Source: Vicinamibacterales bacterium (lineage in GTDB: Bacteria; Acidobacteriota; Vicinamibacteria; Vicinamibacterales; UBA2999). From it: a stretch of DNA of 64,000 nucleotides. The stretch covers positions 1-64,000 of the forward strand of contig JAUXWO010000117.1 in NCBI GenBank assembly GCA_030680175.1, given 5' to 3'. Below, piece by piece: positions 1 to 64,000 of this stretch; positions within the stretch are counted from its first letter, which is position 1; every line of letters starts with the position of its first letter. The position numbers and the translations under genes were made by a program. The notes below the pieces were generated by a model. That model made no database searches, was not told the DNA's origin, and saw only the letters and a program-made list of their open reading frames with translations.

Positions 1-43
1 CTACTACCCACTACCCACTACCCACGACCCACCACCCAGCCGG
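1..43. repeat. Heptamer tandem array (ACTACCC type)
   Basis: About five imperfect copies of a 7-bp unit (ACTACCC, ACGACCC, ACCACCC) lie just upstream of the first gene. The same unit, in both orientations, forms the spacer between murD and ftsW near 55455-55578. The array may continue left of the window. Confidence 0.75.
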
Positions 44-52
44 ATTCGGCAC

Positions 53-80
53 TATAATCCCCCGCACAACTTCAGGAGGT
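53..80 (+). promoter_or_regulatory. -10 hexamer and Shine-Dalgarno for the first gene
   Basis: A perfect TATAAT lies at 53-58 and a full AGGAGGT at 74-80, seven bases before the ATG at 87. No good -35 is visible, because the -35 zone falls inside the heptamer array. The leader would be about 20 nt. Confidence 0.5.
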
Positions 81-86
81 GTCGTG

Positions 87-1352
87 ATGTGGAGCCGCCG
101 CTCGTTTCTGCGCATGGCCGGGGCCCTTGGGGCCGCGGTCACCGCCCGCCCCGTCGACCTCGCGGCCGTGCAGGCCGCCGGCGCCTCGGTCTCGGGGCTG
201 ACCCCCGACCAGGTCGCCGCCGACGAGTTCTACTGGCGTGAGATCCAGAGTGCGTTCATGCTCGACCGCACGCTCATCAACCTGAATAACGGCAACAGCT
301 GCCCGACGCCCACCGTCGTCCACGAGGCCTACAAGCGGTATCTCGACTCCTCGAACCAGGCGCCTGTGCATCACCGCGGGCTGATCGAGCGGAACATCGA
401 GACGGCGCGCCGGCGCCTGGCCCGGGAATTCGGCTGCGATCCCGAGGAGATGGCCATCACGCGCAACGCCAGCGAGGCGCTGCAGATTGCGCAGAACGGC
501 CTCGACCTCGAGCCGGGAGACGAGGTCGTCACCACCGACCAGGACTACGGCCGGATGCTGACCACCTGGGATCAGCGCGTGCGCCGCGACAAGATCACGG
601 TGTCGTTCGTCGACTTCCCGGTGCCCACGACCGAGGATGACCTGTATGCGCGGATCGAGAAGGCCATCACGCCCCGCACGAAGGTGCTGCACTTCTGCCA
701 CATCACCAATCTGACGGGCCAGCTCTTCCCCGTGCAGCGGCTGTCACGGATGGCGCGCGCGCGCGGCATCACGACGATCGTCGACGGCGCGCACGCCGTG
801 GCGCACTTCCCGTTCGCGCTGCGCGACCTCGAGTGCGACTTCTACGGCACGAGCCTGCACAAGTGGCTGCTCGCGCCGACCGGCACCGGCTTCCTCTACG
901 TGCGTCGCGAGCGGATTGCGGGCTGCTGGCCGCTCCAGGCCGCGCCGCGCACGCGCACCGACGACATCCGCAAGTTCGAGGAGATCGGCACCAGCCCCGC
1001 TGCGACGAAGGCCGCCATCAACGAGGCGCTCGCCTTCCACCAGGCCATCGGCACGGAGCGCAAGGCCGCGCGCCTCCGCTACCTCACCCTGCGGTGGGCG
1101 AACCAGCTGAAGGCGCACCCGCGCATCCGCCTCTACACGGACCTCGACCACGTCTACGGCGTCGCCAACGTCGGGATCGAGGGGATGAAGGCGCCGGAGA
1201 TCTACCAGTTCCTCTGGGACCGCTACCGGATCATCACCGCCGCCATCAACCGCGAAGACTACAGCGGCATCCGAGTGACGCCCAACATCTACACCCCACT
1301 CGAGGAGATAGATACATTTGTGGCGGCCATGCAAGAGTTGGTGGCCAGATAG
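87..1352 (+). CDS. Tat-exported class-V aminotransferase (isopenicillin-N-epimerase-like)
   Basis: A PLP-dependent fold-type-I enzyme of 421 residues. The N-terminus carries a twin-arginine signal (SRRSFLRM, then an alanine-rich hydrophobic stretch), so the protein should be exported folded with its cofactor. The core has the class-V pattern: a substrate loop near NNGNSCPTP, the DGAHAVAHF segment, and SLHKWLLAPTGTGFL with the Schiff-base lysine. The ATG at 87 is preferred over the overlapping GTG at 84 because AGGAGGT sits at ideal spacing. Relatives are annotated as isopenicillin N epimerase or cysteine-desulfurase-like, but the substrate cannot be read from sequence. No biosynthetic partner is adjacent; the next gene is convergent. 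Assignment to the fold is secure, the reaction is not. Confidence 0.85.
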   Translation: MWSRRSFLRMAGALGAAVTARPVDLAAVQAAGASVSGLTPDQVAADEFYWREIQSAFMLDRTLINLNNGNSCPTPTVVHEAYKRYLDSSNQAPVHHRGLIERNIETARRRLAREFGCDPEEMAITRNASEALQIAQNGLDLEPGDEVVTTDQDYGRMLTTWDQRVRRDKITVSFVDFPVPTTEDDLYARIEKAITPRTKVLHFCHITNLTGQLFPVQRLSRMARARGITTIVDGAHAVAHFPFALRDLECDFYGTSLHKWLLAPTGTGFLYVRRERIAGCWPLQAAPRTRTDDIRKFEEIGTSPAATKAAINEALAFHQAIGTERKAARLRYLTLRWANQLKAHPRIRLYTDLDHVYGVANVGIEGMKAPEIYQFLWDRYRIITAAINREDYSGIRVTPNIYTPLEEIDTFVAAMQELVAR

Positions 1353-1436
1353 ATCGGCAGATCCAGCTCAGGAGATAGATCTCAGACCTAACATCGCAGA
1401 TCCAGATCGCCAGATCACCACATCACGAGATCACCA
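1353..1436. repeat. AGATC-rich imperfect tandem array
   Basis: The convergent gap between the first gene and fadE holds seven copies of AGATC; toward the right end they fall into an 8-bp period (AGATCGCC, AGATCACC). No terminator hairpin with a U-tract is evident here. Confidence 0.6.
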
Positions 1437-1439
1437 GAT

Positions 1440-3230
<1,791 letters not shown>

Positions 3231-3249
3231 GATTCCCTTGCTCCCCCGT

Positions 3250-3302
3250 CGTACTGCTGTTCGCTGTCGGCTATCAGCTGTCGGCTCTCGGCTCTCAGCT
3301 TC
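3250..3302 (-). repeat. Heptamer array (YGANNGC type) between fadA and fadE
   Basis: On the minus strand the spacer reads as tandem 7-bp units of the form TGAGAGC, CGAGAGC, CGACAGC and TGATAGC. It belongs to the same family as arrays near 4500, 28715, 34205, 36240 and 47840. Confidence 0.75.
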
Positions 3303-4487
<1,185 letters not shown>

Positions 4488-4497
4488 GGCGGATCCT

Positions 4498-4540
4498 TGT
4501 GGCTCTCAGCTCTCAGCTCTCAGCTATCGGCTCTCAGCGA
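4498..4540 (-). repeat. Heptamer array (YGANNGC type) overlapping a gene end
   Basis: Minus-strand units TGAGAGC, CGATAGC and TGAGAGC repeat with a 7-bp period. The array runs into the 3' end of the adjacent hydrolase gene: its last codons (GAG AGC CGA TAG) are repeat sequence, so the array supplies the stop codon. Confidence 0.8.
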
Positions 4541-5180
4541 GCGCGTCGCGCGGACCCCAGTCCGCGAGCAGGTCCTCGATGGCGTCGCCCACCTCGCTGG
4601 CGCAGCCCTCGAAGAGGTGGCTGGCCGCGTCGATCACCGCCAGTTCCTTCGGCTCCGGGATCTTCGCGTAGAGTTCGCGCACGGCCCGTACGGGGATCAG
4701 TTCATCCTCTTCGCCGTGGATGAGGAACTTCGGTTTCTCGCTGGCCGTCAGCATGTCGAAGTCGTAGCCGTCGACCGGCGGCGCGATCGCCACGAGCAGC
4801 GACACGCGCGGATCCTCCGCGCCCACCGTGGCCGCAATCCAGGCCCCGAACGACGCGCCCGCGGCCCAGAGCGGCAGGGTGGGGAACCGGGCGGCCGCCG
4901 CGTCGAGGGCGGCGCGGAAGTCGTCCTGTTCGCCCGCGCCCGCGTCGAAGGCGCCGGCACTCAAGCCGACGCCCCGGAAGTTGAAGCGGAGCACCGCGCA
5001 TCCGATCCGCGTGAACCCCTTGGCCGCCTGGTACACCATCCTGGTGTGCATCGTGCCGCCGTGCTCCGGGTGCGGGTGCGCGAGCACCACGACCGTGCGC
5101 GGCGCCTCCGCCGGCAGGTCCCAGAGCACCTCGAGCCGTCCCGCTGGTCCGGCAATCTCCCTCACTACGAGTGCGTGCAT
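4524..5180 (-). CDS. Alpha/beta hydrolase (YdeN/dienelactone-hydrolase-like)
   Basis: A 218-residue cytoplasmic alpha/beta hydrolase. HPHPEHGGTMHTRMV near the N-terminus is the oxyanion-loop segment typical of the small PF12146/DLH-like hydrolases; the nucleophile is the serine of GASFGAW; the acid is in HGEEDELIP and the histidine in ASHLFEG. The start is the ATG at 5180, with a purine-rich GTAGGAG about 12 bases upstream. It lies in the fad operon between another hydrolase and fadA, which suggests acyl-thioester or ester hydrolysis linked to lipid breakdown, but the substrate is unknown. The C-terminal codons come from the heptamer array. Confidence 0.82.
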   Translation of the reverse strand: MHALVVREIAGPAGRLEVLWDLPAEAPRTVVVLAHPHPEHGGTMHTRMVYQAAKGFTRIGCAVLRFNFRGVGLSAGAFDAGAGEQDDFRAALDAAAARFPTLPLWAAGASFGAWIAATVGAEDPRVSLLVAIAPPVDGYDFDMLTASEKPKFLIHGEEDELIPVRAVRELYAKIPEPKELAVIDAASHLFEGCASEVGDAIEDLLADWGPRDALAESR

Positions 5181-5194
5181 GCGGAATCCGTCTC

Positions 5195-6058
5195 CTACAA
5201 TCTGGCCGCGCCGTAGCCGGCCCTCACCGAACCCGGCGTGGGCACTCCGCGACCGGCCTGCGGGCTCCCGGCGGAGGCCGTCCGTCCGTGGCAGCCCGCG
5301 ACGAAGGGCGCCAGCGTCTCCGCGAAGGCGTCCGGTTGCGTCACGAGCCCGATGTGGCCGGTCCCCTTCAGGATCCCGGCGCGCGCGTGCGGCAGCAGCC
5401 GCAGGAACTCGCGCGTGAGGCGTGGCGCCACCACCTGGTCGAGCTGGTCCTCGCCGGTGAGGACCAGCGCCGGCGCCGTGACCGCGCCCAGATCGGCGAA
5501 GCGATGCGCCACCGCCCAGCGTCCGCGGCGCGCCATGCGCGCGGGCGAGGTCAGCGCCGTCAGCACGCTCCACGCATGCGTCACCGTGAAGCGCGCCACG
5601 CCCCCGACGGAGGGCAGGGCGCTCACGACCTCCGGCAGCAGGCGCGCGGGCGAGGTCAGAATGAACGCCGGACTCCCGAGCATCGGCCACTGCATGTAGA
5701 AGCGCTCGCGGCGGTTCGGCACCCACGTCGGCGGCAGCGCGGAGGCGAAGACGAGCCCCGCGACGCGCTCCGGGTGGCGCGCCGCGAACTCCGAGACGAT
5801 GAGCCCGCCGAACGAGACCCCGATGATCACGGCGCGGTCGAGCCCCGCGCGGTCGAGCACCGACTCGAGCTGCAGGACGAAGTTCTCGAACCCGAGATCC
5901 GGCGCGCACGGGTCGTCGCTCGAGGGCTCGTCGCACAGCGAGTACGACACGACGCGGCCGCGCCGCGCCAGCGCGTCCACCGTCGGCCGCATCCACTCCC
6001 ACCGGCCCTGAATGCCGGGCACCAGCACCACGGCCGGCCCCGTCCCTCTATCAATCAC
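5195..6058 (-). CDS. Alpha/beta hydrolase, fad operon
   Basis: A 287-residue alpha/beta hydrolase with GTG start. Visible are VLVPGIQGRWEW (oxyanion loop), the nucleophile elbow GVSFGG, the acid in LTGEDQLD and the histidine in GTGHIG. After the histidine about 45 low-complexity residues (GRTASAGSPQAG and on) look like read-through into former spacer. It follows fadN by 21 bp, a spacer of short ACCGTCC-like repeats. Operon membership suggests a lipase, esterase or acyl-CoA thioesterase feeding or relieving beta-oxidation; this is inference. It is not closely similar to its downstream hydrolase neighbour, so the pair is not a recent tandem duplication. Confidence 0.82.
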   Translation of the reverse strand: MIDRGTGPAVVLVPGIQGRWEWMRPTVDALARRGRVVSYSLCDEPSSDDPCAPDLGFENFVLQLESVLDRAGLDRAVIIGVSFGGLIVSEFAARHPERVAGLVFASALPPTWVPNRRERFYMQWPMLGSPAFILTSPARLLPEVVSALPSVGGVARFTVTHAWSVLTALTSPARMARRGRWAVAHRFADLGAVTAPALVLTGEDQLDQVVAPRLTREFLRLLPHARAGILKGTGHIGLVTQPDAFAETLAPFVAGCHGRTASAGSPQAGRGVPTPGSVRAGYGAARL

Positions 6059-6079
6059 TACCGTTCACCGTCCACCGTC

Positions 6080-8389
6080 CTAGTTCCGAAGCGGCTTTCC
6101 TGTCTTCAACGTGTGCTGGATGCGCGCCAGCGTCTTCGGCTCCCCGAGCAGGCTCAGGAACGCCTCGCGTTCGAGATCGAGCAGGTACTGTTCGGTCACC
6201 GTCGTGGCATGCGGGACGTCGCCTCCGGCGAAGATGTGCGCGAGCTTGCGGCCGATGAGCGCGTCGTGGTCCGTGGCGCGGCCCGCGCGCCACGCCAGGT
6301 GCACGCCGAGCGCGAGCGCGGCGCCGGCCGACTCGCCCGCCACCGGCACCGCCAGCCGCGGCGCGGGGCGGTGGTAGCCCTCGCGCACCCGCTCGAGCAC
6401 CTTGGCCTTCGCGTCGGCGATGAGCCGGTCGCGGTTCATCGTGAACTGGTCGGTGGACGCCAGGTAGCCGAGCCGGACCGCATCGGGGCCGCTCGCCGAC
6501 ACCTTCGCGAGCGCCACGGTCTCGAAGGCCTTCTGCAGATACGGCAGCGGGTCGCTCTGCGGCGTGGGCAACTGCGCCATCGCGCGCACCAGCATCTCCT
6601 TGGTGCCGCCCCCGGCCGGGATCAGGCCGACGCCGACCTCCACCAGGCCCATGTAGGTCTCGCCGGCGGCCTGCACCCGGTCGCCGTGCAGCGAGATCTC
6701 GGTGCCGCCGCCAAGCGCCATGCCCGCGGGGGCGACGACCACCGGGACCGCGCTGTAGCGGAGCGCCATCGTCGCCTGCTGGAACGCGCGCGTCATCAGG
6801 TCGAGCTCGTCCCAGTTCTGCTCCTGGGCTTCGAGCAGGACGAGCATCAGGTTGGCGCCCGCGGAGAAGTGCGGCGCATCGTTGCCCACGACGAGGCCGA
6901 CGCCCCGCGCCGCGGCCTCCGCCACCCCGATGTGCAGCATCTGGAGCGTGTCGCCCCCGATGATGTTCATCTTCGTGTGGAACTCCACGCAGAAGACGCC
7001 GTCGCCCAGGTCCACGAGGCTGGCGCCCGCGTTCTTCTTCACCACGCGCTCGCGCTCCCGCGCGGCGCGCAGGATCTGCAGGTCCCCGGCGGCGGCCGGG
7101 ACGAGCCCGTCGCGGAAGCGGTTGCGGCCCCCGTCGAGCACCTGCTGCATCAGCGGCGGGACGCCGCCGCGCATGGCGTGGCCGCCGGTGGCCTCGGCCG
7201 CGGCGATCACCTCCTGCACGCCAAGCGCGTCGATGATCTCGAACGGGCCCAGGTCCCATCCGAATCCCCACCGCATCACGCGATCGACGTCGTCAATCGA
7301 GTACGCGATGGCGGGCGTGACCCGCGCGGTGTAGACGAGCGTCGGCGCGAGCGTCTCGCGGAGGAAGGCGCCGACCTTGTCCTTCCCGCGGAAGAGCACC
7401 CGGAGCCGTTCCGAGAGGTCCTCGATGCTCTTGCCGGCCTCGATCGAGGGAAAGCTCGCCTTCGTGCGCGGGCCGTACTCGAGCGTGCCCGGCTCCACGA
7501 CGAGGATCTCGGTGTCGCCCTGCGCGGTCTTGCGCCGCGAGAAGAAGCCGCGGCCGGCCTTCTCGCCGATCGCCCCCGTCTCGATCATCGTCGCGAGGAA
7601 CGCGGGCATGCGGAACGCCGCGCGGTCGGCCTCGTCCTCGAGCCGCTCCTGCAGGTTGCGCATCACGTGGCCCAGCACGTCCAGCCCCGCGATGTCCATC
7701 GTGCGGAACGTGGCCGATCCGGGCCGGCCGATCGCCTTGCCGGTGATGGCGTCGATCTCGTCGATCGAGTACTGCCCGGACTCGAGCGCGTCGAGCATCC
7801 GGGCGACGCCGTAGAGCGCGATGTGGTTGCCGATGAAATTCGGCGTGTCCTTCGCCACAACCACGCCCTTGCCGAGCACGATGTCGGCGAACCGCGAGAC
7901 GCGGGCGACGACGGCCGGGTCGGTCTCCGGGGTCGGGATGATCTCGAGCAGCCGCAGGTAGCGCGGCGGGTTGAAGAAGTGCGTGCCGAGCCAGTGGCGG
8001 CGGAAGTCGTCCGATCGCCCTTCGGCGATCGCCCCGATTGGAATGCCCGACGTGTTGGAGCTGACGATGGTGCCGGGGGCGCGGAGGGCGTCGACCCTGG
8101 CCAGGAGCGCCTGCTTGATGTCGAGGCGCTCGACGATGGCCTCGATGATCCAGTCGGTGCGGCTGATCTGATCGAGGTGCGTGTCGAAGCCGCCGGTGCG
8201 GATGAGCGTCCACGCCTCGGGCGTGAACTGCGGATCGGGTTTCAGCCGGCGGGCCTTGTCGAGCCCCTCGCGCGCCGTGTCCGCGGTCAGGTCCAGCAGG
8301 AGGACGGGCAGGCCCGCGTTGGCGCAGTGCAGCGCGATCTGCGCGCCCATGACGCCTGCGCCCAGGACGGTAACGGCATTGATGCTCAT
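6080..8389 (-). CDS. fadN: 3-hydroxyacyl-CoA dehydrogenase / enoyl-CoA hydratase, FadN type
   Basis: A 769-residue bifunctional enzyme for beta-oxidation steps two and three. The N-terminus is a Rossmann fold (VTVLGAGVMGAQIALH) followed by the 3HCDH C-terminal repeats (GTHFFNPPRYLRLLEIIP, NFIGNHI); the C-terminal half holds an enoyl-CoA hydratase/crotonase domain (GNDAPHFSAGANL, ALGGGTEI). This order, dehydrogenase first, is that of Bacillus FadN and the reverse of E. coli FadB. Its ATG overlaps the fadR stop (ATGA), so it is translationally coupled to the regulator. The crotonase glutamates expected for hydration were not mapped individually. Confidence 0.92.
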   Translation of the reverse strand: MSINAVTVLGAGVMGAQIALHCANAGLPVLLLDLTADTAREGLDKARRLKPDPQFTPEAWTLIRTGGFDTHLDQISRTDWIIEAIVERLDIKQALLARVDALRAPGTIVSSNTSGIPIGAIAEGRSDDFRRHWLGTHFFNPPRYLRLLEIIPTPETDPAVVARVSRFADIVLGKGVVVAKDTPNFIGNHIALYGVARMLDALESGQYSIDEIDAITGKAIGRPGSATFRTMDIAGLDVLGHVMRNLQERLEDEADRAAFRMPAFLATMIETGAIGEKAGRGFFSRRKTAQGDTEILVVEPGTLEYGPRTKASFPSIEAGKSIEDLSERLRVLFRGKDKVGAFLRETLAPTLVYTARVTPAIAYSIDDVDRVMRWGFGWDLGPFEIIDALGVQEVIAAAEATGGHAMRGGVPPLMQQVLDGGRNRFRDGLVPAAAGDLQILRAARERERVVKKNAGASLVDLGDGVFCVEFHTKMNIIGGDTLQMLHIGVAEAAARGVGLVVGNDAPHFSAGANLMLVLLEAQEQNWDELDLMTRAFQQATMALRYSAVPVVVAPAGMALGGGTEISLHGDRVQAAGETYMGLVEVGVGLIPAGGGTKEMLVRAMAQLPTPQSDPLPYLQKAFETVALAKVSASGPDAVRLGYLASTDQFTMNRDRLIADAKAKVLERVREGYHRPAPRLAVPVAGESAGAALALGVHLAWRAGRATDHDALIGRKLAHIFAGGDVPHATTVTEQYLLDLEREAFLSLLGEPKTLARIQHTLKTGKPLRN

Positions 8390-9039
8390 CGCGGGCGCTC
8401 CACGCCGTGCAGGAACAGGTCCACAATCGCGTCGCCCTCGGTGGCGAGCGCGTAGCGGCGTTTGCTCAGGATCCAGTTGGTCGCCATCTCGTCGAGCGCG
8501 CCGTAGAAGATCTTGGCCGCGGTCGTCGCGCTCACGTCCTTGCGGAAGACGCCGGCCGCCTGGCCGGCCGCGATGGTCTCGCGGATGCGGTGCAGGTAGT
8601 CGCGGAGGTAGGTGGACGAGAAGCGCTCCATGAACTTCGTCGTCTGGCGCAATTCGACCTGGAAGACGATGGCGAGGTCGCGGTCGCGGCCGAGGCGCTC
8701 GAGGTGGAGGCGGGCGATGGCGCGGAGGCGCGCGGCCGGGTCGGTGAGGCCCTCGAGCGCCTCGCGGCCTTCGGTGAGCGCGGCGGTCATGGTCTGCTCG
8801 AAGATCGAGACGAGCAGGTCGTCCTTGCTGCGGAAGTAGAGGTAGACGGTGCCGGCGGCGACGCCGGCGACGCGGGCGATGTCGGCGACCTGCGCCTGGA
8901 AGAAGCCGCGCTGGGCGAAGACGGTGATGGCGGCGCGCAGGATGGCCTCGCGCTTGTCGGCGGGGGCGGCGGCGCGGGCGGCGAGGGGCCGCGCGGCGCG
9001 TCCGGCGGCGGTCACGGAGCGTGCGGCGGGGGTCGGCAT
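8386..9039 (-). CDS. fadR: TetR-family fatty-acid degradation regulator, FadR (Bacillus type)
   Basis: A TetR-family repressor; the N-terminal helix-turn-helix covers DKREAILRAAITVFAQRG through VAAGTVYLYFRSKDDLL. The rest strongly recalls Bacillus FadR (YsiA) in phrases such as GTVYLYF, LAIVFQVELRQ and YGALDEMATNWIL. I chose the ATG at 9039 (217 aa); earlier starts at 9063 or 9183 would translate through the operator. With this start the operator begins one base upstream and no Shine-Dalgarno is present, so the message may be leaderless. In the family, long-chain acyl-CoA releases the repressor. As first gene of its own target operon it should be autoregulated. Confidence 0.9.
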   Translation of the reverse strand: MPTPAARSVTAAGRAARPLAARAAAPADKREAILRAAITVFAQRGFFQAQVADIARVAGVAAGTVYLYFRSKDDLLVSIFEQTMTAALTEGREALEGLTDPAARLRAIARLHLERLGRDRDLAIVFQVELRQTTKFMERFSSTYLRDYLHRIRETIAAGQAAGVFRKDVSATTAAKIFYGALDEMATNWILSKRRYALATEGDAIVDLFLHGVERPR

Positions 9040-9040
9040 G

Positions 9041-9080
9041 GCAATGAATGAATGTTCATTCATTGCCGGCGGGCTGTCAA
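9041..9080 (-). promoter_or_regulatory. fadR operon promoter with FadR operator
   Basis: A perfect 12-bp inverted repeat (arms GCAATGAATGAA and TTCATTCATTGC, 2-bp centre) occupies 9041-9066. Its core matches the Bacillus FadR consensus TGAATGAMTANTCATTCA at all but one position. On the minus strand a perfect -35 TTGACA lies at 9080-9075, and the operator covers where the -10 and start site should fall (GAACAT after a 17-bp spacer). A bound repressor would block RNA polymerase. The opposite strand has TAGAAT at 9113-9118 for the divergent exporter gene. Confidence 0.85.
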
Positions 9081-9130
9081 GAGCGCAATGCGGAGCCCCT
9101 CGGGCTTCGCGGTAGAATCTCCCGCCAGTG

Positions 9131-9760
9131 ATGCCCGCCCCCGAGACCCTCGCGCTCTTCCTCGCCGCGGGCCTGGCGCTCAACCTGACGCCGGGCCCCG
9201 ACCTCCTCTACGTCGCCACCCGCAGCGCCAGCGAAGGGCGCGCCGCGGGCGTCGTCTCGGCGCTCGGCATCGCGGCCGGCTGCCTGTTCCACATCGCCGC
9301 GCTGGCGCTCGGCCTGGCCGCGCTGATGGCGCGCGTGCCTGCCGCCTACCAGGCGGTGCAGATCGCCGGCGCCGCGTACCTCGTCTACCTCGGTGTGCGC
9401 GCGGTCCTCCGGCCCCAGCCCCTTGCCACCGACGCCGTGCTGGCGCCCGCGGCGCTGGCCACCATCTTCCGGCAGGGCCTCGTCATCAACGTCCTGAACC
9501 CGAAGGTCGCGCTCTTCTTCCTCGCGTTCCTGCCGCAGTTCGTGGACCCCGCGCGCGGCCCGGCCGCGGCCCAGGTCGTCGTCCTCGGGCTGCTCTTCAA
9601 CACGACCGGCACGCTGGTGAACCTCGGGGTCGCGCTTCTGGCGAGCCAGGCCACGGCGTGGCTGCGCGCGCGGCACCGGGCGTCCGTGCAATTGCAGCGG
9701 TTCACGGGGCTCGTCTTCGTCGCGCTCGGCGCGCGCCTGGCGCTTACCGTGCGGCGTTGA
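9131..9760 (+). CDS. LysE/RhtB-family amino-acid exporter
   Basis: An inner-membrane exporter of about 209 residues with the family's six hydrophobic segments. LNLTPGPDLLYVATRSASEG near residue 20 is the conserved first-helix signature, and NVLNPKVALFFLAFLPQF near residue 130 is the second hallmark. Members export lysine, homoserine, threonine or leucine-like amino acids. It is divergent from fadR and convergent with leuD, overlapping leuD's 3' end by 17 bp. A TAGAAT element 13 bases upstream leaves almost no leader. GTG at 9128 is an alternative start. Linkage to leu genes suggests leucine export, but nothing in the sequence fixes the substrate. Confidence 0.88.
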   Translation: MPAPETLALFLAAGLALNLTPGPDLLYVATRSASEGRAAGVVSALGIAAGCLFHIAALALGLAALMARVPAAYQAVQIAGAAYLVYLGVRAVLRPQPLATDAVLAPAALATIFRQGLVINVLNPKVALFFLAFLPQFVDPARGPAAAQVVVLGLLFNTTGTLVNLGVALLASQATAWLRARHRASVQLQRFTGLVFVALGARLALTVRR

Positions 9761-10334
9761 TCTCGTAGCGCGCGATCGCGTCTTCGTGCTCGAGGATCAG
9801 GTCAATGGTGTCGAGCCCCCGCATCAGCCGGTCCCGGGCGGAGGGCTCGATGACGATCGGCGCGCGCAGGCCCTGCGCGTCGCGCGCTTCCGACTCGCGC
9901 AGGTCGACCTCCAGCGCGTAGCCGTGGTCGCCGCCCGCACGCCGCGCCACTTCGTCCACGAGCGCCGCCGGCCACGCGACCGTCAGCAGGCCGTTGGTCA
10001 GGGCGTTGGCCGCGAAGATGTCGGCGAACGACGGGGCAATGACGACGCGAAAGCCCGCGTCCGCCAGGGCCCACACCGCGTGCTCACGCGAGGATCCACA
10101 GCCGAAGTTCTCGCCCGTCACGAGGATCGTGGCGCCCGCGTAGCGCGGCTCGTTCAGCACGAACCCCGGGACCGGGGCGCCGCGGGCGTCGTGGCGCCAG
10201 TCGTGGAAGAGGCCGCGCCCGAATCCCGACCGCGAGGTCGCCGTCAGGAACTGCTTCGGGATGATCTGATCGGTGTCGATGTCGCGGCGCATCAGGGGCG
10301 CGACCGTCCCGCGATGGATGGTGAACGGCGTCAT
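9744..10334 (-). CDS. leuD: 3-isopropylmalate dehydratase small subunit
   Basis: Partner of LeuC in isomerising 2-isopropylmalate to 3-isopropylmalate. The 196-residue protein shows the swivel-domain signatures [15 protein letters not shown] near the N-terminus and [17 protein letters not shown] in the middle. The ATG at 10334 overlaps the leuC stop codon (ATGA), giving translational coupling. It is the last gene of leuABCD and its end overlaps the convergent exporter gene by 17 bp. Upstream in-frame extension exists but belongs to the leuC reading region and lacks family similarity. Confidence 0.95.
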
Positions 10335-11767
10335 GCGCCCCTCTGCACCGGCACCGCGCCAGAGGCCCAGCGGCGCACGTCCGTGAAACGCCCGCGGATC
10401 GCGGCGGCGGCCGCCATCGCCGGGCTGACGAGATGCGTGCGTCCGCCCCGGCCCTGGCGCCCCTCGAAGTTGCGGTTGCTGGTCGACGCACACCGCTCGC
10501 CCGGTGCGAGCACGTCCGCGTTCATCCCGAGGCACATCGAGCAGCCCGGGTCCCGCCACTCGAAGCCCGCGTCGACGAAGACCGAAGCCAGCCCCTCGCG
10601 CTCGGCCTCCCGCTTCACCCGGGCCGACCCAGGCACGACCATCGCCCGCACGCCGGGCGCCACGCGATGTCCTGCCGCCACCGCCGCGGCCTCGCGCAGG
10701 TCTTCCAGCCGGCCGTTCGTGCAGGATCCAATGAAGACCCGGTCGATCGGAATCGTCTCGATGGGGACCCCGGGTTCAAGGCCCATGTACGCCAGTGCCT
10801 GCTCCGCGGCCTGCCGCGCTGCCGCCGTGGGCAGCCGCGCCGGGTCGGGCACCCGGCCCGTGACGGGCACCGTCATGTCCGGATGCGTCCCCCACGTCAC
10901 CAGCGGCGCGAACGCGGTCGCATCGATCTCGACCTCCCGGTCGTAGGCCGCCCCCGCATCGGATCGCAGCTGACGCCACCGCAGCGCCGCGGCCATCCAG
11001 TTCGCGCGCCGCGGCACATGGGCCCGGCCGCGCAGGTAGGCGACCGTCGTGTCGTCCGGCGCGATGAGCGCCGATCGCGCACCGGCCTCGATGGCCATGT
11101 TGCACATCGTCATCCGCTGCTCCATCGACAGGGCGCGGATGTAGTCGCCCTGGAACTCGAGGGCGTAGCCCGTGCCGCCCGCCATGCCGAGCGCGCTCAC
11201 CACGGCGAGTGCCGCGTCCTTCGCGGTGACGCCGGCCGCCGGGACCCCCCGAAGGCTCACGCGCATGGACTTCGGCCGGGTCAGCGCCAGACACTGCGTG
11301 GCCAGCACGTGTTCGACCTCGGTCGTGCCGATGCCGAACGCCAGGGCGCCGAACGCCCCATGCGTGCTCGTATGGCTGTCGCCGCACACGATCGTCATGC
11401 CCGGCTGCGTCAGGCCGAGTTCGGGCCCGATGACGTGCACGATGCCCTGGTGGGGCGAGGCCAGGTCGAAGAGCGGGACGTCGAACGCCTCGCAATTGTC
11501 CCGCAGCAGGTCCACCTGCGCCCGAGCCTGCGCATCGACAATCGGCAGGTGCCGGTCTGCCGTCGGCACGTTGTGGTCCATCGTCGCAAACGTCCGGTCC
11601 GGCCGCCGCACGCGGCGGCCCGCGGCCGTCAGCCCCTCGAACGCCTGCGCGGACGTTACCTCGTGCACGAGGTGAAGATCGACATAGACGAGGTCGCGGC
11701 CGTCACCGGCAGGCGCGACGACGTGGGCGTCCCAGATCTTGTCGAGGAGGGTGCGTGGCATCAGCAT
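10331..11767 (-). CDS. leuC: 3-isopropylmalate dehydratase large subunit
   Basis: A 478-residue aconitase-superfamily iron-sulfur protein, second enzyme of leucine synthesis. [34 protein letters not shown] and the cluster-binding cysteines in [12 protein letters not shown] and [13 protein letters not shown] are all present, so the [4Fe-4S] site is intact. It begins three bases after leuB and its stop overlaps the leuD start. Length and motifs are normal for the bacterial LeuC class. Confidence 0.96.
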
Positions 11768-11770
11768 GCA

Positions 11771-12874
11771 TCAGACCGCGTGGTAGGACCGGCGGTGCTC
11801 GACGCGCTCGACGACGGCGCGTTCGATGGCGAGGCCCATGGCACGCGTGCCGATGGACCCGGTGTGCGGGCCGGCCAGATCCGCGGTCCGCAGGCCGTCC
11901 GCCAGCACGCCGGTCACCGCGCTGGCGACGTCGCCGGCCTCCCGCGTCAGCCCCGCCGCGTGCCTGAGGAGCATGGCGACACACAGGATCGCCCCGATGG
12001 GGTTGGCCACGTCCCGCCCCGCCAGGTCCGGCGCCGAGCCGTGGACGGGTTCGAAGAGGGCCACGGGCCCGCCGAGCGTGGCGGAGGGGAGCAGGCCCAG
12101 GGACCCGCCCACGGCCGCCGCCTCGTCGCTCAGAATGTCCCCAAAGAGGTTGTCGGCCAGGATCACGTCGAAGTGGCGCGGCTCCATCATGAGGCGCAGC
12201 GCGCAGGCGTCGATGTACATGTGGTCGAGGCGCACGTCCGGGTACTCGCGGGCGACCTCGGTCACCACCGCGCGCCACAGCTGCGAGGTCTCGAGCACGT
12301 TGGCCTTGTCGACGGAGGTGACCCGCCTGCGCCGGGTGCGCGCTTCGGCAAAGGCCACGTGCGCGACGCGGGCGATCTCCGGCTGGGTGTACCGCAAGGT
12401 GTTGGAGGCGGCGAGGCCGGAGGGATCGAGACCGCGCGGCTCGCCGAAGTACAGGCCGCCGAGCAACTCGCGCACGACCAGGATGTCCGCGCCCTCGACG
12501 CGCGCGGCCTCGAGGGGGCCGATGCCGGCCAGCGCCCCATAGCTCACCACGGGGCGCAGGTTGGCGAACCCCCCGAGCGCCTGCCGCAGGGCCAGCAGCC
12601 CGGCTTCCGGCCGGGCCGACGGCGGGAGATGGTCGAACGCCGGGTCGCCCACGGCCCCGAGCAGCACCGCGTCGGCCTCGAGGCAGGCGTCGCGCGTGTC
12701 CGGCGGCAGCGGCGTGCCCGCGGCGCGGATGGCGGCGGCGCCGATCGCGTGCTCCTCGACCCGGACATCGACGCCGCCCGCCCACGCGAGGGCCTGAAGC
12801 ACGCGCACGGCCTCACGCGTGACCTCGGGACCGATGCCGTCTCCGGGCAGGACCACGACGCGGAGCGGCATCAT
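11771..12874 (-). CDS. leuB: 3-isopropylmalate dehydrogenase
   Basis: NAD-dependent oxidative decarboxylation of 3-isopropylmalate to 2-oxoisocaproate. At 367 residues it is standard length. VVVLPGDGIGPEVTREAV opens the protein; DNLFGDILSDEAA is the substrate- and metal-binding signature, and GSAPDLAGRDVANPIGAI is the NAD-binding loop typical of LeuB rather than isocitrate dehydrogenase. Two ATG codons are adjacent at the start; the first overlaps the leuA stop. It lies between leuA and leuC in a four-gene operon. Confidence 0.95.
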   Translation of the reverse strand: MMPLRVVVLPGDGIGPEVTREAVRVLQALAWAGGVDVRVEEHAIGAAAIRAAGTPLPPDTRDACLEADAVLLGAVGDPAFDHLPPSARPEAGLLALRQALGGFANLRPVVSYGALAGIGPLEAARVEGADILVVRELLGGLYFGEPRGLDPSGLAASNTLRYTQPEIARVAHVAFAEARTRRRRVTSVDKANVLETSQLWRAVVTEVAREYPDVRLDHMYIDACALRLMMEPRHFDVILADNLFGDILSDEAAAVGGSLGLLPSATLGGPVALFEPVHGSAPDLAGRDVANPIGAILCVAMLLRHAAGLTREAGDVASAVTGVLADGLRTADLAGPHTGSIGTRAMGLAIERAVVERVEHRRSYHAV

Positions 12875-14070
12875 CGCGCCTCGGCGCCCACGCCGCGCGT
12901 CTCGGCGATGAGCGCCGCCAGCCGGGTATCATCCAGCTCCTTGATCTGATCCGCCAGCGGGATGAGCCGCGCATACAGGCGCGTCAGATCGTCCGGACGC
13001 AGGTGGTGTCCGAGCGCGCGACAGCGCGCATCGACGCCCCGGATGCCGGAGTGCTTGCCGATGACGAGCCGGGTGCCGGGCGCCCCGACCGTGGCCGGTT
13101 CCATGATCTCGTAGGTCAGGCGATGCTTGAGCATCCCGTCCTGGTGGACGCCCGCCTCGTGGGCGAACGCGTTGTCGCCGACGATGGCCTTGTTCGGCGG
13201 CACCGGCACCGCGACAATCGCGCTCAGCAGGCGGCTCGTCTCGAACAGGTGCTCGGTCCGGATGCCCACCCGATACGGGAGCCGGTCGGGCCGGACGCAG
13301 AGCGCCATCACGATCTCCTCGAGCGCCGCGTTGCCCGCCCGTTCACCGATGCCGTTGATGGTGCACTCCACCTGCCGGGCGCCGGCCTGGATGGCCGCCA
13401 GGGAGTTGCTCACGGCCAGGCCGAGGTCGTCATGGCAGTGCGCCGACAGCACCGCGCCGTCGCCGACCCGTGCCCGGACGGCCGCGAACATGGCGCCGAT
13501 GTCCTCGGGCAGGGCGTAGCCGACCGTGTCGGGCAGGTTCACCGTCGAGGCGCCGGCCTCGATGACCGCCTCGGCCACCTCCGCCAGGAACGCGGGATCG
13601 CTGCGCGTTGCGTCCTCCGCCGAGAACTCGACGTCAGGACAGTACCGGCGCGCATGCGCCACCGCCGCGGCCGCCATCTGCCGGCACGCCGCCCGGTCCA
13701 CGCGCAGCTTGTACTCGAGGTGGATGTCCGAGGTGGCCAGGAAGACGTGGAGCCGCGGGCGCGCGGCGCCGCGAAGGGCCTCCCACGCGCAATCGATGTC
13801 GTCCTCCAGGGCCCGCGCGAGTGCGGCGATGATCGGCCGCCGCACGCGGGCGGCAATCCCGCGCACGGCCTCGAAGTCGCCCACCGAGGCTTTCGGAAAC
13901 CCCGCTTCGATGACGTCGACCCCCAGGCAATCGAGCTGTGTGGCCAGGCGGGCCTTGGCGGCCGGGGTCATGCTGAAGCCAGGCGCCTGCTCGCCGTCGC
14001 GCATCGTCGTGTCGAAGATCGTCAGGGGCGTCGTGGTCACGGGCCGCAGTGTCCCGCCGCGGGGAGCCAT
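12871..14070 (-). CDS. leuA: 2-isopropylmalate synthase, short form without LeuA dimer domain
   Basis: Condenses acetyl-CoA with 2-oxoisovalerate, the committed step to leucine. TIFDTTMRDGEQAPGFSM (metal- and substrate-binding strand), SAHCHDDLGLAVSNS and GIGERAGNAALEEIVMAL mark the HMGL-like catalytic barrel of LeuA. At 399 residues it ends soon after the first linker region, where normal LeuA (about 510) carries the leucine-binding regulatory domain. leuB begins within the stop codon, so there is no room for a detached remnant. A GTG at 14040 is an alternative start nearer the first conserved strand. A related function such as homocitrate or citramalate synthase is possible, but the leuBCD operon argues for LeuA. 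Confidence 0.88.
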   Translation of the reverse strand: MAPRGGTLRPVTTTPLTIFDTTMRDGEQAPGFSMTPAAKARLATQLDCLGVDVIEAGFPKASVGDFEAVRGIAARVRRPIIAALARALEDDIDCAWEALRGAARPRLHVFLATSDIHLEYKLRVDRAACRQMAAAAVAHARRYCPDVEFSAEDATRSDPAFLAEVAEAVIEAGASTVNLPDTVGYALPEDIGAMFAAVRARVGDGAVLSAHCHDDLGLAVSNSLAAIQAGARQVECTINGIGERAGNAALEEIVMALCVRPDRLPYRVGIRTEHLFETSRLLSAIVAVPVPPNKAIVGDNAFAHEAGVHQDGMLKHRLTYEIMEPATVGAPGTRLVIGKHSGIRGVDARCRALGHHLRPDDLTRLYARLIPLADQIKELDDTRLAALIAETRGVGAEAR

Positions 14071-14098
14071 AAATCAAACTAATAAAACTAACAACGGC

Positions 14099-14113
14099 AT
14101 AAGTGATACTTAT
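14099..14113. promoter_or_regulatory. LysR-type operator in the leuA/lysR divergent promoter
   Basis: ATAAGT-GAT-ACTTAT is a perfect 6-bp inverted repeat and fulfils the T-N11-A rule for LysR-family binding sites (T at 14100, A at 14112). It lies in a strikingly AT-rich stretch (about 14070-14120) between leuA on the minus strand and the lysR-type gene on the plus strand, 29 bp from leuA's first ATG and 39 bp from the regulator's ATG. Confidence 0.65.
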
Positions 14114-14152
14114 TCCATTAGGCGGCGCCAGGATGGCCCGTCCCGGAGACCC

Positions 14153-15064
14153 ATGGACCTGTTTCAGCTCGAAGCGTTTCTCGCGGTGGTCCGCGAAGGC
14201 AGTTTCTCGGCCGCGGCCAAGGCCCTGTTCCGCACCCAGCCCGCGGTGAGCCAGATCATCAAGCGGCTCGAGGACGAGATCGGCCAGCCGCTCTTCGACC
14301 GGTCGAGCCGCCGCGGCCTGCTGACGGACGCGGGACGCGTGCTGCTCGGCCACGCCGATCGGCTGGTGGCGCTCCGGAGCCAGGCCCTCGCCGAACTCGA
14401 GGACGTCCGCCAGGCGCGGGCGGGCCGGCTCGCGATTCTCGTGAACGAGCTCACCGGGCTGTTCCTCCTGCCGACGCTGCACGAGTACCGGCGCCTCTAT
14501 CCGGCGGTGCAGGTGACGGTGCAGCGCGCCCCGGCCAGCCGGATCCCGGCGCAGGTGCGGGAGTTTGGCGCCGACATCGGGGTGATTACCTACCGGCCGG
14601 CCGATGAAGGCCTGCGGACGCTCGTCGCATACCGGGATGCGCTCGTCTTCGTCGTGCCGGCCGGGCACCCCCTCGCCGGCCGCCGTCACGTTACCATCGC
14701 GGATCTGGCCGCCGAGTCGTTCGTGGCCCATCACGTCGCGTCACCCTACCGGCAGAAGGTGATCGACGCGTTTCGCCGCCGCCGCGTGACGCTGCAGATG
14801 CCGGTGGAGATGCCGACGCTCGACGCGATCAAGCGGTTCGTGGCGATGGGCAACGGCGTCGCCCTGCTGCCGGCCATCTGCGTGGTCGACGAACTGGCGC
14901 GTGGGGAGCTGGTGGCCGTGCCCGTCCCGGAACTGGCCTTCGAGCGGCATTTCCGGTTCGTCGTCCGCCGGACGGCGACGCTGTCCCACGCCGCGCGCGT
15001 CTTCCTGAAGGTGGCCGAGCAGGTTCGCGCACGGCCCTTGGGGGGAACCCGCCCTCGCGTGTAG
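14153..15064 (+). CDS. LysR-family regulator divergent from leuABCD
   Basis: A 303-residue LysR-type transcription factor. The N-terminal helix-turn-helix is MDLFQLEAFLAVVREGSFSA through TQPAVSQIIKRLEDEIGQPLF; residues from about 90 form the periplasmic-binding-protein-like inducer domain. The ATG at 14153 begins exactly at the family's usual first residue, so longer readings into leuA are discarded. Divergence across a LysR box makes leuABCD its obvious target, with an intermediate of branched-chain synthesis as plausible coinducer. That is inference from arrangement; no ligand residues were recognised. Confidence 0.92.
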   Translation: MDLFQLEAFLAVVREGSFSAAAKALFRTQPAVSQIIKRLEDEIGQPLFDRSSRRGLLTDAGRVLLGHADRLVALRSQALAELEDVRQARAGRLAILVNELTGLFLLPTLHEYRRLYPAVQVTVQRAPASRIPAQVREFGADIGVITYRPADEGLRTLVAYRDALVFVVPAGHPLAGRRHVTIADLAAESFVAHHVASPYRQKVIDAFRRRRVTLQMPVEMPTLDAIKRFVAMGNGVALLPAICVVDELARGELVAVPVPELAFERHFRFVVRRTATLSHAARVFLKVAEQVRARPLGGTRPRV

Positions 15065-15073
15065 GCTTGCCCA

Positions 15074-15805
15074 ATGCCCGGTGCGCGACTGGCGGCCGTC
15101 GCCGTCCTCCTGGTGCTGGCCGGCGGCGGCGCGGGATGGGCGGACGCACCGCTCCGCATCCTCTTCGTCGGCAACAGCCTGACCTACACCAACGACCTCC
15201 CGCTGATGGTGGAGTCGATGCCCTGCGTGGCCGGGCGCCCGGTCCAGGTCGGGTCCGCCGCGGGGCCGGACATGGCCATCAGCGATCACCTGAGCCGGGG
15301 GCCCGCCCGTCAGTTCCTTCGCGAGCCCTGGGACTTCGTCGTGATGCAGCAGGGCCCCTCGTCGCTCCCCGAGAGCCGGACGGCGCTGCTGCGCGGCGCC
15401 CGCCGCCTCGCCGCACAGGCCCGCCGGGCCGGCGCCGAGCCCGCGCTCTACATGGTGTGGCCGTCACGCCAGCGCGAGGCCGACTTCGACCGCGTCAGCG
15501 AGTCCTACCGCCTGGCCGCCGTGGACGTGAAGGGAGTGCTGCTCCCGGTCGGCGAGGCGTGGCGCGCGGCCTGGCGCCGTGATCCGGAGATCGCGCTCTA
15601 CGGCCCCGACGGGTTCCATCCGTCGCTGATGGGCACGTATCTCGGCGCGCTTGTCATCTGCAGCCGGCTGGGCGGCGCCGCCCCGGAAGACCTCCCGTCG
15701 TATGTGCGGGTCAGCGGAGGCCTGGTGCAGATCCCGCCCGTGCAGGCTGGTATCCTCAAGGCTGCCGCCGCCGAGGCCCTCGAGCGATTCCCCGCCCGCG
15801 ACTGA
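15074..15805 (+). CDS. Secreted SGNH/GDSL-like hydrolase
   Basis: A 243-residue protein with a cleavable signal peptide (MPGARLAAVAVLLVLAGGG, cut near GWADA). ILFVGNSLTYTNDLP carries the block-I serine as GNSLT, FVVMQQGPSS follows as the second conserved strand, and YGPDGFHPSLMGTYL near the end provides the catalytic Asp-x-x-His. The reaction is presumably ester hydrolysis on an exported lipid or glycan; the precise family is uncertain. It starts nine bases after the LysR-type gene on the same strand but probably has no functional tie to leucine synthesis. Confidence 0.75.
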   Translation: MPGARLAAVAVLLVLAGGGAGWADAPLRILFVGNSLTYTNDLPLMVESMPCVAGRPVQVGSAAGPDMAISDHLSRGPARQFLREPWDFVVMQQGPSSLPESRTALLRGARRLAAQARRAGAEPALYMVWPSRQREADFDRVSESYRLAAVDVKGVLLPVGEAWRAAWRRDPEIALYGPDGFHPSLMGTYLGALVICSRLGGAAPEDLPSYVRVSGGLVQIPPVQAGILKAAAAEALERFPARD

Positions 15806-15872
15806 CTCGGGGAACGCGGCGACGGCCGGATTCGTCGACCGTCTTGCGCGCCATCCACCAAAGGACAGACCG

Positions 15873-18800
15873 ATGTCGAACGACCGCCGCTTCCGCCGCT
15901 TCGCGGCCTGGCTTCCGCTCGTCGCCGCCGTGCTCATCGCCGGCGCCACCACGCTCGGCGCCAACGGCGAGCCCACCCGCATGCTGCGGTCGCCCGCGGT
16001 GAGCGCCACGCACATCGCCTTTGCCTATGCCCAGAACATCTGGGTGGTCGAGCGCGCCGGCGGCGCCGCGCGCCGGCTGACGAGCTTCCAGGGGCAGGCC
16101 GGCCACCCGCGCTTCTCGCCCGACGGCCGGACGATCGCGTTCACCGGCGACTACGCCGGCAATGCCGACGTCTACGTCGTGCCCGTCGAGGGCGGCGAGC
16201 CGGTGCGCCTCACCTGGCATCCCGGGGCCGACACCGTGCAGGGCTGGACGCCCGACGGCACGCGCGTGCTCTTCAGCTCGGGCCGCGCCACCTGGGCGCC
16301 CGTCGCCGCGCCGCGCTTCTGGACCGTGCCCGCCGCCGGCGGCGTTGCCGAGCCGATGGCGCTGCCGCGCGGCTATCAGGGCCGCCTCTCGCCCGACGGC
16401 CGCCACATCGCCTACCGGATGAACAACTCCTGGGACGAGGAACGCCGCAACTACCGCGGCGGGCAGAACAAGCCGATCTGGATCGTCGACCTGAAGACGT
16501 ACGACCTAGTCTCGCCGCCCTGGACCGATTCGAAGGACATCGAGCCGGTGTGGGTCGGCGGCGACGTCTACTTCCTCTCCGACCGCGACGGCGTCTCGAA
16601 CATCTGGCGCTACCAGCCCGCGACGAAGGCCCTCACTCAGGTCACGCGCTTCACCGACTTCGACGTGAAGACCCTCGACGGCCGCGCCGACGCCGTCGTC
16701 TTCGAGCAGGGCGGCCAGGTGCACGAGCTGGACCCGGCCACGGGCCAGTCGCGCGTCGTGTCGATCCGCGCCACGGGCGACTTCCCGTGGATGATGCCGC
16801 GGTGGGAGGACGTCACCGCCCGCATGACCAACATCCGGCTGTCGGCGACCGGCCAGCGCGTCGTCGTGGAATCGCGCGGCGAGATCTTCACCATCCCCGC
16901 CGAGAAGGGCGACGTGCGGAACATCACGCGGTCGAGCGCGTCGGCGGAGCGCCAGCCCGCGTGGTCGCCCGACGGCCAGTGGGTGTCGTACTTCAGCGAC
17001 CGGTCGGGCGAGTACCGCCTGATGATCGCGCCGCAGGACGGCATTGCGGCGCCGCGCGAGGTGGCGCTGCCCGATCCCGACTTCTACTACACGCCGGCCT
17101 GGTCGCCGGACTCGACCAAGCTCCTCTACACCGACACGAACCTGCAGGTGTGGGTGCTCGACGTGGCCACGGGCCAGGCCAGGGTGCTTGGCAACGATCC
17201 CTGGATGGTGCCGCAGCGCACGCTGAACCCCGCGTGGAGCCCCGACTCGAAGTGGATCGCCTACGCGACGCGCCTCGACACGCTCTATCGCGCGATCGTG
17301 ATCGCCAACGTCGAGACCGGCGAGCGCCGGCAGGTGACCGACGGACTGGCCGACGCGATGTTCCCGGTGTGGGACGCGAGCGGCAAGTACCTGTGGTTCC
17401 TCGCGTCGACCGACTACGGCCTGCGCTCGCAGTGGCTCGACATGACGTCCTACGACCGCCCGCAGACCTTCGCGCTCTATCTGGCCGTGCTGAAGAAGGG
17501 CGAGCCGAGCCCGCTGCTCCCCGAGAGCGACGAGGACAAGGGGATCCCCGTCCCGGCCGCGGCGCCGGCCGCGGCGCCGGCCCCCGAGGCGCCGGCCGCG
17601 CCCGTGACCGTGGCGATCGACTTCGACGGCTTCCAGCAGCGCGTGCTCGCGGTGGCCGGCGTGCCCGAGCGGCTCTACTCCCAGCTCGCCCCCGGCGTGG
17701 CCGGGTCGGTCTACTTCCTCGAAGCGCCGCCGCGCCCCAACATGGGCAGCACGCTTCACCGCTTCAAGCTGACCGAGCGTCGCGCGACGCTCTTTGTCGA
17801 CGACGTCGCCGAGTACTCGGTGAGCGCCGACGGCAAGAAGCTGCTCTACCGCACGCCGACGGCCGGCGGCGCCACCGCGGCCCCGCCCGCGCTCTTCCTT
17901 GTGGATGCCGACAAGCCGCCCACCGCCGGGCAGGGCCGGCTCTCGGCCACGCTCCGCATGCATCTCGATCCGAAGGCCGAGTTCCAGCAGATCTTCGACG
18001 AAGGCTGGCGCCTGCAGCGCGACTTCCTCTACGTCGAGAACATGCACGGCACCGACTGGCCGGCGATGAAGCGGATGTACGGCCCGCTGCTGCCGCACGT
18101 CATGCACCGCGCCGATCTCACGTACCTGCTCGACATGATGGGCGGGGAGATCGCCGTCGGCCACTCGTACGTGCGCGGTGGGGCGCTGCCCGACGTGCCC
18201 GCGCCCCTCGGCGGCCTGCTCGGCGCCGACTTCACGGTGGAGTCGGGCCGCTACAAGATCGCGCGCATCTACGACGCCGAGAGCTGGAACCCCGACCTGC
18301 GCGCGCCGTTCTCGGCCCCGGGGCTCGACGTCGCGGTGGGCGACTTCGTGCTCGCCATCGACGGCGCGCCGCTCGCCGCCCCCGACAGCCTCCACCGCCT
18401 GCTCGACGGCACCGCGAACCGGCAGACGGTGCTCACCGTCAACCGCCGCCCGGTCATGGACGGCGCGCGGCAGGTCACGGTGGTGCCCGTCGCGAACGAC
18501 CAGGGCCTCCGCACCCGCGCCTGGGTCGAAGAGAACCGCCGCATCGTCGATCGTCTGTCGCAGGGCCGGCTCGCCTACGTCTACGTGCCGAACACCGGGC
18601 AGCCCGGGTACACGAGCTTCAACCGCTACTACTTCGCGCAGCAGGACAAGGCCGGCGCCGTGATCGACGAGCGGTTCAACGGCGGCGGCTCGGCCGCCGA
18701 CTACATCATCGACGTGCTGCAGCGCGACTTCGATGGCTACTTCAATAACGTCGCCGGCGATCGCCGGCCGTTCACGAGCCCGTCGGCCGGGATCTGGGGG

Positions 18801-19199
18801 CCGAAGGTCATGATCATCAACGAGATGGCCGGCTCGGGCGGCGACCTGATGCCCTACATGTTCAAGCGCCGCGGCATCGGCCCGCTCATCGGCACTCGCA
18901 CGTGGGGCGGCCTCGTGCACACGGCCGACACGCCCGTGCTGATCGATGGCGGCACGATGATCGCCCCGCGCGGCGGGTTCTTCACGCGTGACGGCCAGTG
19001 GGCGGTCGAGAACGAAGGCGTCGGCGCCGACATCGAGGTCGAGAACTGGCCGAAGGACGTGGTCGCCGGCGGCGACCCGCAGCTCGAGCGCGCCGTGCAG
19101 GAGGCGCTGCGGCGTCTCGAGGAAGCGCCCGTGGATCGGCGGACCACCGAGCCCGCACCGCCCACGTGGGGCGCGCGTCCGCGGCCGGGCGGCCAGTGA
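15873..19199 (+). CDS. Tricorn-like protease (beta-propeller, PDZ, S41 peptidase)
   Basis: A 1108-residue exported protease of the tricorn family. A signal peptide (FAAWLPLVAAVLIAGATTLG) is followed by WD40/TolB-like propeller repeats recognisable by recurring SPDGR and WSPDS phrases (about residues 40-620), with a Pro-Ala linker around 565-580, a PDZ region near 820-880 and the S41 catalytic domain. The expected residues are visible: His in VGHSYV (about 764), nucleophile Ser in NEMAGSGGD (about 988) and a late Glu in VENEGVGAD (about 1046). It should degrade peptides in the periplasm; archaeal tricorn does so in the cytoplasm. The start at 15873 follows a purine-rich AAAGGACAGA. Its stop overlaps the next gene's GTG. 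Confidence 0.93.
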   Translation: MSNDRRFRRFAAWLPLVAAVLIAGATTLGANGEPTRMLRSPAVSATHIAFAYAQNIWVVERAGGAARRLTSFQGQAGHPRFSPDGRTIAFTGDYAGNADVYVVPVEGGEPVRLTWHPGADTVQGWTPDGTRVLFSSGRATWAPVAAPRFWTVPAAGGVAEPMALPRGYQGRLSPDGRHIAYRMNNSWDEERRNYRGGQNKPIWIVDLKTYDLVSPPWTDSKDIEPVWVGGDVYFLSDRDGVSNIWRYQPATKALTQVTRFTDFDVKTLDGRADAVVFEQGGQVHELDPATGQSRVVSIRATGDFPWMMPRWEDVTARMTNIRLSATGQRVVVESRGEIFTIPAEKGDVRNITRSSASAERQPAWSPDGQWVSYFSDRSGEYRLMIAPQDGIAAPREVALPDPDFYYTPAWSPDSTKLLYTDTNLQVWVLDVATGQARVLGNDPWMVPQRTLNPAWSPDSKWIAYATRLDTLYRAIVIANVETGERRQVTDGLADAMFPVWDASGKYLWFLASTDYGLRSQWLDMTSYDRPQTFALYLAVLKKGEPSPLLPESDEDKGIPVPAAAPAAAPAPEAPAAPVTVAIDFDGFQQRVLAVAGVPERLYSQLAPGVAGSVYFLEAPPRPNMGSTLHRFKLTERRATLFVDDVAEYSVSADGKKLLYRTPTAGGATAAPPALFLVDADKPPTAGQGRLSATLRMHLDPKAEFQQIFDEGWRLQRDFLYVENMHGTDWPAMKRMYGPLLPHVMHRADLTYLLDMMGGEIAVGHSYVRGGALPDVPAPLGGLLGADFTVESGRYKIARIYDAESWNPDLRAPFSAPGLDVAVGDFVLAIDGAPLAAPDSLHRLLDGTANRQTVLTVNRRPVMDGARQVTVVPVANDQGLRTRAWVEENRRIVDRLSQGRLAYVYVPNTGQPGYTSFNRYYFAQQDKAGAVIDERFNGGGSAADYIIDVLQRDFDGYFNNVAGDRRPFTSPSAGIWGPKVMIINEMAGSGGDLMPYMFKRRGIGPLIGTRTWGGLVHTADTPVLIDGGTMIAPRGGFFTRDGQWAVENEGVGADIEVENWPKDVVAGGDPQLERAVQEALRRLEEAPVDRRTTEPAPPTWGARPRPGGQ

Positions 19200-19708
19200 G
19201 CGACCCGTCACCGATCGCCGACGGGGCACCGCGTCCGCTCGACCCCCGTGTGATCACGGTCGACCGGCTCGTCGGGGCGATCAACGCGGTCGTCGTCGCG
19301 TTCGCCCTGCTCGTCGCGCTGCTCATCGTCGTCGTCGCGCCCCGCGTGGCGGACTGGATGAAGCCGCTCGCCGCCCTCGCGTGGGCGGCGGCGGCCTTCG
19401 CCGTCGCCTACCGGGCGTATCGCTGGCCGGCCGTGGCCTATCGGTACGCGTCGTACCGCGTGGATGCACGCGGCATCGAGATCCGTCGCGGCGTGCTCTG
19501 GCGGCAGGTGATCACCGTGCCCCGGTCGCGCGTGCAGCACACCGACGTGGCGCAGGGGCCGCTCGAGCGACGCTTCGGCCTCGGCACCCTCCTGATTCAC
19601 ACCGCGGGCACCGACCATGCACGCGTGCAGGTCCGGGGCCTCGAACACGCGACGGCCAGCCGCATCCGCGATCACCTCCTGCCGGACGAGGGCGGCGATG
19701 CCGTCTGA
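19196..19708 (+). CDS. Bacterial PH-domain membrane protein (YdbS-like)
   Basis: A 170-residue protein with two membrane segments (about residues 28-47 and 55-75) followed by a bPH2 domain (YRYASYRVDARGIEIRRGVL and VPRSRVQHTDVAQGPLERRFG). The GTG start overlaps the tricorn-like gene's stop, and its own end overlaps the next gene, which encodes a larger protein with three such domains. This small-plus-large pair matches YdbS/YdbT of Bacillus subtilis, implicated in envelope stress or resistance to antimicrobial compounds. The biochemical role of bPH2 domains is unsettled. Confidence 0.85.
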   Translation: MSDPSPIADGAPRPLDPRVITVDRLVGAINAVVVAFALLVALLIVVVAPRVADWMKPLAALAWAAAAFAVAYRAYRWPAVAYRYASYRVDARGIEIRRGVLWRQVITVPRSRVQHTDVAQGPLERRFGLGTLLIHTAGTDHARVQVRGLEHATASRIRDHLLPDEGGDAV

Positions 19709-21209
19709 TCACCGGCTGCATCCCCTCTCGATCGCCTTCGGGCTCGGCGCGCAGCTGCGCGAGTTCGCGTGGCCCGCGGTCGCGCTGCTCGTGGGCGCGC
19801 GGTCGACGGGCGCGCCCTGGGAATCCTGGATCCTGCTGGCGCTCATCCCCTACACGCTCCTCTCGGTGGCGCGGTACGTCTCGTTCCGCTACCGCTTCGA
19901 CGAGGGGGAGATGGTGATCCGCACCGGGATCCTCTTCCGCAACGAGCGGCACGTGCCGTACGCGCGCATCCAGAACCTCGAGGCCACCGAGAACCTCCTG
20001 CACCGGCTCGGCGGCGTCGTCGAGGTGCGGCTCGATACGGGGGGCGGCCAGGAACCGGAAGCGACGATGCGCGTGCTGGCGAAGGGCGCGTTCGAGGAGA
20101 TGCGGCGGCGCGTGCTCGAGGAGCGGGGTGCCGCCGGGCCGCGCGAGGACGCCGCCACGGCGCCGCTGTCGCGCACGCTGCTCACGCTGCCCCCGCGCGA
20201 GCTCGTGCTGTACGGCCTCATCGAGAACCGCGGCCTCGTCCTCGTCGGGGCTGCGATGGGCCTGGCCTGGGAATTCGCCTGGGGCGACCGCATGACCTGG
20301 TGGCAGCGCGGGGGCGAGCGGACGGACCGCAACGCCGTGCGCGAGCTGGTGCGCGAGTGGACGAGTGGGATCGAGCTGCCGTTCGACCTGGCCAGCCGCG
20401 TGGTCCTCGGGGTCCTGGCCGTCATCGCCTTCCTCCTCCTCACACGCGCCCTGTCCGTCGTCTGGGCGCTCGTCCGGCTGCACGGGTTCACGCTCGCGCG
20501 GTGGGGCGAGGACCTGCGCATGCAGTACGGCCTGCTCACGCGCGTTGCCACCGCCATCCCGCTGCGCCGCATCCAGACGTTGACGATGCGGGAGAGCGTG
20601 CTGCATCGGTGGGCGGGGCGCGCCTCGGTGCGGGTGGACACGGCCGGCGGCGGCGCCGGCGGATCCGGGCGGACGGAGCGGGCGTGGCTGGCGCCCATCA
20701 TCGTGTCCGGCGAGGTGCCGGCGCTCGTGCGCCACGTCCTGCCTGAACTGGATCTCGACGCGGTGCAGTGGCAGCCGGCGGCCCCCGGCGCCTTCCGGCG
20801 CGCGATCAAGGTGCCGCTGCTGCTGGTGGGCCTCCTGACCCTGTTTCTCGTGCCCTCGAAGGGCGTCTTCGCGCTCGCGGCGCTGCCGGTGCTGCTGCCC
20901 CTGGCCGCGGCCGTGACGCACCTGCACGTCAGGCACCTCGGCTGGGCGGTGACCGAGGCCGCGGTGCTCTTCCGCAGCGGCTGGCTGCTGCGGCAGGTGA
21001 GCGTGGCCCGGTTCGCGAAGATCCAGGCCGTGGCCCTCGACGAGTCGCCGTTCGACCGCCGGGCGGGGATGGCGCGGGTCCGGGTGGATACGGCGGGCGC
21101 CGGCGACCGCTCCCACCGGGTGGCGATCCCCTATTTGCCCCGGGACACCGCCGAGTCCCTGTGTGCAACGCTCGGCGCCGCGGCTGCGCGCACCGAGTTC
21201 CAGTGGTAG
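19698..21209 (+). CDS. Bacterial PH-domain membrane protein, three-domain (YdbT-like)
   Basis: A 503-residue integral membrane protein with three bPH2 domains, each after a pair of hydrophobic helices. The repeated signature is a tryptophan/arginine strand followed by VPYARIQNLEATENLLHRLG (first), AIPLRRIQTLTMRESVLHRW (second) and VARFAKIQAVALDESPFDRR (third), each ending in a VDTAG or LDTGG strand. It overlaps the upstream small PH-domain gene by 11 bp. Function is presumably at the inner membrane, as for YdbT; ligand unknown. The start at 19698 coincides with the first residues conserved in such proteins. Confidence 0.87.
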   Translation: MPSDHRLHPLSIAFGLGAQLREFAWPAVALLVGARSTGAPWESWILLALIPYTLLSVARYVSFRYRFDEGEMVIRTGILFRNERHVPYARIQNLEATENLLHRLGGVVEVRLDTGGGQEPEATMRVLAKGAFEEMRRRVLEERGAAGPREDAATAPLSRTLLTLPPRELVLYGLIENRGLVLVGAAMGLAWEFAWGDRMTWWQRGGERTDRNAVRELVREWTSGIELPFDLASRVVLGVLAVIAFLLLTRALSVVWALVRLHGFTLARWGEDLRMQYGLLTRVATAIPLRRIQTLTMRESVLHRWAGRASVRVDTAGGGAGGSGRTERAWLAPIIVSGEVPALVRHVLPELDLDAVQWQPAAPGAFRRAIKVPLLLVGLLTLFLVPSKGVFALAALPVLLPLAAAVTHLHVRHLGWAVTEAAVLFRSGWLLRQVSVARFAKIQAVALDESPFDRRAGMARVRVDTAGAGDRSHRVAIPYLPRDTAESLCATLGAAAARTEFQW

Positions 21210-21300
21210 CAATCGGCCCTTGCGCTATTCGCCCTGCCGTCGCATGATTGCCGGCACGGGCCGGCCCCAGCCGGGGGTTCCGGCCGCGCCTGGAGGATCC

Positions 21301-22467
21301 ATGGACGTCAAGAACACGTTGTCTCGTCGCAGTTTCGTCGGTGGCGTCGCCGCCGCGCTCGGCTACCTTGGGTTGGACCCGGCCAGCAGCCTGGCCCGCG
21401 CCCAGGCCGGTGGCGGGCGCGCGTCGCTCGACGAGTACGACGCCCTCGCCAAGCTCGCCAACAACGAGAACAACTGGGGCCCGCCGCAGTCCGTGATGGA
21501 CGCGATGAACGGCGCGTGGAAGTACGCGAACCGGTACGGGTACCCCGACGGCAACATCGTGCAGGCGATCGCCGATCATCACGGCGTCTCGCGCGACCAC
21601 ATCCTGCTCGGCGCCGGCTCCGGCGAGATCCTGAACGTCGTCGGCACGACGTACCTGCAGGGCGGGAAGAAGGTCGTTGGCGTGGAGCCGTCGTACGGGT
21701 CGGTCTACTCGCACGCGAGCCGCCTGAACGCCGAGGCGGTGCTCCTGCCGCTCGACGCCGACTTCCGCCAGAACATCCCGCGGATGATCGAGGCGACGAA
21801 GCGCAACTACCGCGAGGTCGGCTTCGTCTACCTGTGCAACCCGAACAACCCGACCGGCCTCATCGTCACCAAGGCCGAAGTGGACCAGCTGCTCGACGGC
21901 ATCCCGGAGGACATCCCGGTGCTGATCGACGAGGCGTATCACCACTACGTCGAGGATGGACGCTATGCGGAGTCGATTCCGCACGTCAAGGCGGGCCGCA
22001 AGGTGATCGTCGCGCGCACGTTCTCGAAGATCTCCGCGCTGGCGGCCATGCGCCTCGGCTACGCGGTGGCGCCGCCGAGCATGATCGAGGAGATGCGCAC
22101 GTACTCGATGGGCAGCATCAACGCGCTGGTGAAGTGGGGCGGCGCGGCCGCGCTCAGAGACACCGCCGCGCAGACGAAGGTGCGCGAGATGACGCGGGAC
22201 CTGCGGACGAAGTACAGCCGCGAGCTCGAGGCCTACGGCTACGAGGTCATCCCCTCGCAGACGAACTTCTTCATGGTGGCCATCCACCGGCAGATCCAGC
22301 CGGTGATCGGCGAGTTCCGCAAGCACGGCGTGCTGGTGGGCCGGCCGTTCCCGCCGATGCTCGAGCACATGCGCGTCTCGATCGGCACGCCCGACGAGAT
22401 GGAGCGGTTCATGACCGCCTTCAAGCAGGTGTTTCCGCCTCGGACCACGACGGTGGCGCAGGGCTAG
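21301..22467 (+). CDS. Tat-exported histidinol-phosphate-aminotransferase-like enzyme
   Basis: A 388-residue class I/II PLP aminotransferase. The N-terminus carries a Tat signal (LSRRSFVGGVAAALGYLGL). The core matches the HisC-like group: LANNENNWGPP, YGYPDGN, LLGAGSGEIL, NPNNPTG, LIDEAYHHYVE and the Schiff-base lysine in RTFSKISALAAMRLGY. A periplasmic location is unexpected for histidine synthesis, and no his genes are nearby, so another amine or amino acid in the envelope is the likely substrate. A strong intrinsic terminator follows 47 bp after the stop, so it is probably monocistronic. Confidence 0.88.
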   Translation: MDVKNTLSRRSFVGGVAAALGYLGLDPASSLARAQAGGGRASLDEYDALAKLANNENNWGPPQSVMDAMNGAWKYANRYGYPDGNIVQAIADHHGVSRDHILLGAGSGEILNVVGTTYLQGGKKVVGVEPSYGSVYSHASRLNAEAVLLPLDADFRQNIPRMIEATKRNYREVGFVYLCNPNNPTGLIVTKAEVDQLLDGIPEDIPVLIDEAYHHYVEDGRYAESIPHVKAGRKVIVARTFSKISALAAMRLGYAVAPPSMIEEMRTYSMGSINALVKWGGAAALRDTAAQTKVREMTRDLRTKYSRELEAYGYEVIPSQTNFFMVAIHRQIQPVIGEFRKHGVLVGRPFPPMLEHMRVSIGTPDEMERFMTAFKQVFPPRTTTVAQG

Positions 22468-22513
22468 CCCATCGCCGATGCCGCCCGCGCCCGTGGCGTG
22501 ACGTGCGTGTCAG

Positions 22514-22552
22514 GACCCGCCAGGCAGCGTGCGCTGCCGGGCGGGTCTTTTT
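22514..22552 (+). terminator. Rho-independent terminator
   Basis: Outer arms GACCCGCC (22514-22521) and GGCGGGTC (22540-22547) enclose an inner stem GGCAGC/GCTGCC, and five Ts follow. The hairpin has 14 or more base pairs and ends the message of the Tat-exported aminotransferase. Confidence 0.9.
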
Positions 22553-22588
22553 CGTGTCGGTGACCCGTCCGCTTCCCCGGAGGTAACC

Positions 22589-23146
22589 ATGGTGCCCCTG
22601 CTCGACCTCGCGGTTCCGATTCTCGCCTCGGCGGTGCTCGTGTTCGTCCTGAGCTCCATCATTCACATGGTGCTGCCGATCCATAAGCACGACCTGCGGC
22701 CGCTGCCCGACGAGGCGGGGATCCAGGAGGCGCTCCGGCCGTTCAATCTGGCGCCGGGCGACTACGCCCTGCCGCACATGGATGCGTCGAAGATGAAGGA
22801 CCCGCAGGCGCTCGAGCGGATGACACGCGGGCCCGTCGCGCTCATCACGGTGATCAAGAGCGGCCCGCCCGCGATGGGCACGGCGCTGGTGCTGTGGTTC
22901 CTGTACTCGGTGGTGGTCGGCGTGTTCGCCGCCTACATCGCCGGCCGCGCGCTGGGCCCCGGCGTGTCGTATCTGGAGGTGTTCCGCTTCGTCGGCGCCA
23001 GCGCCTTCATGGGCTACTCGATGGCGCTCTTGCAGCAGTCGATCTGGTGGAGCAAGAACTGGGGCGCCACGCTGCGGTCGGTGGCCGACGGCCTCGTCTA
23101 CGCGCTCTTCACGGCCGGCATCTTCGGCTGGCTCTGGCCCAGATAA
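22589..23146 (+). CDS. Small membrane protein of unknown function
   Basis: A 185-residue protein with a good Shine-Dalgarno (GGAGGT) before its ATG. It has an N-terminal transmembrane segment (LLDLAVPILASAVLVFVLS), then a roughly 70-residue cytoplasmic or periplasmic part rich in His, Pro and Asp (IHMVLPIHKHDLRPLPDEAG), then two or three more hydrophobic helices at the C-terminal half. The terminator just upstream isolates it from the preceding aminotransferase gene, and the following gene is convergent, so it is a single-gene unit. I do not recognise the family. Confidence 0.8.
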   Translation: MVPLLDLAVPILASAVLVFVLSSIIHMVLPIHKHDLRPLPDEAGIQEALRPFNLAPGDYALPHMDASKMKDPQALERMTRGPVALITVIKSGPPAMGTALVLWFLYSVVVGVFAAYIAGRALGPGVSYLEVFRFVGASAFMGYSMALLQQSIWWSKNWGATLRSVADGLVYALFTAGIFGWLWPR

Positions 23147-23202
23147 GGTGCAGGGTGCCTGAGGTGCCGTGCACCCCGTGCACCCTGGGCACCTTGGGCA
23201 CC
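23147..23202. repeat. GGTGC/GCACC short repeats between convergent genes
   Basis: This short convergent gap is filled with GGTGC units on the left and GCACC units on the right (for example GGGCACCTT, GGGCACCCT). The two halves can pair, so a long imperfect hairpin may form and could serve both genes as a terminator, although there is no U-tract. Confidence 0.55.
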
Positions 23203-24222
23203 CTACTTGATTTCCAGATCCGCCTTGATCGCCTCGTAGAACTCGTCGGCCATCCGCTGGTAGCCGGCCTCGGTCGGGTGCAGGCCGTCGATCCCCATGT
23301 AGCGATTGATGTCCTGGTTCAGCGCGCCGTAGACGTCCACCAGGACCGCGCCTTCGCCCGCGGCGAGCAGGCGGATATGGTGGTTCAAGTCGAGGACCGA
23401 CGACAGGGGAATGGCGTTGCGGCCGCCCTGCCGTGGCGGCGGCTGTGTGGCGACGAAGACCCGTGTGCCGCGGAACCGGGCATCCTTCATCATGTCGCTG
23501 AGCTGCGTCATGATGAAGCTGCGCGAGTTCGGGAACGGCCCGGTCATGTTGTTGGCGCCGTGCAGCAGCAGCAGGACTTCCGGCCGCTGGTTCGCCAGCG
23601 CGCCCGACAGCCGCACCACGCCGTCCTCCACCTTCTCGCCCGACAGGCCGAAGTTGGAGACGCGCACGCTGTCGCCTTGTGCGACGTACCGCTCCCGCAG
23701 CTTGATCTGCAGCCGCGTCGGGTACGAGGCCTGCGGACGATAGTCGAGGATGAAGGACGGGAAGCCGTCGGCGCTGAGCACGCTCGACTGCGGATCGCTC
23801 ACGACGCCAAGGGTCATGCTGTCCCCAAACGCCATGATGTTCACGCGGTTCAGGCGCGGCTGGCGGGTGACCGTGACGGTGAACGTGCAACTCGCCTGCT
23901 GCAGGCTGGTGTCGCTCGCGCGGCACACGACCGCGGTCTCGCCCACCGGGAACATGTTGTCCGAGGGGCCGCCACAGGCCACCGTGATCGGGTTCACGCC
24001 ACCGGTTGGGATGATCGTGGGCCACGTCACGTTCACGGCGCTGCCGTCCGACGATTCGCGCGCGATGTCCGCCGGACAGGTCAGCGAGAGCACCGGCGGC
24101 GGCGGCGCCTGCGGCGTCGGGGCGGTCGGGGAGCTGCACGCGGCCACGAGCAGGGTGGCCATCAGGGCCATCGCCCCGCGTCCGGAGGAACGGCACGACA
24201 TCAGGAACGGCTTGGTACTCAT
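23203..24222 (-). CDS. Lipoprotein SGNH hydrolase with HYR-like domain
   Basis: A 339-residue lipoprotein: the signal ends in the lipobox LVAACSSP, so Cys should be acylated. A proline-rich linker is followed by an immunoglobulin-like HYR-type domain (about residues 50-130; CPADI, PVGETAVVCRASD, CTFTVTV) and then an SGNH/GDSL hydrolase domain (MAFGDSMTLGV with the nucleophile serine, GLSGEKVEDG, LLLHGANNM, and GIDGLHPTEAGY with the Asp-His pair). Likely an esterase or deacylase at the outer membrane or cell surface. A TACAAT element lies 14-19 bases upstream of the ATG. Despite the shared fold it differs clearly from the SGNH protein at 15074. Confidence 0.88.
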   Translation of the reverse strand: MSTKPFLMSCRSSGRGAMALMATLLVAACSSPTAPTPQAPPPPVLSLTCPADIARESSDGSAVNVTWPTIIPTGGVNPITVACGGPSDNMFPVGETAVVCRASDTSLQQASCTFTVTVTRQPRLNRVNIMAFGDSMTLGVVSDPQSSVLSADGFPSFILDYRPQASYPTRLQIKLRERYVAQGDSVRVSNFGLSGEKVEDGVVRLSGALANQRPEVLLLLHGANNMTGPFPNSRSFIMTQLSDMMKDARFRGTRVFVATQPPPRQGGRNAIPLSSVLDLNHHIRLLAAGEGAVLVDVYGALNQDINRYMGIDGLHPTEAGYQRMADEFYEAIKADLEIK

Positions 24223-24235
24223 GTTTGAATCACAA

Positions 24236-24241
24236 ATTGTA
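24236..24241 (-). promoter_or_regulatory. -10 element (TACAAT) for the SGNH lipoprotein gene
   Basis: Minus-strand TACAAT lies 14 bases upstream of the ATG at 24222; the surrounding DNA is locally AT-rich. No convincing -35 was found. The leader would be only a few bases long. Confidence 0.35.
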
Positions 24242-24264
24242 GTGCAAGAACGGGGGTGGACGAA

Positions 24265-24284
24265 GCCCGCCCGGCGGGGCGGGC
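24265..24284 (-). terminator. GC-rich hairpin after the propeller-like gene
   Basis: Perfect 8-bp stem (GCCCGCCC/GGGCGGGC) with a 4-nt loop lies between two minus-strand genes, nine bases past the stop of the upstream one. There is no clear U-tract on the minus strand, so intrinsic termination is uncertain. Confidence 0.4.
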
Positions 24285-24292
24285 GCAAGCGT

Positions 24293-25375
24293 TCAGCTGG
24301 TGGCGAACTCGTAGCAGCCGGGCGTCACCAGGACCCGGTCCGGACCCGCGAAGAAGAGCGACGCGGGCGGGACGATGCCGCCTGCGCGGAATTGCACGGT
24401 GCGGACCTTCTCGCCCTCGCCGTCGTACACATAGGTGAACGGCACGGTCAGCGAGATCCAGACCCGCCCGTCCGGCGCCACCGCGGCCGTCCGGACGGTG
24501 GGCACCACGAGCGGCACCTCCCGTCCGCGATCCTGGCGGCGCGGCCACACGGTCGGTAGCGCCGTCAGGTAGGGGTCGAGTTCGCGGCCCTGGATCAGCC
24601 GCTCCCAGACGAGGCCGCCCTCGCGGTCGTACTTCTGGAGCACGGGCGGACCCGCGAGGAAGACGAAGTAGTAGCCGCCGGCCGGATCGACCAGCGGCAG
24701 GCCCGAGTTGAATGCCAGGTGCAGTTCGCGGTCGGCCTCGTGACCCGTGCGGCGCAGCCGGCCGATCGATCGCACCGGCGTGCCCGCCAGGCCGTACACG
24801 GTGATGAGCGATCCGGTTTCCGGCTGGTTCATCAGCACGCCGCGCCCGGTGTACTGCAGCGATCCGACGCCGTTCAGCACGAGCCCGCCGAACGAGATCC
24901 GCGCCGTCGCCCGGCCGGGCAGGCGGAACCCCCCGAGCCGCTCGCCGCCGGCCCCGAAGATCTGGACGCGCTCCAGCCCGCGCGGCGCGTCGGCGACCAC
25001 GAACGTGGCGTTGGGGGCGACGGCGAAGGCGCCAGGCTCGAGGATCCGCCCGTCTTCGCCGCCGATCTCGACGAGCTTGCGCGCCGTGCCGGCGGCGCGG
25101 TCCACGCCGTAGACGGTGTGGCCCCGCCGGTCGAAAACGAAATCGCGGCCGTCGGCGGCGCGCTGCCACCCGATCGGATCGCGGAACTCGCCGACGAGGG
25201 CGGCGGGAAGGGCGTCGACCGACGGCAGGATCTCGACGCGGCCAGGCGAGGCCGCCTGCGTCGCGGCGAGGCTCGCCACGGCCAGAGACACGACGACCCC
25301 GGCAGCGGCCAGCCTGGCCATCACCGGGGTCGGGACGAAGGGGCGCACATGCCGGGGCATCGACACGCGCGCCAT
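24293..25375 (-). CDS. Exported beta-propeller-like protein
   Basis: A 360-residue protein with an N-terminal signal or anchor (VMARLAAAGVVVSLAVASLA). The remainder is beta-rich with recurrent short strands of NHL/6-bladed-propeller character (for example AFAVAPNATFVVAD, VQIFGAGGERLGGFRLPG, TVRTAAVAPDGRVWISL, VYDGEGEKVRTVQF). No catalytic motif is visible. Propellers of this kind usually act as binding scaffolds. It lies three bases downstream of the fused E1 gene on the same strand, so the two are probably cotranscribed, though a functional relation is not obvious. Confidence 0.75.
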   Translation of the reverse strand: MARVSMPRHVRPFVPTPVMARLAAAGVVVSLAVASLAATQAASPGRVEILPSVDALPAALVGEFRDPIGWQRAADGRDFVFDRRGHTVYGVDRAAGTARKLVEIGGEDGRILEPGAFAVAPNATFVVADAPRGLERVQIFGAGGERLGGFRLPGRATARISFGGLVLNGVGSLQYTGRGVLMNQPETGSLITVYGLAGTPVRSIGRLRRTGHEADRELHLAFNSGLPLVDPAGGYYFVFLAGPPVLQKYDREGGLVWERLIQGRELDPYLTALPTVWPRRQDRGREVPLVVPTVRTAAVAPDGRVWISLTVPFTYVYDGEGEKVRTVQFRAGGIVPPASLFFAGPDRVLVTPGCYEFATS

Positions 25376-25378
25376 GCG

Positions 25379-27529
<2,151 letters not shown>

Positions 27530-27629
27530 GAGTTCATCCTTCCGAGCGATGAAGACCGGCCGAAGTGCCGGGGGCCGAGGGGCCGGCGAAGCTGCACGGC
27601 GCTCGCGGCGCCGCCGCACGTAACGCAAA

Positions 27630-27658
27630 ATTATACCATCCGGGCCCGATGCTATACT
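27630..27658. promoter_or_regulatory. Divergent -10 elements between E1 and cupin genes
   Basis: A perfect TATAAT reads on the minus strand at 27635-27630 toward the E1 gene, and TATACT on the plus strand at 27653-27658 toward the cupin gene. The two hexamers are 17 bp apart, so the divergent promoters would overlap. Neither has a good -35. Confidence 0.45.
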
Positions 27659-27735
27659 CTGCGGCAACCCGCAGCTGTACCAACACTTACGGCCCCATCC
27701 ATCCGCCCGGCTGACGCGGATGAGAAAGAGAACGC

Positions 27736-28107
27736 ATGGATACGCGCCCGGTGACGCTTTATCGGTGGGACGAAATCGCGCTCGAGAAGGTGACGGAGAT
27801 GATCTCGCGCAAGGTGGTGACCGGCGAGAAGGAGATGGTCGCGCAGATCTACCTCAAGCGTGGCGCGCTCGTCCCGATGCACAAGCACGAGAGCGAGCAG
27901 ATGACGCACGTCCTGCAGGGCGCGCTGAAGTTCCTGATCAACGGCGAGGAGATCACCGTCCGCGAGGGCGAGGTGCTGCACATCCCGTCGTGGGTGCCGC
28001 ACCAGGCCGAGGCGCTCGAGGACACCTTCGAGATCGACATCTTCTCGCCGATCCGCCAGGACTGGCTGGACGGCACCGACTCGTATTTTCATGATGTGAA
28101 GTCGTAG
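27736..28107 (+). CDS. Small cupin-domain protein
   Basis: A 123-residue single-domain cupin. Motif 1 is [16 protein letters not shown] with two histidines and a glutamate, motif 2 is [12 protein letters not shown] with the third histidine, so a divalent-metal site is complete. Such proteins are small oxygenases, isomerases or sensors; no substrate can be assigned. It has a weak purine-rich ribosome site (AAAGAGAA) and a short leader after the divergent promoter. It precedes lemA by 40 bp on the same strand. Confidence 0.88.
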
Positions 28108-28147
28108 GGCCTGGGTCGGCGGAGCCGGATTTCCGGAGGGGCAGAGT

Positions 28148-28708
28148 ATGGGCGTCATTCTTGCGCTCGCGATCGTCGGCGCCGTGGTGCTGTACGCGAT
28201 TGGGATCTACAACCGCCTCATCGGACTGCGGAACCAGGTGGCCAACGGCTGGAAGCAGATCGACGTGCAGCTCAAGCGCCGTCACGATCTGATCCCGAAT
28301 CTCGTCAACACCGTGAAGGGCGCGATGGAGTTCGAGCGCGGCACGCTCGAGGCCGTCGTCGAAGCCCGGAACTCCGCGGCGGGCGCGAGCGGGCCGGCCG
28401 ATGCCGCCGTGAAGGAAGGCCTGCTCACGCAGGCGCTCGGCCGCTTCTTCGCGCTGGCCGAGGCCTACCCGCAGCTCACCGCGAACCAGAACGTCCGCGC
28501 GCTCCAGGAGGAGCTGGCCTCGACCGAGAACAAGATCGGCTTCGCGCGCCAGTTCTACAACGACATCGCCACGAAGTACAACACGGCGATCCAGGTCATC
28601 CCGAACAACCTGATCGCCGGCCCCGCCGGCTTCGAGGCCGCCGAGCTCTTCGAGATCAAGGACGACGCCGAACGCGCCGTGCCAACGGTCGATCTCTCGA
28701 TGAAATAG
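28148..28708 (+). CDS. lemA: LemA family protein
   Basis: A 186-residue membrane-anchored protein with one N-terminal transmembrane helix (LALAIVGAVVLYAIGIYN) and a long helical domain outside. NGWKQIDVQLKRRHDLIPNLVNTVKG and the ENKIGFARQFYNDIATKYNT segment are the family hallmarks. The ribosome site GGAGGGG is strong. It is followed by an HtpX-like M48 protease gene, a pairing seen in many bacteria; the LemA role itself is poorly defined, perhaps membrane quality control together with the protease. Confidence 0.93.
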   Translation: MGVILALAIVGAVVLYAIGIYNRLIGLRNQVANGWKQIDVQLKRRHDLIPNLVNTVKGAMEFERGTLEAVVEARNSAAGASGPADAAVKEGLLTQALGRFFALAEAYPQLTANQNVRALQEELASTENKIGFARQFYNDIATKYNTAIQVIPNNLIAGPAGFEAAELFEIKDDAERAVPTVDLSMK

Positions 28709-28711
28709 GCC

Positions 28712-28745
28712 GAAAGCCGATCGCTGATCGCTGATCGCTGACAGC
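28712..28745 (+). repeat. Heptamer array (YGANNGC type) between lemA and htpX-like gene
   Basis: Four to five 7-bp units (CGATCGC, TGATCGC, TGATCGC, TGACAGC) fill nearly the whole spacer. Confidence 0.75.
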
Positions 28746-28758
28746 GCAGGATCCCGTC

Positions 28759-29742
28759 GTGAATCTCTACGAGCAGCAGGCGCTCAATCGCCGTCGCACC
28801 GTCATGGTGATGGTGGTGTTCGTGGGCGTTCTGGCCCTGCTCGGCCTTGGCTTCGACATCGTCTACCTGGGCGCGGGCGCGCCGACCATTCCCTTTGGCA
28901 CCGTGGCGGCGCTTGGCATTGGCGGCGGCATGGCGTGGCATGGCTATCGCTACGGCGACCAGTCGGTCATCAGGTCGACGCGCGCCGTCCCGATCGCCGC
29001 GGCGATCGCCGCGGCGCCGGAGGCCGACCGCCTGGCGCTCCGGCAGTTCCAGAACGTGCTCGAGGAGATGAGCATCGCGTCGGGCCTGCCGATGCCGGCG
29101 GCGTACGTCGTGCCCGACCCGGATCCCAATGCCTTTGCCACCGGGCGCGACCCCGAGCACGCGTCCATCACGGTCACCGAGGGCCTCGTGCGCATGCTCA
29201 CGCGTGAGGAGCTGCAGGGGGTGGTGGCGCACGAGATGGCGCACATCCGCAACTACGACATCCGCCTGATGACGATCGTCGCGGCGCTGGTCGGCGCCAT
29301 CGCGCTGCTGGCCGACTGGTCGGCGCGGGGCATGCGGATCGGGGGCCGTCGCGGCGGCCGCGCGCGGGGCGGCAAGGACGGCGGCCTCGCCGCCGTCCTG
29401 CTGATCGTGGTGTGGATCGCCGCCGTGCTGCTTGCCCCGCTCATCGCCCGCCTGCTCGCGATGCTCGTGTCCCGGCAGCGCGAGTACCTGGCGGACGCGA
29501 CGGCGGCGGAGCTGACGCGCAACCCGCTCGCGCTGGCCGGCGCGCTCGAGCGCATCGAGGCGGCCGCCGCGCCGACGGCCGCCATCAAGCGCGGCTCCGC
29601 GCACCTGTGCATCGCCGATCCGCTGGGACGCGCGATCAACCTGCGCGAAGGGTTCCTCGCGGACCTGTTCGCCTCCCACCCCCCGATGCCGAAGCGCATC
29701 GCCGCGCTGAAGCGGATGGCCTACGAACGCGCGCCTCAGTGA
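28759..29742 (+). CDS. M48 family zinc metalloprotease, HtpX-like
   Basis: A 327-residue membrane protease. Two hydrophobic segments lie at the N-terminus (VMVMVVFVGVLALLGLGF and the following one) and two more in the second half (MTIVAALVGAIALLADW; AAVLLIVVWIAAVLLAPLIA). The zinc site is VVAHEMAHIRNYD, and the third ligand is the glutamate of SRQREYLADATAAELT. HtpX-type enzymes cleave misfolded membrane proteins. It forms a unit with lemA, and its end overlaps the convergent rhomboid gene by 7 bp. Confidence 0.92.
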   Translation: MNLYEQQALNRRRTVMVMVVFVGVLALLGLGFDIVYLGAGAPTIPFGTVAALGIGGGMAWHGYRYGDQSVIRSTRAVPIAAAIAAAPEADRLALRQFQNVLEEMSIASGLPMPAAYVVPDPDPNAFATGRDPEHASITVTEGLVRMLTREELQGVVAHEMAHIRNYDIRLMTIVAALVGAIALLADWSARGMRIGGRRGGRARGGKDGGLAAVLLIVVWIAAVLLAPLIARLLAMLVSRQREYLADATAAELTRNPLALAGALERIEAAAAPTAAIKRGSAHLCIADPLGRAINLREGFLADLFASHPPMPKRIAALKRMAYERAPQ

Positions 29743-30479
29743 ATGTGCTTCTTCCAGTCGCTCTTCCAGTCGTCATCCGACCGCCCGCCGCGATGGACGT
29801 CGAACTTCGACCGGGCGCGCTGCATCTTCCACTTGAGCCAGCGGTATTTGATCTCGTCGAATGGCCGCGTGCGCAGGCTCTTCAGGTAGACGTAGCCCAC
29901 GACGAAGCCGCCCAGGTGTGCCCAGTGCGCCACGGGTCCGCCGGAGCTCCCCATCGACGACAGGAACGCGATGCCGCCGATGAGCATCACGAAGTACTTC
30001 GCCGGGATCGGGAAGATGAAATACAGGTAGATGGGCCGGTTGGGGAAGTACATCCCGTAGGCGAGCAGGATGCCGTAGATCGCGCCCGAGGCGCCGATGG
30101 TGACCGCGTAATAGATGCTGTCGCTCCACAGGGAGACGCCCAGCGTGACGACCCCCGCGCCGATGCCCGTCACGAAGTAGTACTTGGCGAAGAAGCGCGA
30201 GCCCCACATGCGCTCGAACTCCGTGCCGAACATCCAGAGCGCCAGCATGTTGAAGAGGATGTGCATCACATCCCCATGCAGGAACAGGTAGGTTACCGGC
30301 TGCCAGATCGCCAGGCTGCCGAACACCGCGGCTGGCACCAGGCCCAGCTGGAGCGTGATGACCGGCGCCATCTTCGACAGCACGAACATCACCACGTTGG
30401 TGATGACGAGCATCTTGATGACCGGCGTGAGGGCCCCGGGGCCGAAGCTCATGGTGGCGCCGCTCGGGAAGCGTGACAT
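29736..30479 (-). CDS. Rhomboid family intramembrane serine protease
   Basis: A 247-residue six-helix rhomboid. PVTYLFLHGDVMHILFNMLALWMFG carries the conserved His and Asn (HxxxN-type), GASGAIYGILLAYG holds the catalytic serine, and the late histidine is in AHLGGFVVGYVYL. The C-terminal ~45 residues are charged and cytoplasmic (KWKMQRARSKFDV, ending in WKSDWKKHIH). The ATG at 30479 fits the family start; the long upstream extension is out-of-frame MFS sequence. It lies downstream of the MFS gene with 65 bp between, and converges on the M48 gene. Confidence 0.93.
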   Translation of the reverse strand: MSRFPSGATMSFGPGALTPVIKMLVITNVVMFVLSKMAPVITLQLGLVPAAVFGSLAIWQPVTYLFLHGDVMHILFNMLALWMFGTEFERMWGSRFFAKYYFVTGIGAGVVTLGVSLWSDSIYYAVTIGASGAIYGILLAYGMYFPNRPIYLYFIFPIPAKYFVMLIGGIAFLSSMGSSGGPVAHWAHLGGFVVGYVYLKSLRTRPFDEIKYRWLKWKMQRARSKFDVHRGGRSDDDWKSDWKKHIH

Positions 30480-30544
30480 TGCGCCCGATCGTACTACAGG
30501 GGGCCCGGCAGGGCCACGCGCCGGCCACGTCCGGACCCGCGCGG

Positions 30545-31774
30545 CTACGGGGCGGTGACCCGGTCGGGGAGGGACGGCGCCACCGCCGGCAGCGGGAGCG
30601 CGAAGGCCGCGGCCCCGAGCGGCACCAGGCCGACCAGCGAGAGCGCCAGAGGCAGGCCCGCGCGGTCGGCCACCAGCCCGACGATCGGCACCATCAGCCC
30701 GCCCGTCCCCCACGCGAACCCCATCATCAGCGACGACACCGTCGCCGCGCTCACCGGCGCCAGCGCCTGGCCGAACGTCACGTTCACCGGCAGCGTGGAC
30801 TGCAGCAGGAAGCCGCCCACCGCGAGCAGCAGCGTGAGCGTCCAGCCGGTCATGAGCGGGCCGGCGACGAGGAACGGCACGGCCGAGACCAGGGACCAGA
30901 TGATCACCCGTCGCGGGCCGAAGCGATCGGCGAGCGGGCCGCCGAGGAACCCGCCGATGCCGCTCAGGAACAGATACAGCGACACGGCGGCGCTTGCCTC
31001 GCCGACGCCCATCCCCTGCCGCGTCAGCAGCACCGGCATGAACGTCGCCAGCCCCGCCCCGGTCAGCGTCCGCAGCACGACGACGAAGTAGAGCAGCGTC
31101 AGGGGCCGCGCGTAGGGGCGCAGGCCGCGGAAGCCGCCGGCGGACCCGCGCGGCGGCGGCTCGATCGGCGGCACGCGCCGCAGCGTGTACGCGAGCGCCA
31201 CGAGGCCCGGGATGGCGATCACCGGCGACCAGCCGAGGCCCACCGCCGCGATCATCGGCGCGAAGACCAGCGGGGCGATCGAGAAGCCGAGCGACCCGCC
31301 CGTGATGTGCACCGACATCGAGAAGCCCTTGCGATGGTCGGAGATCGCGTGGACGAGCGCCGCCGCGGGCGGATGGAACATCGCGCCGCCGAAGCCGCCG
31401 AGGATCAGGATGAGGCCCAGCGTGAGCGGTGACGAGGCCCAGCCGATGGCGCTGAGCACCACGACCGCGAGCAGCGGCCCCGCGATCACCAGCCGCCGCG
31501 GACGCCAGCGATCCGCGATCGCGCCGAAGCCGAGCTGCGAGACCGAACTCGCCAGCTGGAAGCACATGGCGAGCGTGCCCGCCATCGTGAGCGACATCCC
31601 GAGCGCCGGGATGAGCAGCGGCAGCAGCGGCGCGTAGATGTTCCCGTACGCGTCCACGACGAAGTGCGTCGAGGCCATCAGCGGAATCGCCGGATGCAGG
31701 CCGAAGAACCGCCGCGGTGCGGCCGCTGGCGCCGGCGCCGCAGACGGCATCACGTCGCGGGCAGGCGTCGTCAT
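30545..31774 (-). CDS. MFS transporter, fosmidomycin-resistance (Fsr)-like
   Basis: A 409-residue major-facilitator protein with about twelve hydrophobic segments. STHFVVDAYGNIYAPLLPLL at the first helix, GAIADRWRPRRL between helices 2 and 3, and GGAMFHPPAAALVH in the fourth recall Fsr-type efflux proteins. The second half repeats the pattern with GPLADRFGPRRV. Its ATG overlaps the murJ stop, so it is coupled to a peptidoglycan-precursor flippase gene. Substrate is unknown; drug or small-acid efflux is usual in this group. Confidence 0.87.
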   Translation of the reverse strand: MTTPARDVMPSAAPAPAAAPRRFFGLHPAIPLMASTHFVVDAYGNIYAPLLPLLIPALGMSLTMAGTLAMCFQLASSVSQLGFGAIADRWRPRRLVIAGPLLAVVVLSAIGWASSPLTLGLILILGGFGGAMFHPPAAALVHAISDHRKGFSMSVHITGGSLGFSIAPLVFAPMIAAVGLGWSPVIAIPGLVALAYTLRRVPPIEPPPRGSAGGFRGLRPYARPLTLLYFVVVLRTLTGAGLATFMPVLLTRQGMGVGEASAAVSLYLFLSGIGGFLGGPLADRFGPRRVIIWSLVSAVPFLVAGPLMTGWTLTLLLAVGGFLLQSTLPVNVTFGQALAPVSAATVSSLMMGFAWGTGGLMVPIVGLVADRAGLPLALSLVGLVPLGAAAFALPLPAVAPSLPDRVTAP

Positions 31775-33447
31775 GGGCGGCGGCCGCTCATGCGCCGCAC
31801 GCGGCCGAGGACGAGCGCGCGCGCCTCCTCGAACTCAGGCACCCCGAACAGATGCGAGGCCGCGGCGAGCACGCCGAGCCCCACGGCAATCGCGCCGCCC
31901 ACCCGCAGCACCTGCACGAGCGCGGCATCCCCGGGCAGCAGCACCTGCAGCCCGATCTCCGCGCCCCAGACCGCTCCGGCCATGACGATCGCCGCCAGCA
32001 GGACGCGGCCGAACGTCCCGGCGATCCTCGGGCCGTCCACGCCGCCGATCTCGCGCCGCAGCAGGTACAGCTGCGCCGCCGCGTTCACGAGCGCCGTGAT
32101 CGAGGTGCCAAGGGCCAGTCCCTGGTAGCTCATCACCCGCACGAGCGCCAGGTTCAGCACGACGTTCACCACCACCGACGCCATGCTCACCATCACCGGG
32201 ATGCGGCTGCGCTTCAGCGCATAGAACGTCGGCGCGACGATGCGGACGACGGAGTAGCCGACGAGGCCGATGGCGTAGAAGCGGAGCGCGGCGGCGGTCG
32301 ACGCGGTGTCGGCCGGCGTGAAGCTCCCGTGCTCGAAGATCACGCGCACGATCGGCTCGGCCAGCACGAGCAGCCCGAGCGTCGCCGGGATGTTCAAGCT
32401 CATCATCAACCCGATCGCCGAGGCGACCGTCGTGCGCATCGCGGGGTGGTTGTCGGCGGCCGCCAGGCGCGAGATCGCGGGCGTGGATGCGGCCGCGATC
32501 GACACACCGAAGAGTCCGATCGGCAGGTACATCAGCCGGAACGCGAAGTCGAGCCACGAGACCGCCCCGGTGCCCTCGCCGGTGGCGAGCACCGTGTTGA
32601 CGAAGACGTTGATCTGCGTCGCCGCCAGCCCGATCGTGCCCGGGCCCATCAGCAGCAGCACCTGCCGCAGCCCCGGGTCCCGCACGTCGAGCACGGCCTG
32701 GTACCGGAAGCCCTCGCGGCGAATCGGCGGCCACTGGATCAAGAGCTGTCCGGCGCCGCCGACGAGCGTGCCCAGGGCGATGACGACGATCGGATCGACG
32801 CCGAGCGCCGGGGCGACGGGGACGAACATGAGGGCGATGAGGATGCTGGCCACGTTGAACATCGCCGGCGAGAGCGCGGGCACGAAGAAGTGGCCGAGCG
32901 AGTTCAGCATGCCCATCAGCACCGCGGCCAGGGCCACGAGCGACAGGAACGGCAGCATGATGCGCGTCAGCTGCACCGTCAGCGTCAGCTTGCCGGGCAC
33001 CTCCGCGAAGCTCGAGGCGAAGAGCCGCACGATCGGATCGGCGAAGACGATGCCCGCCAGCACCAGCGCGCCCGTGACCAGCACCAGCGCGTTGATCACC
33101 GAACTGGCCAGCCGCCACGCGCGCTCGCGGCCGTGCAGCGCGAGCTCGCGGGTGAAGGTCGGGACGAACGCCGCGCTCATCGCGCCCTCGGCGAAGAGGT
33201 CGCGGGCGAGGTTCGGGATGCGGAACGCGACGCGGAACGCGTCCATCGCGTCGCCGGCGCCGAAGTAGTACGCCAGTACTTGATCGCGGACCAGTCCGAG
33301 CACCCGGCTTGCCATCGTCGCCAGCCCGAAGGCGCCGGCTGAGCGGGCAAGGTGCGGGGAGGGGGCGGAGGGGGAGGGGCCGCCGGCCGTGCCGTCCCCC
33401 GCGGTCCCATCGGGGCGCGCGGGCTGGCCGGGGTCGTCTACGGGCAT
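31771..33447 (-). CDS. murJ: Lipid II flippase MurJ (MviN)
   Basis: A 558-residue MOP-superfamily protein with about fourteen hydrophobic helices; it moves lipid II across the inner membrane for peptidoglycan assembly. The conserved region near the first helices (ASRVLGLVRDQVLAYYFG, then DAFRVAFRIPNLARDLFAEG and SAAFVPTF) matches MurJ closely, including the arginines lining the cavity. About 35 N-terminal residues are Pro/Gly/Ala-rich and unconserved. It is separate from the dcw cluster, 12.6 kb upstream, and precedes an MFS gene with an ATGA overlap. Confidence 0.94.
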   Translation of the reverse strand: MPVDDPGQPARPDGTAGDGTAGGPSPSAPSPHLARSAGAFGLATMASRVLGLVRDQVLAYYFGAGDAMDAFRVAFRIPNLARDLFAEGAMSAAFVPTFTRELALHGRERAWRLASSVINALVLVTGALVLAGIVFADPIVRLFASSFAEVPGKLTLTVQLTRIMLPFLSLVALAAVLMGMLNSLGHFFVPALSPAMFNVASILIALMFVPVAPALGVDPIVVIALGTLVGGAGQLLIQWPPIRREGFRYQAVLDVRDPGLRQVLLLMGPGTIGLAATQINVFVNTVLATGEGTGAVSWLDFAFRLMYLPIGLFGVSIAAASTPAISRLAAADNHPAMRTTVASAIGLMMSLNIPATLGLLVLAEPIVRVIFEHGSFTPADTASTAAALRFYAIGLVGYSVVRIVAPTFYALKRSRIPVMVSMASVVVNVVLNLALVRVMSYQGLALGTSITALVNAAAQLYLLRREIGGVDGPRIAGTFGRVLLAAIVMAGAVWGAEIGLQVLLPGDAALVQVLRVGGAIAVGLGVLAAASHLFGVPEFEEARALVLGRVRRMSGRRP

Positions 33448-33553
33448 GGGTCGTGGAAGCGTAGCACGGACAAGACGTTAGGGCCGATCTGAGCAGGGAG
33501 CCGCCCGGCTGGCCTGGTGCCGTGCCCCCGCGGGGACCCCTGCCGTGCCCCCA

Positions 33554-33588
33554 ATAAAAACGGGCTCCTGCCTGATAGCAGGAGCCCG
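33554..33588 (-). terminator. Rho-independent terminator, minus strand
   Basis: CGGGCTCCTGC pairs with GCAGGAGCCCG (11-bp stem, 6-nt loop at 33572-33577) and, on the minus strand, runs into TTTTTATT (33560-33553). It ends transcription between yqeY and murJ. Plus-strand orientation has no U-tract. Confidence 0.9.
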
Positions 33589-33619
33589 AAGGAGGATGGT
33601 GAGAGGCTGACTAGGCCCT
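33554..33619 (-). ncRNA. Candidate short transcript or leader ending at the terminator
   Basis: A perfect minus-strand TATAAT at 33631-33626 lies about 65 nt upstream of the strong terminator, so transcription from it would give a roughly 65-nt RNA ending in the hairpin. No open reading frame of note lies inside. An 18-bp palindrome sits just upstream. The TATAAT may be fortuitous, in which case the hairpin simply ends the yqeY message. Confidence 0.3.
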
Positions 33620-33652
33620 TCAGAGATTATAGACGGACGCTGGCTCCGGATT

Positions 33653-33670
33653 GTTTGCAACCGTGCAAAC
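33653..33670. promoter_or_regulatory. Palindrome upstream of the candidate short transcript
   Basis: GTTTGCA and TGCAAAC flank a 4-bp centre (ACCG). The site is centred about 43 bp upstream of the start predicted from the TATAAT at 33631, a usual place for a regulator. It also lies in the yqeY 3' region, where it could be a minor RNA hairpin. Confidence 0.4.
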
Positions 33671-33718
33671 CTTCGTCTCCATTCCCGGTGACAAGCGGCG
33701 TGACGCGTCACCCCGGTG

Positions 33719-34168
33719 TCATACGGCCAGCCGCGCCCGCACCGCCTCGTTCACCTTCTTGCCGTCCACGCTCTTGCCCTGCAGAGCTGCCATGACCGCT
33801 TTCATCACCTTGCCCATGTCCTTCGGGCTGGTTGCGCCGGTCTCGGCGACCGCGGCGGCGACGGCCGCCTCGATCTCGGCCGGGCTGGCCGCTGGCGGCT
33901 GGTAGGCCTCGAGCACGGCGATCTCCGCCTCTTCCTTGGCGGCCAGCTCGAGCCGGCCGGCGGCGGTGAACTGCTCGATCGAATCGCGCCGCTGCTTGAC
34001 CAGGGCGGCCACGACCTGCTGCGCCTCCGCGTCGTCGAGCGCGCGCGCCTTCTCGACCTCCTTGTTCGTCAGGGCGGTCTTGAGCATCCGGAGCGCCGTC
34101 AACCGCCCGGCGTCTTTGGCCTTCATGGCGACGGCGATGTCATGGCCGATTTGTTCCACGAGCGTCAT
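33719..34168 (-). CDS. yqeY: GatB/YqeY domain protein
   Basis: A 149-residue protein consisting of one GatB/YqeY tail domain: helical N-terminal part (MTLVEQIGHDIAVAMKAKDAGRLTALRML) and C-terminal part with YQPPAASPAEIEAAV and TSPKDMGKVMKAVMAAL. The same domain occurs at the end of GatB, where it contacts tRNA; free-standing YqeY has no settled role. AGGAG lies upstream of the ATG. A heptamer array separates it from the upstream GNAT-like gene, and a terminator ends its transcript downstream. Confidence 0.93.
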   Translation of the reverse strand: MTLVEQIGHDIAVAMKAKDAGRLTALRMLKTALTNKEVEKARALDDAEAQQVVAALVKQRRDSIEQFTAAGRLELAAKEEAEIAVLEAYQPPAASPAEIEAAVAAAVAETGATSPKDMGKVMKAVMAALQGKSVDGKKVNEAVRARLAV

Positions 34169-34202
34169 GTCGATCTCCTGTGGCGTCGGGAAGGGTGGTG
34201 GC

Positions 34203-34258
34203 GATGCTGAGAGCCGAGAGCCGAGAGCCGAGAGCCGACAGCCGAGCGCTGACAGCGA
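34203..34258 (+). repeat. Heptamer array (YGANNGC type) upstream of yqeY
   Basis: Plus-strand reading gives about seven 7-bp units: TGAGAGC, CGAGAGC three times, CGACAGC, CGAGCGC, TGACAGC. The orientation is opposite to the flanking minus-strand genes. Confidence 0.85.
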
Positions 34259-34271
34259 TGGGCGTCAGCCC

Positions 34272-35312
34272 TTAGTGATCCTGTTCGCCGTCGCCGAGCG
34301 TGAAGTGCCAGCCGTCGGTTTTCGTGTAGAAGTCCGCGGGGACGTCCGCGGCGTTCACCTTCACGTGCAGGGTGGCGGCCGACTTCACCGGGAAGTAGCC
34401 CGAGCGTCGCAGGCCGCGCCGGAACGCGGCGTGCGTGACGTGGCAGCGGATCTTGTCGGAATCCTCGGCGCGCGCCTCGCGGTCCACCCAGCGCAGCAGC
34501 GCCTTCAGCCCGCCCTCGTCCGCCGGATCCACCAGCAGGTCGACGATCTGCGTCACGCGGCCGTGCGGCTCGCGGATGTGCCGGTACACCGTGTAGCCCT
34601 CGATCTGTCCGTCGCGCCTGAGGGCCGCCACCGTGTAGCGCACATGTGGCGGCTCGATGAAGCGCCAGTTCAGGTACGCCGCGTCGCGCCGCACCGCCAG
34701 CGTAAGCGACCCCGCCACGCGCGACCACAGCTCGTCGAACCCGCCATCGAAGCGGCGGATGATCTCGACCTCGTCGCGGATCGGCCGCGCGCGCGCGACG
34801 ATGCGGACGAAGGGGACCGAGAGGGCGGAGACGAGCCGGTTGATGGCGACGGGCCAGGTGGGCATGCGCAGCGCGCGCCGCGACAGCGGCTTCACGAGGC
34901 ACGTCATGGTGACCGGCGCCGGCCACCGCATGCGCTCGAGCAGCAGCGCGGTGGCGGACGAGAGTCGCGCCCCCAGCCCGATGCCCACCTGGCGATCCCA
35001 GGCGCGCAGCAGTGTCTCGGCCAGCCCCTGGCGCTGGCGCTCGGCGGCCACGAGCGGATCGATCGCCCAGCCGCCTTCGATGTCGCGGCCCTCGAGCGAC
35101 ACGCGCACGGGCATGATGGGCGCGGCGGCCACGACGGTCGGGCCCTCACGCGCCACGAGGAAGCTCGCATCGCCCTGGGCCGCCGGGTTGCGGCGATGTT
35201 CCCACTCCCAGCGCAGGCGCAGTGCCTCCGGGGCCTCGGTGCCGAACGAGCGCCGGTACAGCTGCTCGATGCCGCGACGATCGTCGGGCCGGAAGCGGTC
35301 GACGTCAGCCAT
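34272..35312 (-). CDS. GNAT-like acyltransferase
   Basis: A 346-residue protein. The N-terminal half has a GNAT-type pattern (DRFRPDDRRGIEQLYRRSFG, SFLVAREGPTVVAAAPIMPV, then LVAAERQRQGLAETLLRA, which is the acetyl-CoA-binding Q/RxxGxG/A-like loop). The C-terminal half (LNWRFIEPPHVRYTVAALRR and on) looks like a second, divergent GNAT domain, as in FemAB-like and polysaccharide-modifying proteins. The ATG at 35312 is preferred to an earlier one at 35366. The upstream region holds a long inverted repeat. Substrate unknown; the adjoining glycan genes suggest an envelope sugar or peptide. Confidence 0.7.
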   Translation of the reverse strand: MADVDRFRPDDRRGIEQLYRRSFGTEAPEALRLRWEWEHRRNPAAQGDASFLVAREGPTVVAAAPIMPVRVSLEGRDIEGGWAIDPLVAAERQRQGLAETLLRAWDRQVGIGLGARLSSATALLLERMRWPAPVTMTCLVKPLSRRALRMPTWPVAINRLVSALSVPFVRIVARARPIRDEVEIIRRFDGGFDELWSRVAGSLTLAVRRDAAYLNWRFIEPPHVRYTVAALRRDGQIEGYTVYRHIREPHGRVTQIVDLLVDPADEGGLKALLRWVDREARAEDSDKIRCHVTHAAFRRGLRRSGYFPVKSAATLHVKVNAADVPADFYTKTDGWHFTLGDGEQDH

Positions 35313-35395
35313 GGGATCCCGAATCGTGGCGGCAGGCGGCGGGCATGGGAACCCGGTGGAAGTCAATCAACATGAATGCCGGAGCACGTGCGAAC

Positions 35396-35422
35396 GCGCA
35401 GTCCAATTGTAATCGACTGCGC
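35396..35422. promoter_or_regulatory. Inverted repeat upstream of the GNAT-like gene
   Basis: Perfect 8-bp arms GCGCAGTC and GACTGCGC flank an 11-bp AT-rich centre that contains minus-strand TACAAT. A repressor site over a -10 element, or an RNA hairpin in the leader, would both fit. No -35 is evident. Confidence 0.4.
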
Positions 35423-35453
35423 CGGTGCTGGCGCACGTTGCGGTCGGGGGGGA

Positions 35454-36194
35454 CTAGCCCGGCGGGCGACGCGGCGGCGTGATGCTGCCGGGGACCGAGG
35501 CGCCGGCCGGTGCGGTGGTCTCTTCCGGCGGCGCCTCGGCCGGCGGCTGTCCCTGGCCCGGCATCATGATGATGGGCGAGTTGGGATTGCCCCCGGTCGG
35601 GAACCGGAACGGCTGGCCGGGTTGTCCGAACGGCATCGGGTTCGGCGACGTCGGCACGAAGATGTTCCCGCCTTCGGGCGGTGGCGGCATCTCCATGTCC
35701 TGATCGACGTACTCCTCGCCCTGTTCCGGCGGCGCCTGCACGATGGGGCCGCGGATGATGCGCTGCGTCCCGTTCATGGCAGGGTTGCCGGGCGCGAAGG
35801 CCGGACGGCCGCTCGGGGCGGCCGGCGCCGCCGCGCTGGCGGGCGGCGCGGTGCTCGTGGCCAGCACGAGGATGCGATCGAAACGCGACGCGCCGGTCGA
35901 GGCGTCGGCGCGGGCCGCGGCCATGTAGCCGGCCACGTTGCGCAGCACGATCTCGAGCGCCTGCTTCTCGGGGACGTCGACGAGCGTGAGCGTCACGGGC
36001 GCACCCGCAATCCGCTCGCCGTTGACGACCGTCGTGCCGCCGACCTTGGCCCATTCGGCGAGGATCTGGCGGACGGGGACATTGGTGGCGTCGAGCGTCA
36101 CGCGGCCGTCGCGGATCTCGAGCGTCAGCTTCTGCGCGGAGGCTGGCGGCGCCAGCAGGAGGAAGACCGCCGCAAATAGTGCCCAGCGGGTCAT
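35454..36194 (-). CDS. Exported STN-domain protein with Pro-rich tail
   Basis: A 246-residue protein with a signal peptide (MTRWALFAAVFLLLAPPASA). Residues about 23-115 match the STN fold of secretins and TonB-dependent receptors (LTLEIRDGRVTLDATNVPVR, QILAEWAKVGG, VPEKQALEIVLRNVAGY). The remaining ~125 residues are low complexity, rich in Pro, Gly, Asn and Gln, with no secretin or beta-barrel domain. STN domains usually sit at the periplasmic end of larger outer-membrane proteins, so a free one may be an adaptor or a pilot-like protein. No partner secretin gene is in the window. Confidence 0.75.
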   Translation of the reverse strand: MTRWALFAAVFLLLAPPASAQKLTLEIRDGRVTLDATNVPVRQILAEWAKVGGTTVVNGERIAGAPVTLTLVDVPEKQALEIVLRNVAGYMAAARADASTGASRFDRILVLATSTAPPASAAAPAAPSGRPAFAPGNPAMNGTQRIIRGPIVQAPPEQGEEYVDQDMEMPPPPEGGNIFVPTSPNPMPFGQPGQPFRFPTGGNPNSPIIMMPGQGQPPAEAPPEETTAPAGASVPGSITPPRRPPG

Positions 36195-36206
36195 GGGATC
36201 AGTATA

Positions 36207-36286
36207 CGCCTTCGGGGGTGCCGGGGTGCCGAAGTGCCGGGGTGCTGAGAGCTGAAAGCCGAAAGCTGGTCGCCGACAGCCTTCTT
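36207..36286. repeat. GGGGTGCC and YGANNGC arrays
   Basis: An 8-bp-period array (GGGGTGCC, GGGGTGCC, GAAGTGCC, GGGGTGCT) passes directly into 7-bp units (TGAGAGC, TGAAAGC, CGAAAGC, CGACAGC) between the STN and DegT genes. Confidence 0.75.
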
Positions 36287-36291
36287 CCCGT

Positions 36292-37398
36292 CTACCCCGC
36301 GAATCCGGCCGCGGCGGCGCCCACGGCTGCCACCTCGGTGTCGGTCAGGCCCGGATACATCGGCAGCGACACCACCTCGGCCGTGATGCGGTCGGCGATG
36401 GGGCACGGGGCCGGGGAGGTCGCGGCCAGCGCCGGTTGGCGCGGGATGGGCACCGGGTAGTGAATCAGCGTCTCGATGCCCGCCGCCGTCATGTGCGCCT
36501 GAAACCGGTCCCGGTGCGGGGTCAGGACCGGGAACAGGTGATACACGTGCCCGGCATCGCACTCGGGGGGCACCGTCAGCGACGCGCCCGCGAGCGCGGC
36601 GCGGTAGCGGGCGGCGATCGCCCGCCGCCGGGCCGTCGCGGCCGCGAGGTGCGGGAGGCGGGCGCGCAGGATGGCCGCCTGCATCTCGTCGAGACGGCTG
36701 TTCGCCCCCGGCTCGGCATGCTGGTACCGCGTCGTCTGCCCGCCGTTGCGGAGCCGGGCGATGCGCGCGGCGAGGGTGGCGTCGCGCGTCGTGACGGCGC
36801 CGCCGTCGCCGAGCGCGCCGAGGTTCTTCGTCGGGTAGAAGCTGTAGGCGGTGGCGATGCCCCAGCTCCCGACCGGCTGTCCCCCGCATGTGGCCAGATG
36901 TGCCTGCGCGGCGTCCTCGACGATCGCCAGGCCATGCCGCTCGGCGATGGCCGCGATCCGCGGCATGTCGGCGGGCTGGCCGTACAGGTGCACGGGCAGG
37001 ATCGCGCGCGTGCGCGGCGTGATCGCGGCCTCGATGGCGGCCGGGTCGAGCGTGAGCCGCGCCGGGTCGAGATCGGCGAACACCGGGCGCGCCCCGGCCA
37101 TCATCACCGCCAGCGCGGTGTACGCGGCCGAGAGCGGCGTCGTGATGACCTCGTCGCCGGGGCCGAGGTCGAGCGCGCGCAGCGCGAGCGTGATCGCATC
37201 CGTGCCGGTCCCGACGCCGACGGCGTGCGGCGCCTGGGTCGCCGCGGCAAACTCCGCCTCGAACGCCTCGACCTCGGGGCCGAGCACGAACCAGCCGCGA
37301 TCCACGACGCGGTGGATGGCGGCGTCGATCCCGGCGCGGTCGGCCTCGTCCGGCACGAGGGCGTTGAAGCGCACGCGCGGCGCGACCGGCGTCGTCAT
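36292..37398 (-). CDS. DegT/DnrJ/EryC1/StrS family sugar aminotransferase
   Basis: A 368-residue PLP-dependent enzyme that aminates keto-sugars bound to nucleotides. FNALVPDEADRAGIDAAIHR, VGVGTGTDAITLAL, IVEDAAQAHLA and the lysine loop SFYPTKNLGALGDGGAV (Schiff-base Lys in PTKN) are all present, as is RLDEMQAAIL near the middle. The ATG overlaps the stop of the upstream epimerase gene. In the operon it probably supplies an amino sugar for surface glycan; some relatives are dehydratases, but those lack this lysine. Confidence 0.92.
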   Translation of the reverse strand: MTTPVAPRVRFNALVPDEADRAGIDAAIHRVVDRGWFVLGPEVEAFEAEFAAATQAPHAVGVGTGTDAITLALRALDLGPGDEVITTPLSAAYTALAVMMAGARPVFADLDPARLTLDPAAIEAAITPRTRAILPVHLYGQPADMPRIAAIAERHGLAIVEDAAQAHLATCGGQPVGSWGIATAYSFYPTKNLGALGDGGAVTTRDATLAARIARLRNGGQTTRYQHAEPGANSRLDEMQAAILRARLPHLAAATARRRAIAARYRAALAGASLTVPPECDAGHVYHLFPVLTPHRDRFQAHMTAAGIETLIHYPVPIPRQPALAATSPAPCPIADRITAEVVSLPMYPGLTDTEVAAVGAAAAGFAG

Positions 37399-38411
37399 GA
37401 CGGCGCGGCCCCCTCGCCGCCGCCCACGTACCGGTCGTAGTGCGCGCGATAGAACGCGAACGTGCGCGTCAGGCCCTCGCGCATCGGGACCGTGGGCGCC
37501 CAGCCGGTCGCCGCCTTGAAGCGCGACGCGTCGGTGTAGAAGCTGCCGATGTCGATCGCCTTCTTCTCGGGCGGCCACTCGACGAAGCGGAAGCGGCCCG
37601 TGCCGGCGATCGCGACGAGCAACTCGACGAGGTCGCGGTGCGTGATGTGTTCGTCGCCGCCGACGTTGAACGCCTCGCCGTTCACCGCATCCGTCGCCCC
37701 CGCCCGCAGGAACGCCTCCACGGCATCGTCCACGTAGACGAAATCGCGGATCTGGGAGCCGTCGCCGAAGACCTGGATCTCCTGGTCCTCGAGCGCGAGG
37801 CGGATGAACCAGCCGATGAAGCCCTGGCGGTTGTGGCGAATCAGCTGGCGCGGGCCGTAGATGTTGGTGAGCCGCAGCGAGCAGGCGCGCACCCCGAAGA
37901 CGTTGTTGTAGACGAGGTGGTAGTACTCGCCGGCGGCCTTGTTGATGCCGTTGACGTCGGTCGGACGCACGAGGTGCTGCTCGGTGACGGGCAGGCGCTC
38001 GGGCTTGCCGTAGATCTGCCGTGTGCTCGCGTAGACGACCTTCACGCCGGGGTTGTGGTGGCGGCACGCCTCGAGCAGCGTGAGCTGGCTCCGGCAGTTG
38101 ATGTCGAGATCCGTGTGCGGATCGCGCATGCTGTCGATGTGGCTCACCTGGCCGGCCAGGTTGAAGATCACCTCGCGGTCGCGTACGAGGTAGTTCATCG
38201 TGCTGGCCTGGCGCACGTCGGCGACGTTGACGCGCACCTGGCCTTCGAGCCCGTCGATGTTGAAGAGGTTGCCGCCGTAGTCCGGGATGAGCGAATCGAC
38301 GAGCAGCACGTCGGCGCCGAGCGCGGCGAGGCGCCGCGCCAGGTTGCTCCCGATGAAGCCCAGGCCGCCGGTGATCATCACGCGGCGGCCCGCGTAAAAC
38401 GCTGGCAGCAT
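37395..38411 (-). CDS. NAD-dependent sugar-nucleotide epimerase/dehydratase with altered YxxxK
   Basis: A 338-residue extended short-chain dehydrogenase/reductase. The Rossmann loop is VMITGGLGFIGSN, followed by LVDSLIPDYGG and the SxS-like YASTRQIYG. The position of the catalytic tyrosine is occupied by Asn154 (VNGINK, Lys158), so the YxxxK pair reads NxxxK. The late signature GDGSQIRDFVYVDDAVEAF is normal. It is close to UDP-glucose 4-epimerase or CDP-paratose epimerase in layout. It follows the GT2 gene by 7 bp and overlaps the DegT gene. Either the mechanism uses another general acid or the family uses a different residue. Confidence 0.88.
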   Translation of the reverse strand: MLPAFYAGRRVMITGGLGFIGSNLARRLAALGADVLLVDSLIPDYGGNLFNIDGLEGQVRVNVADVRQASTMNYLVRDREVIFNLAGQVSHIDSMRDPHTDLDINCRSQLTLLEACRHHNPGVKVVYASTRQIYGKPERLPVTEQHLVRPTDVNGINKAAGEYYHLVYNNVFGVRACSLRLTNIYGPRQLIRHNRQGFIGWFIRLALEDQEIQVFGDGSQIRDFVYVDDAVEAFLRAGATDAVNGEAFNVGGDEHITHRDLVELLVAIAGTGRFRFVEWPPEKKAIDIGSFYTDASRFKAATGWAPTVPMREGLTRTFAFYRAHYDRYVGGGEGAAPS

Positions 38412-38418
38412 CGCGGGG

Positions 38419-39207
38419 CTACGGCCTCACGTCCGGGCGGACGGCGGCGGTGCCCGCGGGGCCGTCCGCGCGGGCCTTCAGGTGTTCACGGCGGATGACG
38501 AGCCGCCACCACAGCTTCGCGACATCCGCGATCGTCCGCGCGATGCGCGGGAAGTTGAAGAACTGCGACCGCCCGTGCGTGCGGTGGTAGTGGTGCACGG
38601 GCACCTCGGCCACGCGGAAGCCGGCGTCCTGGAATTTCTTCATCATCTCGAGGCAGATGACGCCGCTGTCCTTCTCGAGCGTCACCACGTCGAAGATGCG
38701 CCGGCGCATCAGCCGGAAGTCGCAGTCCACATCGCGCACCTTCAATCCGAAGAGCGTCTTCACCGTGTGGTGGTAGATGCGGCCGATGACGATGCGGTGC
38801 CAGGGGTCGGAGCGGCTGATCTTGTAGCCGTTGACCCAGTCCACCTCGGGCCCCATCGCCTCCCAGAGCTCGGTCATCTCGGTGGGGTCGTACTGCGCGT
38901 CGCCGTCCGTGTAGAAGACGAACTCCTTGGTGGCCGTGGCGAACCCGCTCCGGAGCGCCCCGCCGTACCCGCGGTTGCGCGCGTGGTGCACCACGCGGAC
39001 CTGGCCGGGGTAGTGCGCGGCGAGGTCGTCGAGGATCTGCGGGGTCGCGTCCCGGCTGCCGTCATTGATGACGACGACCTCGAAGTCCGGCGTGATCGTG
39101 CCGGCGACCTGCACCGCGCGCACGACAAGGCTCGCGATCGTCCCGGCGTCGTTGTACGCGGGGAAGAACACGGTGAGGCCGGGCGTTGGCGGCTGGGGCG
39201 CTGACAT
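38419..39207 (-). CDS. Family 2 glycosyltransferase, polyprenyl-phosphate type
   Basis: A 262-residue GT-A glycosyltransferase. TVFFPAYNDAGTIASLV and VVINDGSRDATPQIL form the nucleotide-sugar site, and FYTDGDAQYDP carries the DxD metal motif. Lack of C-terminal transmembrane helices resembles DPM1-like enzymes that move sugars to polyprenyl phosphate, which fits DVDCDFRLMRRRIFD. It is the first gene of the three-gene sugar operon (GT2, epimerase, DegT) on the minus strand. The donor sugar cannot be read from sequence. Confidence 0.9.
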   Translation of the reverse strand: MSAPQPPTPGLTVFFPAYNDAGTIASLVVRAVQVAGTITPDFEVVVINDGSRDATPQILDDLAAHYPGQVRVVHHARNRGYGGALRSGFATATKEFVFYTDGDAQYDPTEMTELWEAMGPEVDWVNGYKISRSDPWHRIVIGRIYHHTVKTLFGLKVRDVDCDFRLMRRRIFDVVTLEKDSGVICLEMMKKFQDAGFRVAEVPVHHYHRTHGRSQFFNFPRIARTIADVAKLWWRLVIRREHLKARADGPAGTAAVRPDVRP

Positions 39208-39400
39208 CGGAGGGCTGCGCGAATTCTACCCCGAACCGGCGCGTGCCGTCGCCGGGAACCCGGCGGCGCCGGCCGTCTTCGCGCGCCCCCGGGCGCCCGC
39301 GGGGCCGATTCCGAAGCGTTCACGGGGCCGGGGCGTGGCACCTGGATTGAATAGGGAACCACAGAGACGATTGCGCGCGACACGCCGGAAGGGGGACGCC

Positions 39401-39817
39401 ATGACCATCCTGTCGAGAGACCTGCTTGCGACGCGACTGAAGACGGTCGCGGAGACCGGCGGACTCCATGTCGTCACGGCCGCGCCCGATCGGCTGACGG
39501 CTGAACGCGAGACCTCGCTGGGGCGGTGGTTCCTCGGCGGGCGCAAGGCCGTCTACCGTGCGTCGTGCGACCTCGACGAGGCCGCGCACGACGTGCGATT
39601 CCGCGAGGCCACGACCGAGTCGTCGTGGGGCATTCCGCCGCCGAGCCTCTCGGTGGAGACCACCGCGCAGCACGGCACCCGCACGACGCAATCCACGACG
39701 GTCCGCACCGCCGACGGCGGCGGCGCGTTCAATATCGGCGAGTTCCGGCAGGCGGTTGAAGCCGCAGCCGGAGAGGCCGGCTGGCAGTTTCACCTCGAGG
39801 CAGGCCGGAGGCCCTGA
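39401..39817 (+). CDS. Small protein of unknown function, first in the 39.4-45.9 kb cluster
   Basis: A 138-residue protein with no signal peptide or membrane segment, so likely cytoplasmic. It contains LATRLKTVAETGG, a central region with one cysteine (RASCDLDEAAHDVRF) and a Ser/Thr-rich stretch (TAQHGTRTTQSTTVRTADGG), and ends in FRQAVEAAAGEAGWQFHLEA. GGAAGGGGG precedes the ATG. It ends four bases before the next gene, so it opens a tight plus-strand unit. I do not recognise the family. Confidence 0.7.
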   Translation: MTILSRDLLATRLKTVAETGGLHVVTAAPDRLTAERETSLGRWFLGGRKAVYRASCDLDEAAHDVRFREATTESSWGIPPPSLSVETTAQHGTRTTQSTTVRTADGGGAFNIGEFRQAVEAAAGEAGWQFHLEAGRRP

Positions 39818-39821
39818 CGTC

Positions 39822-40451
39822 ATGCGCGCGTTCCTTGCCGCCTGCGTCATCGGTCTCGGCGTCTGCGGATCGGCGTGGGCCCAGCCGGCCACCATTGCGC
39901 GTCCTGCCGACGGCTTCGCCATCGCCGTACCGGCTGGATGGAAGGAAGTCACGGCGGAGGGCACGGCGGTCGCGCTCGCGCGCGGGGATCGGCCGAACGT
40001 CCGTGTCACCGTCGAGGTGCATCGCGAGCCGGTGGCCGCGGAGGTGACCGCCGTGCTCGCGCGGCTGTCGGTGCGGCTCGGCGAGGACGCGGCGCGCACC
40101 GTGGTGTCGAGCGACTTCGCCGTCGTGCACGACCGGCCTGCGCTCGTCGCCGAGCTCGAGGACACGACGACGCGGTACCGGGTCACCGTGCTTCCGCGGG
40201 AGGCCGAGGCCACCAGCCAGATCTACGTGATCGTCACGGCGTCCGCGCCGCGCGCGGCGTACGCGGCGCAGAAGGCGTCGTTCGACGCGCTCGTCGGCGC
40301 GCTGCAGTTCACGGCCGTCGGCGCTGCGCCGGCCGGCCCGTCGGCCGCGACGCCTTCGGCGCCGGCGTCGACCTACACACCGGGCGCACCGCTCGATCGC
40401 CAGCGCGTGTTCGATCGCATCCTGGCGCCGCGGCCGTCCGGCGGCCGGTGA
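39822..40451 (+). CDS. Secreted DcrB/PsbP-like protein
   Basis: A 209-residue exported protein with a signal peptide (RAFLAACVIGLGVCGSAWA). Residues about 25-160 have the pattern of DcrB/PsbP-like proteins: a strand with FAIAVPAGWKEV, a strand with VRVTVEVHRE, then an amphipathic helix, then VTASAPRAAYAAQKASFDALVGALQF. The tail is Ala/Pro/Ser-rich. A similar segment ends the M48 protease encoded two genes on. In the cluster it lies between the small unknown gene and the 1203-residue protein gene. Family assignment is by fold-like pattern only. Confidence 0.6.
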   Translation: MRAFLAACVIGLGVCGSAWAQPATIARPADGFAIAVPAGWKEVTAEGTAVALARGDRPNVRVTVEVHREPVAAEVTAVLARLSVRLGEDAARTVVSSDFAVVHDRPALVAELEDTTTRYRVTVLPREAEATSQIYVIVTASAPRAAYAAQKASFDALVGALQFTAVGAAPAGPSAATPSAPASTYTPGAPLDRQRVFDRILAPRPSGGR

Positions 40452-40471
40452 CGGCGGACGGGAGGCGTGCC

Positions 40472-43400
40472 ATGACACTGCGAGCGCTGACCGTGTGGGC
40501 CCTGGCCCTGGGCCTCGCCGGGGGACTGGCGGCCAACCCGTCCGCGCAGACGGCCCCGCCGCCCCGGCCCTACCAGCAGGCGGCGGACTTCCACCAGAAC
40601 CTCCTGCGGGCGCTCGAGGCCGGCGACGTCGCGGCGGCCGATCGGCTGATGCGGTACGACCCGATCGCCGCGAAGGACATCATCGACAGGCTTCCCGACC
40701 CGCACGGGCAGGGGGCGCGCACCGCGTACGAGGTGCGCCGGCGGGCGGCCGAGGCGGTGATCGAGGAGACCGTCCGGCAGGTCCAGGCCGACGAGAGACT
40801 GCGCGGGCGCCTCGTGTCCGTGGAGATTGGCGGCACGGCGGGCATGGAGGGCCCGGGCTTCACGCCGAAGACCGCGGACATCGACTTCCAGTTGCGGGGC
40901 GTCGATGCCGAGGCGTCCCGACTGGCCGCCGAGATCGCCGCCGACGTGGCGAAGAAGCTTGGCGTGCCGCGCCAGTTCGATATCAACCCGTTTCCGGCCG
41001 TCCCGGATTCCACGCCGCTGCCCGCGGCTACGGGGCGGGCGGGCGACCGTCAGCTCACCGATCGCCAGACCGCCGACTACCAGGCGGCCGAGCGGCGCCT
41101 GGCCAATCCCGAGGCGTCGGTCGGCGACGCCACCGAGGCGGTGCGGCGCGACTACTACGACCGCGGCATGGCCCGCGAGGTGCAGCCCGACGGCACGCTC
41201 TCGCGCCCGATGACCGTCGAGCAGCTCTACGAGAAGAAGGGGTGGCCGCCGCCGGAGGTGACGCCCGAGAGCGCGTTCGGCGTGAGCGCCAACGAGCGGG
41301 CGAAGTTCAAGGCGATTGACCAGGACGCCAAGCGCGTCGTGCGCGGGGCCGAGGCGCTCGAGCGCGCCGCACCCGACGCGATGACGCCCGCGGATCGCCA
41401 GACCGTGGAGCTCGCGCGCGAGGTCTATCGGACCCGCGACGTGCAGAAGGCGCTCGACAACCTGCCGCCGTCGCACCCCGCGCGCGAGCAGTACGACCTG
41501 CTGCGTCGTCAGGGCGCTTCGGCCGCCGACGCCGCGCGGCAGGTCGTCGAGACCGAGACGCGCGCGGCCCAGCGCCTCCTCGACAAGGCGGTGGAGACGA
41601 CGCTGCAGACGCGGCTCGACGCCGTGGACCGGACGCTGAAGATGTCCGACCGGCAGATCGTCGATCACTGGCAGGCCCGCGCGAAGGCCGGCGACCCGAA
41701 CGCGAGGGACTGGGTGGCGCGCTACACCGAGACGCCGCGCGGCAACCGCACCGAACTCGTCAAGGTCACGCGCGAGGCCATGGCCGAATCCGGCCGCGTC
41801 GCCGTCGTCGAGGCGTTCAACAAGATCGACCCGCTGGAGCGGATGCGCATCTCCAGCCAGCCGCGCTACGCCGGCAACGATCTGGTGCGGTCTGCCGTGC
41901 TCGTGGCCGACGCCAGGGACGGCACCAACCCGCTGCTCGCGCGCGCCGTCGAGCACCTGAACACGGCGATGGGCAAGACGACCAAGGCGCTCAACGATGC
42001 GCTGCCGGCGGCCGACACGGACCTGCGCGCCCGCGGCGCGCTCCGCGCCGCCGACGGCGTCGTCATGGCCCTGGCTGCGAGCGGCCTGCTCTACAACGTG
42101 TGGGCCGCGGCCGACGAGGCGTACCGCAAGGGCGGGACGAGCGCCGCGCTGGCCGCGTTCACGGGCGGCGCCGCGGCCGCGGCGAAGGACCTGTCGATCG
42201 GCCTCATCATCGGCGTGGCCATCGAGCGCACGACCGTGCTCGGCGAGCGCGTGGCCCTGGCGCTCGGCCTCGGTGCGCGCGGGCTCGCGCGCACGCTGCT
42301 CACCGGCCTCATCGTCAAGGACGTGATCGATCTGTCGAGGGCCACGGCGACCGCCGGGTGGCACGCGCTGCAGGATCCGCTCGTCGCCGGGGCGCTCGAT
42401 CCCGCCAGCGGGTCCGGCTTCTACGCCGTCATGAAGACCACCCCGGCGACGCTCGCGGCGGACCTCCAGAAGTTCGCCGTCGAACACGGCCTGGATCCGT
42501 CCGACACGGAGGCCGTGCTCAAGCGGATGATCGAGGAGTACGCGAAGGAGTCGCCGCGGTGGGGCACGAACATGGCCGGCATGGAGGACCGGCTGCTCGA
42601 CGCGCTGCGCCTCGAACAGCAGGCCAGCGAGGACCTGCTGACCGCCGTCGCCCTCAACCTCCTGACCGGCCACGAGGCGCGCATCGCCGCGGAGATGGAG
42701 AAGATCGAAACCGAGCGCAAGGCGCTGGAGGCGAAGCGACTGGCGGAAGCCGAGGCGGCGGCGAAGGAGGCCGAGCGGCTCGCGCGCGAGCGGCGGAAGG
42801 AGAAGGACGAGAAGGCGAAGCTCGACGAGATGCTCGCCGCCGCAAAGGCCGAGAAGGCGCGCCTCGAGCAGGAGCGCAACGCGACCGAAGCGGCCGAGGC
42901 CGAGCGGGCGGCGCGTGAGCGGGCCGAGCAGGAAGAGGCGGAACGCGTGCGCGCCGAGCAGAAACGCGCGGAGCAGGACGCGGCGAAGGAGGCCGCCGAG
43001 CGGGCGCGGGCGGAGGAGGCGAGAACACCGGCAGACGCGGCGAAGCCACGCCCGCCAACGCCTGCCCCGCAGTCGCGCTGGGGCGCCCTCGGCGAGCGCG
43101 CCCGCGCCGAAGAGGCGGCGCGCGCCCAGGCCGAAGCCGAGCGCCAGGCGGAGGCTGAACGTGCGCTGCTCGACGAGGTCGTCATCGGCCTCGATGTACC
43201 GTCGTTCCTGCCCCCTGGCGGGAGCGGCGCCATTCGCGTCACGCTGACCGCGCCCGAGGGCCTGCCCGTGGCCGGCCGCCGTGTCAGCGTGCGCGTCAGC
43301 GCAGGGCACACGGACGATGGGTCGGTGCCCATTCTGCAGGGACGCGGGGAGACGCAGTACCACGCGCCGGCGGAGTTTGCGGGCACCGTCACGGTGACGG

Positions 43401-44083
43401 CCGCCTTCGATGGGCGTGCGACGGTGAGTCAGCGCATCGAGGTGGGCCAGGCCACGTCCGCGCCGGAGCCTGCGCCTGCGCCGGAGCCGGAGATGCCTGC
43501 GCCGCCGGGGTCAGGTGACACGGCACACGACGGGATGTGTCCCCTTTGCGGCGGGCACCCCTATATGACTCTGGACTCGCAGCCGGCGGTGCGGGGCTGG
43601 CCGGTGTGCCCGGTCTTCACGGCCCGGCCCGACACACCGCACGTCCTCGTCCTCGAACTGGCCCTCTCGGTGGGCGAGGGCGCGGCCCGGCAGACGGGCA
43701 CGTTCGAGGTGTCGGTGAACGGCGGTCCAGCCGTGCTGTCTGGCACGCTCCGCACCGATTACGGAGACGGCAACGCCCTGTCCGGACGGTTGTCGGGCAC
43801 CGGCTCCTACGACAGCGGATCCATGGAGTTCAGCTTCCAGGGGACGGCAAGCGGCACGCTCCGTGGCTGCCAGCAGACCACCTCGTCGTCCGGAACCATT
43901 CGGGCTCGCCTGAGGGGGCCCGCGGGAAACAGGGTCGGGGAGCTCACGATCGACGGCCAGAGCCGGCACGTCGTCACCTGCCCGCCCGAGAGTGAGTACG
44001 CCAGCCACGAGAACACGGAGCGTGGGGCCGCGACCCTGCCCATTCAGTGGCGTCTCGTCCGTCTCGTCAGCGTCTCCTGGTAG
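40472..44083 (+). CDS. Large secreted multidomain protein, unknown
   Basis: A 1203-residue exported protein; GGGAGG precedes its ATG. In order: signal peptide (1-25); a helical part; residues 113-175 with GGTAG...ADIDF and later FDIN, resembling a nucleotidyltransferase-type GG-x-DxD pattern; a long charged helical part; strongly hydrophobic segments at about 527-545 and 556-620, the latter glycine-rich; a coiled coil of Ala, Glu, Arg and Lys (about 735-900); an Ig-like beta domain (about 900-993); a Pro-Glu linker; a Cys motif (CPLC at 1023-1026, further Cys at 1046); and a beta-rich C-terminus with Cys 1133 and 1170. I cannot name a family. Likely membrane-associated and envelope-spanning. 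Confidence 0.75.
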   Translation: MTLRALTVWALALGLAGGLAANPSAQTAPPPRPYQQAADFHQNLLRALEAGDVAAADRLMRYDPIAAKDIIDRLPDPHGQGARTAYEVRRRAAEAVIEETVRQVQADERLRGRLVSVEIGGTAGMEGPGFTPKTADIDFQLRGVDAEASRLAAEIAADVAKKLGVPRQFDINPFPAVPDSTPLPAATGRAGDRQLTDRQTADYQAAERRLANPEASVGDATEAVRRDYYDRGMAREVQPDGTLSRPMTVEQLYEKKGWPPPEVTPESAFGVSANERAKFKAIDQDAKRVVRGAEALERAAPDAMTPADRQTVELAREVYRTRDVQKALDNLPPSHPAREQYDLLRRQGASAADAARQVVETETRAAQRLLDKAVETTLQTRLDAVDRTLKMSDRQIVDHWQARAKAGDPNARDWVARYTETPRGNRTELVKVTREAMAESGRVAVVEAFNKIDPLERMRISSQPRYAGNDLVRSAVLVADARDGTNPLLARAVEHLNTAMGKTTKALNDALPAADTDLRARGALRAADGVVMALAASGLLYNVWAAADEAYRKGGTSAALAAFTGGAAAAAKDLSIGLIIGVAIERTTVLGERVALALGLGARGLARTLLTGLIVKDVIDLSRATATAGWHALQDPLVAGALDPASGSGFYAVMKTTPATLAADLQKFAVEHGLDPSDTEAVLKRMIEEYAKESPRWGTNMAGMEDRLLDALRLEQQASEDLLTAVALNLLTGHEARIAAEMEKIETERKALEAKRLAEAEAAAKEAERLARERRKEKDEKAKLDEMLAAAKAEKARLEQERNATEAAEAERAARERAEQEEAERVRAEQKRAEQDAAKEAAERARAEEARTPADAAKPRPPTPAPQSRWGALGERARAEEAARAQAEAERQAEAERALLDEVVIGLDVPSFLPPGGSGAIRVTLTAPEGLPVAGRRVSVRVSAGHTDDGSVPILQGRGETQYHAPAEFAGTVTVTAAFDGRATVSQRIEVGQATSAPEPAPAPEPEMPAPPGSGDTAHDGMCPLCGGHPYMTLDSQPAVRGWPVCPVFTARPDTPHVLVLELALSVGEGAARQTGTFEVSVNGGPAVLSGTLRTDYGDGNALSGRLSGTGSYDSGSMEFSFQGTASGTLRGCQQTTSSSGTIRARLRGPAGNRVGELTIDGQSRHVVTCPPESEYASHENTERGAATLPIQWRLVRLVSVSW

Positions 44084-44092
44084 GAGGTCATC

Positions 44093-45865
44093 ATGCGTGC
44101 CGTCATCACCACCATCGCCCTCGTCGCCGCGCTCGTCGCGGTGGCGCCTGGCGAGGCGCAGACGACCCGGCAGCAGCGCGACGCGGCCGAGGCCGCGGCC
44201 TCCTACGAGAAGGGCCTCGTCTTCACGCAGCAGGGCGCGTGGAAGGAAGCCGAGAAGGAGTTCCGCAACGCCGAGCGGAAGACCAACGACAAGGTGGACG
44301 AGTACGTGTTCGCCACGGCCTACACGTACCTGAAGCTGCACAAGGCCAACGACGCGCTCAAGCGCTACGAGCGGATCTACAAGCGCGAGCCGACCAACCT
44401 GCGGGCGATCGTGGGGATGGCGGCGGCGTACGAGGACATGCAGCGCTACGCGGACGCCGTGCGCATCTGGCAGCGCTACGTCCGGATGCCGCTGCCGCCC
44501 GCGGAGAAGGCGGAGGGCGAGGCGATGCTGAACGGCGCGCGCCAGCTCTTCGCCGAGTACTACGAGATTGCGGAGAACCCGGCCGGCGGGGCGCCCAACC
44601 TGGCCACACCGGAACAGGAACTCGCCTGGGGCCTCGGCTACGCGCAGCAGCTGGCCGCGTCGGGCGTGCCGCTCATCACCGACCCGGCGATCACCGGTTA
44701 TGTCGAGGACATGTGCCGGCGGCTCGTGGCGCACGCCAAGCGGTTCCCCACGAACTACGAGGTGTTCGTCCTCGACAGCATGACCGTGAACGCAATGACG
44801 ACGCCGGGCTTCATCTTCGTCTATCGCGGCATCCTTGATGCCGTGCGCACGGAGGAGGAACTCGCGGGCGTGCTCGCGCACGAGGTCGGCCACTCCGTCG
44901 CGCGTCACGTGGCGAAGATGCAGACGAAGATCGCGCAGGACCAGCAGCAGCTCGAGAAGCTGCAGCAGTCCGACAGCAAGTTCTCGCGCTTCCTCGCGAA
45001 GATGCTCGAGGTGGGCAACCCGCTCGGCGCGCTCACCTTCAGCCGCGAGAACGAAGCGCAGGCCGACCGGCTGGGCGTCCACATTGCGTACGACGCCGGC
45101 TACGATCCGTCGGGCCTCGTCGGCATGTTCCGCACGTTCGAGTCGATGTCGCCCTCGTCGCGCAGCAGCTGGGACCTGATGACGCGCACGCATCCCTTCT
45201 CGATCGATCGCGTCAACGCCGTCACCGAGTACGTGGCGCTGCTGCCCCCGCGGCCGCCACGCGCGCCCTCGCCCGCGTTCGCGGCCATGAAGGCGCGCCT
45301 CGCCGAGCTGCCGCCGGCCAACGACGCGGTGGGGCTGATGCGGCCGGCCGTGCCCACACCCGGCACGACCCCCGGATCCCCCGCGTCGACGCGCGGCGCG
45401 ACGCGCGACTTCTCCATCGACGGCACCCCGCTCACGGGCGAGATCCCCGCCGACTGGGTGGCGCGCAAGACCGAGGCGGGCACGATCGTCTTCGAGGGGA
45501 CCCAGGGGACCGAAGCCTACGAGATGTCGGTGGAGCTCGAGGTGCAGCCCAAGGCGCTCGCGCCCGCACGGACCCTCGACGACCTCGCGCAGGTGGTGCA
45601 GGCGCATCTCCGCGGCCGCCAGGATGCCGAGGTGCAGGACGTCAGGGCCACCCAGACCGATCGCGGGCAGGCCGCGCGGGTCGTGGCCGCCAACTTCAAC
45701 GTGGCCGTCCCGCAGGGCCTCGTGCCCTTCGCCCAGATCTCGGTGGTGATCGACTACCCCGGGCACCTGATCATCCTGAGCTACTACGGACCGGCCACCC
45801 TCTTCGAGAAGTATTCCGGGGTGTTCGAACTCATCGGGGACAGCCTGCGCTATGGCGGCCGGTAG
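44093..45865 (+). CDS. TPR-M48 zinc metalloprotease with DcrB/PsbP-like C-terminus
   Basis: A 590-residue exported protein. After a signal peptide (AVITTIALVAALVAVAPGEA) come TPR-like repeats (about 30-150; AAASYEKGLVFTQQGAW, LKRYERIYKREPTNLRAI). The protease domain has GVLAHEVGHSVARHVA (zinc histidines near 263-267) and SRENEAQADRLG (third ligand near 320), resembling BepA-type outer-membrane-assembly proteases. The last ~145 residues form an extra domain with DGTPLTGEIPADWVARK, similar in pattern to the protein encoded at 39822. It begins 9 bp after the large gene, so it belongs to the same unit and probably processes or matures its neighbours. Confidence 0.88.
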   Translation: MRAVITTIALVAALVAVAPGEAQTTRQQRDAAEAAASYEKGLVFTQQGAWKEAEKEFRNAERKTNDKVDEYVFATAYTYLKLHKANDALKRYERIYKREPTNLRAIVGMAAAYEDMQRYADAVRIWQRYVRMPLPPAEKAEGEAMLNGARQLFAEYYEIAENPAGGAPNLATPEQELAWGLGYAQQLAASGVPLITDPAITGYVEDMCRRLVAHAKRFPTNYEVFVLDSMTVNAMTTPGFIFVYRGILDAVRTEEELAGVLAHEVGHSVARHVAKMQTKIAQDQQQLEKLQQSDSKFSRFLAKMLEVGNPLGALTFSRENEAQADRLGVHIAYDAGYDPSGLVGMFRTFESMSPSSRSSWDLMTRTHPFSIDRVNAVTEYVALLPPRPPRAPSPAFAAMKARLAELPPANDAVGLMRPAVPTPGTTPGSPASTRGATRDFSIDGTPLTGEIPADWVARKTEAGTIVFEGTQGTEAYEMSVELEVQPKALAPARTLDDLAQVVQAHLRGRQDAEVQDVRATQTDRGQAARVVAANFNVAVPQGLVPFAQISVVIDYPGHLIILSYYGPATLFEKYSGVFELIGDSLRYGGR

Positions 45866-45959
45866 GGTCCGGCCGCCACGCGCCTCGTCAAACAATTGAC
45901 GCGTCTTCGCCACAAAGGCGAAACTAAAGCGTAAACCTAGTCACACCATATCTTTACGG

Positions 45960-45988
45960 TTGACACTCCCTGGGCCCTCATCTACCAT
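45960..45988 (+). promoter_or_regulatory. dcw promoter (Pmra)
   Basis: TTGACA at 45960-45965 and TACCAT at 45983-45988 are separated by exactly 17 bp. The predicted start site falls within the MraZ repeats. The upstream 60 bp are AT-rich compared with the genes around them. Confidence 0.85.
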
Positions 45989-45992
45989 CCGG

Positions 45993-46019
45993 GTGGAGTT
46001 TTGTGGAGTGAAGTGGAGT
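45993..46019 (+). promoter_or_regulatory. MraZ operator, three 10-bp-spaced repeats
   Basis: GTGGAGT occurs at 45993, 46003 and 46013, in exact 10-bp register. The known MraZ target in other bacteria is a set of direct repeats of this kind in the dcw promoter. The third copy supplies GGAG as ribosome site for the mraZ GTG at 46026. Confidence 0.88.
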
Positions 46020-46025
46020 AACTAG

Positions 46026-46466
46026 GTGCTGCGTGGCAACGCACCGGCGAAGATCGACGACAAGGGCCGGCTCAAGGTTCCGAATGCGTTCCGCGCCCTG
46101 ATCGAACAGGAGCACGGCCGGGACGTGTTCGTCACGAGCCTCACCGGCGAGTCGGTACGGATCTACCCGATGCCCGTCTGGCTCGACGTCGAGCGCCGGC
46201 TGGCCGCGATGCCCTCGACGCACCCGGCGCGCGTGAAGTTTCTCGATCGCGTGAACTTCTTCGGCCAGGCGACGGAGCTCGACCCGCAGGGCCGCGTGCT
46301 GATCCAGACGCGGCTGCGCGAGAGCGCCGTCATGCAGGGCGAGGTGGATGTGCTCGGTCAGTACAACTACCTCGACGTCTGGAATCACGATCGGTTCCTG
46401 GCGCGCCTCGGCCGCGAGCCGTTCACCGACGACGACGCGCGCGCGCTGGCCGAGTTCGGCATCTAG
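46026..46466 (+). CDS. mraZ: Transcriptional regulator MraZ
   Basis: A 146-residue DNA-binding protein, usual length, with two SpoVT/AbrB-like MraZ repeats: LRGNAPAKIDDKGRLKVPNAFR and, in the second half, ATELDPQGRVLIQTRLRESA. It regulates the dcw cluster from repeats just upstream of itself. GTG start at 46026. It is followed 5 bp later by rsmH, the usual gene order. Confidence 0.96.
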   Translation: MLRGNAPAKIDDKGRLKVPNAFRALIEQEHGRDVFVTSLTGESVRIYPMPVWLDVERRLAAMPSTHPARVKFLDRVNFFGQATELDPQGRVLIQTRLRESAVMQGEVDVLGQYNYLDVWNHDRFLARLGREPFTDDDARALAEFGI

Positions 46467-46471
46467 CCGCG

Positions 46472-47377
46472 ATGGAGGCATCCGCGGCGCACAGGCCGGT
46501 GATGGTGGCCGAGGTCGTCACGTGGCTCGACCCGGCCCGCGGCGGCACGTTCGTCGATTGCACGCTCGGGCTCGGCGGCCATACCCGGGCGCTGCTCGAG
46601 GCGGGCGCCGGCCGGGTGATCGGGTTCGACCGCGACGCGGATGCCCTGGAGCGGGCCCGCGTGGCGCTGGCGTCGTTCGGCGATCGCGTGGCGTTCGTGC
46701 ACGCCGACTACAAGACGCTCGACGCGGCGCTCGACGCGCAGGGGATCGGCCGGGTGGACGGGCTGCTGGCCGACCTCGGCGTGTCGTCGATGCAGCTCGA
46801 CGAGGAGGGACGCGGGATGAGCTTTCGCCGCGACGAGCCGCTGGACATGCGGATGGACCGCAGCACCGGCCCGACCGTGGCGGACCTGCTCGTCGACGTC
46901 GACGAGACGGAACTCGCCGACGTGATCTACCGCTTCGGGGAGGAGCGCCACTCGCGGCGGGTCGCGCGCGCGATCGTCCGCGCCCGCGCCGATCACCCGC
47001 TGCGGACGACGGGGGAGCTGGCGTCGCTGGTGCGGCGGGCGGTGCCGACGCGTGGCTGGCAGCGCATCGACCCGGCGACGCGCACGTTCCAGGCGCTGCG
47101 GATCTGGGTGAACGGCGAGCTCGATGGACTCGACGTGTTCCTCACCGCCGCGGCGCACCGGCTGGCGGACGGGGCGCGGATGGCGGTGATCGCGTTTCAC
47201 TCGCTCGAGGATCGCATCGTGAAGCACACGCTGCGGGGCCTCGCGCAGTCGGACCGGGCGCTCGTGCAGGTGCTGACGAAGCGGCCGCTCGAGGCGACGG
47301 ACGCCGAAGTGGCGGAGAACCCGCGGGCGCGGAGCGCGAAGCTGCGGGTCGCCGAGCGGCTCGCCGGCGCGGCGTAG
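46472..47377 (+). CDS. rsmH: 16S rRNA (cytosine-1402-N4) methyltransferase
   Basis: A 301-residue SAM-dependent enzyme (MraW). HRPVMVAEVVTWL, TFVDCTLGLGGHTRALLEA (SAM loop), DGLLADLGVSSMQLDEEGRG and IAFHSLEDRIVKH are all conserved. It methylates C1402 in the ribosomal decoding centre. Second in the dcw cluster, five bases after mraZ; ftsL follows after 28 bp. Confidence 0.96.
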   Translation: MEASAAHRPVMVAEVVTWLDPARGGTFVDCTLGLGGHTRALLEAGAGRVIGFDRDADALERARVALASFGDRVAFVHADYKTLDAALDAQGIGRVDGLLADLGVSSMQLDEEGRGMSFRRDEPLDMRMDRSTGPTVADLLVDVDETELADVIYRFGEERHSRRVARAIVRARADHPLRTTGELASLVRRAVPTRGWQRIDPATRTFQALRIWVNGELDGLDVFLTAAAHRLADGARMAVIAFHSLEDRIVKHTLRGLAQSDRALVQVLTKRPLEATDAEVAENPRARSAKLRVAERLAGAA

Positions 47378-47405
47378 CGGCGGCAGGACAGGACGGAGGG
47401 ACGCC

Positions 47406-47801
47406 ATGCAGAAGGTCGACGCCTTCGAATACGCCATCCGGAAGGATGTGCGGAACAACCCGATCGTGCGCGAGGTGGACGAGCAGCGCCACCGCGAGCT
47501 GCTGCACTCGGCGGGCATCGGCGTCGTGCTGGTGCTCGTGCTGATGTTCGGCGCCTGGCAGCACTTCGAGCTGCTGCGCCACGGCTACCGCCTCGAGCAG
47601 ATGCAGCTCGACCACGCCGCCGAGGAGGAGATCGGGCGGCACCTGCGGCTCGAACTCGAGACGCTCCGGGCGCCGCAGCGGATCGAGAAGCTCGCCACCG
47701 AACGGCTCGGGATGGTGGCGCCGACCGGGGAGGAAGCCGTCGTGCTCGAACGGGTGACCCCGTCCGAACCGCCGGCCCGTTCGATCGTTGCGGGACGCTG
47801 A
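47406..47801 (+). CDS. ftsL: FtsL-like cell-division protein
   Basis: A 131-residue bitopic membrane protein: about 35 cytoplasmic residues, one transmembrane helix (AGIGVVLVLVLMFGAW), then a coiled coil with heptad leucines (LLRHGYRLEQMQLDHAAEEE) and the FtsL/DivIC-type end LRAPQRIEKLATERLGMV. The position between rsmH and ftsI is diagnostic, since the sequence family is weakly conserved. It acts in the divisome with FtsB and FtsQ and activates FtsWI. Confidence 0.88.
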   Translation: MQKVDAFEYAIRKDVRNNPIVREVDEQRHRELLHSAGIGVVLVLVLMFGAWQHFELLRHGYRLEQMQLDHAAEEEIGRHLRLELETLRAPQRIEKLATERLGMVAPTGEEAVVLERVTPSEPPARSIVAGR

Positions 47802-47805
47802 TCGC

Positions 47806-47912
47806 GCGACCGCTCGACAGCGCGACAGCGTGGCAGCGGAGAGCCGAGAGCTGATCGCTGAGAGCTGATCGCCGATAGCCGATAGCCGATTGCCGATTGC
47901 CGATTCGCTGAA
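47806..47912 (+). repeat. Heptamer array (YGANNGC type) between ftsL and ftsI
   Basis: This is the longest array of its family: from about 47840 the units read CGAGAGC, TGATCGC, TGAGAGC, TGATCGC, CGATAGC, CGATAGC, CGATTGC, CGATTGC, CGATTCG in strict 7-bp period, preceded by looser CGACAGC units. It separates two genes that are normally adjacent or overlapping. Confidence 0.9.
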
Positions 47913-47926
47913 CTGAGGATGACTGG

Positions 47927-49954
47927 GTGGCCGACGAGACTGCATTCAACTGGCGCCCGACGCTGAAGCGACGCGTGCTCGTGGCGGCAGCGCTCTTCGT
48001 GGCCTGGACGATGGCCATCGAGGCGCGGCTCGTCCACCTGCAGGTCGTTCAGCACGAGGAGCTCAGTGCGCGCGCCGAGCGCCAGCAGAGCCGCACGGTC
48101 ACGACCCCGGCCAAGCGCGGCGAGATTCTCGACCGCCACGGCCGGGTGCTCGCCTACAGCGTGGACGCCGACTCGATCTACGCCGTGCCCACCGAGGTCG
48201 CCAACGCGCCGGCGGCCGCCGCCGCGCTCTGCGGCGCGCTCGATGACTGCACGCCGCGCGAACGGGAGACGCTCGTCGAGCGCCTCTCGCGCCAGCGCGC
48301 CTTCGTCTACGTGCGCCGCCACGTCTCGCCGCTCGAAGCCGGCCGCGTCGCCGCCCTCGACCTCCAGGGCGTCGGGTTCATGAAGGAGAACCGGCGCTAC
48401 TACCCGAAGAAGGAACTCGCCGCGCACGTCCTCGGCTACGTGGGTGTCGACAACGTCGGGCTGAGCGGCCTCGAGGCGTCGTACGACAAGACCATTCGCG
48501 GCCAGGCCGGCACGCTGCTCGTCCAGACCGACGCGCGCCGCCGGGGCTTCGGCCGCGAGGAGCGCAAGCCCACGACCGGCGCCACGCTCGAGCTCACCCT
48601 CGACGAGCAGCTCCAGTACATCGTCGAACGCGAGCTGGCCGTGGCGATGCGGGAGTACCGCGCGGAGGGCGGCAGCGTCGTCGTCCTCGACCCGCACACC
48701 GGTGAGATCCTGGCGCTGGCGAACGCCCCGACGTTCAATCCGAACGCCTTCACCCAGTCGACGGGGGCGATGCGGCGCAACCGCGCGGTCCAGGACCTGT
48801 ACGAGCCCGGATCCACGTTCAAGCTCGTGACGGCGTCCGCCGCGCTCGAAGAGGGCGTGATCCACCCCGGGGACTTCATCGATGTCAGCGCCGGGAGCAT
48901 CCGCTTCGGGCGGCGCGTGATCAACGACATGTACCGCTACGGCGTGTTGTCGTTCACCGACGTGATGGTGAAGTCGAGCAACGTCGGCGCGATCCGCGTC
49001 GGCCTCAATCTCGGGCCCGAGCGGCTCGGGATGTACGTGAGCCGCTTCGGCTTCGGCCGCCGGTCCTCCCCCGACTTCCCCGGCGAGAACCCCGGCATCG
49101 TGTGGAATCCCGCGCGGCTGAACGACAGCGCCGTCGCCTCGATCTCGATGGGATACCAGGTGGGGGTGACGCCGCTGCAGATGGCGACGGCGGTGAGCGC
49201 GGTCGCCAACGGCGGCAACCTCGTCGTCCCGCGCATCGTGCGCGCCGCGATCCGCGACGGCGTGCGGACGCCCGTGGAGCCGGGCGTCGTGCGCCGCGTC
49301 ATCGAACCCGGCACGGCCATCGAGCTGACGCGGATCATGGAGGCGATTGTCGACCGCGGCACCGCGACCCGGGCACGGGTGCCGGGCTACACCGTTGCCG
49401 GCAAGACGGGCACGGCCGAGAAGCTGATCAACGGCCGGTACTCCAAGACCGACCACGACGCGTCGTTCGTCGGCTTCATCCCGTCGGTCGATCCCGTGCT
49501 CGCGATCATCGTGCGCATCGACACGCCGCGCGGCCAGGGCCGCAACACCGGCGGCGTCACCGCCGCGCCCGTGTTCAGCCGCATCGCCGAAGCGTCGATG
49601 CGCCACCTCGGCGTGCCGCCGAACGTGAGGGCGGAGCCGCCGGTCGTGGTGGCGCGCCGCTCGTCGAGCCCGGTCACCACCGCCTCGGCCGCCATGGACA
49701 CGCCCAGCATCGTGACCGTGCCGCCGGCGCAGGGCGTCGCGCCGACGCTGCCGGACCTGCGCGGGCTGAGTGCCCGCGATGCGGCGCGCACCCTGGCGCG
49801 GCTCGGCCTCGTCGCGCGCCTCGAAGGCAGCGGCGTCGTCGTGCGCCAGACGCCCGCCGCCGGCATGCCGCTCGAGGCCGGCGGGGTCTGCACGCTCGTC
49901 CTCGCGCGGACGCCGCCCCCGCTCCCCCCCTCCGCCGAGGGAGGGCCGCAGTGA
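47927..49954 (+). CDS. ftsI: FtsI-type peptidoglycan transpeptidase with PASTA domain
   Basis: A 675-residue class B penicillin-binding protein: transmembrane anchor (VLVAAALFVAWTMAIEA), pedestal domain with RGEILDRHGRVLAYSV, then the transpeptidase with YEPGSTFKLV (active serine near 295), KSSNVG (SxN near 349) and AGKTGTAEK (KTG near 490). At the end (about 605-670) a PASTA domain follows (LPDLRGLSARDAARTLARLG). It crosslinks septal peptidoglycan with FtsW. GTG start preceded by TGAGGA; its stop overlaps the murE GTG. Confidence 0.94.
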   Translation: MADETAFNWRPTLKRRVLVAAALFVAWTMAIEARLVHLQVVQHEELSARAERQQSRTVTTPAKRGEILDRHGRVLAYSVDADSIYAVPTEVANAPAAAAALCGALDDCTPRERETLVERLSRQRAFVYVRRHVSPLEAGRVAALDLQGVGFMKENRRYYPKKELAAHVLGYVGVDNVGLSGLEASYDKTIRGQAGTLLVQTDARRRGFGREERKPTTGATLELTLDEQLQYIVERELAVAMREYRAEGGSVVVLDPHTGEILALANAPTFNPNAFTQSTGAMRRNRAVQDLYEPGSTFKLVTASAALEEGVIHPGDFIDVSAGSIRFGRRVINDMYRYGVLSFTDVMVKSSNVGAIRVGLNLGPERLGMYVSRFGFGRRSSPDFPGENPGIVWNPARLNDSAVASISMGYQVGVTPLQMATAVSAVANGGNLVVPRIVRAAIRDGVRTPVEPGVVRRVIEPGTAIELTRIMEAIVDRGTATRARVPGYTVAGKTGTAEKLINGRYSKTDHDASFVGFIPSVDPVLAIIVRIDTPRGQGRNTGGVTAAPVFSRIAEASMRHLGVPPNVRAEPPVVVARRSSSPVTTASAAMDTPSIVTVPPAQGVAPTLPDLRGLSARDAARTLARLGLVARLEGSGVVVRQTPAAGMPLEAGGVCTLVLARTPPPLPPSAEGGPQ

Positions 49955-51462
49955 CGCTGGGGAATCTCCTGCGCGCGCTGGCCGCCATCACCACGGAGAC
50001 GCACGCACTCGAGGCACGGGACGCCCGGGCCGTCACCGCCGTGGCGTACGACTCGCGGCGTGTCGTGCCGGGCGCGGTGTTCGTGGCGCTCAAGGGCCTG
50101 AAGGCCGATGGTGCGGTGTTCGCGGAGCAGGCGCTGGCGCGTGGCGCGGCGGCCGTCGTGGCGGAAACCGCGGCGCCCGAGGGCCTCCGGTCCCCGTGGA
50201 TCACCGTCAGCGACGCGCGGCTCGCGCTCGCCCTCGCCGGCGCCGAGTTCTACGGGCACCCGAGCCACGAGATGCCCGTCGTCGGCGTGACAGGCACGAA
50301 CGGGAAGACGACGACGGCGTACCTGCTGGCCGCGATCTACGAGGCCGCCGGCATCTCCACGGGGCTGCTCGGCACGGTGACGTACCGGATCGGCCGCGAG
50401 GAACGTGAGGCGTCGCGGACGACGCCGGAGGGGCCGGACGTGCAGGCGCTGCTGCGCGACATGCGGACCGCCGGGTGCGGCGCCTGCGTGATGGAGGTCT
50501 CGTCGCACGCCCTGGCGCTCAAGCGCGTGGACGCCACGCGGTTCGCCGCCGGGATCTTCACGAACCTGACGCGCGACCACCTCGACTTCCACGCGGACAT
50601 GGAGGCGTACTTCGCCGCCAAGCAGCGCCTGTTCGAGATGCTGCCGGCCGGCGCGCCCGGCATCGTGAACCTCGACGACCCGCGCGGCGAGAGGCTCACC
50701 GCGATCTGCGACCGCACCGTGACGTACGCGATGACGCGTGCGGCGGACGTGACGCCAGGGCCGATGGAGATGACGCTCGAGGGGCTCGTGTTCGACGCCA
50801 CGACGCCGCGCGGCACCGTGGCGGTGCGGTCGCGGCTCGTCGGCCGGCCGAATGCGTCGAACATCCTGGCCGCCATCGCGACGGCGCAGGCGCTCGACAT
50901 CCCGCTCGACGCCATCGCGCGCGGCCTGGCGTCGCTCGAGGGCGTGCCCGGCCGCTTCGAAGTCGTCTCCGCGCCCACCGACGCCGTGACGGTGGTCGTC
51001 GACTACGCGCATACGGACGATGCGCTGCGGAACCTGCTGGAGACGGCGCGGCCGCTCGCGCGCGCGCGCCTCGTCACGGTCTTTGGCTGCGGGGGCGACC
51101 GCGACCGGTCCAAGCGCCCGCTGATGGGCATGGTCGCCGCCCGTCTGAGCGACGTCGTCGTCGTGACGTCGGACAACCCGCGCACCGAGGACCCGCAGCG
51201 CATCATCGACGAGATCACGCGCGGCATCCCGGCGGGCAGCCAGGCGCCGGGCAAGACGCCGACCGTGATCAGCCTCGTCGATCGCGCCGCCGCGATCGCG
51301 AAGGCCGTCGAGGTGGCGGAGGCCGGCGACCTCGTGCTGATCGCCGGCAAGGGGCACGAGAAGTATCAGCAGATCGGCGATCGCGTGCTGCCGTTCGACG
51401 ACGGCGAGGTCGCACGCGCGGCGTTGGCACGGTGGCGGGCGCGGCGTCCGCAGGCGCGCTAG
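49951..51462 (+). CDS. murE: UDP-MurNAc-tripeptide synthetase (meso-DAP-adding)
   Basis: A 503-residue Mur ligase. VVGVTGTNGKTTTAYLLAA is the ATP loop; FTNLTRDHLDFHADMEAY is the central-domain signature; the amino-acid-specificity motif is DNPRTEDP, the DNPR form that marks meso-diaminopimelate addition. GTG start overlaps the ftsI stop. GKGHEKYQ near the C-terminus is also typical. It acts in the cytoplasm in the lipid II precursor pathway. Confidence 0.95.
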   Translation: MTLGNLLRALAAITTETHALEARDARAVTAVAYDSRRVVPGAVFVALKGLKADGAVFAEQALARGAAAVVAETAAPEGLRSPWITVSDARLALALAGAEFYGHPSHEMPVVGVTGTNGKTTTAYLLAAIYEAAGISTGLLGTVTYRIGREEREASRTTPEGPDVQALLRDMRTAGCGACVMEVSSHALALKRVDATRFAAGIFTNLTRDHLDFHADMEAYFAAKQRLFEMLPAGAPGIVNLDDPRGERLTAICDRTVTYAMTRAADVTPGPMEMTLEGLVFDATTPRGTVAVRSRLVGRPNASNILAAIATAQALDIPLDAIARGLASLEGVPGRFEVVSAPTDAVTVVVDYAHTDDALRNLLETARPLARARLVTVFGCGGDRDRSKRPLMGMVAARLSDVVVVTSDNPRTEDPQRIIDEITRGIPAGSQAPGKTPTVISLVDRAAAIAKAVEVAEAGDLVLIAGKGHEKYQQIGDRVLPFDDGEVARAALARWRARRPQAR

Positions 51463-51464
51463 CC

Positions 51465-52862
51465 GTGCGGTTCGAGAAGGGACGCCTCACGGCCGCGGAC
51501 ATCGCCGCGGCCATGGGCGGACGGGTGACGGGCGGGTCGGACGCGACGCCGATCAGCGGGTTCGCGATCGACTCGCGGCGGGTGCAGCCCGGCGACCTGT
51601 TCTTCGCGATCGTGGCGGCGCGCGACGGACACGACTTCGTGGCCGACGCGGCGGCGGCGGGCGCGGCGGGCGTGGTGGTGGCGCGGCCGGTGGCCGGATG
51701 GCCGGCCGGCGGGCCCGTGGTGATCGAGGTGCCCGAGACGATTCGGGCGCTGCAGGACCTGGGACGCGCGGTGCGGCGCGCCTCGGGCGCGCGTGTCGTG
51801 GCGATCACGGGGAGCGCCGGGAAGACGACGACGAAGGAAGCGGCGGCCGAGATGCTCTCGGCGAGGTATCGGGTGGTGAGAAATCACGGCAATCTCAACA
51901 ACCACCTGGGCCTGCCGCTCTCGCTGCTGGAGTTGAGGCACGGGGCAGACGTGGCAGTCATGGAACTCGGGATGAACCACGCGGGCGAGATCCGCGTGCT
52001 GGTCGGCGTCGCCGAGCCCGAGGTACGCGTGTGGACGAACGTGGGCGACGCGCACATCGGTCACTTCGGATCCGCGGACGCGATTGCCGAGGCGAAGGCC
52101 GAGATCATGGACGGCGCCCGCCCCACCGACCTGCTCGTGGCCAACGCGGACGATCCGCGGATCATGGCGCGCGTGCCGCGCTTTGCCGGCCGTGTCGCGA
52201 CGTTCGGCACCGCCGAAGGCGCCACGGTGCGCGCCACGTCGATCGAGGATCGCGGGCTGGCGGGCACGGCGGCCGACCTCGAGACGCCGGTGGGCCGTGC
52301 GCGCCTCACCGTGCCGCTGCTCGGCCGCGGGCACCTCTCGAACGTGCTGGCGGCGGTGACCGTGGCGGTCCACATGGACGTGCCGCTCGACGCGGCCGTC
52401 GAGCGCGCGGCGCGCCTGGCGCCGGCGCCCGGCCGCGGCGCCGTCGTGCGCCTGGCGAGCGGCGTCACGCTCATCGACGACACCTACAACTCCAGCCCGA
52501 GCGCGCTCGGCCGCATGCTCGAGATGCTGGCCACGACGCCGGGCCGCCGCGTGGCGGTGCTCGGCGAGATGCTCGAACTTGGCGACGGGTCGGTGGCGCT
52601 GCACGAGGCCTGCGGCCGGGCCGCGGCGCGCGCGGGGCTGGCTGTGCTGGTCACCATCGGCGGCGCCCCCGCCGAGGCGCTGGCCGCGGCGGCGATGGAG
52701 GCCGGGATGCCGGCCGGCACGGTGCGGTGGGTGGCGACCAGCGAAGAGGCGGCGGCGCTCGTGCCGGACCTCGTGCGTGCCGGTGATGTCGTGCTCGTGA
52801 AGGGGTCGCACAGCGTGCGCACCGAGGTCGTGGCGCGGCGGCTCAGGGGGGAGCGTGGCTGA
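51465..52862 (+). CDS. murF: UDP-MurNAc-pentapeptide synthetase (D-Ala-D-Ala-adding)
   Basis: A 465-residue Mur ligase. AITGSAGKTTTKEAAAEML is the ATP loop; RNHGNLNNHLGLPLSLL and VMELGMNHAGEI are MurF-specific; IDDTYNSSPSAL lies in the C-terminal domain. GTG at 51465 comes two bases after the murE stop; a GTG at 51432 inside murE is an alternative. The stop shares one base with the mraY start codon. Confidence 0.94.
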   Translation: MRFEKGRLTAADIAAAMGGRVTGGSDATPISGFAIDSRRVQPGDLFFAIVAARDGHDFVADAAAAGAAGVVVARPVAGWPAGGPVVIEVPETIRALQDLGRAVRRASGARVVAITGSAGKTTTKEAAAEMLSARYRVVRNHGNLNNHLGLPLSLLELRHGADVAVMELGMNHAGEIRVLVGVAEPEVRVWTNVGDAHIGHFGSADAIAEAKAEIMDGARPTDLLVANADDPRIMARVPRFAGRVATFGTAEGATVRATSIEDRGLAGTAADLETPVGRARLTVPLLGRGHLSNVLAAVTVAVHMDVPLDAAVERAARLAPAPGRGAVVRLASGVTLIDDTYNSSPSALGRMLEMLATTPGRRVAVLGEMLELGDGSVALHEACGRAAARAGLAVLVTIGGAPAEALAAAAMEAGMPAGTVRWVATSEEAAALVPDLVRAGDVVLVKGSHSVRTEVVARRLRGERG

Positions 52863-53947
52863 TGCTCTACCACCTGCTGCTGTCGTTCTACCCCGAGATC
52901 TCGTTCCTGAACGTGACGCGCTACATCACGTTCCGCACGGGCGTGGCCAGCATGACGGCGCTCGCCATCGGCCTGGCGCTCGGGCCGTGGCTCATCCGCC
53001 GCCTGCGCGAGTTCCAGATCGGGCAGGTCATCCGTCAGGAGGGTCCGCAGTCGCATCGCGCGAAGGCCGGCACGCCGACGATGGGCGGGCTGCTCATCCT
53101 GGCGGCGGCGCTCGTGCCGACGCTGCTCTGGGCCGACCTGACCAACATCTACGTCTGGATCGCCGTGCTCTCGACGGCTTCCTTCGGCGCGATCGGGTTT
53201 CTCGACGACTACCTGAAGGTCACGCGGCGATCGTCGGGTGGTCTGGCGGCCCGCTACAAGATGGGCCTGCAGATCGTCGTGGCGCTGGCGGTGGGCCTGA
53301 CGCTGATGTGGCTGGCGGACCAGAGCCTGTACAACACGCGGCTGATCTTCCCGTTCTTCAAGCAGCTCATCCCGGACCTCGGCTGGTTCTACGTGCCGTT
53401 TGCCGTGTTCGTGCTCGTGGCGTGGAGCAACGCGGTGAACCTGACGGACGGGCTCGACGGGCTGGCGATCAGCACCTTCGCCGTGGCGGCCGCCGCGCTC
53501 ACGGCGCTCGCCTACGTGACGGGGCACCGCGAGTTTGCCGACTACCTGTTGCTCGTGCGCTTCGCGCCGGCCGGGGAGCTGACGGTCTTCTGCGGCGCGC
53601 TGGTCGGCGCGAGCCTGGCCTTCCTCTGGTACAACGCGCACCCGGCCGAGATCTTCATGGGCGACGTCGGGTCGCTCGCCCTGGGCGGCGCGCTGGCGAC
53701 GGTGGCCATCCTCATCAAGCAGGAGCTCCTGCTGGTGATCGTGGGCGGCGTCTTCGTCATGGAAGCCGCCTCGGTGGTCATCCAGGTGGCGTCGTTCAAG
53801 CTCCGGGGCAAGCGCGTTTTCCGCATGGCGCCGCTGCACCACCACTTCGAGCTGATCGGCTGGCAGGAGCCGAAGGTGATCACGCGCTTCCTGATCATCG
53901 CGATCATCTTCGCGCTGTTCAGTTTGACGACGTTGAAGCTGCGGTGA
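52862..53947 (+). CDS. mraY: Phospho-MurNAc-pentapeptide transferase
   Basis: A 361-residue integral membrane enzyme with about ten helices, making lipid I from UDP-MurNAc-pentapeptide and undecaprenyl phosphate. GTPTMGGLLIL, FLDDYLKVTRRSSGGL, the Asp-rich NLTDGLDGLA and PLHHHFELIGW are all present. The start overlaps murF by one base (TGATG). Length and motifs are standard. Confidence 0.96.
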   Translation: MLYHLLLSFYPEISFLNVTRYITFRTGVASMTALAIGLALGPWLIRRLREFQIGQVIRQEGPQSHRAKAGTPTMGGLLILAAALVPTLLWADLTNIYVWIAVLSTASFGAIGFLDDYLKVTRRSSGGLAARYKMGLQIVVALAVGLTLMWLADQSLYNTRLIFPFFKQLIPDLGWFYVPFAVFVLVAWSNAVNLTDGLDGLAISTFAVAAAALTALAYVTGHREFADYLLLVRFAPAGELTVFCGALVGASLAFLWYNAHPAEIFMGDVGSLALGGALATVAILIKQELLLVIVGGVFVMEAASVVIQVASFKLRGKRVFRMAPLHHHFELIGWQEPKVITRFLIIAIIFALFSLTTLKLR

Positions 53948-53952
53948 GGGAG

Positions 53953-55314
53953 ATGACGGAGGCGTTCCGCGTGGATGGACGGCGGGTGCTGGTGGTCGGC
54001 GCCGCGCGCAGCGGCCTGGCGGCCGCGGCGCTGCTCGTCCGCCGTGGCGCACGCGTCACGCTCGCGGACAGCCGCACGGCGATCGCCGAAGACGCCGCGC
54101 TGCGGGCGCTCGGCATCACCGTCGAACTCGGCCCCCATCGCCTCGACACGTTCCTCGGGGCCGAGCTGATCGTGACGAGCCCGGGCGTGCCGCTGGAGAT
54201 CGAGCCGATCGCCCGGGCCCGCCAGGCGGGCGTGCCGGTGGTTGGCGAGCTGGAGCTGGCGTCGCGCTGGCTGCGCGGGCGCGTGGTGGCCATCACGGGG
54301 ACGAAGGGCAAGTCGACGACGACCACGCTGGTCGGGAGGATGCTCGAGGCGTCGGGCCGGCGCGTCCTCGTGGGCGGCAACATCGGCGTGCCGCTCAGCG
54401 CGCAGGTCGACGCGTCCACGTCCGACACCCTGCACATCGTCGAGGCCAGCAGCTTCCAGCTCGAGACGACCGAAACGTTCCATCCGTGGATCGCGGCGCT
54501 GCTGAATCTGTCGCCGGATCACCTGGACCGGCACCCGAGTGAGGCGGCGTACGCCCAGGCGAAGGCGCGGGTGTTCGCCAACCAGGGCCCGGACGACTGG
54601 ACGGTGGTGAATGCGGAGAGCGCCGGCGCGCTGGCGCTGGCGGCTGGAAGCCGCGGCCGGCTGGTGCGCTACGCGGTGGAGGCGCCGCTCGAGACGGGCG
54701 TCTACGTCGAGGGCGGCGTGATCTGGCAGCGCACGTCCGAGGGGGCGGTGCCGCTCGTGCCGCTGTCCGCGGTGCAGGTCAGCGGCCGCCACATGCTCGG
54801 CAACGTCGTGGCGGCGAGCGCCATCAGCCACCTGGCGGGCGCGGCGCCGGCGGATCTGGCGGCGGGCCTTGCGGGCTTCACCGGCCTCGAGCACGTGATG
54901 GAGCCGGTCGCCACGGTGGGCGGCGTGCGGTTCGTGAACGACTCGAAGGCGACCAACGTGGATGCGGCCGCCCGGTCGATCGAGAGCTTCGACGGCGTGG
55001 TCGCGATCGTTGGCGGGCGCTACAAGGGCGGACGGTTCGAGGATCTGCGCGGGCCGCTCGCGGCGCACGGGCGCGCCGTGATCGCCATCGGCGAGTCGGC
55101 CTCGCAGGTGGCGGCGGCCGTCGACGGCATCGTGCCGGTCGAGACGGCGGGATCGATGGGCGAGGCGGTGCGGCGGGCCGCGGCGCTGGCCGCGCCCGGC
55201 GGCGTGGTGCTGCTGGCGCCGGCCTGCAGCAGCTTCGACATGTTCGAGAGCTACGACGCGCGCGGGCGCGCGTTCAAGGAGGAGGTGGCACGGCTGCGGG
55301 AGCGCAGTCCGTGA
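53953..55314 (+). CDS. murD: UDP-MurNAc-L-alanine:D-glutamate ligase
   Basis: A 453-residue Mur ligase. RRVLVVGAARSGLAAAALL opens the N-terminal domain; VVAITGTKGKSTTTTLVGRM is the ATP loop; EASSFQLETTETFHPWIA, LLNLSPDHLDRH and FVNDSKATNVDAA are typical. I chose the ATG at 53953 with GAGG upstream; GTG at 53944, overlapping the mraY stop, is equally possible. A 323-bp repeat-filled spacer follows before ftsW. Confidence 0.94.
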   Translation: MTEAFRVDGRRVLVVGAARSGLAAAALLVRRGARVTLADSRTAIAEDAALRALGITVELGPHRLDTFLGAELIVTSPGVPLEIEPIARARQAGVPVVGELELASRWLRGRVVAITGTKGKSTTTTLVGRMLEASGRRVLVGGNIGVPLSAQVDASTSDTLHIVEASSFQLETTETFHPWIAALLNLSPDHLDRHPSEAAYAQAKARVFANQGPDDWTVVNAESAGALALAAGSRGRLVRYAVEAPLETGVYVEGGVIWQRTSEGAVPLVPLSAVQVSGRHMLGNVVAASAISHLAGAAPADLAAGLAGFTGLEHVMEPVATVGGVRFVNDSKATNVDAAARSIESFDGVVAIVGGRYKGGRFEDLRGPLAAHGRAVIAIGESASQVAAAVDGIVPVETAGSMGEAVRRAAALAAPGGVVLLAPACSSFDMFESYDARGRAFKEEVARLRERSP

Positions 55315-55317
55315 GGA

Positions 55318-55444
55318 GTGAGCCGTGAGCAGTCATCAGCCGGATGGTGGCGAGTGGGAACCGGTCGCTGGGAACGCAGGCTGCCCCGGTCTGCGAGGCT
55401 GGTGTCCCTATCCCTCGTCTGGCTGATGACTGCTGACGGCTCAC
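55318..55444. repeat. 24-bp imperfect inverted repeat between murD and ftsW
   Basis: Arms at 55318-55341 and 55421-55444 differ at one base out of 24 and enclose 79 bp that I do not recognise. Each arm is itself built of 7-bp units (TGAGCCG, TGAGCAG and so on). No gene is visible inside. Confidence 0.75.
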
Positions 55445-55454
55445 GTCACGCTGG

Positions 55455-55578
55455 GTCGTGGGTTGGTGGGGAGTGGGTAGTGGCTAGTGGGTAGCGGCTA
55501 GTGGGTAGTGGCTAGTGGGAGGTGAACCGTCACCACCCACGACCTACTACCCACTACCCACTCCCCACCACCCACGAC
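55455..55578. repeat. Second inverted repeat of GTGGGTA/TACCCAC heptamers
   Basis: The left side holds seven or more units GTGGGTA, GTGGCTA, GCGGCTA; the right side holds their complement. Arms 55455-55482 and 55552-55578 match except for one base gap. The unit is the same as the array at the left edge of the window. With the preceding inverted repeat it occupies most of the 323-bp gap from 55315 to 55637, and no gene lies there. Confidence 0.8.
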
Positions 55579-55637
55579 GCACTCCCCAGTCCCGCCATTG
55601 TTTCGGGTCGAGCGGGCTGAACTTTAGGGCAGGAAGT

Positions 55638-56747
55638 ATGGCGCGGAAGCTGCAATCTGACAAATGGCTGTTCATGGCGACGTTCGCGCTGATCTGCGTG
55701 AGCGTGGTCATGGTGTACAGCGCCTCCGCGCTCATGGCGTTCGAGCGGTTCCAGCAGCCGTACCTGTTCGTGACGAAGCAGATCCTGTGGGCGGGCCTCG
55801 GCCTGGCGCTGCTGTCGCTCGTCATGCGCGTGGACTACCGGACCTACCGGAACGAGACGCTCATCTGGACGATGCTGGCCGTGGTGGCCGTGCTGCTGGT
55901 GGCCGTGCTCTTCTCGCGGCCGATCAACGGCACCCGGCGCTGGTTCGGCATCGCCGGGTTCGGCATCCAGCCATCGGAACTCGCCAAGCTGGTGGTCATC
56001 CTCTTCACGGCGATGGTGCTCGAGCGGCGCATGCATCGCGTGAACGAGGTGTCGTACTCGCTGCTGCCGATCGGCATCATCCTCGGCGTCTCGTGCGGCC
56101 TGATCCTGCTGCAGCCGGACTTCGGCACGGCCCTGTCGATCATCGCGATCGCGGGCGTGATGGTGTTCGCCGCCGGCCTGAGCTACCGCTACCTGCTCGG
56201 CACGGCCCTGGTGCTGGCGCCGATCCTGTACGTCGTGCTGATGTCGGCCGACTACCGGCGCCGGCGGCTGTTCGCGTTCATGGACCCGTGGGCGGACCCG
56301 CTGGGCGACGGCTTCCAGATCATCCAGTCGCTCATCGCCGTGGGCACGGGCGGCGTCTTCGGCCGCGGGCTGATGGAGGGCGTGCAGAAGCTCTTCTACC
56401 TGCCGGAGCCGCACACCGATTTCATCTACGCCGTCATCTCCGAGGAGCTCGGCCTCGTGGGCGCGTCATTGATTCTCGTGTGCTTCGCGATCATCGCCTG
56501 GCGCGGCCTGCGCACCGCCACGCGCGCGCCCGACGGCTTCGGTGCGTTCCTGGCGCTCGGGCTCACGATGATGATCGTGGCGCAGGCGTTCGTGAACATG
56601 AGCGTCGTGCTCGGCCTGCTGCCGACCAAGGGCATCACGCTGCCGCTCGTGAGCGCCGGCGGATCGTCGCTGCTCATCAACCTGCTGGGCATTGGCGTGC
56701 TGCTGAACATCTCGCAGCACGCGAGCGCGGAGTCGGGAGCCGCGTGA
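55638..56747 (+). CDS. ftsW: Septal peptidoglycan polymerase FtsW (SEDS)
   Basis: A 369-residue SEDS-family glycosyltransferase with about ten helices. VMVYSASALMAF, NGTRRWFGIAGFGIQPSELAK, LILLQPDFGTALSI, RRLFAFMDPWADP, LPEPHTDFIYAVISEELG and the end LPLVSAGGSSLL are family hallmarks. AGGAAG precedes the ATG. It works with FtsI to build septal glycan. It lies after the repeat-filled spacer, and murG starts three bases after its stop. Confidence 0.95.
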   Translation: MARKLQSDKWLFMATFALICVSVVMVYSASALMAFERFQQPYLFVTKQILWAGLGLALLSLVMRVDYRTYRNETLIWTMLAVVAVLLVAVLFSRPINGTRRWFGIAGFGIQPSELAKLVVILFTAMVLERRMHRVNEVSYSLLPIGIILGVSCGLILLQPDFGTALSIIAIAGVMVFAAGLSYRYLLGTALVLAPILYVVLMSADYRRRRLFAFMDPWADPLGDGFQIIQSLIAVGTGGVFGRGLMEGVQKLFYLPEPHTDFIYAVISEELGLVGASLILVCFAIIAWRGLRTATRAPDGFGAFLALGLTMMIVAQAFVNMSVVLGLLPTKGITLPLVSAGGSSLLINLLGIGVLLNISQHASAESGAA

Positions 56748-56750
56748 CGG

Positions 56751-57866
56751 GTGCGGATCCTGATGGCCGGGGGAGGGACGGGGGGGCACTTGTACCCCGG
56801 GATCGCGGTGGCGAGGGAGCTGGTGCGGCGCGATCCGTCGCGCGAGGTGTCGTTTGTCGGCACGGCCGACGGCATCGAGGCGCGCGTCGTGCCGCGCGAG
56901 GGATTCGAACTCGACCTGATTCGCGTCGCCGGCCTGAAGGGCAAGTCGCGGGGCGCCCTGCTGCGCGGGCTGTGGCTGCTCCCGCGGGCCGCGCTCGATG
57001 CGTGGCGCGTGATCTCACGCCGGCGTCCCGCGGTGGTCGTCGGCGTGGGCGGCTTCGCGTCGGGGCCAGTGCTGTTGCTGGCCGCGTGGCGGGGCATCCC
57101 GACGCTGCTGCTCGAGCAGAACGCGATGCCCGGCATCACCAACCGGCTGCTGGCCCGCTGGGTGCGGGCCGCGGCCGTCAACTTCGAGGAGGCGCTCGGC
57201 TACTTTCCGCGCGTGGGTTTCGTCGCCGGCAACCCCGTGCGGCCGGAGTTCCTGGCCGGCAGTGGAGAGGCCCATGCCCAACGTGACTCGCCGCTCGATG
57301 CGGCGCGGGTGTTGATCTTTGGCGGTTCTCAGGGCGCGCACGCGATCAACGTGGCCATGGTGGAGGCAGCGTCGCGGCTGGTCGCCGCCGGCGTGGGCGT
57401 CGCGATCACCCACCAGACCGGGGAGCGGGACCTGGATCTGGTGCGGGACGCCTACCGGCGGGCCGGTCTCGAAGCCCGAGTCGAAGCGTTCCTCTACGAG
57501 ATCGACCGCGAGATGAGCGCGGCCGACCTCGTGGTGTGCCGCGCCGGCGCCACCACGCTGGCCGAGATCGCGGCGCTCGGCCGTCCGGCGGTGCTCGTGC
57601 CGCTGCCGACGGCGACCGACGACCACCAGCGGCGGAACGCCGAGGTGCTCGTCAGCAAGGGCGCGGCCGTCGTGATCGAGCAGCGCGACCTGACCGGCGA
57701 ACGGCTGGCCACGACGCTGCTCGAGCTGGCACGGGACGGCGACCGGCGGGCGCGGATGGCGGAGGCGGCACGGGCGCTGGCGCGCCCGCATGCGGCGGCG
57801 GCGATCGCCGACCGGATCGAGGCGCTGGCGGGGATGCGGACGGACGGGGAGACGAAGGTTCAGTAG
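56751..57866 (+). CDS. murG: Lipid II synthase MurG (GlcNAc transferase)
   Basis: A 371-residue GT-B glycosyltransferase acting on lipid I at the inner face of the membrane. MAGGGTGGHLYPGIAVA (acceptor loop), VVGVGGFASGPVLLLA, LLEQNAMPGITNRLLAR, FGGSQGAHAIN and CRAGATTLAEIAALGRPAVL (UDP-GlcNAc site) are all conserved. GTG start three bases after the ftsW stop; murC follows after three bases. Confidence 0.96.
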   Translation: MRILMAGGGTGGHLYPGIAVARELVRRDPSREVSFVGTADGIEARVVPREGFELDLIRVAGLKGKSRGALLRGLWLLPRAALDAWRVISRRRPAVVVGVGGFASGPVLLLAAWRGIPTLLLEQNAMPGITNRLLARWVRAAAVNFEEALGYFPRVGFVAGNPVRPEFLAGSGEAHAQRDSPLDAARVLIFGGSQGAHAINVAMVEAASRLVAAGVGVAITHQTGERDLDLVRDAYRRAGLEARVEAFLYEIDREMSAADLVVCRAGATTLAEIAALGRPAVLVPLPTATDDHQRRNAEVLVSKGAAVVIEQRDLTGERLATTLLELARDGDRRARMAEAARALARPHAAAAIADRIEALAGMRTDGETKVQ

Positions 57867-57869
57867 CGG

Positions 57870-59288
57870 ATGTTGGGGAAGACACGGCGTGTGCATTTCG
57901 TCGGGGTGGGGGGCATCGGCATGAGCGGCATCGCCGAACTGCTCGCCAACCTCGAATACCGCGTGTCGGGATCGGACCAGCGTCCGTCCGACACGACGGA
58001 ACGCCTGCGCGCGCTCGGCGTCGATATCCACATCGGCCACGCCGCCGCCCACGTCGGCGATGCCGATGTCGTGGTGACCTCGTCGGCCGTCAAGGCGGAC
58101 AACCCCGAGGTGGTCGAGGCCGTGGCGCGCCACATCCCGGTGATCCCGCGCGCCGAGATGCTCGCGGAGCTGATGCGCCTGCGGTTCGGCATTGCCGTGG
58201 CGGGCGCGCATGGCAAGACGAGCACGACCTCGATGATTGCGTTGGTGCTCGAACGCGCGGGCCTCGACCCGACGGCCGTGATCGGCGGCCGGCTGAGCGC
58301 CTTCGGCAGCAACGCCCGGCTCGGCCAGGGCGCGTTGATGGTGGCCGAGGCCGACGAGAGCGACCGGTCGTTCCTGAAGCTCTCGCCCTCGGTGGCGGTG
58401 ATCACGAACCTGGACCGCGAGCACATGGAGGCCTACGGCAGCTTCGAGGATCTCGAGCAGGCGTTCGTCGACTTCGCCAACAAGGTGCCCTTCTACGGCG
58501 CGGTCGTCGCCTGCGCGGACGATGCGAGCCTGGCGAAGGTGCTGCCGCGGGTGACGCGCCGCGTGATCACGTACGGGATCGACGCGCCGGGCGCCGAGAT
58601 CGGCGCGGCCGGCCTGACGCTGCGCGGGTACGGATCGACGTGCGAGGTGGTGCGTCGCGAGGTGCATGGCGATGGGCACGCGACCGTGCTGGGCACGATG
58701 CGCCTGCAGGTGCCCGGGCGGCACTCGGTGCAGAACGCCCTCGCGTCGGTGGCGGTCGGCCTGGAGCTGGGCGTCGAGTTCGCCACGATTGCCAGGGCGC
58801 TCGCCGGGTTCCAGGGCGCCGAGCGCCGCTTCCAGGTGCGCGGCATCGTCGGCGGCGTCACGGTGGTGGATGACTACGGCCACCACCCGACCGAGATCGC
58901 CGCGGTGATCCAGGCGGCGCGCGCCGCCGAGCCGTCCCGTGTCGTCGTCGTGTTCCAGCCGCACCGCTACACGCGGACGGCGCTGCTGATGGAGGACTTC
59001 GGCCGCGTGCTGGCCGGGGCGGACGAGGTGGTCCTGACCGAGATCTACCCGGCGGGCGAGCCGCCGATCGCGGGCGTGACGGCGCAGGCGCTGGCCGCGG
59101 CCATCGACCGCGCGCGCGCGACGCCCGTGTACCTGGTGAGCGAGCTCGATCACATCCCGTCGGTCGTCGCCGATCTCGCGCGGCCCGGCGACCTCGTCAT
59201 CACGCTCGGCGCCGGGTCCATTGGCGCGGTGCCCGGGGCGCTCGTCGCCGAACTCGAGCGCCGGCGCGCGCTGGTGGAGGGCCGCTGA
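57870..59288 (+). CDS. murC: UDP-MurNAc:L-alanine ligase
   Basis: A 472-residue Mur ligase. VHFVGVGGIGMSGIAELL is the N-terminal nucleotide-sugar loop; VAGAHGKTSTTSMIALVLE is the ATP loop; MVAEADESDRSFLKLSPSVA and VVDDYGHHPTEIAAVIQA are MurC-specific. It starts three bases after murG. In many clusters murB and ddl come next; here ftsQ follows after one base. Confidence 0.96.
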   Translation: MLGKTRRVHFVGVGGIGMSGIAELLANLEYRVSGSDQRPSDTTERLRALGVDIHIGHAAAHVGDADVVVTSSAVKADNPEVVEAVARHIPVIPRAEMLAELMRLRFGIAVAGAHGKTSTTSMIALVLERAGLDPTAVIGGRLSAFGSNARLGQGALMVAEADESDRSFLKLSPSVAVITNLDREHMEAYGSFEDLEQAFVDFANKVPFYGAVVACADDASLAKVLPRVTRRVITYGIDAPGAEIGAAGLTLRGYGSTCEVVRREVHGDGHATVLGTMRLQVPGRHSVQNALASVAVGLELGVEFATIARALAGFQGAERRFQVRGIVGGVTVVDDYGHHPTEIAAVIQAARAAEPSRVVVVFQPHRYTRTALLMEDFGRVLAGADEVVLTEIYPAGEPPIAGVTAQALAAAIDRARATPVYLVSELDHIPSVVADLARPGDLVITLGAGSIGAVPGALVAELERRRALVEGR

Positions 59289-59289
59289 C

Positions 59290-60138
59290 ATGGCGGTAGC
59301 CGCCCCCGCCGACAAGCGGTTCCGCCGCGCGCACGTCAAGCCGGCGCGCCGGCGCCGCGTGGCGTGGCGGCCGATCTGGCTGGGTCTGCGGATCGCGCTG
59401 GCCATGAGCGTGATCGTCTATGGCGGCTGGCGCGGCGCGGAGCTCGTGCGGAATGCCGATGCGCTGCAGGTCGGGCAGATCAGCGTGCGCGGCAATGCGC
59501 GGCTGTCCACCGGCGAGGTGCTGGCGCTCGTCGACGGCATGCGCGGCGAGCACATCCTCACGGTGGATCTGGACGAGTGGCGCGACCGGCTGCTCACGTC
59601 GCCCTGGGTCGAGGACGCCACGCTGCGGCGTGTGCTGCCGTCGCGTGTCGAGATCGTGGTCCGCGAGCGCAGCCCGATGGGGGTCAGCCGCCTGGGCCAG
59701 ACGTTGTACCTCGTCGACCAGCGCGGCGTCATCGTGGACGAATACGGTCCGGCCTACGCCGACATCGACCTGCCGCTCATCGACGGGCTCGCGTCCGCGT
59801 CCGCGGACGGCGGCGGCCTCGTCGACGAGACGCGCGCGTGGCTCGCGGGCCGGCTGCTGGGCGAACTCGGGCAGGACCGGGCGCTGCTCGCGCAGGTCTC
59901 GCAGATCGACGTGTCCGACGCGTACGACGCCGTCGTGATCCTCGACGGCGACACCGCGCGGCTGCGCCTCGGCGACCGCGACTTCGCCGAGCGGTTGCAG
60001 GGCTATCTCGAGCTGGCCCCGGCGCTGCGCGAGCGCGTGGCGGACATCGATTACGTGGATCTCCGGTTTGGCGAGCGGTTGTACGTGCGGCCGCGGCACA
60101 CGGGCGCGCGCGGCGCCGTGGCCGCGGTGCGGCGGTAG
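59290..60138 (+). CDS. ftsQ: Cell-division protein FtsQ
   Basis: A 282-residue bitopic membrane protein: a basic cytoplasmic tail (about 45 residues, many Arg), one transmembrane helix (LGLRIALAMSVIVYGGW), a POTRA domain starting at LQVGQISVRGNARLSTGEVL and containing WVEDATLRRVLPSRVEIVVRE-type strands, then the FtsQ C-terminal domain (YLVDQRGVIVDE). It links early and late divisome proteins. The ATG lies one base after the murC stop. Confidence 0.93.
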   Translation: MAVAAPADKRFRRAHVKPARRRRVAWRPIWLGLRIALAMSVIVYGGWRGAELVRNADALQVGQISVRGNARLSTGEVLALVDGMRGEHILTVDLDEWRDRLLTSPWVEDATLRRVLPSRVEIVVRERSPMGVSRLGQTLYLVDQRGVIVDEYGPAYADIDLPLIDGLASASADGGGLVDETRAWLAGRLLGELGQDRALLAQVSQIDVSDAYDAVVILDGDTARLRLGDRDFAERLQGYLELAPALRERVADIDYVDLRFGERLYVRPRHTGARGAVAAVRR

Positions 60139-60160
60139 GGCAGGACGGTTGGGAGGCAGC

Positions 60161-61393
60161 GTGGCACGCAACGAACGATATCTAATCGGGCTCGACATCG
60201 GCACCTCGAAGGTGTGCACCGTCGTGGGCGAGATGCTCGACGATGGGGGGCTCGACGTCATCGGACTGGGCGTGGCCGAGTCGAAGGGCCTGAAGCGCGG
60301 CGTCGTCGTCAACCTCGAGGCGGCGGTGGACTCGATCAAGAAGTCGATCGAGGAGGCCGAGCTGATGGCGGGCGTCGAGATCGGCGCCGTCCATCTCGGC
60401 ATCAGCGGGCCGCACATCAAGGGCTTCAACAGCCGCGGCGTCGTGGCGGTGGCCGGCAAGAACCGCGAGATCACCCGCGACGATGTGCGGCGCGCCATCG
60501 ACGCGGCGCGCGCCGTGTCGCTGCCGAACGGCCGCGAGATCCTGCACGTCCTCCCCCAGGACTTCGTCGTCGACGAGCAGGACGGCATCGGCGCCCCCGT
60601 CGGCATGACCGGCGCGCGGCTCGAGGTGAACGTCCACATCGTGACCGGCAGCGTCACGTCCACGCAGAACCTGATCGCCTGCGTGAACCGCGCCGGTGTG
60701 GAGGTGGCCGATACGGTCATCGGCCAGCTCGCGGCGGCCGAAGCCGTCATCACGCCCGACGAAAAGGAACTGGGCGTCGCGATGCTCGACATCGGCGGCG
60801 GCACGGCCGACCTCGCCATCTTCGAGCGCGGCAGCCTCTGGCACACCGCCGTGATCGCCGTCGGCGGCGACCACTTCACCAACGACATCGCCGTCGGCCT
60901 GCGCATGCCGATTCCCGACGCCGAGAAGATCAAGCGCCGCGCCGGGTGCGCGCTGTCGGCGATGGTCGAGGAAGACGAGACGATCGAGGTCGCCAGCGTC
61001 GGCGGCCGCCGGCCGCGCGTGATGGCGCGCCGCATCCTCTCGGAGATCGTGCAGCCGCGCGCCGAGGAGATCTTCCACCTCGTGTGGGACGAGATCAGCA
61101 AGGCCGGCTACGAGAAGTCGCTCAACTCCGGGCTGGTGCTGACCGGCGGCGGGGCGATCCTCGACGGCATGTCCGAGATCGCCGAGCAGATCTTCGACCT
61201 GCCGATTCGCCGCGGCTCGCCCGTCGGCGTCGGCGGCATGGCCGACCATGTGAGCAACCCCGCCTACGCGAGCGCCGTGGGCCTGGTCCTGTACGCGCAC
61301 CGCAACCGATCGCCCGAGGCGGCCCGCGCCGGCGGCAGCGCCCTGACACGCATGGTGGGCCGGCTTCGCACGGTCTTCAAGGAATTCTTCTGA
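60161..61393 (+). CDS. ftsA: Cell-division protein FtsA
   Basis: A 410-residue actin-like ATPase that tethers FtsZ to the membrane. [18 protein letters not shown] (phosphate 1), [17 protein letters not shown] (phosphate 2) and [14 protein letters not shown] (adenosine) are intact, and the SHS2/1C subdomain lies about residues 85-165. The last residues ([13 protein letters not shown]) form the amphipathic membrane-targeting helix. GTG start with GGGAGG upstream; its stop overlaps an ATG upstream of the preferred ftsZ start. Confidence 0.95.
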
Positions 61394-61416
61394 TGACGGA
61401 CACACGAGGAGGCTCG

Positions 61417-62721
61417 ATGGCAGACCAGCACGACATGAACCCGGGCGGCACGGACGCCGCGCGCGACCCCCTGCGTCTGACCTTCGACGACGAGGCCCGC
61501 AGCGGCGCGCGGATCAAGGTGATCGGCGTCGGCGGCGGCGGCGGCAACGCCGTCTCGCGCATGGTCCAGGCGGGGCTGTCCGGCGTCGAGTTCATGGTGG
61601 CGAACACCGACGCGCAGGCGCTGCGCAACAACCCCGCCCCGGTGAAGCTGCAGATCGGCAGCAAGCTGACCAAGGGCCTCGGCGCCGGCGCCGACCCGAA
61701 CGTCGGCCGGCAGGCCGCGCTCGAGGACACCGACACGCTGATCCAGGCGCTGAGCGGCGCCGACCTCGTCTTCGTGACGACCGGCCTCGGCGGCGGCACC
61801 GGCACCGGCGCCGCGCCCGTCATCGCCAGCCTGGCCAGCGAACTCGGCGCGCTGACCATCGCCGTCGTCACCCGCCCCTTCAAGTTCGAGGGGAAGAAGC
61901 GCGCGCGGCAGTGCGAGCAGGGCCTCGAGGCGCTGCGCGAGTGCGTCGACACCGTCATCACGATCCCGAACGAGCGGCTGCTCTCGGTGATCGACCGATC
62001 CACGTCGATGCTCGACGCCTTCCTGACGGCCGACGATGTGCTGCGGCAGGCGATTCAGGGCATCTCGGACCTGATCCTGGTGCCCGGGCTCATCAACCTC
62101 GACTTCGCCGACGTGAAGACGATCATGTCGGGCATGGGCGTGGCCATGATGGGCACGGCCACGGCCGACGGCGAGACGCGCGCCATGGACGCCGCCAACC
62201 GCGCGATCTCGAGCCCGCTGCTCGAGGACGCCTCGGTGGCCGGCGCGCGGGGCGTGATCGTGAACGTGACGGGCGGCCCCGACATGTCGCTGCTCGAGGT
62301 GAACGAGGCGCTGACGATCATCCAGGAGGCCGCCGACGAGGATGCGAACATCATCTTCGGCGCGGTCGTGGACCCGATGCTGGCGGGACGCGTGAAGATC
62401 ACCGTGATTGCGACCGGCTTCGACGCGGTGCGCGCGGCGCGGACGGCCGCGGCCGCGGCGCCGATGCGCACGCCCGTGGACCTGCACAACTACACGGCGC
62501 ACCTCCGGACCCCGCCCGCGGCGGCCGGCGGCGCCGAGGCCCCGCGCCTGACCATCTCGCGACGGCCCGGGCTCGACCTGCCGCTGGTGATGCCCAGGGC
62601 GGCCGCCGCGGGCGGGGGCCACGCCGAGGAGGTCGCGCAGCACGATTCAGGCGACACCGGGGATCTCGAGCTGAACCTCGACCTGGACGTGCCGGCGTTC
62701 CTGAGGAGAAACGAGGGCTAG
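61417..62721 (+). CDS. ftsZ: Cell-division GTPase FtsZ
   Basis: A 434-residue tubulin-like GTPase that forms the division ring. [41 protein letters not shown] (GTP tubulin signature) and [11 protein letters not shown] (synergy T7 loop) are all present. The C-terminal conserved peptide [12 protein letters not shown] ends the protein after a linker of about 100 residues. GAGGAGG lies seven bases before the ATG at 61417; an earlier ATG at 61393 overlaps the ftsA stop but lacks a ribosome site. It is the last dcw gene. Confidence 0.96.
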
Positions 62722-62763
62722 GGCGGACGCCCTCTGTTCGCGGTGGTAGAGTAGGTAGATCCA

Positions 62764-62811
62764 GGGGACGCGGGAGCGGCGCCGGTGCAGGCGCAGCTCG
62801 GTGACGTCCCC
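62764..62811 (+). other. Structured hairpin between ftsZ and the radical-SAM gene
   Basis: Three nested stems fit one axis: GGGGACG/CGTCCCC (62764-62770 with 62805-62811), GAGC/GCTC (62774-62777 with 62796-62799) and GCGCC/GGCGC (62779-62783 with 62790-62794) around a 6-nt loop. There is no U-tract, so it is not a standard terminator. It may act as a leader structure of the downstream gene or a processing site. Confidence 0.5.
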
Positions 62812-62846
62812 GGCCGACCCCCGCGCGAACGAAGGCCGTCCCGACC

Positions 62847-64000
62847 ATGAAGCCCCAGCAGCCACGCGAAGTCGCACAAGAACTCCTTTCCCGTGAGGTG
62901 GGCTACGTCACCAAGCCCCACGGCGACAAGCTGCGTGTGGCGCTGGCCTTCCCCAACACGTACTTCGTCGGGATGTCGAATCTCGGCTTCCAGACCGTCT
63001 ACCGCCTCCTCAACAACCACCCCGGCGTCGTCTGCGAGCGCGTGTTCCTGCCGGCCAAGCAGGAACTGCAGGCGCTGCTGCAGTCGGGCATGCGCCCGGT
63101 CAGCATCGAGTCGCAGACGCCCCTCCACGAGTTCGACATCCTCGCGTTCTCGGTGTCGTTCGAGTGGGATTACACGAACGTCCTCACCCTGCTCCGGCTC
63201 GCGCACCTGCCGCTCAGGGCCGCCGAGCGCGACGTCCGGCACCCGCTGGTCGTCGTGGGCGGCGCGGTCACGTTCGTGAATCCCGAGCCCCTCGCCCTCT
63301 TCGCCGACGTGATCGCCGCCGGCGAAGGCGAGGTCCTCGTCCCGGCCCTCGTCGAGGCCGCGGGGCAGTCGACCTCGCGCGACCACCTGCTGCGCCTGCT
63401 CGCGCCGCAGCGCGGGTTCTACATTCCGTCGTTCTACGACATCGAGTACGGCCCCGACGGCACCATCGCGCGGTACGTGCCGAAGCCGGATACGGGCGCG
63501 CCCGCGACGGTGCGCAAGGCCGCGCTCAAGACCACCGAGGCGTGCGACCCGCCGGTGACGAGCATCTTCACGCCCGACACCGAGTTCGGATCCCGCTTCC
63601 TCGTGGAGGTCGTGCGCGGGTGCGCGAACCTGTGCCGGTTCTGCTGGGCGGGCTACAACTACCTGCCCGTGCGCGCGTTCCCGGCCGAGCGCATCCTCGA
63701 GCAGGCCCGCGCCGCCCGGCCCCACGCCTCGCGCGCCGGCCTGGTGTCGATCGCGCTCTGCGACCATCCCGAGATCGAGCACATCCTGCGCAGCCTGGCG
63801 GACATGGGCTACTCCATCAGCCCGGCCTCGCTCCGCCTCGACGACCTGACGCCCACCATCGTGCAGCTGCTGCAGCAGAGCGGCGAGCGCACGCTGACGA
63901 TCGCGCCCGAGACCGGGTCCGACCGCCTCCGCCGCGTCATCAACAAGACCATCACCAACGACGAGATCCTCGAGAAGGCGCACCTGATCTTCTCGAGCGG
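62847..64000 (+). CDS. Radical SAM protein (TIGR03960-like), truncated by window end
   Basis: 384 codons are visible and the reading frame is open at the right edge. The N-terminal part (VGYVTKPHGDKLRVALAFPN, TYFVGMSNLGFQTVYRLLNN) is a Rossmann-like, B12-binding-type domain without an obvious cobalamin histidine motif. The radical-SAM cluster motif is RGCANLCRFCWAG, with the three cysteines in CxxxCxxC spacing; later APETGSDRLRRVINK is typical of the barrel. Relatives are often fused to a DUF2344 domain, which would lie outside the window. The reaction is unknown; it starts 125 bp after ftsZ. Confidence 0.9.
   Translation, partial: MKPQQPREVAQELLSREVGYVTKPHGDKLRVALAFPNTYFVGMSNLGFQTVYRLLNNHPGVVCERVFLPAKQELQALLQSGMRPVSIESQTPLHEFDILAFSVSFEWDYTNVLTLLRLAHLPLRAAERDVRHPLVVVGGAVTFVNPEPLALFADVIAAGEGEVLVPALVEAAGQSTSRDHLLRLLAPQRGFYIPSFYDIEYGPDGTIARYVPKPDTGAPATVRKAALKTTEACDPPVTSIFTPDTEFGSRFLVEVVRGCANLCRFCWAGYNYLPVRAFPAERILEQARAARPHASRAGLVSIALCDHPEIEHILRSLADMGYSISPASLRLDDLTPTIVQLLQQSGERTLTIAPETGSDRLRRVINKTITNDEILEKAHLIFSS

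Follow-up and report, generated by a model that had tools for sequence, protein, structure and literature searches.

Background

To our knowledge, few PLP transaminases act outside the cytoplasm. PtaA is described as being exported by the Tat pathway together with its PLP and as working in the periplasm during pyoverdine maturation, and PvdN as a Tat-exported PLP enzyme that changes the pyoverdine side chain to yield succinamide; the same source states that PLP is "somehow" regenerated outside the cytoplasm (PMC6206403). PA2531, an aminotransferase of P. aeruginosa, has a signal that appears among the Tat substrates of a separate study (PMC6085387). With PtaA and PvdN as established precedents, an exported transaminase is no novelty in itself.

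Here we report on a gene in a window of 64,000 nucleotides (the whole stretch of DNA that was analysed) from a Vicinamibacterales bacterium whose assembly (label G000) comprises 5.0 Mb in 143 contigs. The coding sequence, at 21301 to 22467 on the plus strand, specifies a protein of 388 residues that joins a predicted Tat signal to a HisC-like PLP aminotransferase fold. Judged from its sequence, this protein represents a separate clade of an already known kind, the exported PLP enzymes. The account that we find reasonably likely is that of a folded, PLP-loaded, fold-type-I enzyme that is exported by Tat and most likely transaminates outside the cytoplasm, and that does not serve histidine synthesis. 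The protein would take up PLP and fold before export, for which PtaA is the precedent; the twin-arginine signal would then take it, by way of Tat, into the periplasm or onto the cell surface. There, like PtaA, it would transfer an alpha-amino group, with an amino-carboxylate (either free or carried on a peptide or secondary metabolite) and a keto acid as the two partners. Four elements of this account are ones that we infer: that the protein is actually exported, that PLP is loaded ahead of export, that the reaction is a transamination rather than a decarboxylation, and the substrate class.

Comparison with described enzymes

The window protein is likened to PtaA through the profile NF051461 alone, which spans residues 6 to 376 and thereby nearly the whole protein, signal region included, at a score of 215 bits that falls short of the 500-bit cut-off. 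The substrate known for PtaA is the pyoverdine Glu, a setting that was not seen around the window gene. PvdN is likewise a Tat-exported PLP enzyme, but its reaction is not a simple transamination; its likeness to the window protein, as well as that of PA2531, is one of description. The best match in NCBIfam is PRK09105 (NF006580), in which residues 4 to 378 align with profile positions 2 to 371 at 256.3 bits (255.8 in a second scan), against a cut-off of 444. HisC shares the core fold and the PLP-site residues with the window protein, but the latter scores 223.5 bits on TIGR01141, under the cut-off of 276.55, carries a Tat signal and lies outside a his operon. Membership in PtaA, PRK09105 or HisC was rejected by these curated cut-offs, and because the scores lie beneath all three, no function transfers.

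The same genome holds a second HisC-like gene, signal-less and placed within a hisD-C-B-H run on contig C19; its companions hisD, hisB and hisH were identified by visual reading of their translations. This gene also falls under the TIGR01141 cut-off, at 231.6 bits. The scanned neighbours of the window gene include no his genes. Since the his operon has a HisC-like gene of its own, the window protein is not the histidine enzyme, and a role in histidine biosynthesis was rejected on this ground and on that of the HisC cut-off.

Aminotransferase core and PLP site

A complete HisC-like PLP core had been proposed for this gene from the sequence alone, and the proposal is upheld. PF00155 covers residues 51 to 373 with an E-value of 8.7e-40 (137.4 bits against a cut-off of 19.7), a complete class I/II aminotransferase core, and the protein is of fold type I. 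The AlphaFold2 model has a mean pLDDT of 86 and a pTM of 0.82, and pLDDT drops below 50 only in residues 1 to 8, 21 to 39 and 385 to 388.

The residues expected around the cofactor are present and conserved. Asn182 of the NPNNPTG motif (21844 to 21846, plus strand), which by family homology we take to contact the PLP ring, is kept in 23/23 rows of the focal clade, as are Asp210 of IDEAY (21928 to 21930, plus strand), the presumed partner of PLP N1, followed by Tyr213, and Lys243 of RTFSK (22027 to 22029, plus strand), presumably the Schiff-base lysine. Arg358 of MRVSIGT (22372 to 22374, plus strand), which we expect to contact a carboxylate or phosphate, is invariant in all 24 aligned relatives. 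All 23 focal rows also retain N55, R78, Y79 and R358, and 22 of them R251.

The closest solved structure is 3ly1 (Z 43.0, rmsd 1.7 over 335 residues, 29% identity), a protein of Erwinia carotovora that its entry title calls a putative HisC and that is the nearest solved match in both sequence and fold. Its numbering runs to at least 392 and its chains hold 346 to 354 residues, so that some 38 N-terminal residues would seem to be missing from the crystallised chain, as they would be with a signal cut off. Other HisC entries follow, and then the decarboxylase CobD, whose structures (1lc5, 1lc7 and 1lc8) align at Z of about 37; models for CobD, GntC and VioD also gave matches below their cut-offs. 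These similarities are consistent with an exported protein that uses PLP for something other than transamination, such as a CobD-like decarboxylation, an elimination or a cyclisation. HisC and aminotransferase models and structures nevertheless score higher, and we regard such chemistry as unlikely, if worth keeping in mind, beside the transamination that we favour.

Export signal and start site

The sequence-only reading had also described an N-terminal twin-arginine signal, and this was confirmed in relatives. The N-terminus, MDVKNTLSRRSFVGGVAAALGYLGL...ARAQA, has the layout of a Tat signal when the translation is read directly: the n-region holds S8-R9-R10, the h-region is VAAALGYLGL, and an AxA-type cleavage is possible near ARAQA, at about residue 36. 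The signal region thus delimited extends from residue 1 to about 35 (21301 to 21405, plus strand). TIGR01409, run on residues 1 to 45 alone, returned 17.0 bits against a cut-off of 16.7, a margin of only 0.3 bit, and the Pfam TAT_signal model reported no match for the window N-terminus. Among nine N-termini scanned with TIGR01409, that of the window protein included, six pass, one (L038) is below the cut-off and two (L035 and L041) gave no report. S8, R9 and R10 are invariant in 24/24 aligned relatives, and ahead of residue 55 no position other than these three and M1 is invariant. Conservation is stronger evidence for the signal than the profile score. Relatives that have no signal do exist (L061-L063 and L033).

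A Shine-Dalgarno-like GGAGG (21292 to 21296, plus strand) lies 4 nt 5' of the ATG, and a GGAG-type Shine-Dalgarno sequence precedes the signal-bearing start in 19/23 rows of the focal clade, a scan that took its rows by the SRR pattern and so probes the start rather than the motif. The sequence-only reading had named a conserved start internal to the gene, past the signal, as an observation that would count against export. Such a start was sought in the same 23 rows and not found; none of the later starts had a Shine-Dalgarno flag, and two rows lack any start after the signal. Because Shine-Dalgarno sequences stand before the upstream start and no later start is conserved, the signal is not a start-site artefact, and an internal start was rejected. 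In one focal-clade orthologue, L014, no ATG, GTG or TTG is found just 5' of the SRR motif and the rest is intact; its start codon may be unusual, or the sequence may contain an error there.

TatC is encoded in the same genome, and the export tag is common to relatives, so the enzyme's place of work is probably extracytoplasmic. The export of a folded PLP protein that was first proposed is well supported by the conserved signal, its start and TatC; the amine transfer that was thought to follow from it is less direct, as HisC-like folds include the CobD decarboxylase. A different outcome of the same signal would be an uncleaved anchor that holds the protein in the inner membrane and lets it act at the periplasmic face, or a binding protein without turnover. 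Distant Tat-signal relatives without the lysine (see below) suggest that some of the wider family can do without lysine catalysis, but the focal clade retains this residue in 23/23 rows and an AxA-type site can be read near residue 36, and we consider either variant improbable. A cytoplasmic HisC-type enzyme, whose twin-arginine stretch would be a chance extension or a mis-called start, has the HisC-like core and the marginal TIGR01409 score in its favour but is very hard to reconcile with an SRR motif kept in every aligned relative, the Shine-Dalgarno pattern with no conserved later start, a HisC-like gene already in the his operon and a score under the HisC cut-off.

Genomic context

Downstream of the gene, RNA folding revealed an intrinsic terminator at 22512 to 22552 (plus strand), a GC-rich stem followed by a U run, which a simple terminator scan had missed. 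The hairpin has a folding energy of -35 kcal/mol and a z of -4.47, and none of 200 shuffles folded as well. Upstream, a bPH_2 gene on the same strand ends at 21209, 91 bp from the focal gene, and no sigma-70-like promoter was found ahead of the latter. The claim of a single-gene unit stands at its 3' end, where the terminator is strong, and is tentative at its 5' end. Positions 18998 to 21209 of the window hold two consecutive same-strand frames, the second with three bPH_2 stretches by profile and the first similar by eye. These two frames may share a transcript with the focal gene.

No recurrent neighbour of the window gene was found over 25 contexts, two of which duplicate the places of two others. 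The neighbour clusters shown (at most 40) can be put down to synteny at the genus level, to scattered matches or to shadow ORFs of the window gene. The earlier view that context gives no substrate is confirmed in this wider sample. Inference of a substrate from neighbouring genes was accordingly rejected, and no substrate is assigned because no neighbour is conserved. That a conserved clade has no recurring neighbours suggests a wider use of PLP chemistry outside the cytoplasm than in pyoverdine maturation, and the clade supplies new enzymes for testing.

Distribution among relatives

Within the family, 17 of 43 genomes encode clade members (identity of at least 59%), and one of the 17 has two copies. 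A sample of 396 genomes from the phylum, in which only four candidates per genome were scored, yielded members in 14 at an E-value of 1e-100. Named relatives are mostly Acidobacteria MAGs, which points to Acidobacteriota as the likely phylum; the named homologues at 51 to 61% identity include Acidobacteria, Gemmatimonadetes and Sulfopaludibacter MAGs and one record titled Cyanobacteria. Matches were present in 316 plasmid records, all below 60% identity, and among the best 30 of the 316 none reached the signal before residue 30. In a tree of 71 rows, the window protein falls inside a 23-row clade with support of 100/99, and neither the tandem Tat-signal paralogues that the genome also encodes nor a distant branch linked to oxidases belongs to this clade. 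Among the literature matches listed, none dealt with this Acidobacteriota clade or with the oxidase pairing, as judged by title or the start of the abstract.

A distant branch linked to oxidases

The distant branch (L043-L060, L065, L066 and L130-L148), also Tat-signal and HisC-like, has 31 rows in the tree, and we see in this oxidase-linked, sometimes lysine-less group the more surprising part of the family. A gene resembling GlxA or galactose oxidase lies in the fetched stretch of 21/31 branch rows versus 0/38 other rows assessed, and at least three Met or His residues occur among the last ten residues in 26/31 versus 0/38. Several of the ten oxidase-less rows are on short stretches; L043, L139 and L144, however, lack the oxidase on 9 to 13 kb, so that the link is strong but incomplete. 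An independent-pairs test of oxidase against Met/His tail, on a tree without the window row, was not significant. The oxidase partner matches PF09118 (one member scanned) and structure 4unm, and most of the 16 oxidase frames read, some of them fragments, contain the motifs FC, RWY, YHS and TH...DQR, to which we ascribe copper and radical roles. The window gene has neither a GlxA-like neighbour nor a Met/His-rich tail, and no GlxA-like oxidase was found near focal-clade genes in the fetched stretches. A search of the window genome with PF09118 gave no match, in a search whose control set likewise matched nowhere.

Seven rows of the branch have another residue in place of the Schiff-base lysine: E in L043, S in L047, I in L049, T in L050, H in L058 and A in both L059 and L066. 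Six of these are full-length and one (L066) is partial, and the tree requires a minimum of five changes to account for the replacements. The six full-length rows retain N182, D210, Y213, R251 and R358. Every row without the lysine is a MAG contig from a single collection, so sequence error is a conceivable source, although the reading frames are uninterrupted and the substituting residues vary.

The branch may be viewed as a possible extracellular module, linked to copper or to alcohol, aldehyde and amine chemistry. More speculatively, and on balance doubtfully, Tat-signal HisC-like proteins could form a wide family for extracytoplasmic amine chemistry, spread over Acidobacteriota and several further phyla. 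The branch whose partners are secreted GlxA-like copper radical oxidases would then aminate aldehydes formed from alcohols outside the cell, or its lysine-less proteins would carry copper or carbonyl compounds. The window enzyme would belong to a catalytic branch that stands alone and adds amino groups to an extracellular product or removes them from it.

Tat-signal aminotransferase genes also occur in tandem. Contig C124 of the window genome has two further ones (L085:2290-3480 and 3506-4666), and adjacent pairs, recognised by coordinates, are present in nine more genomes of the family (G001, G007, G010, G012, G013, G014, G038, G040 and G042). An odd GREA stretch after the signal is common to several Tat-signal members.
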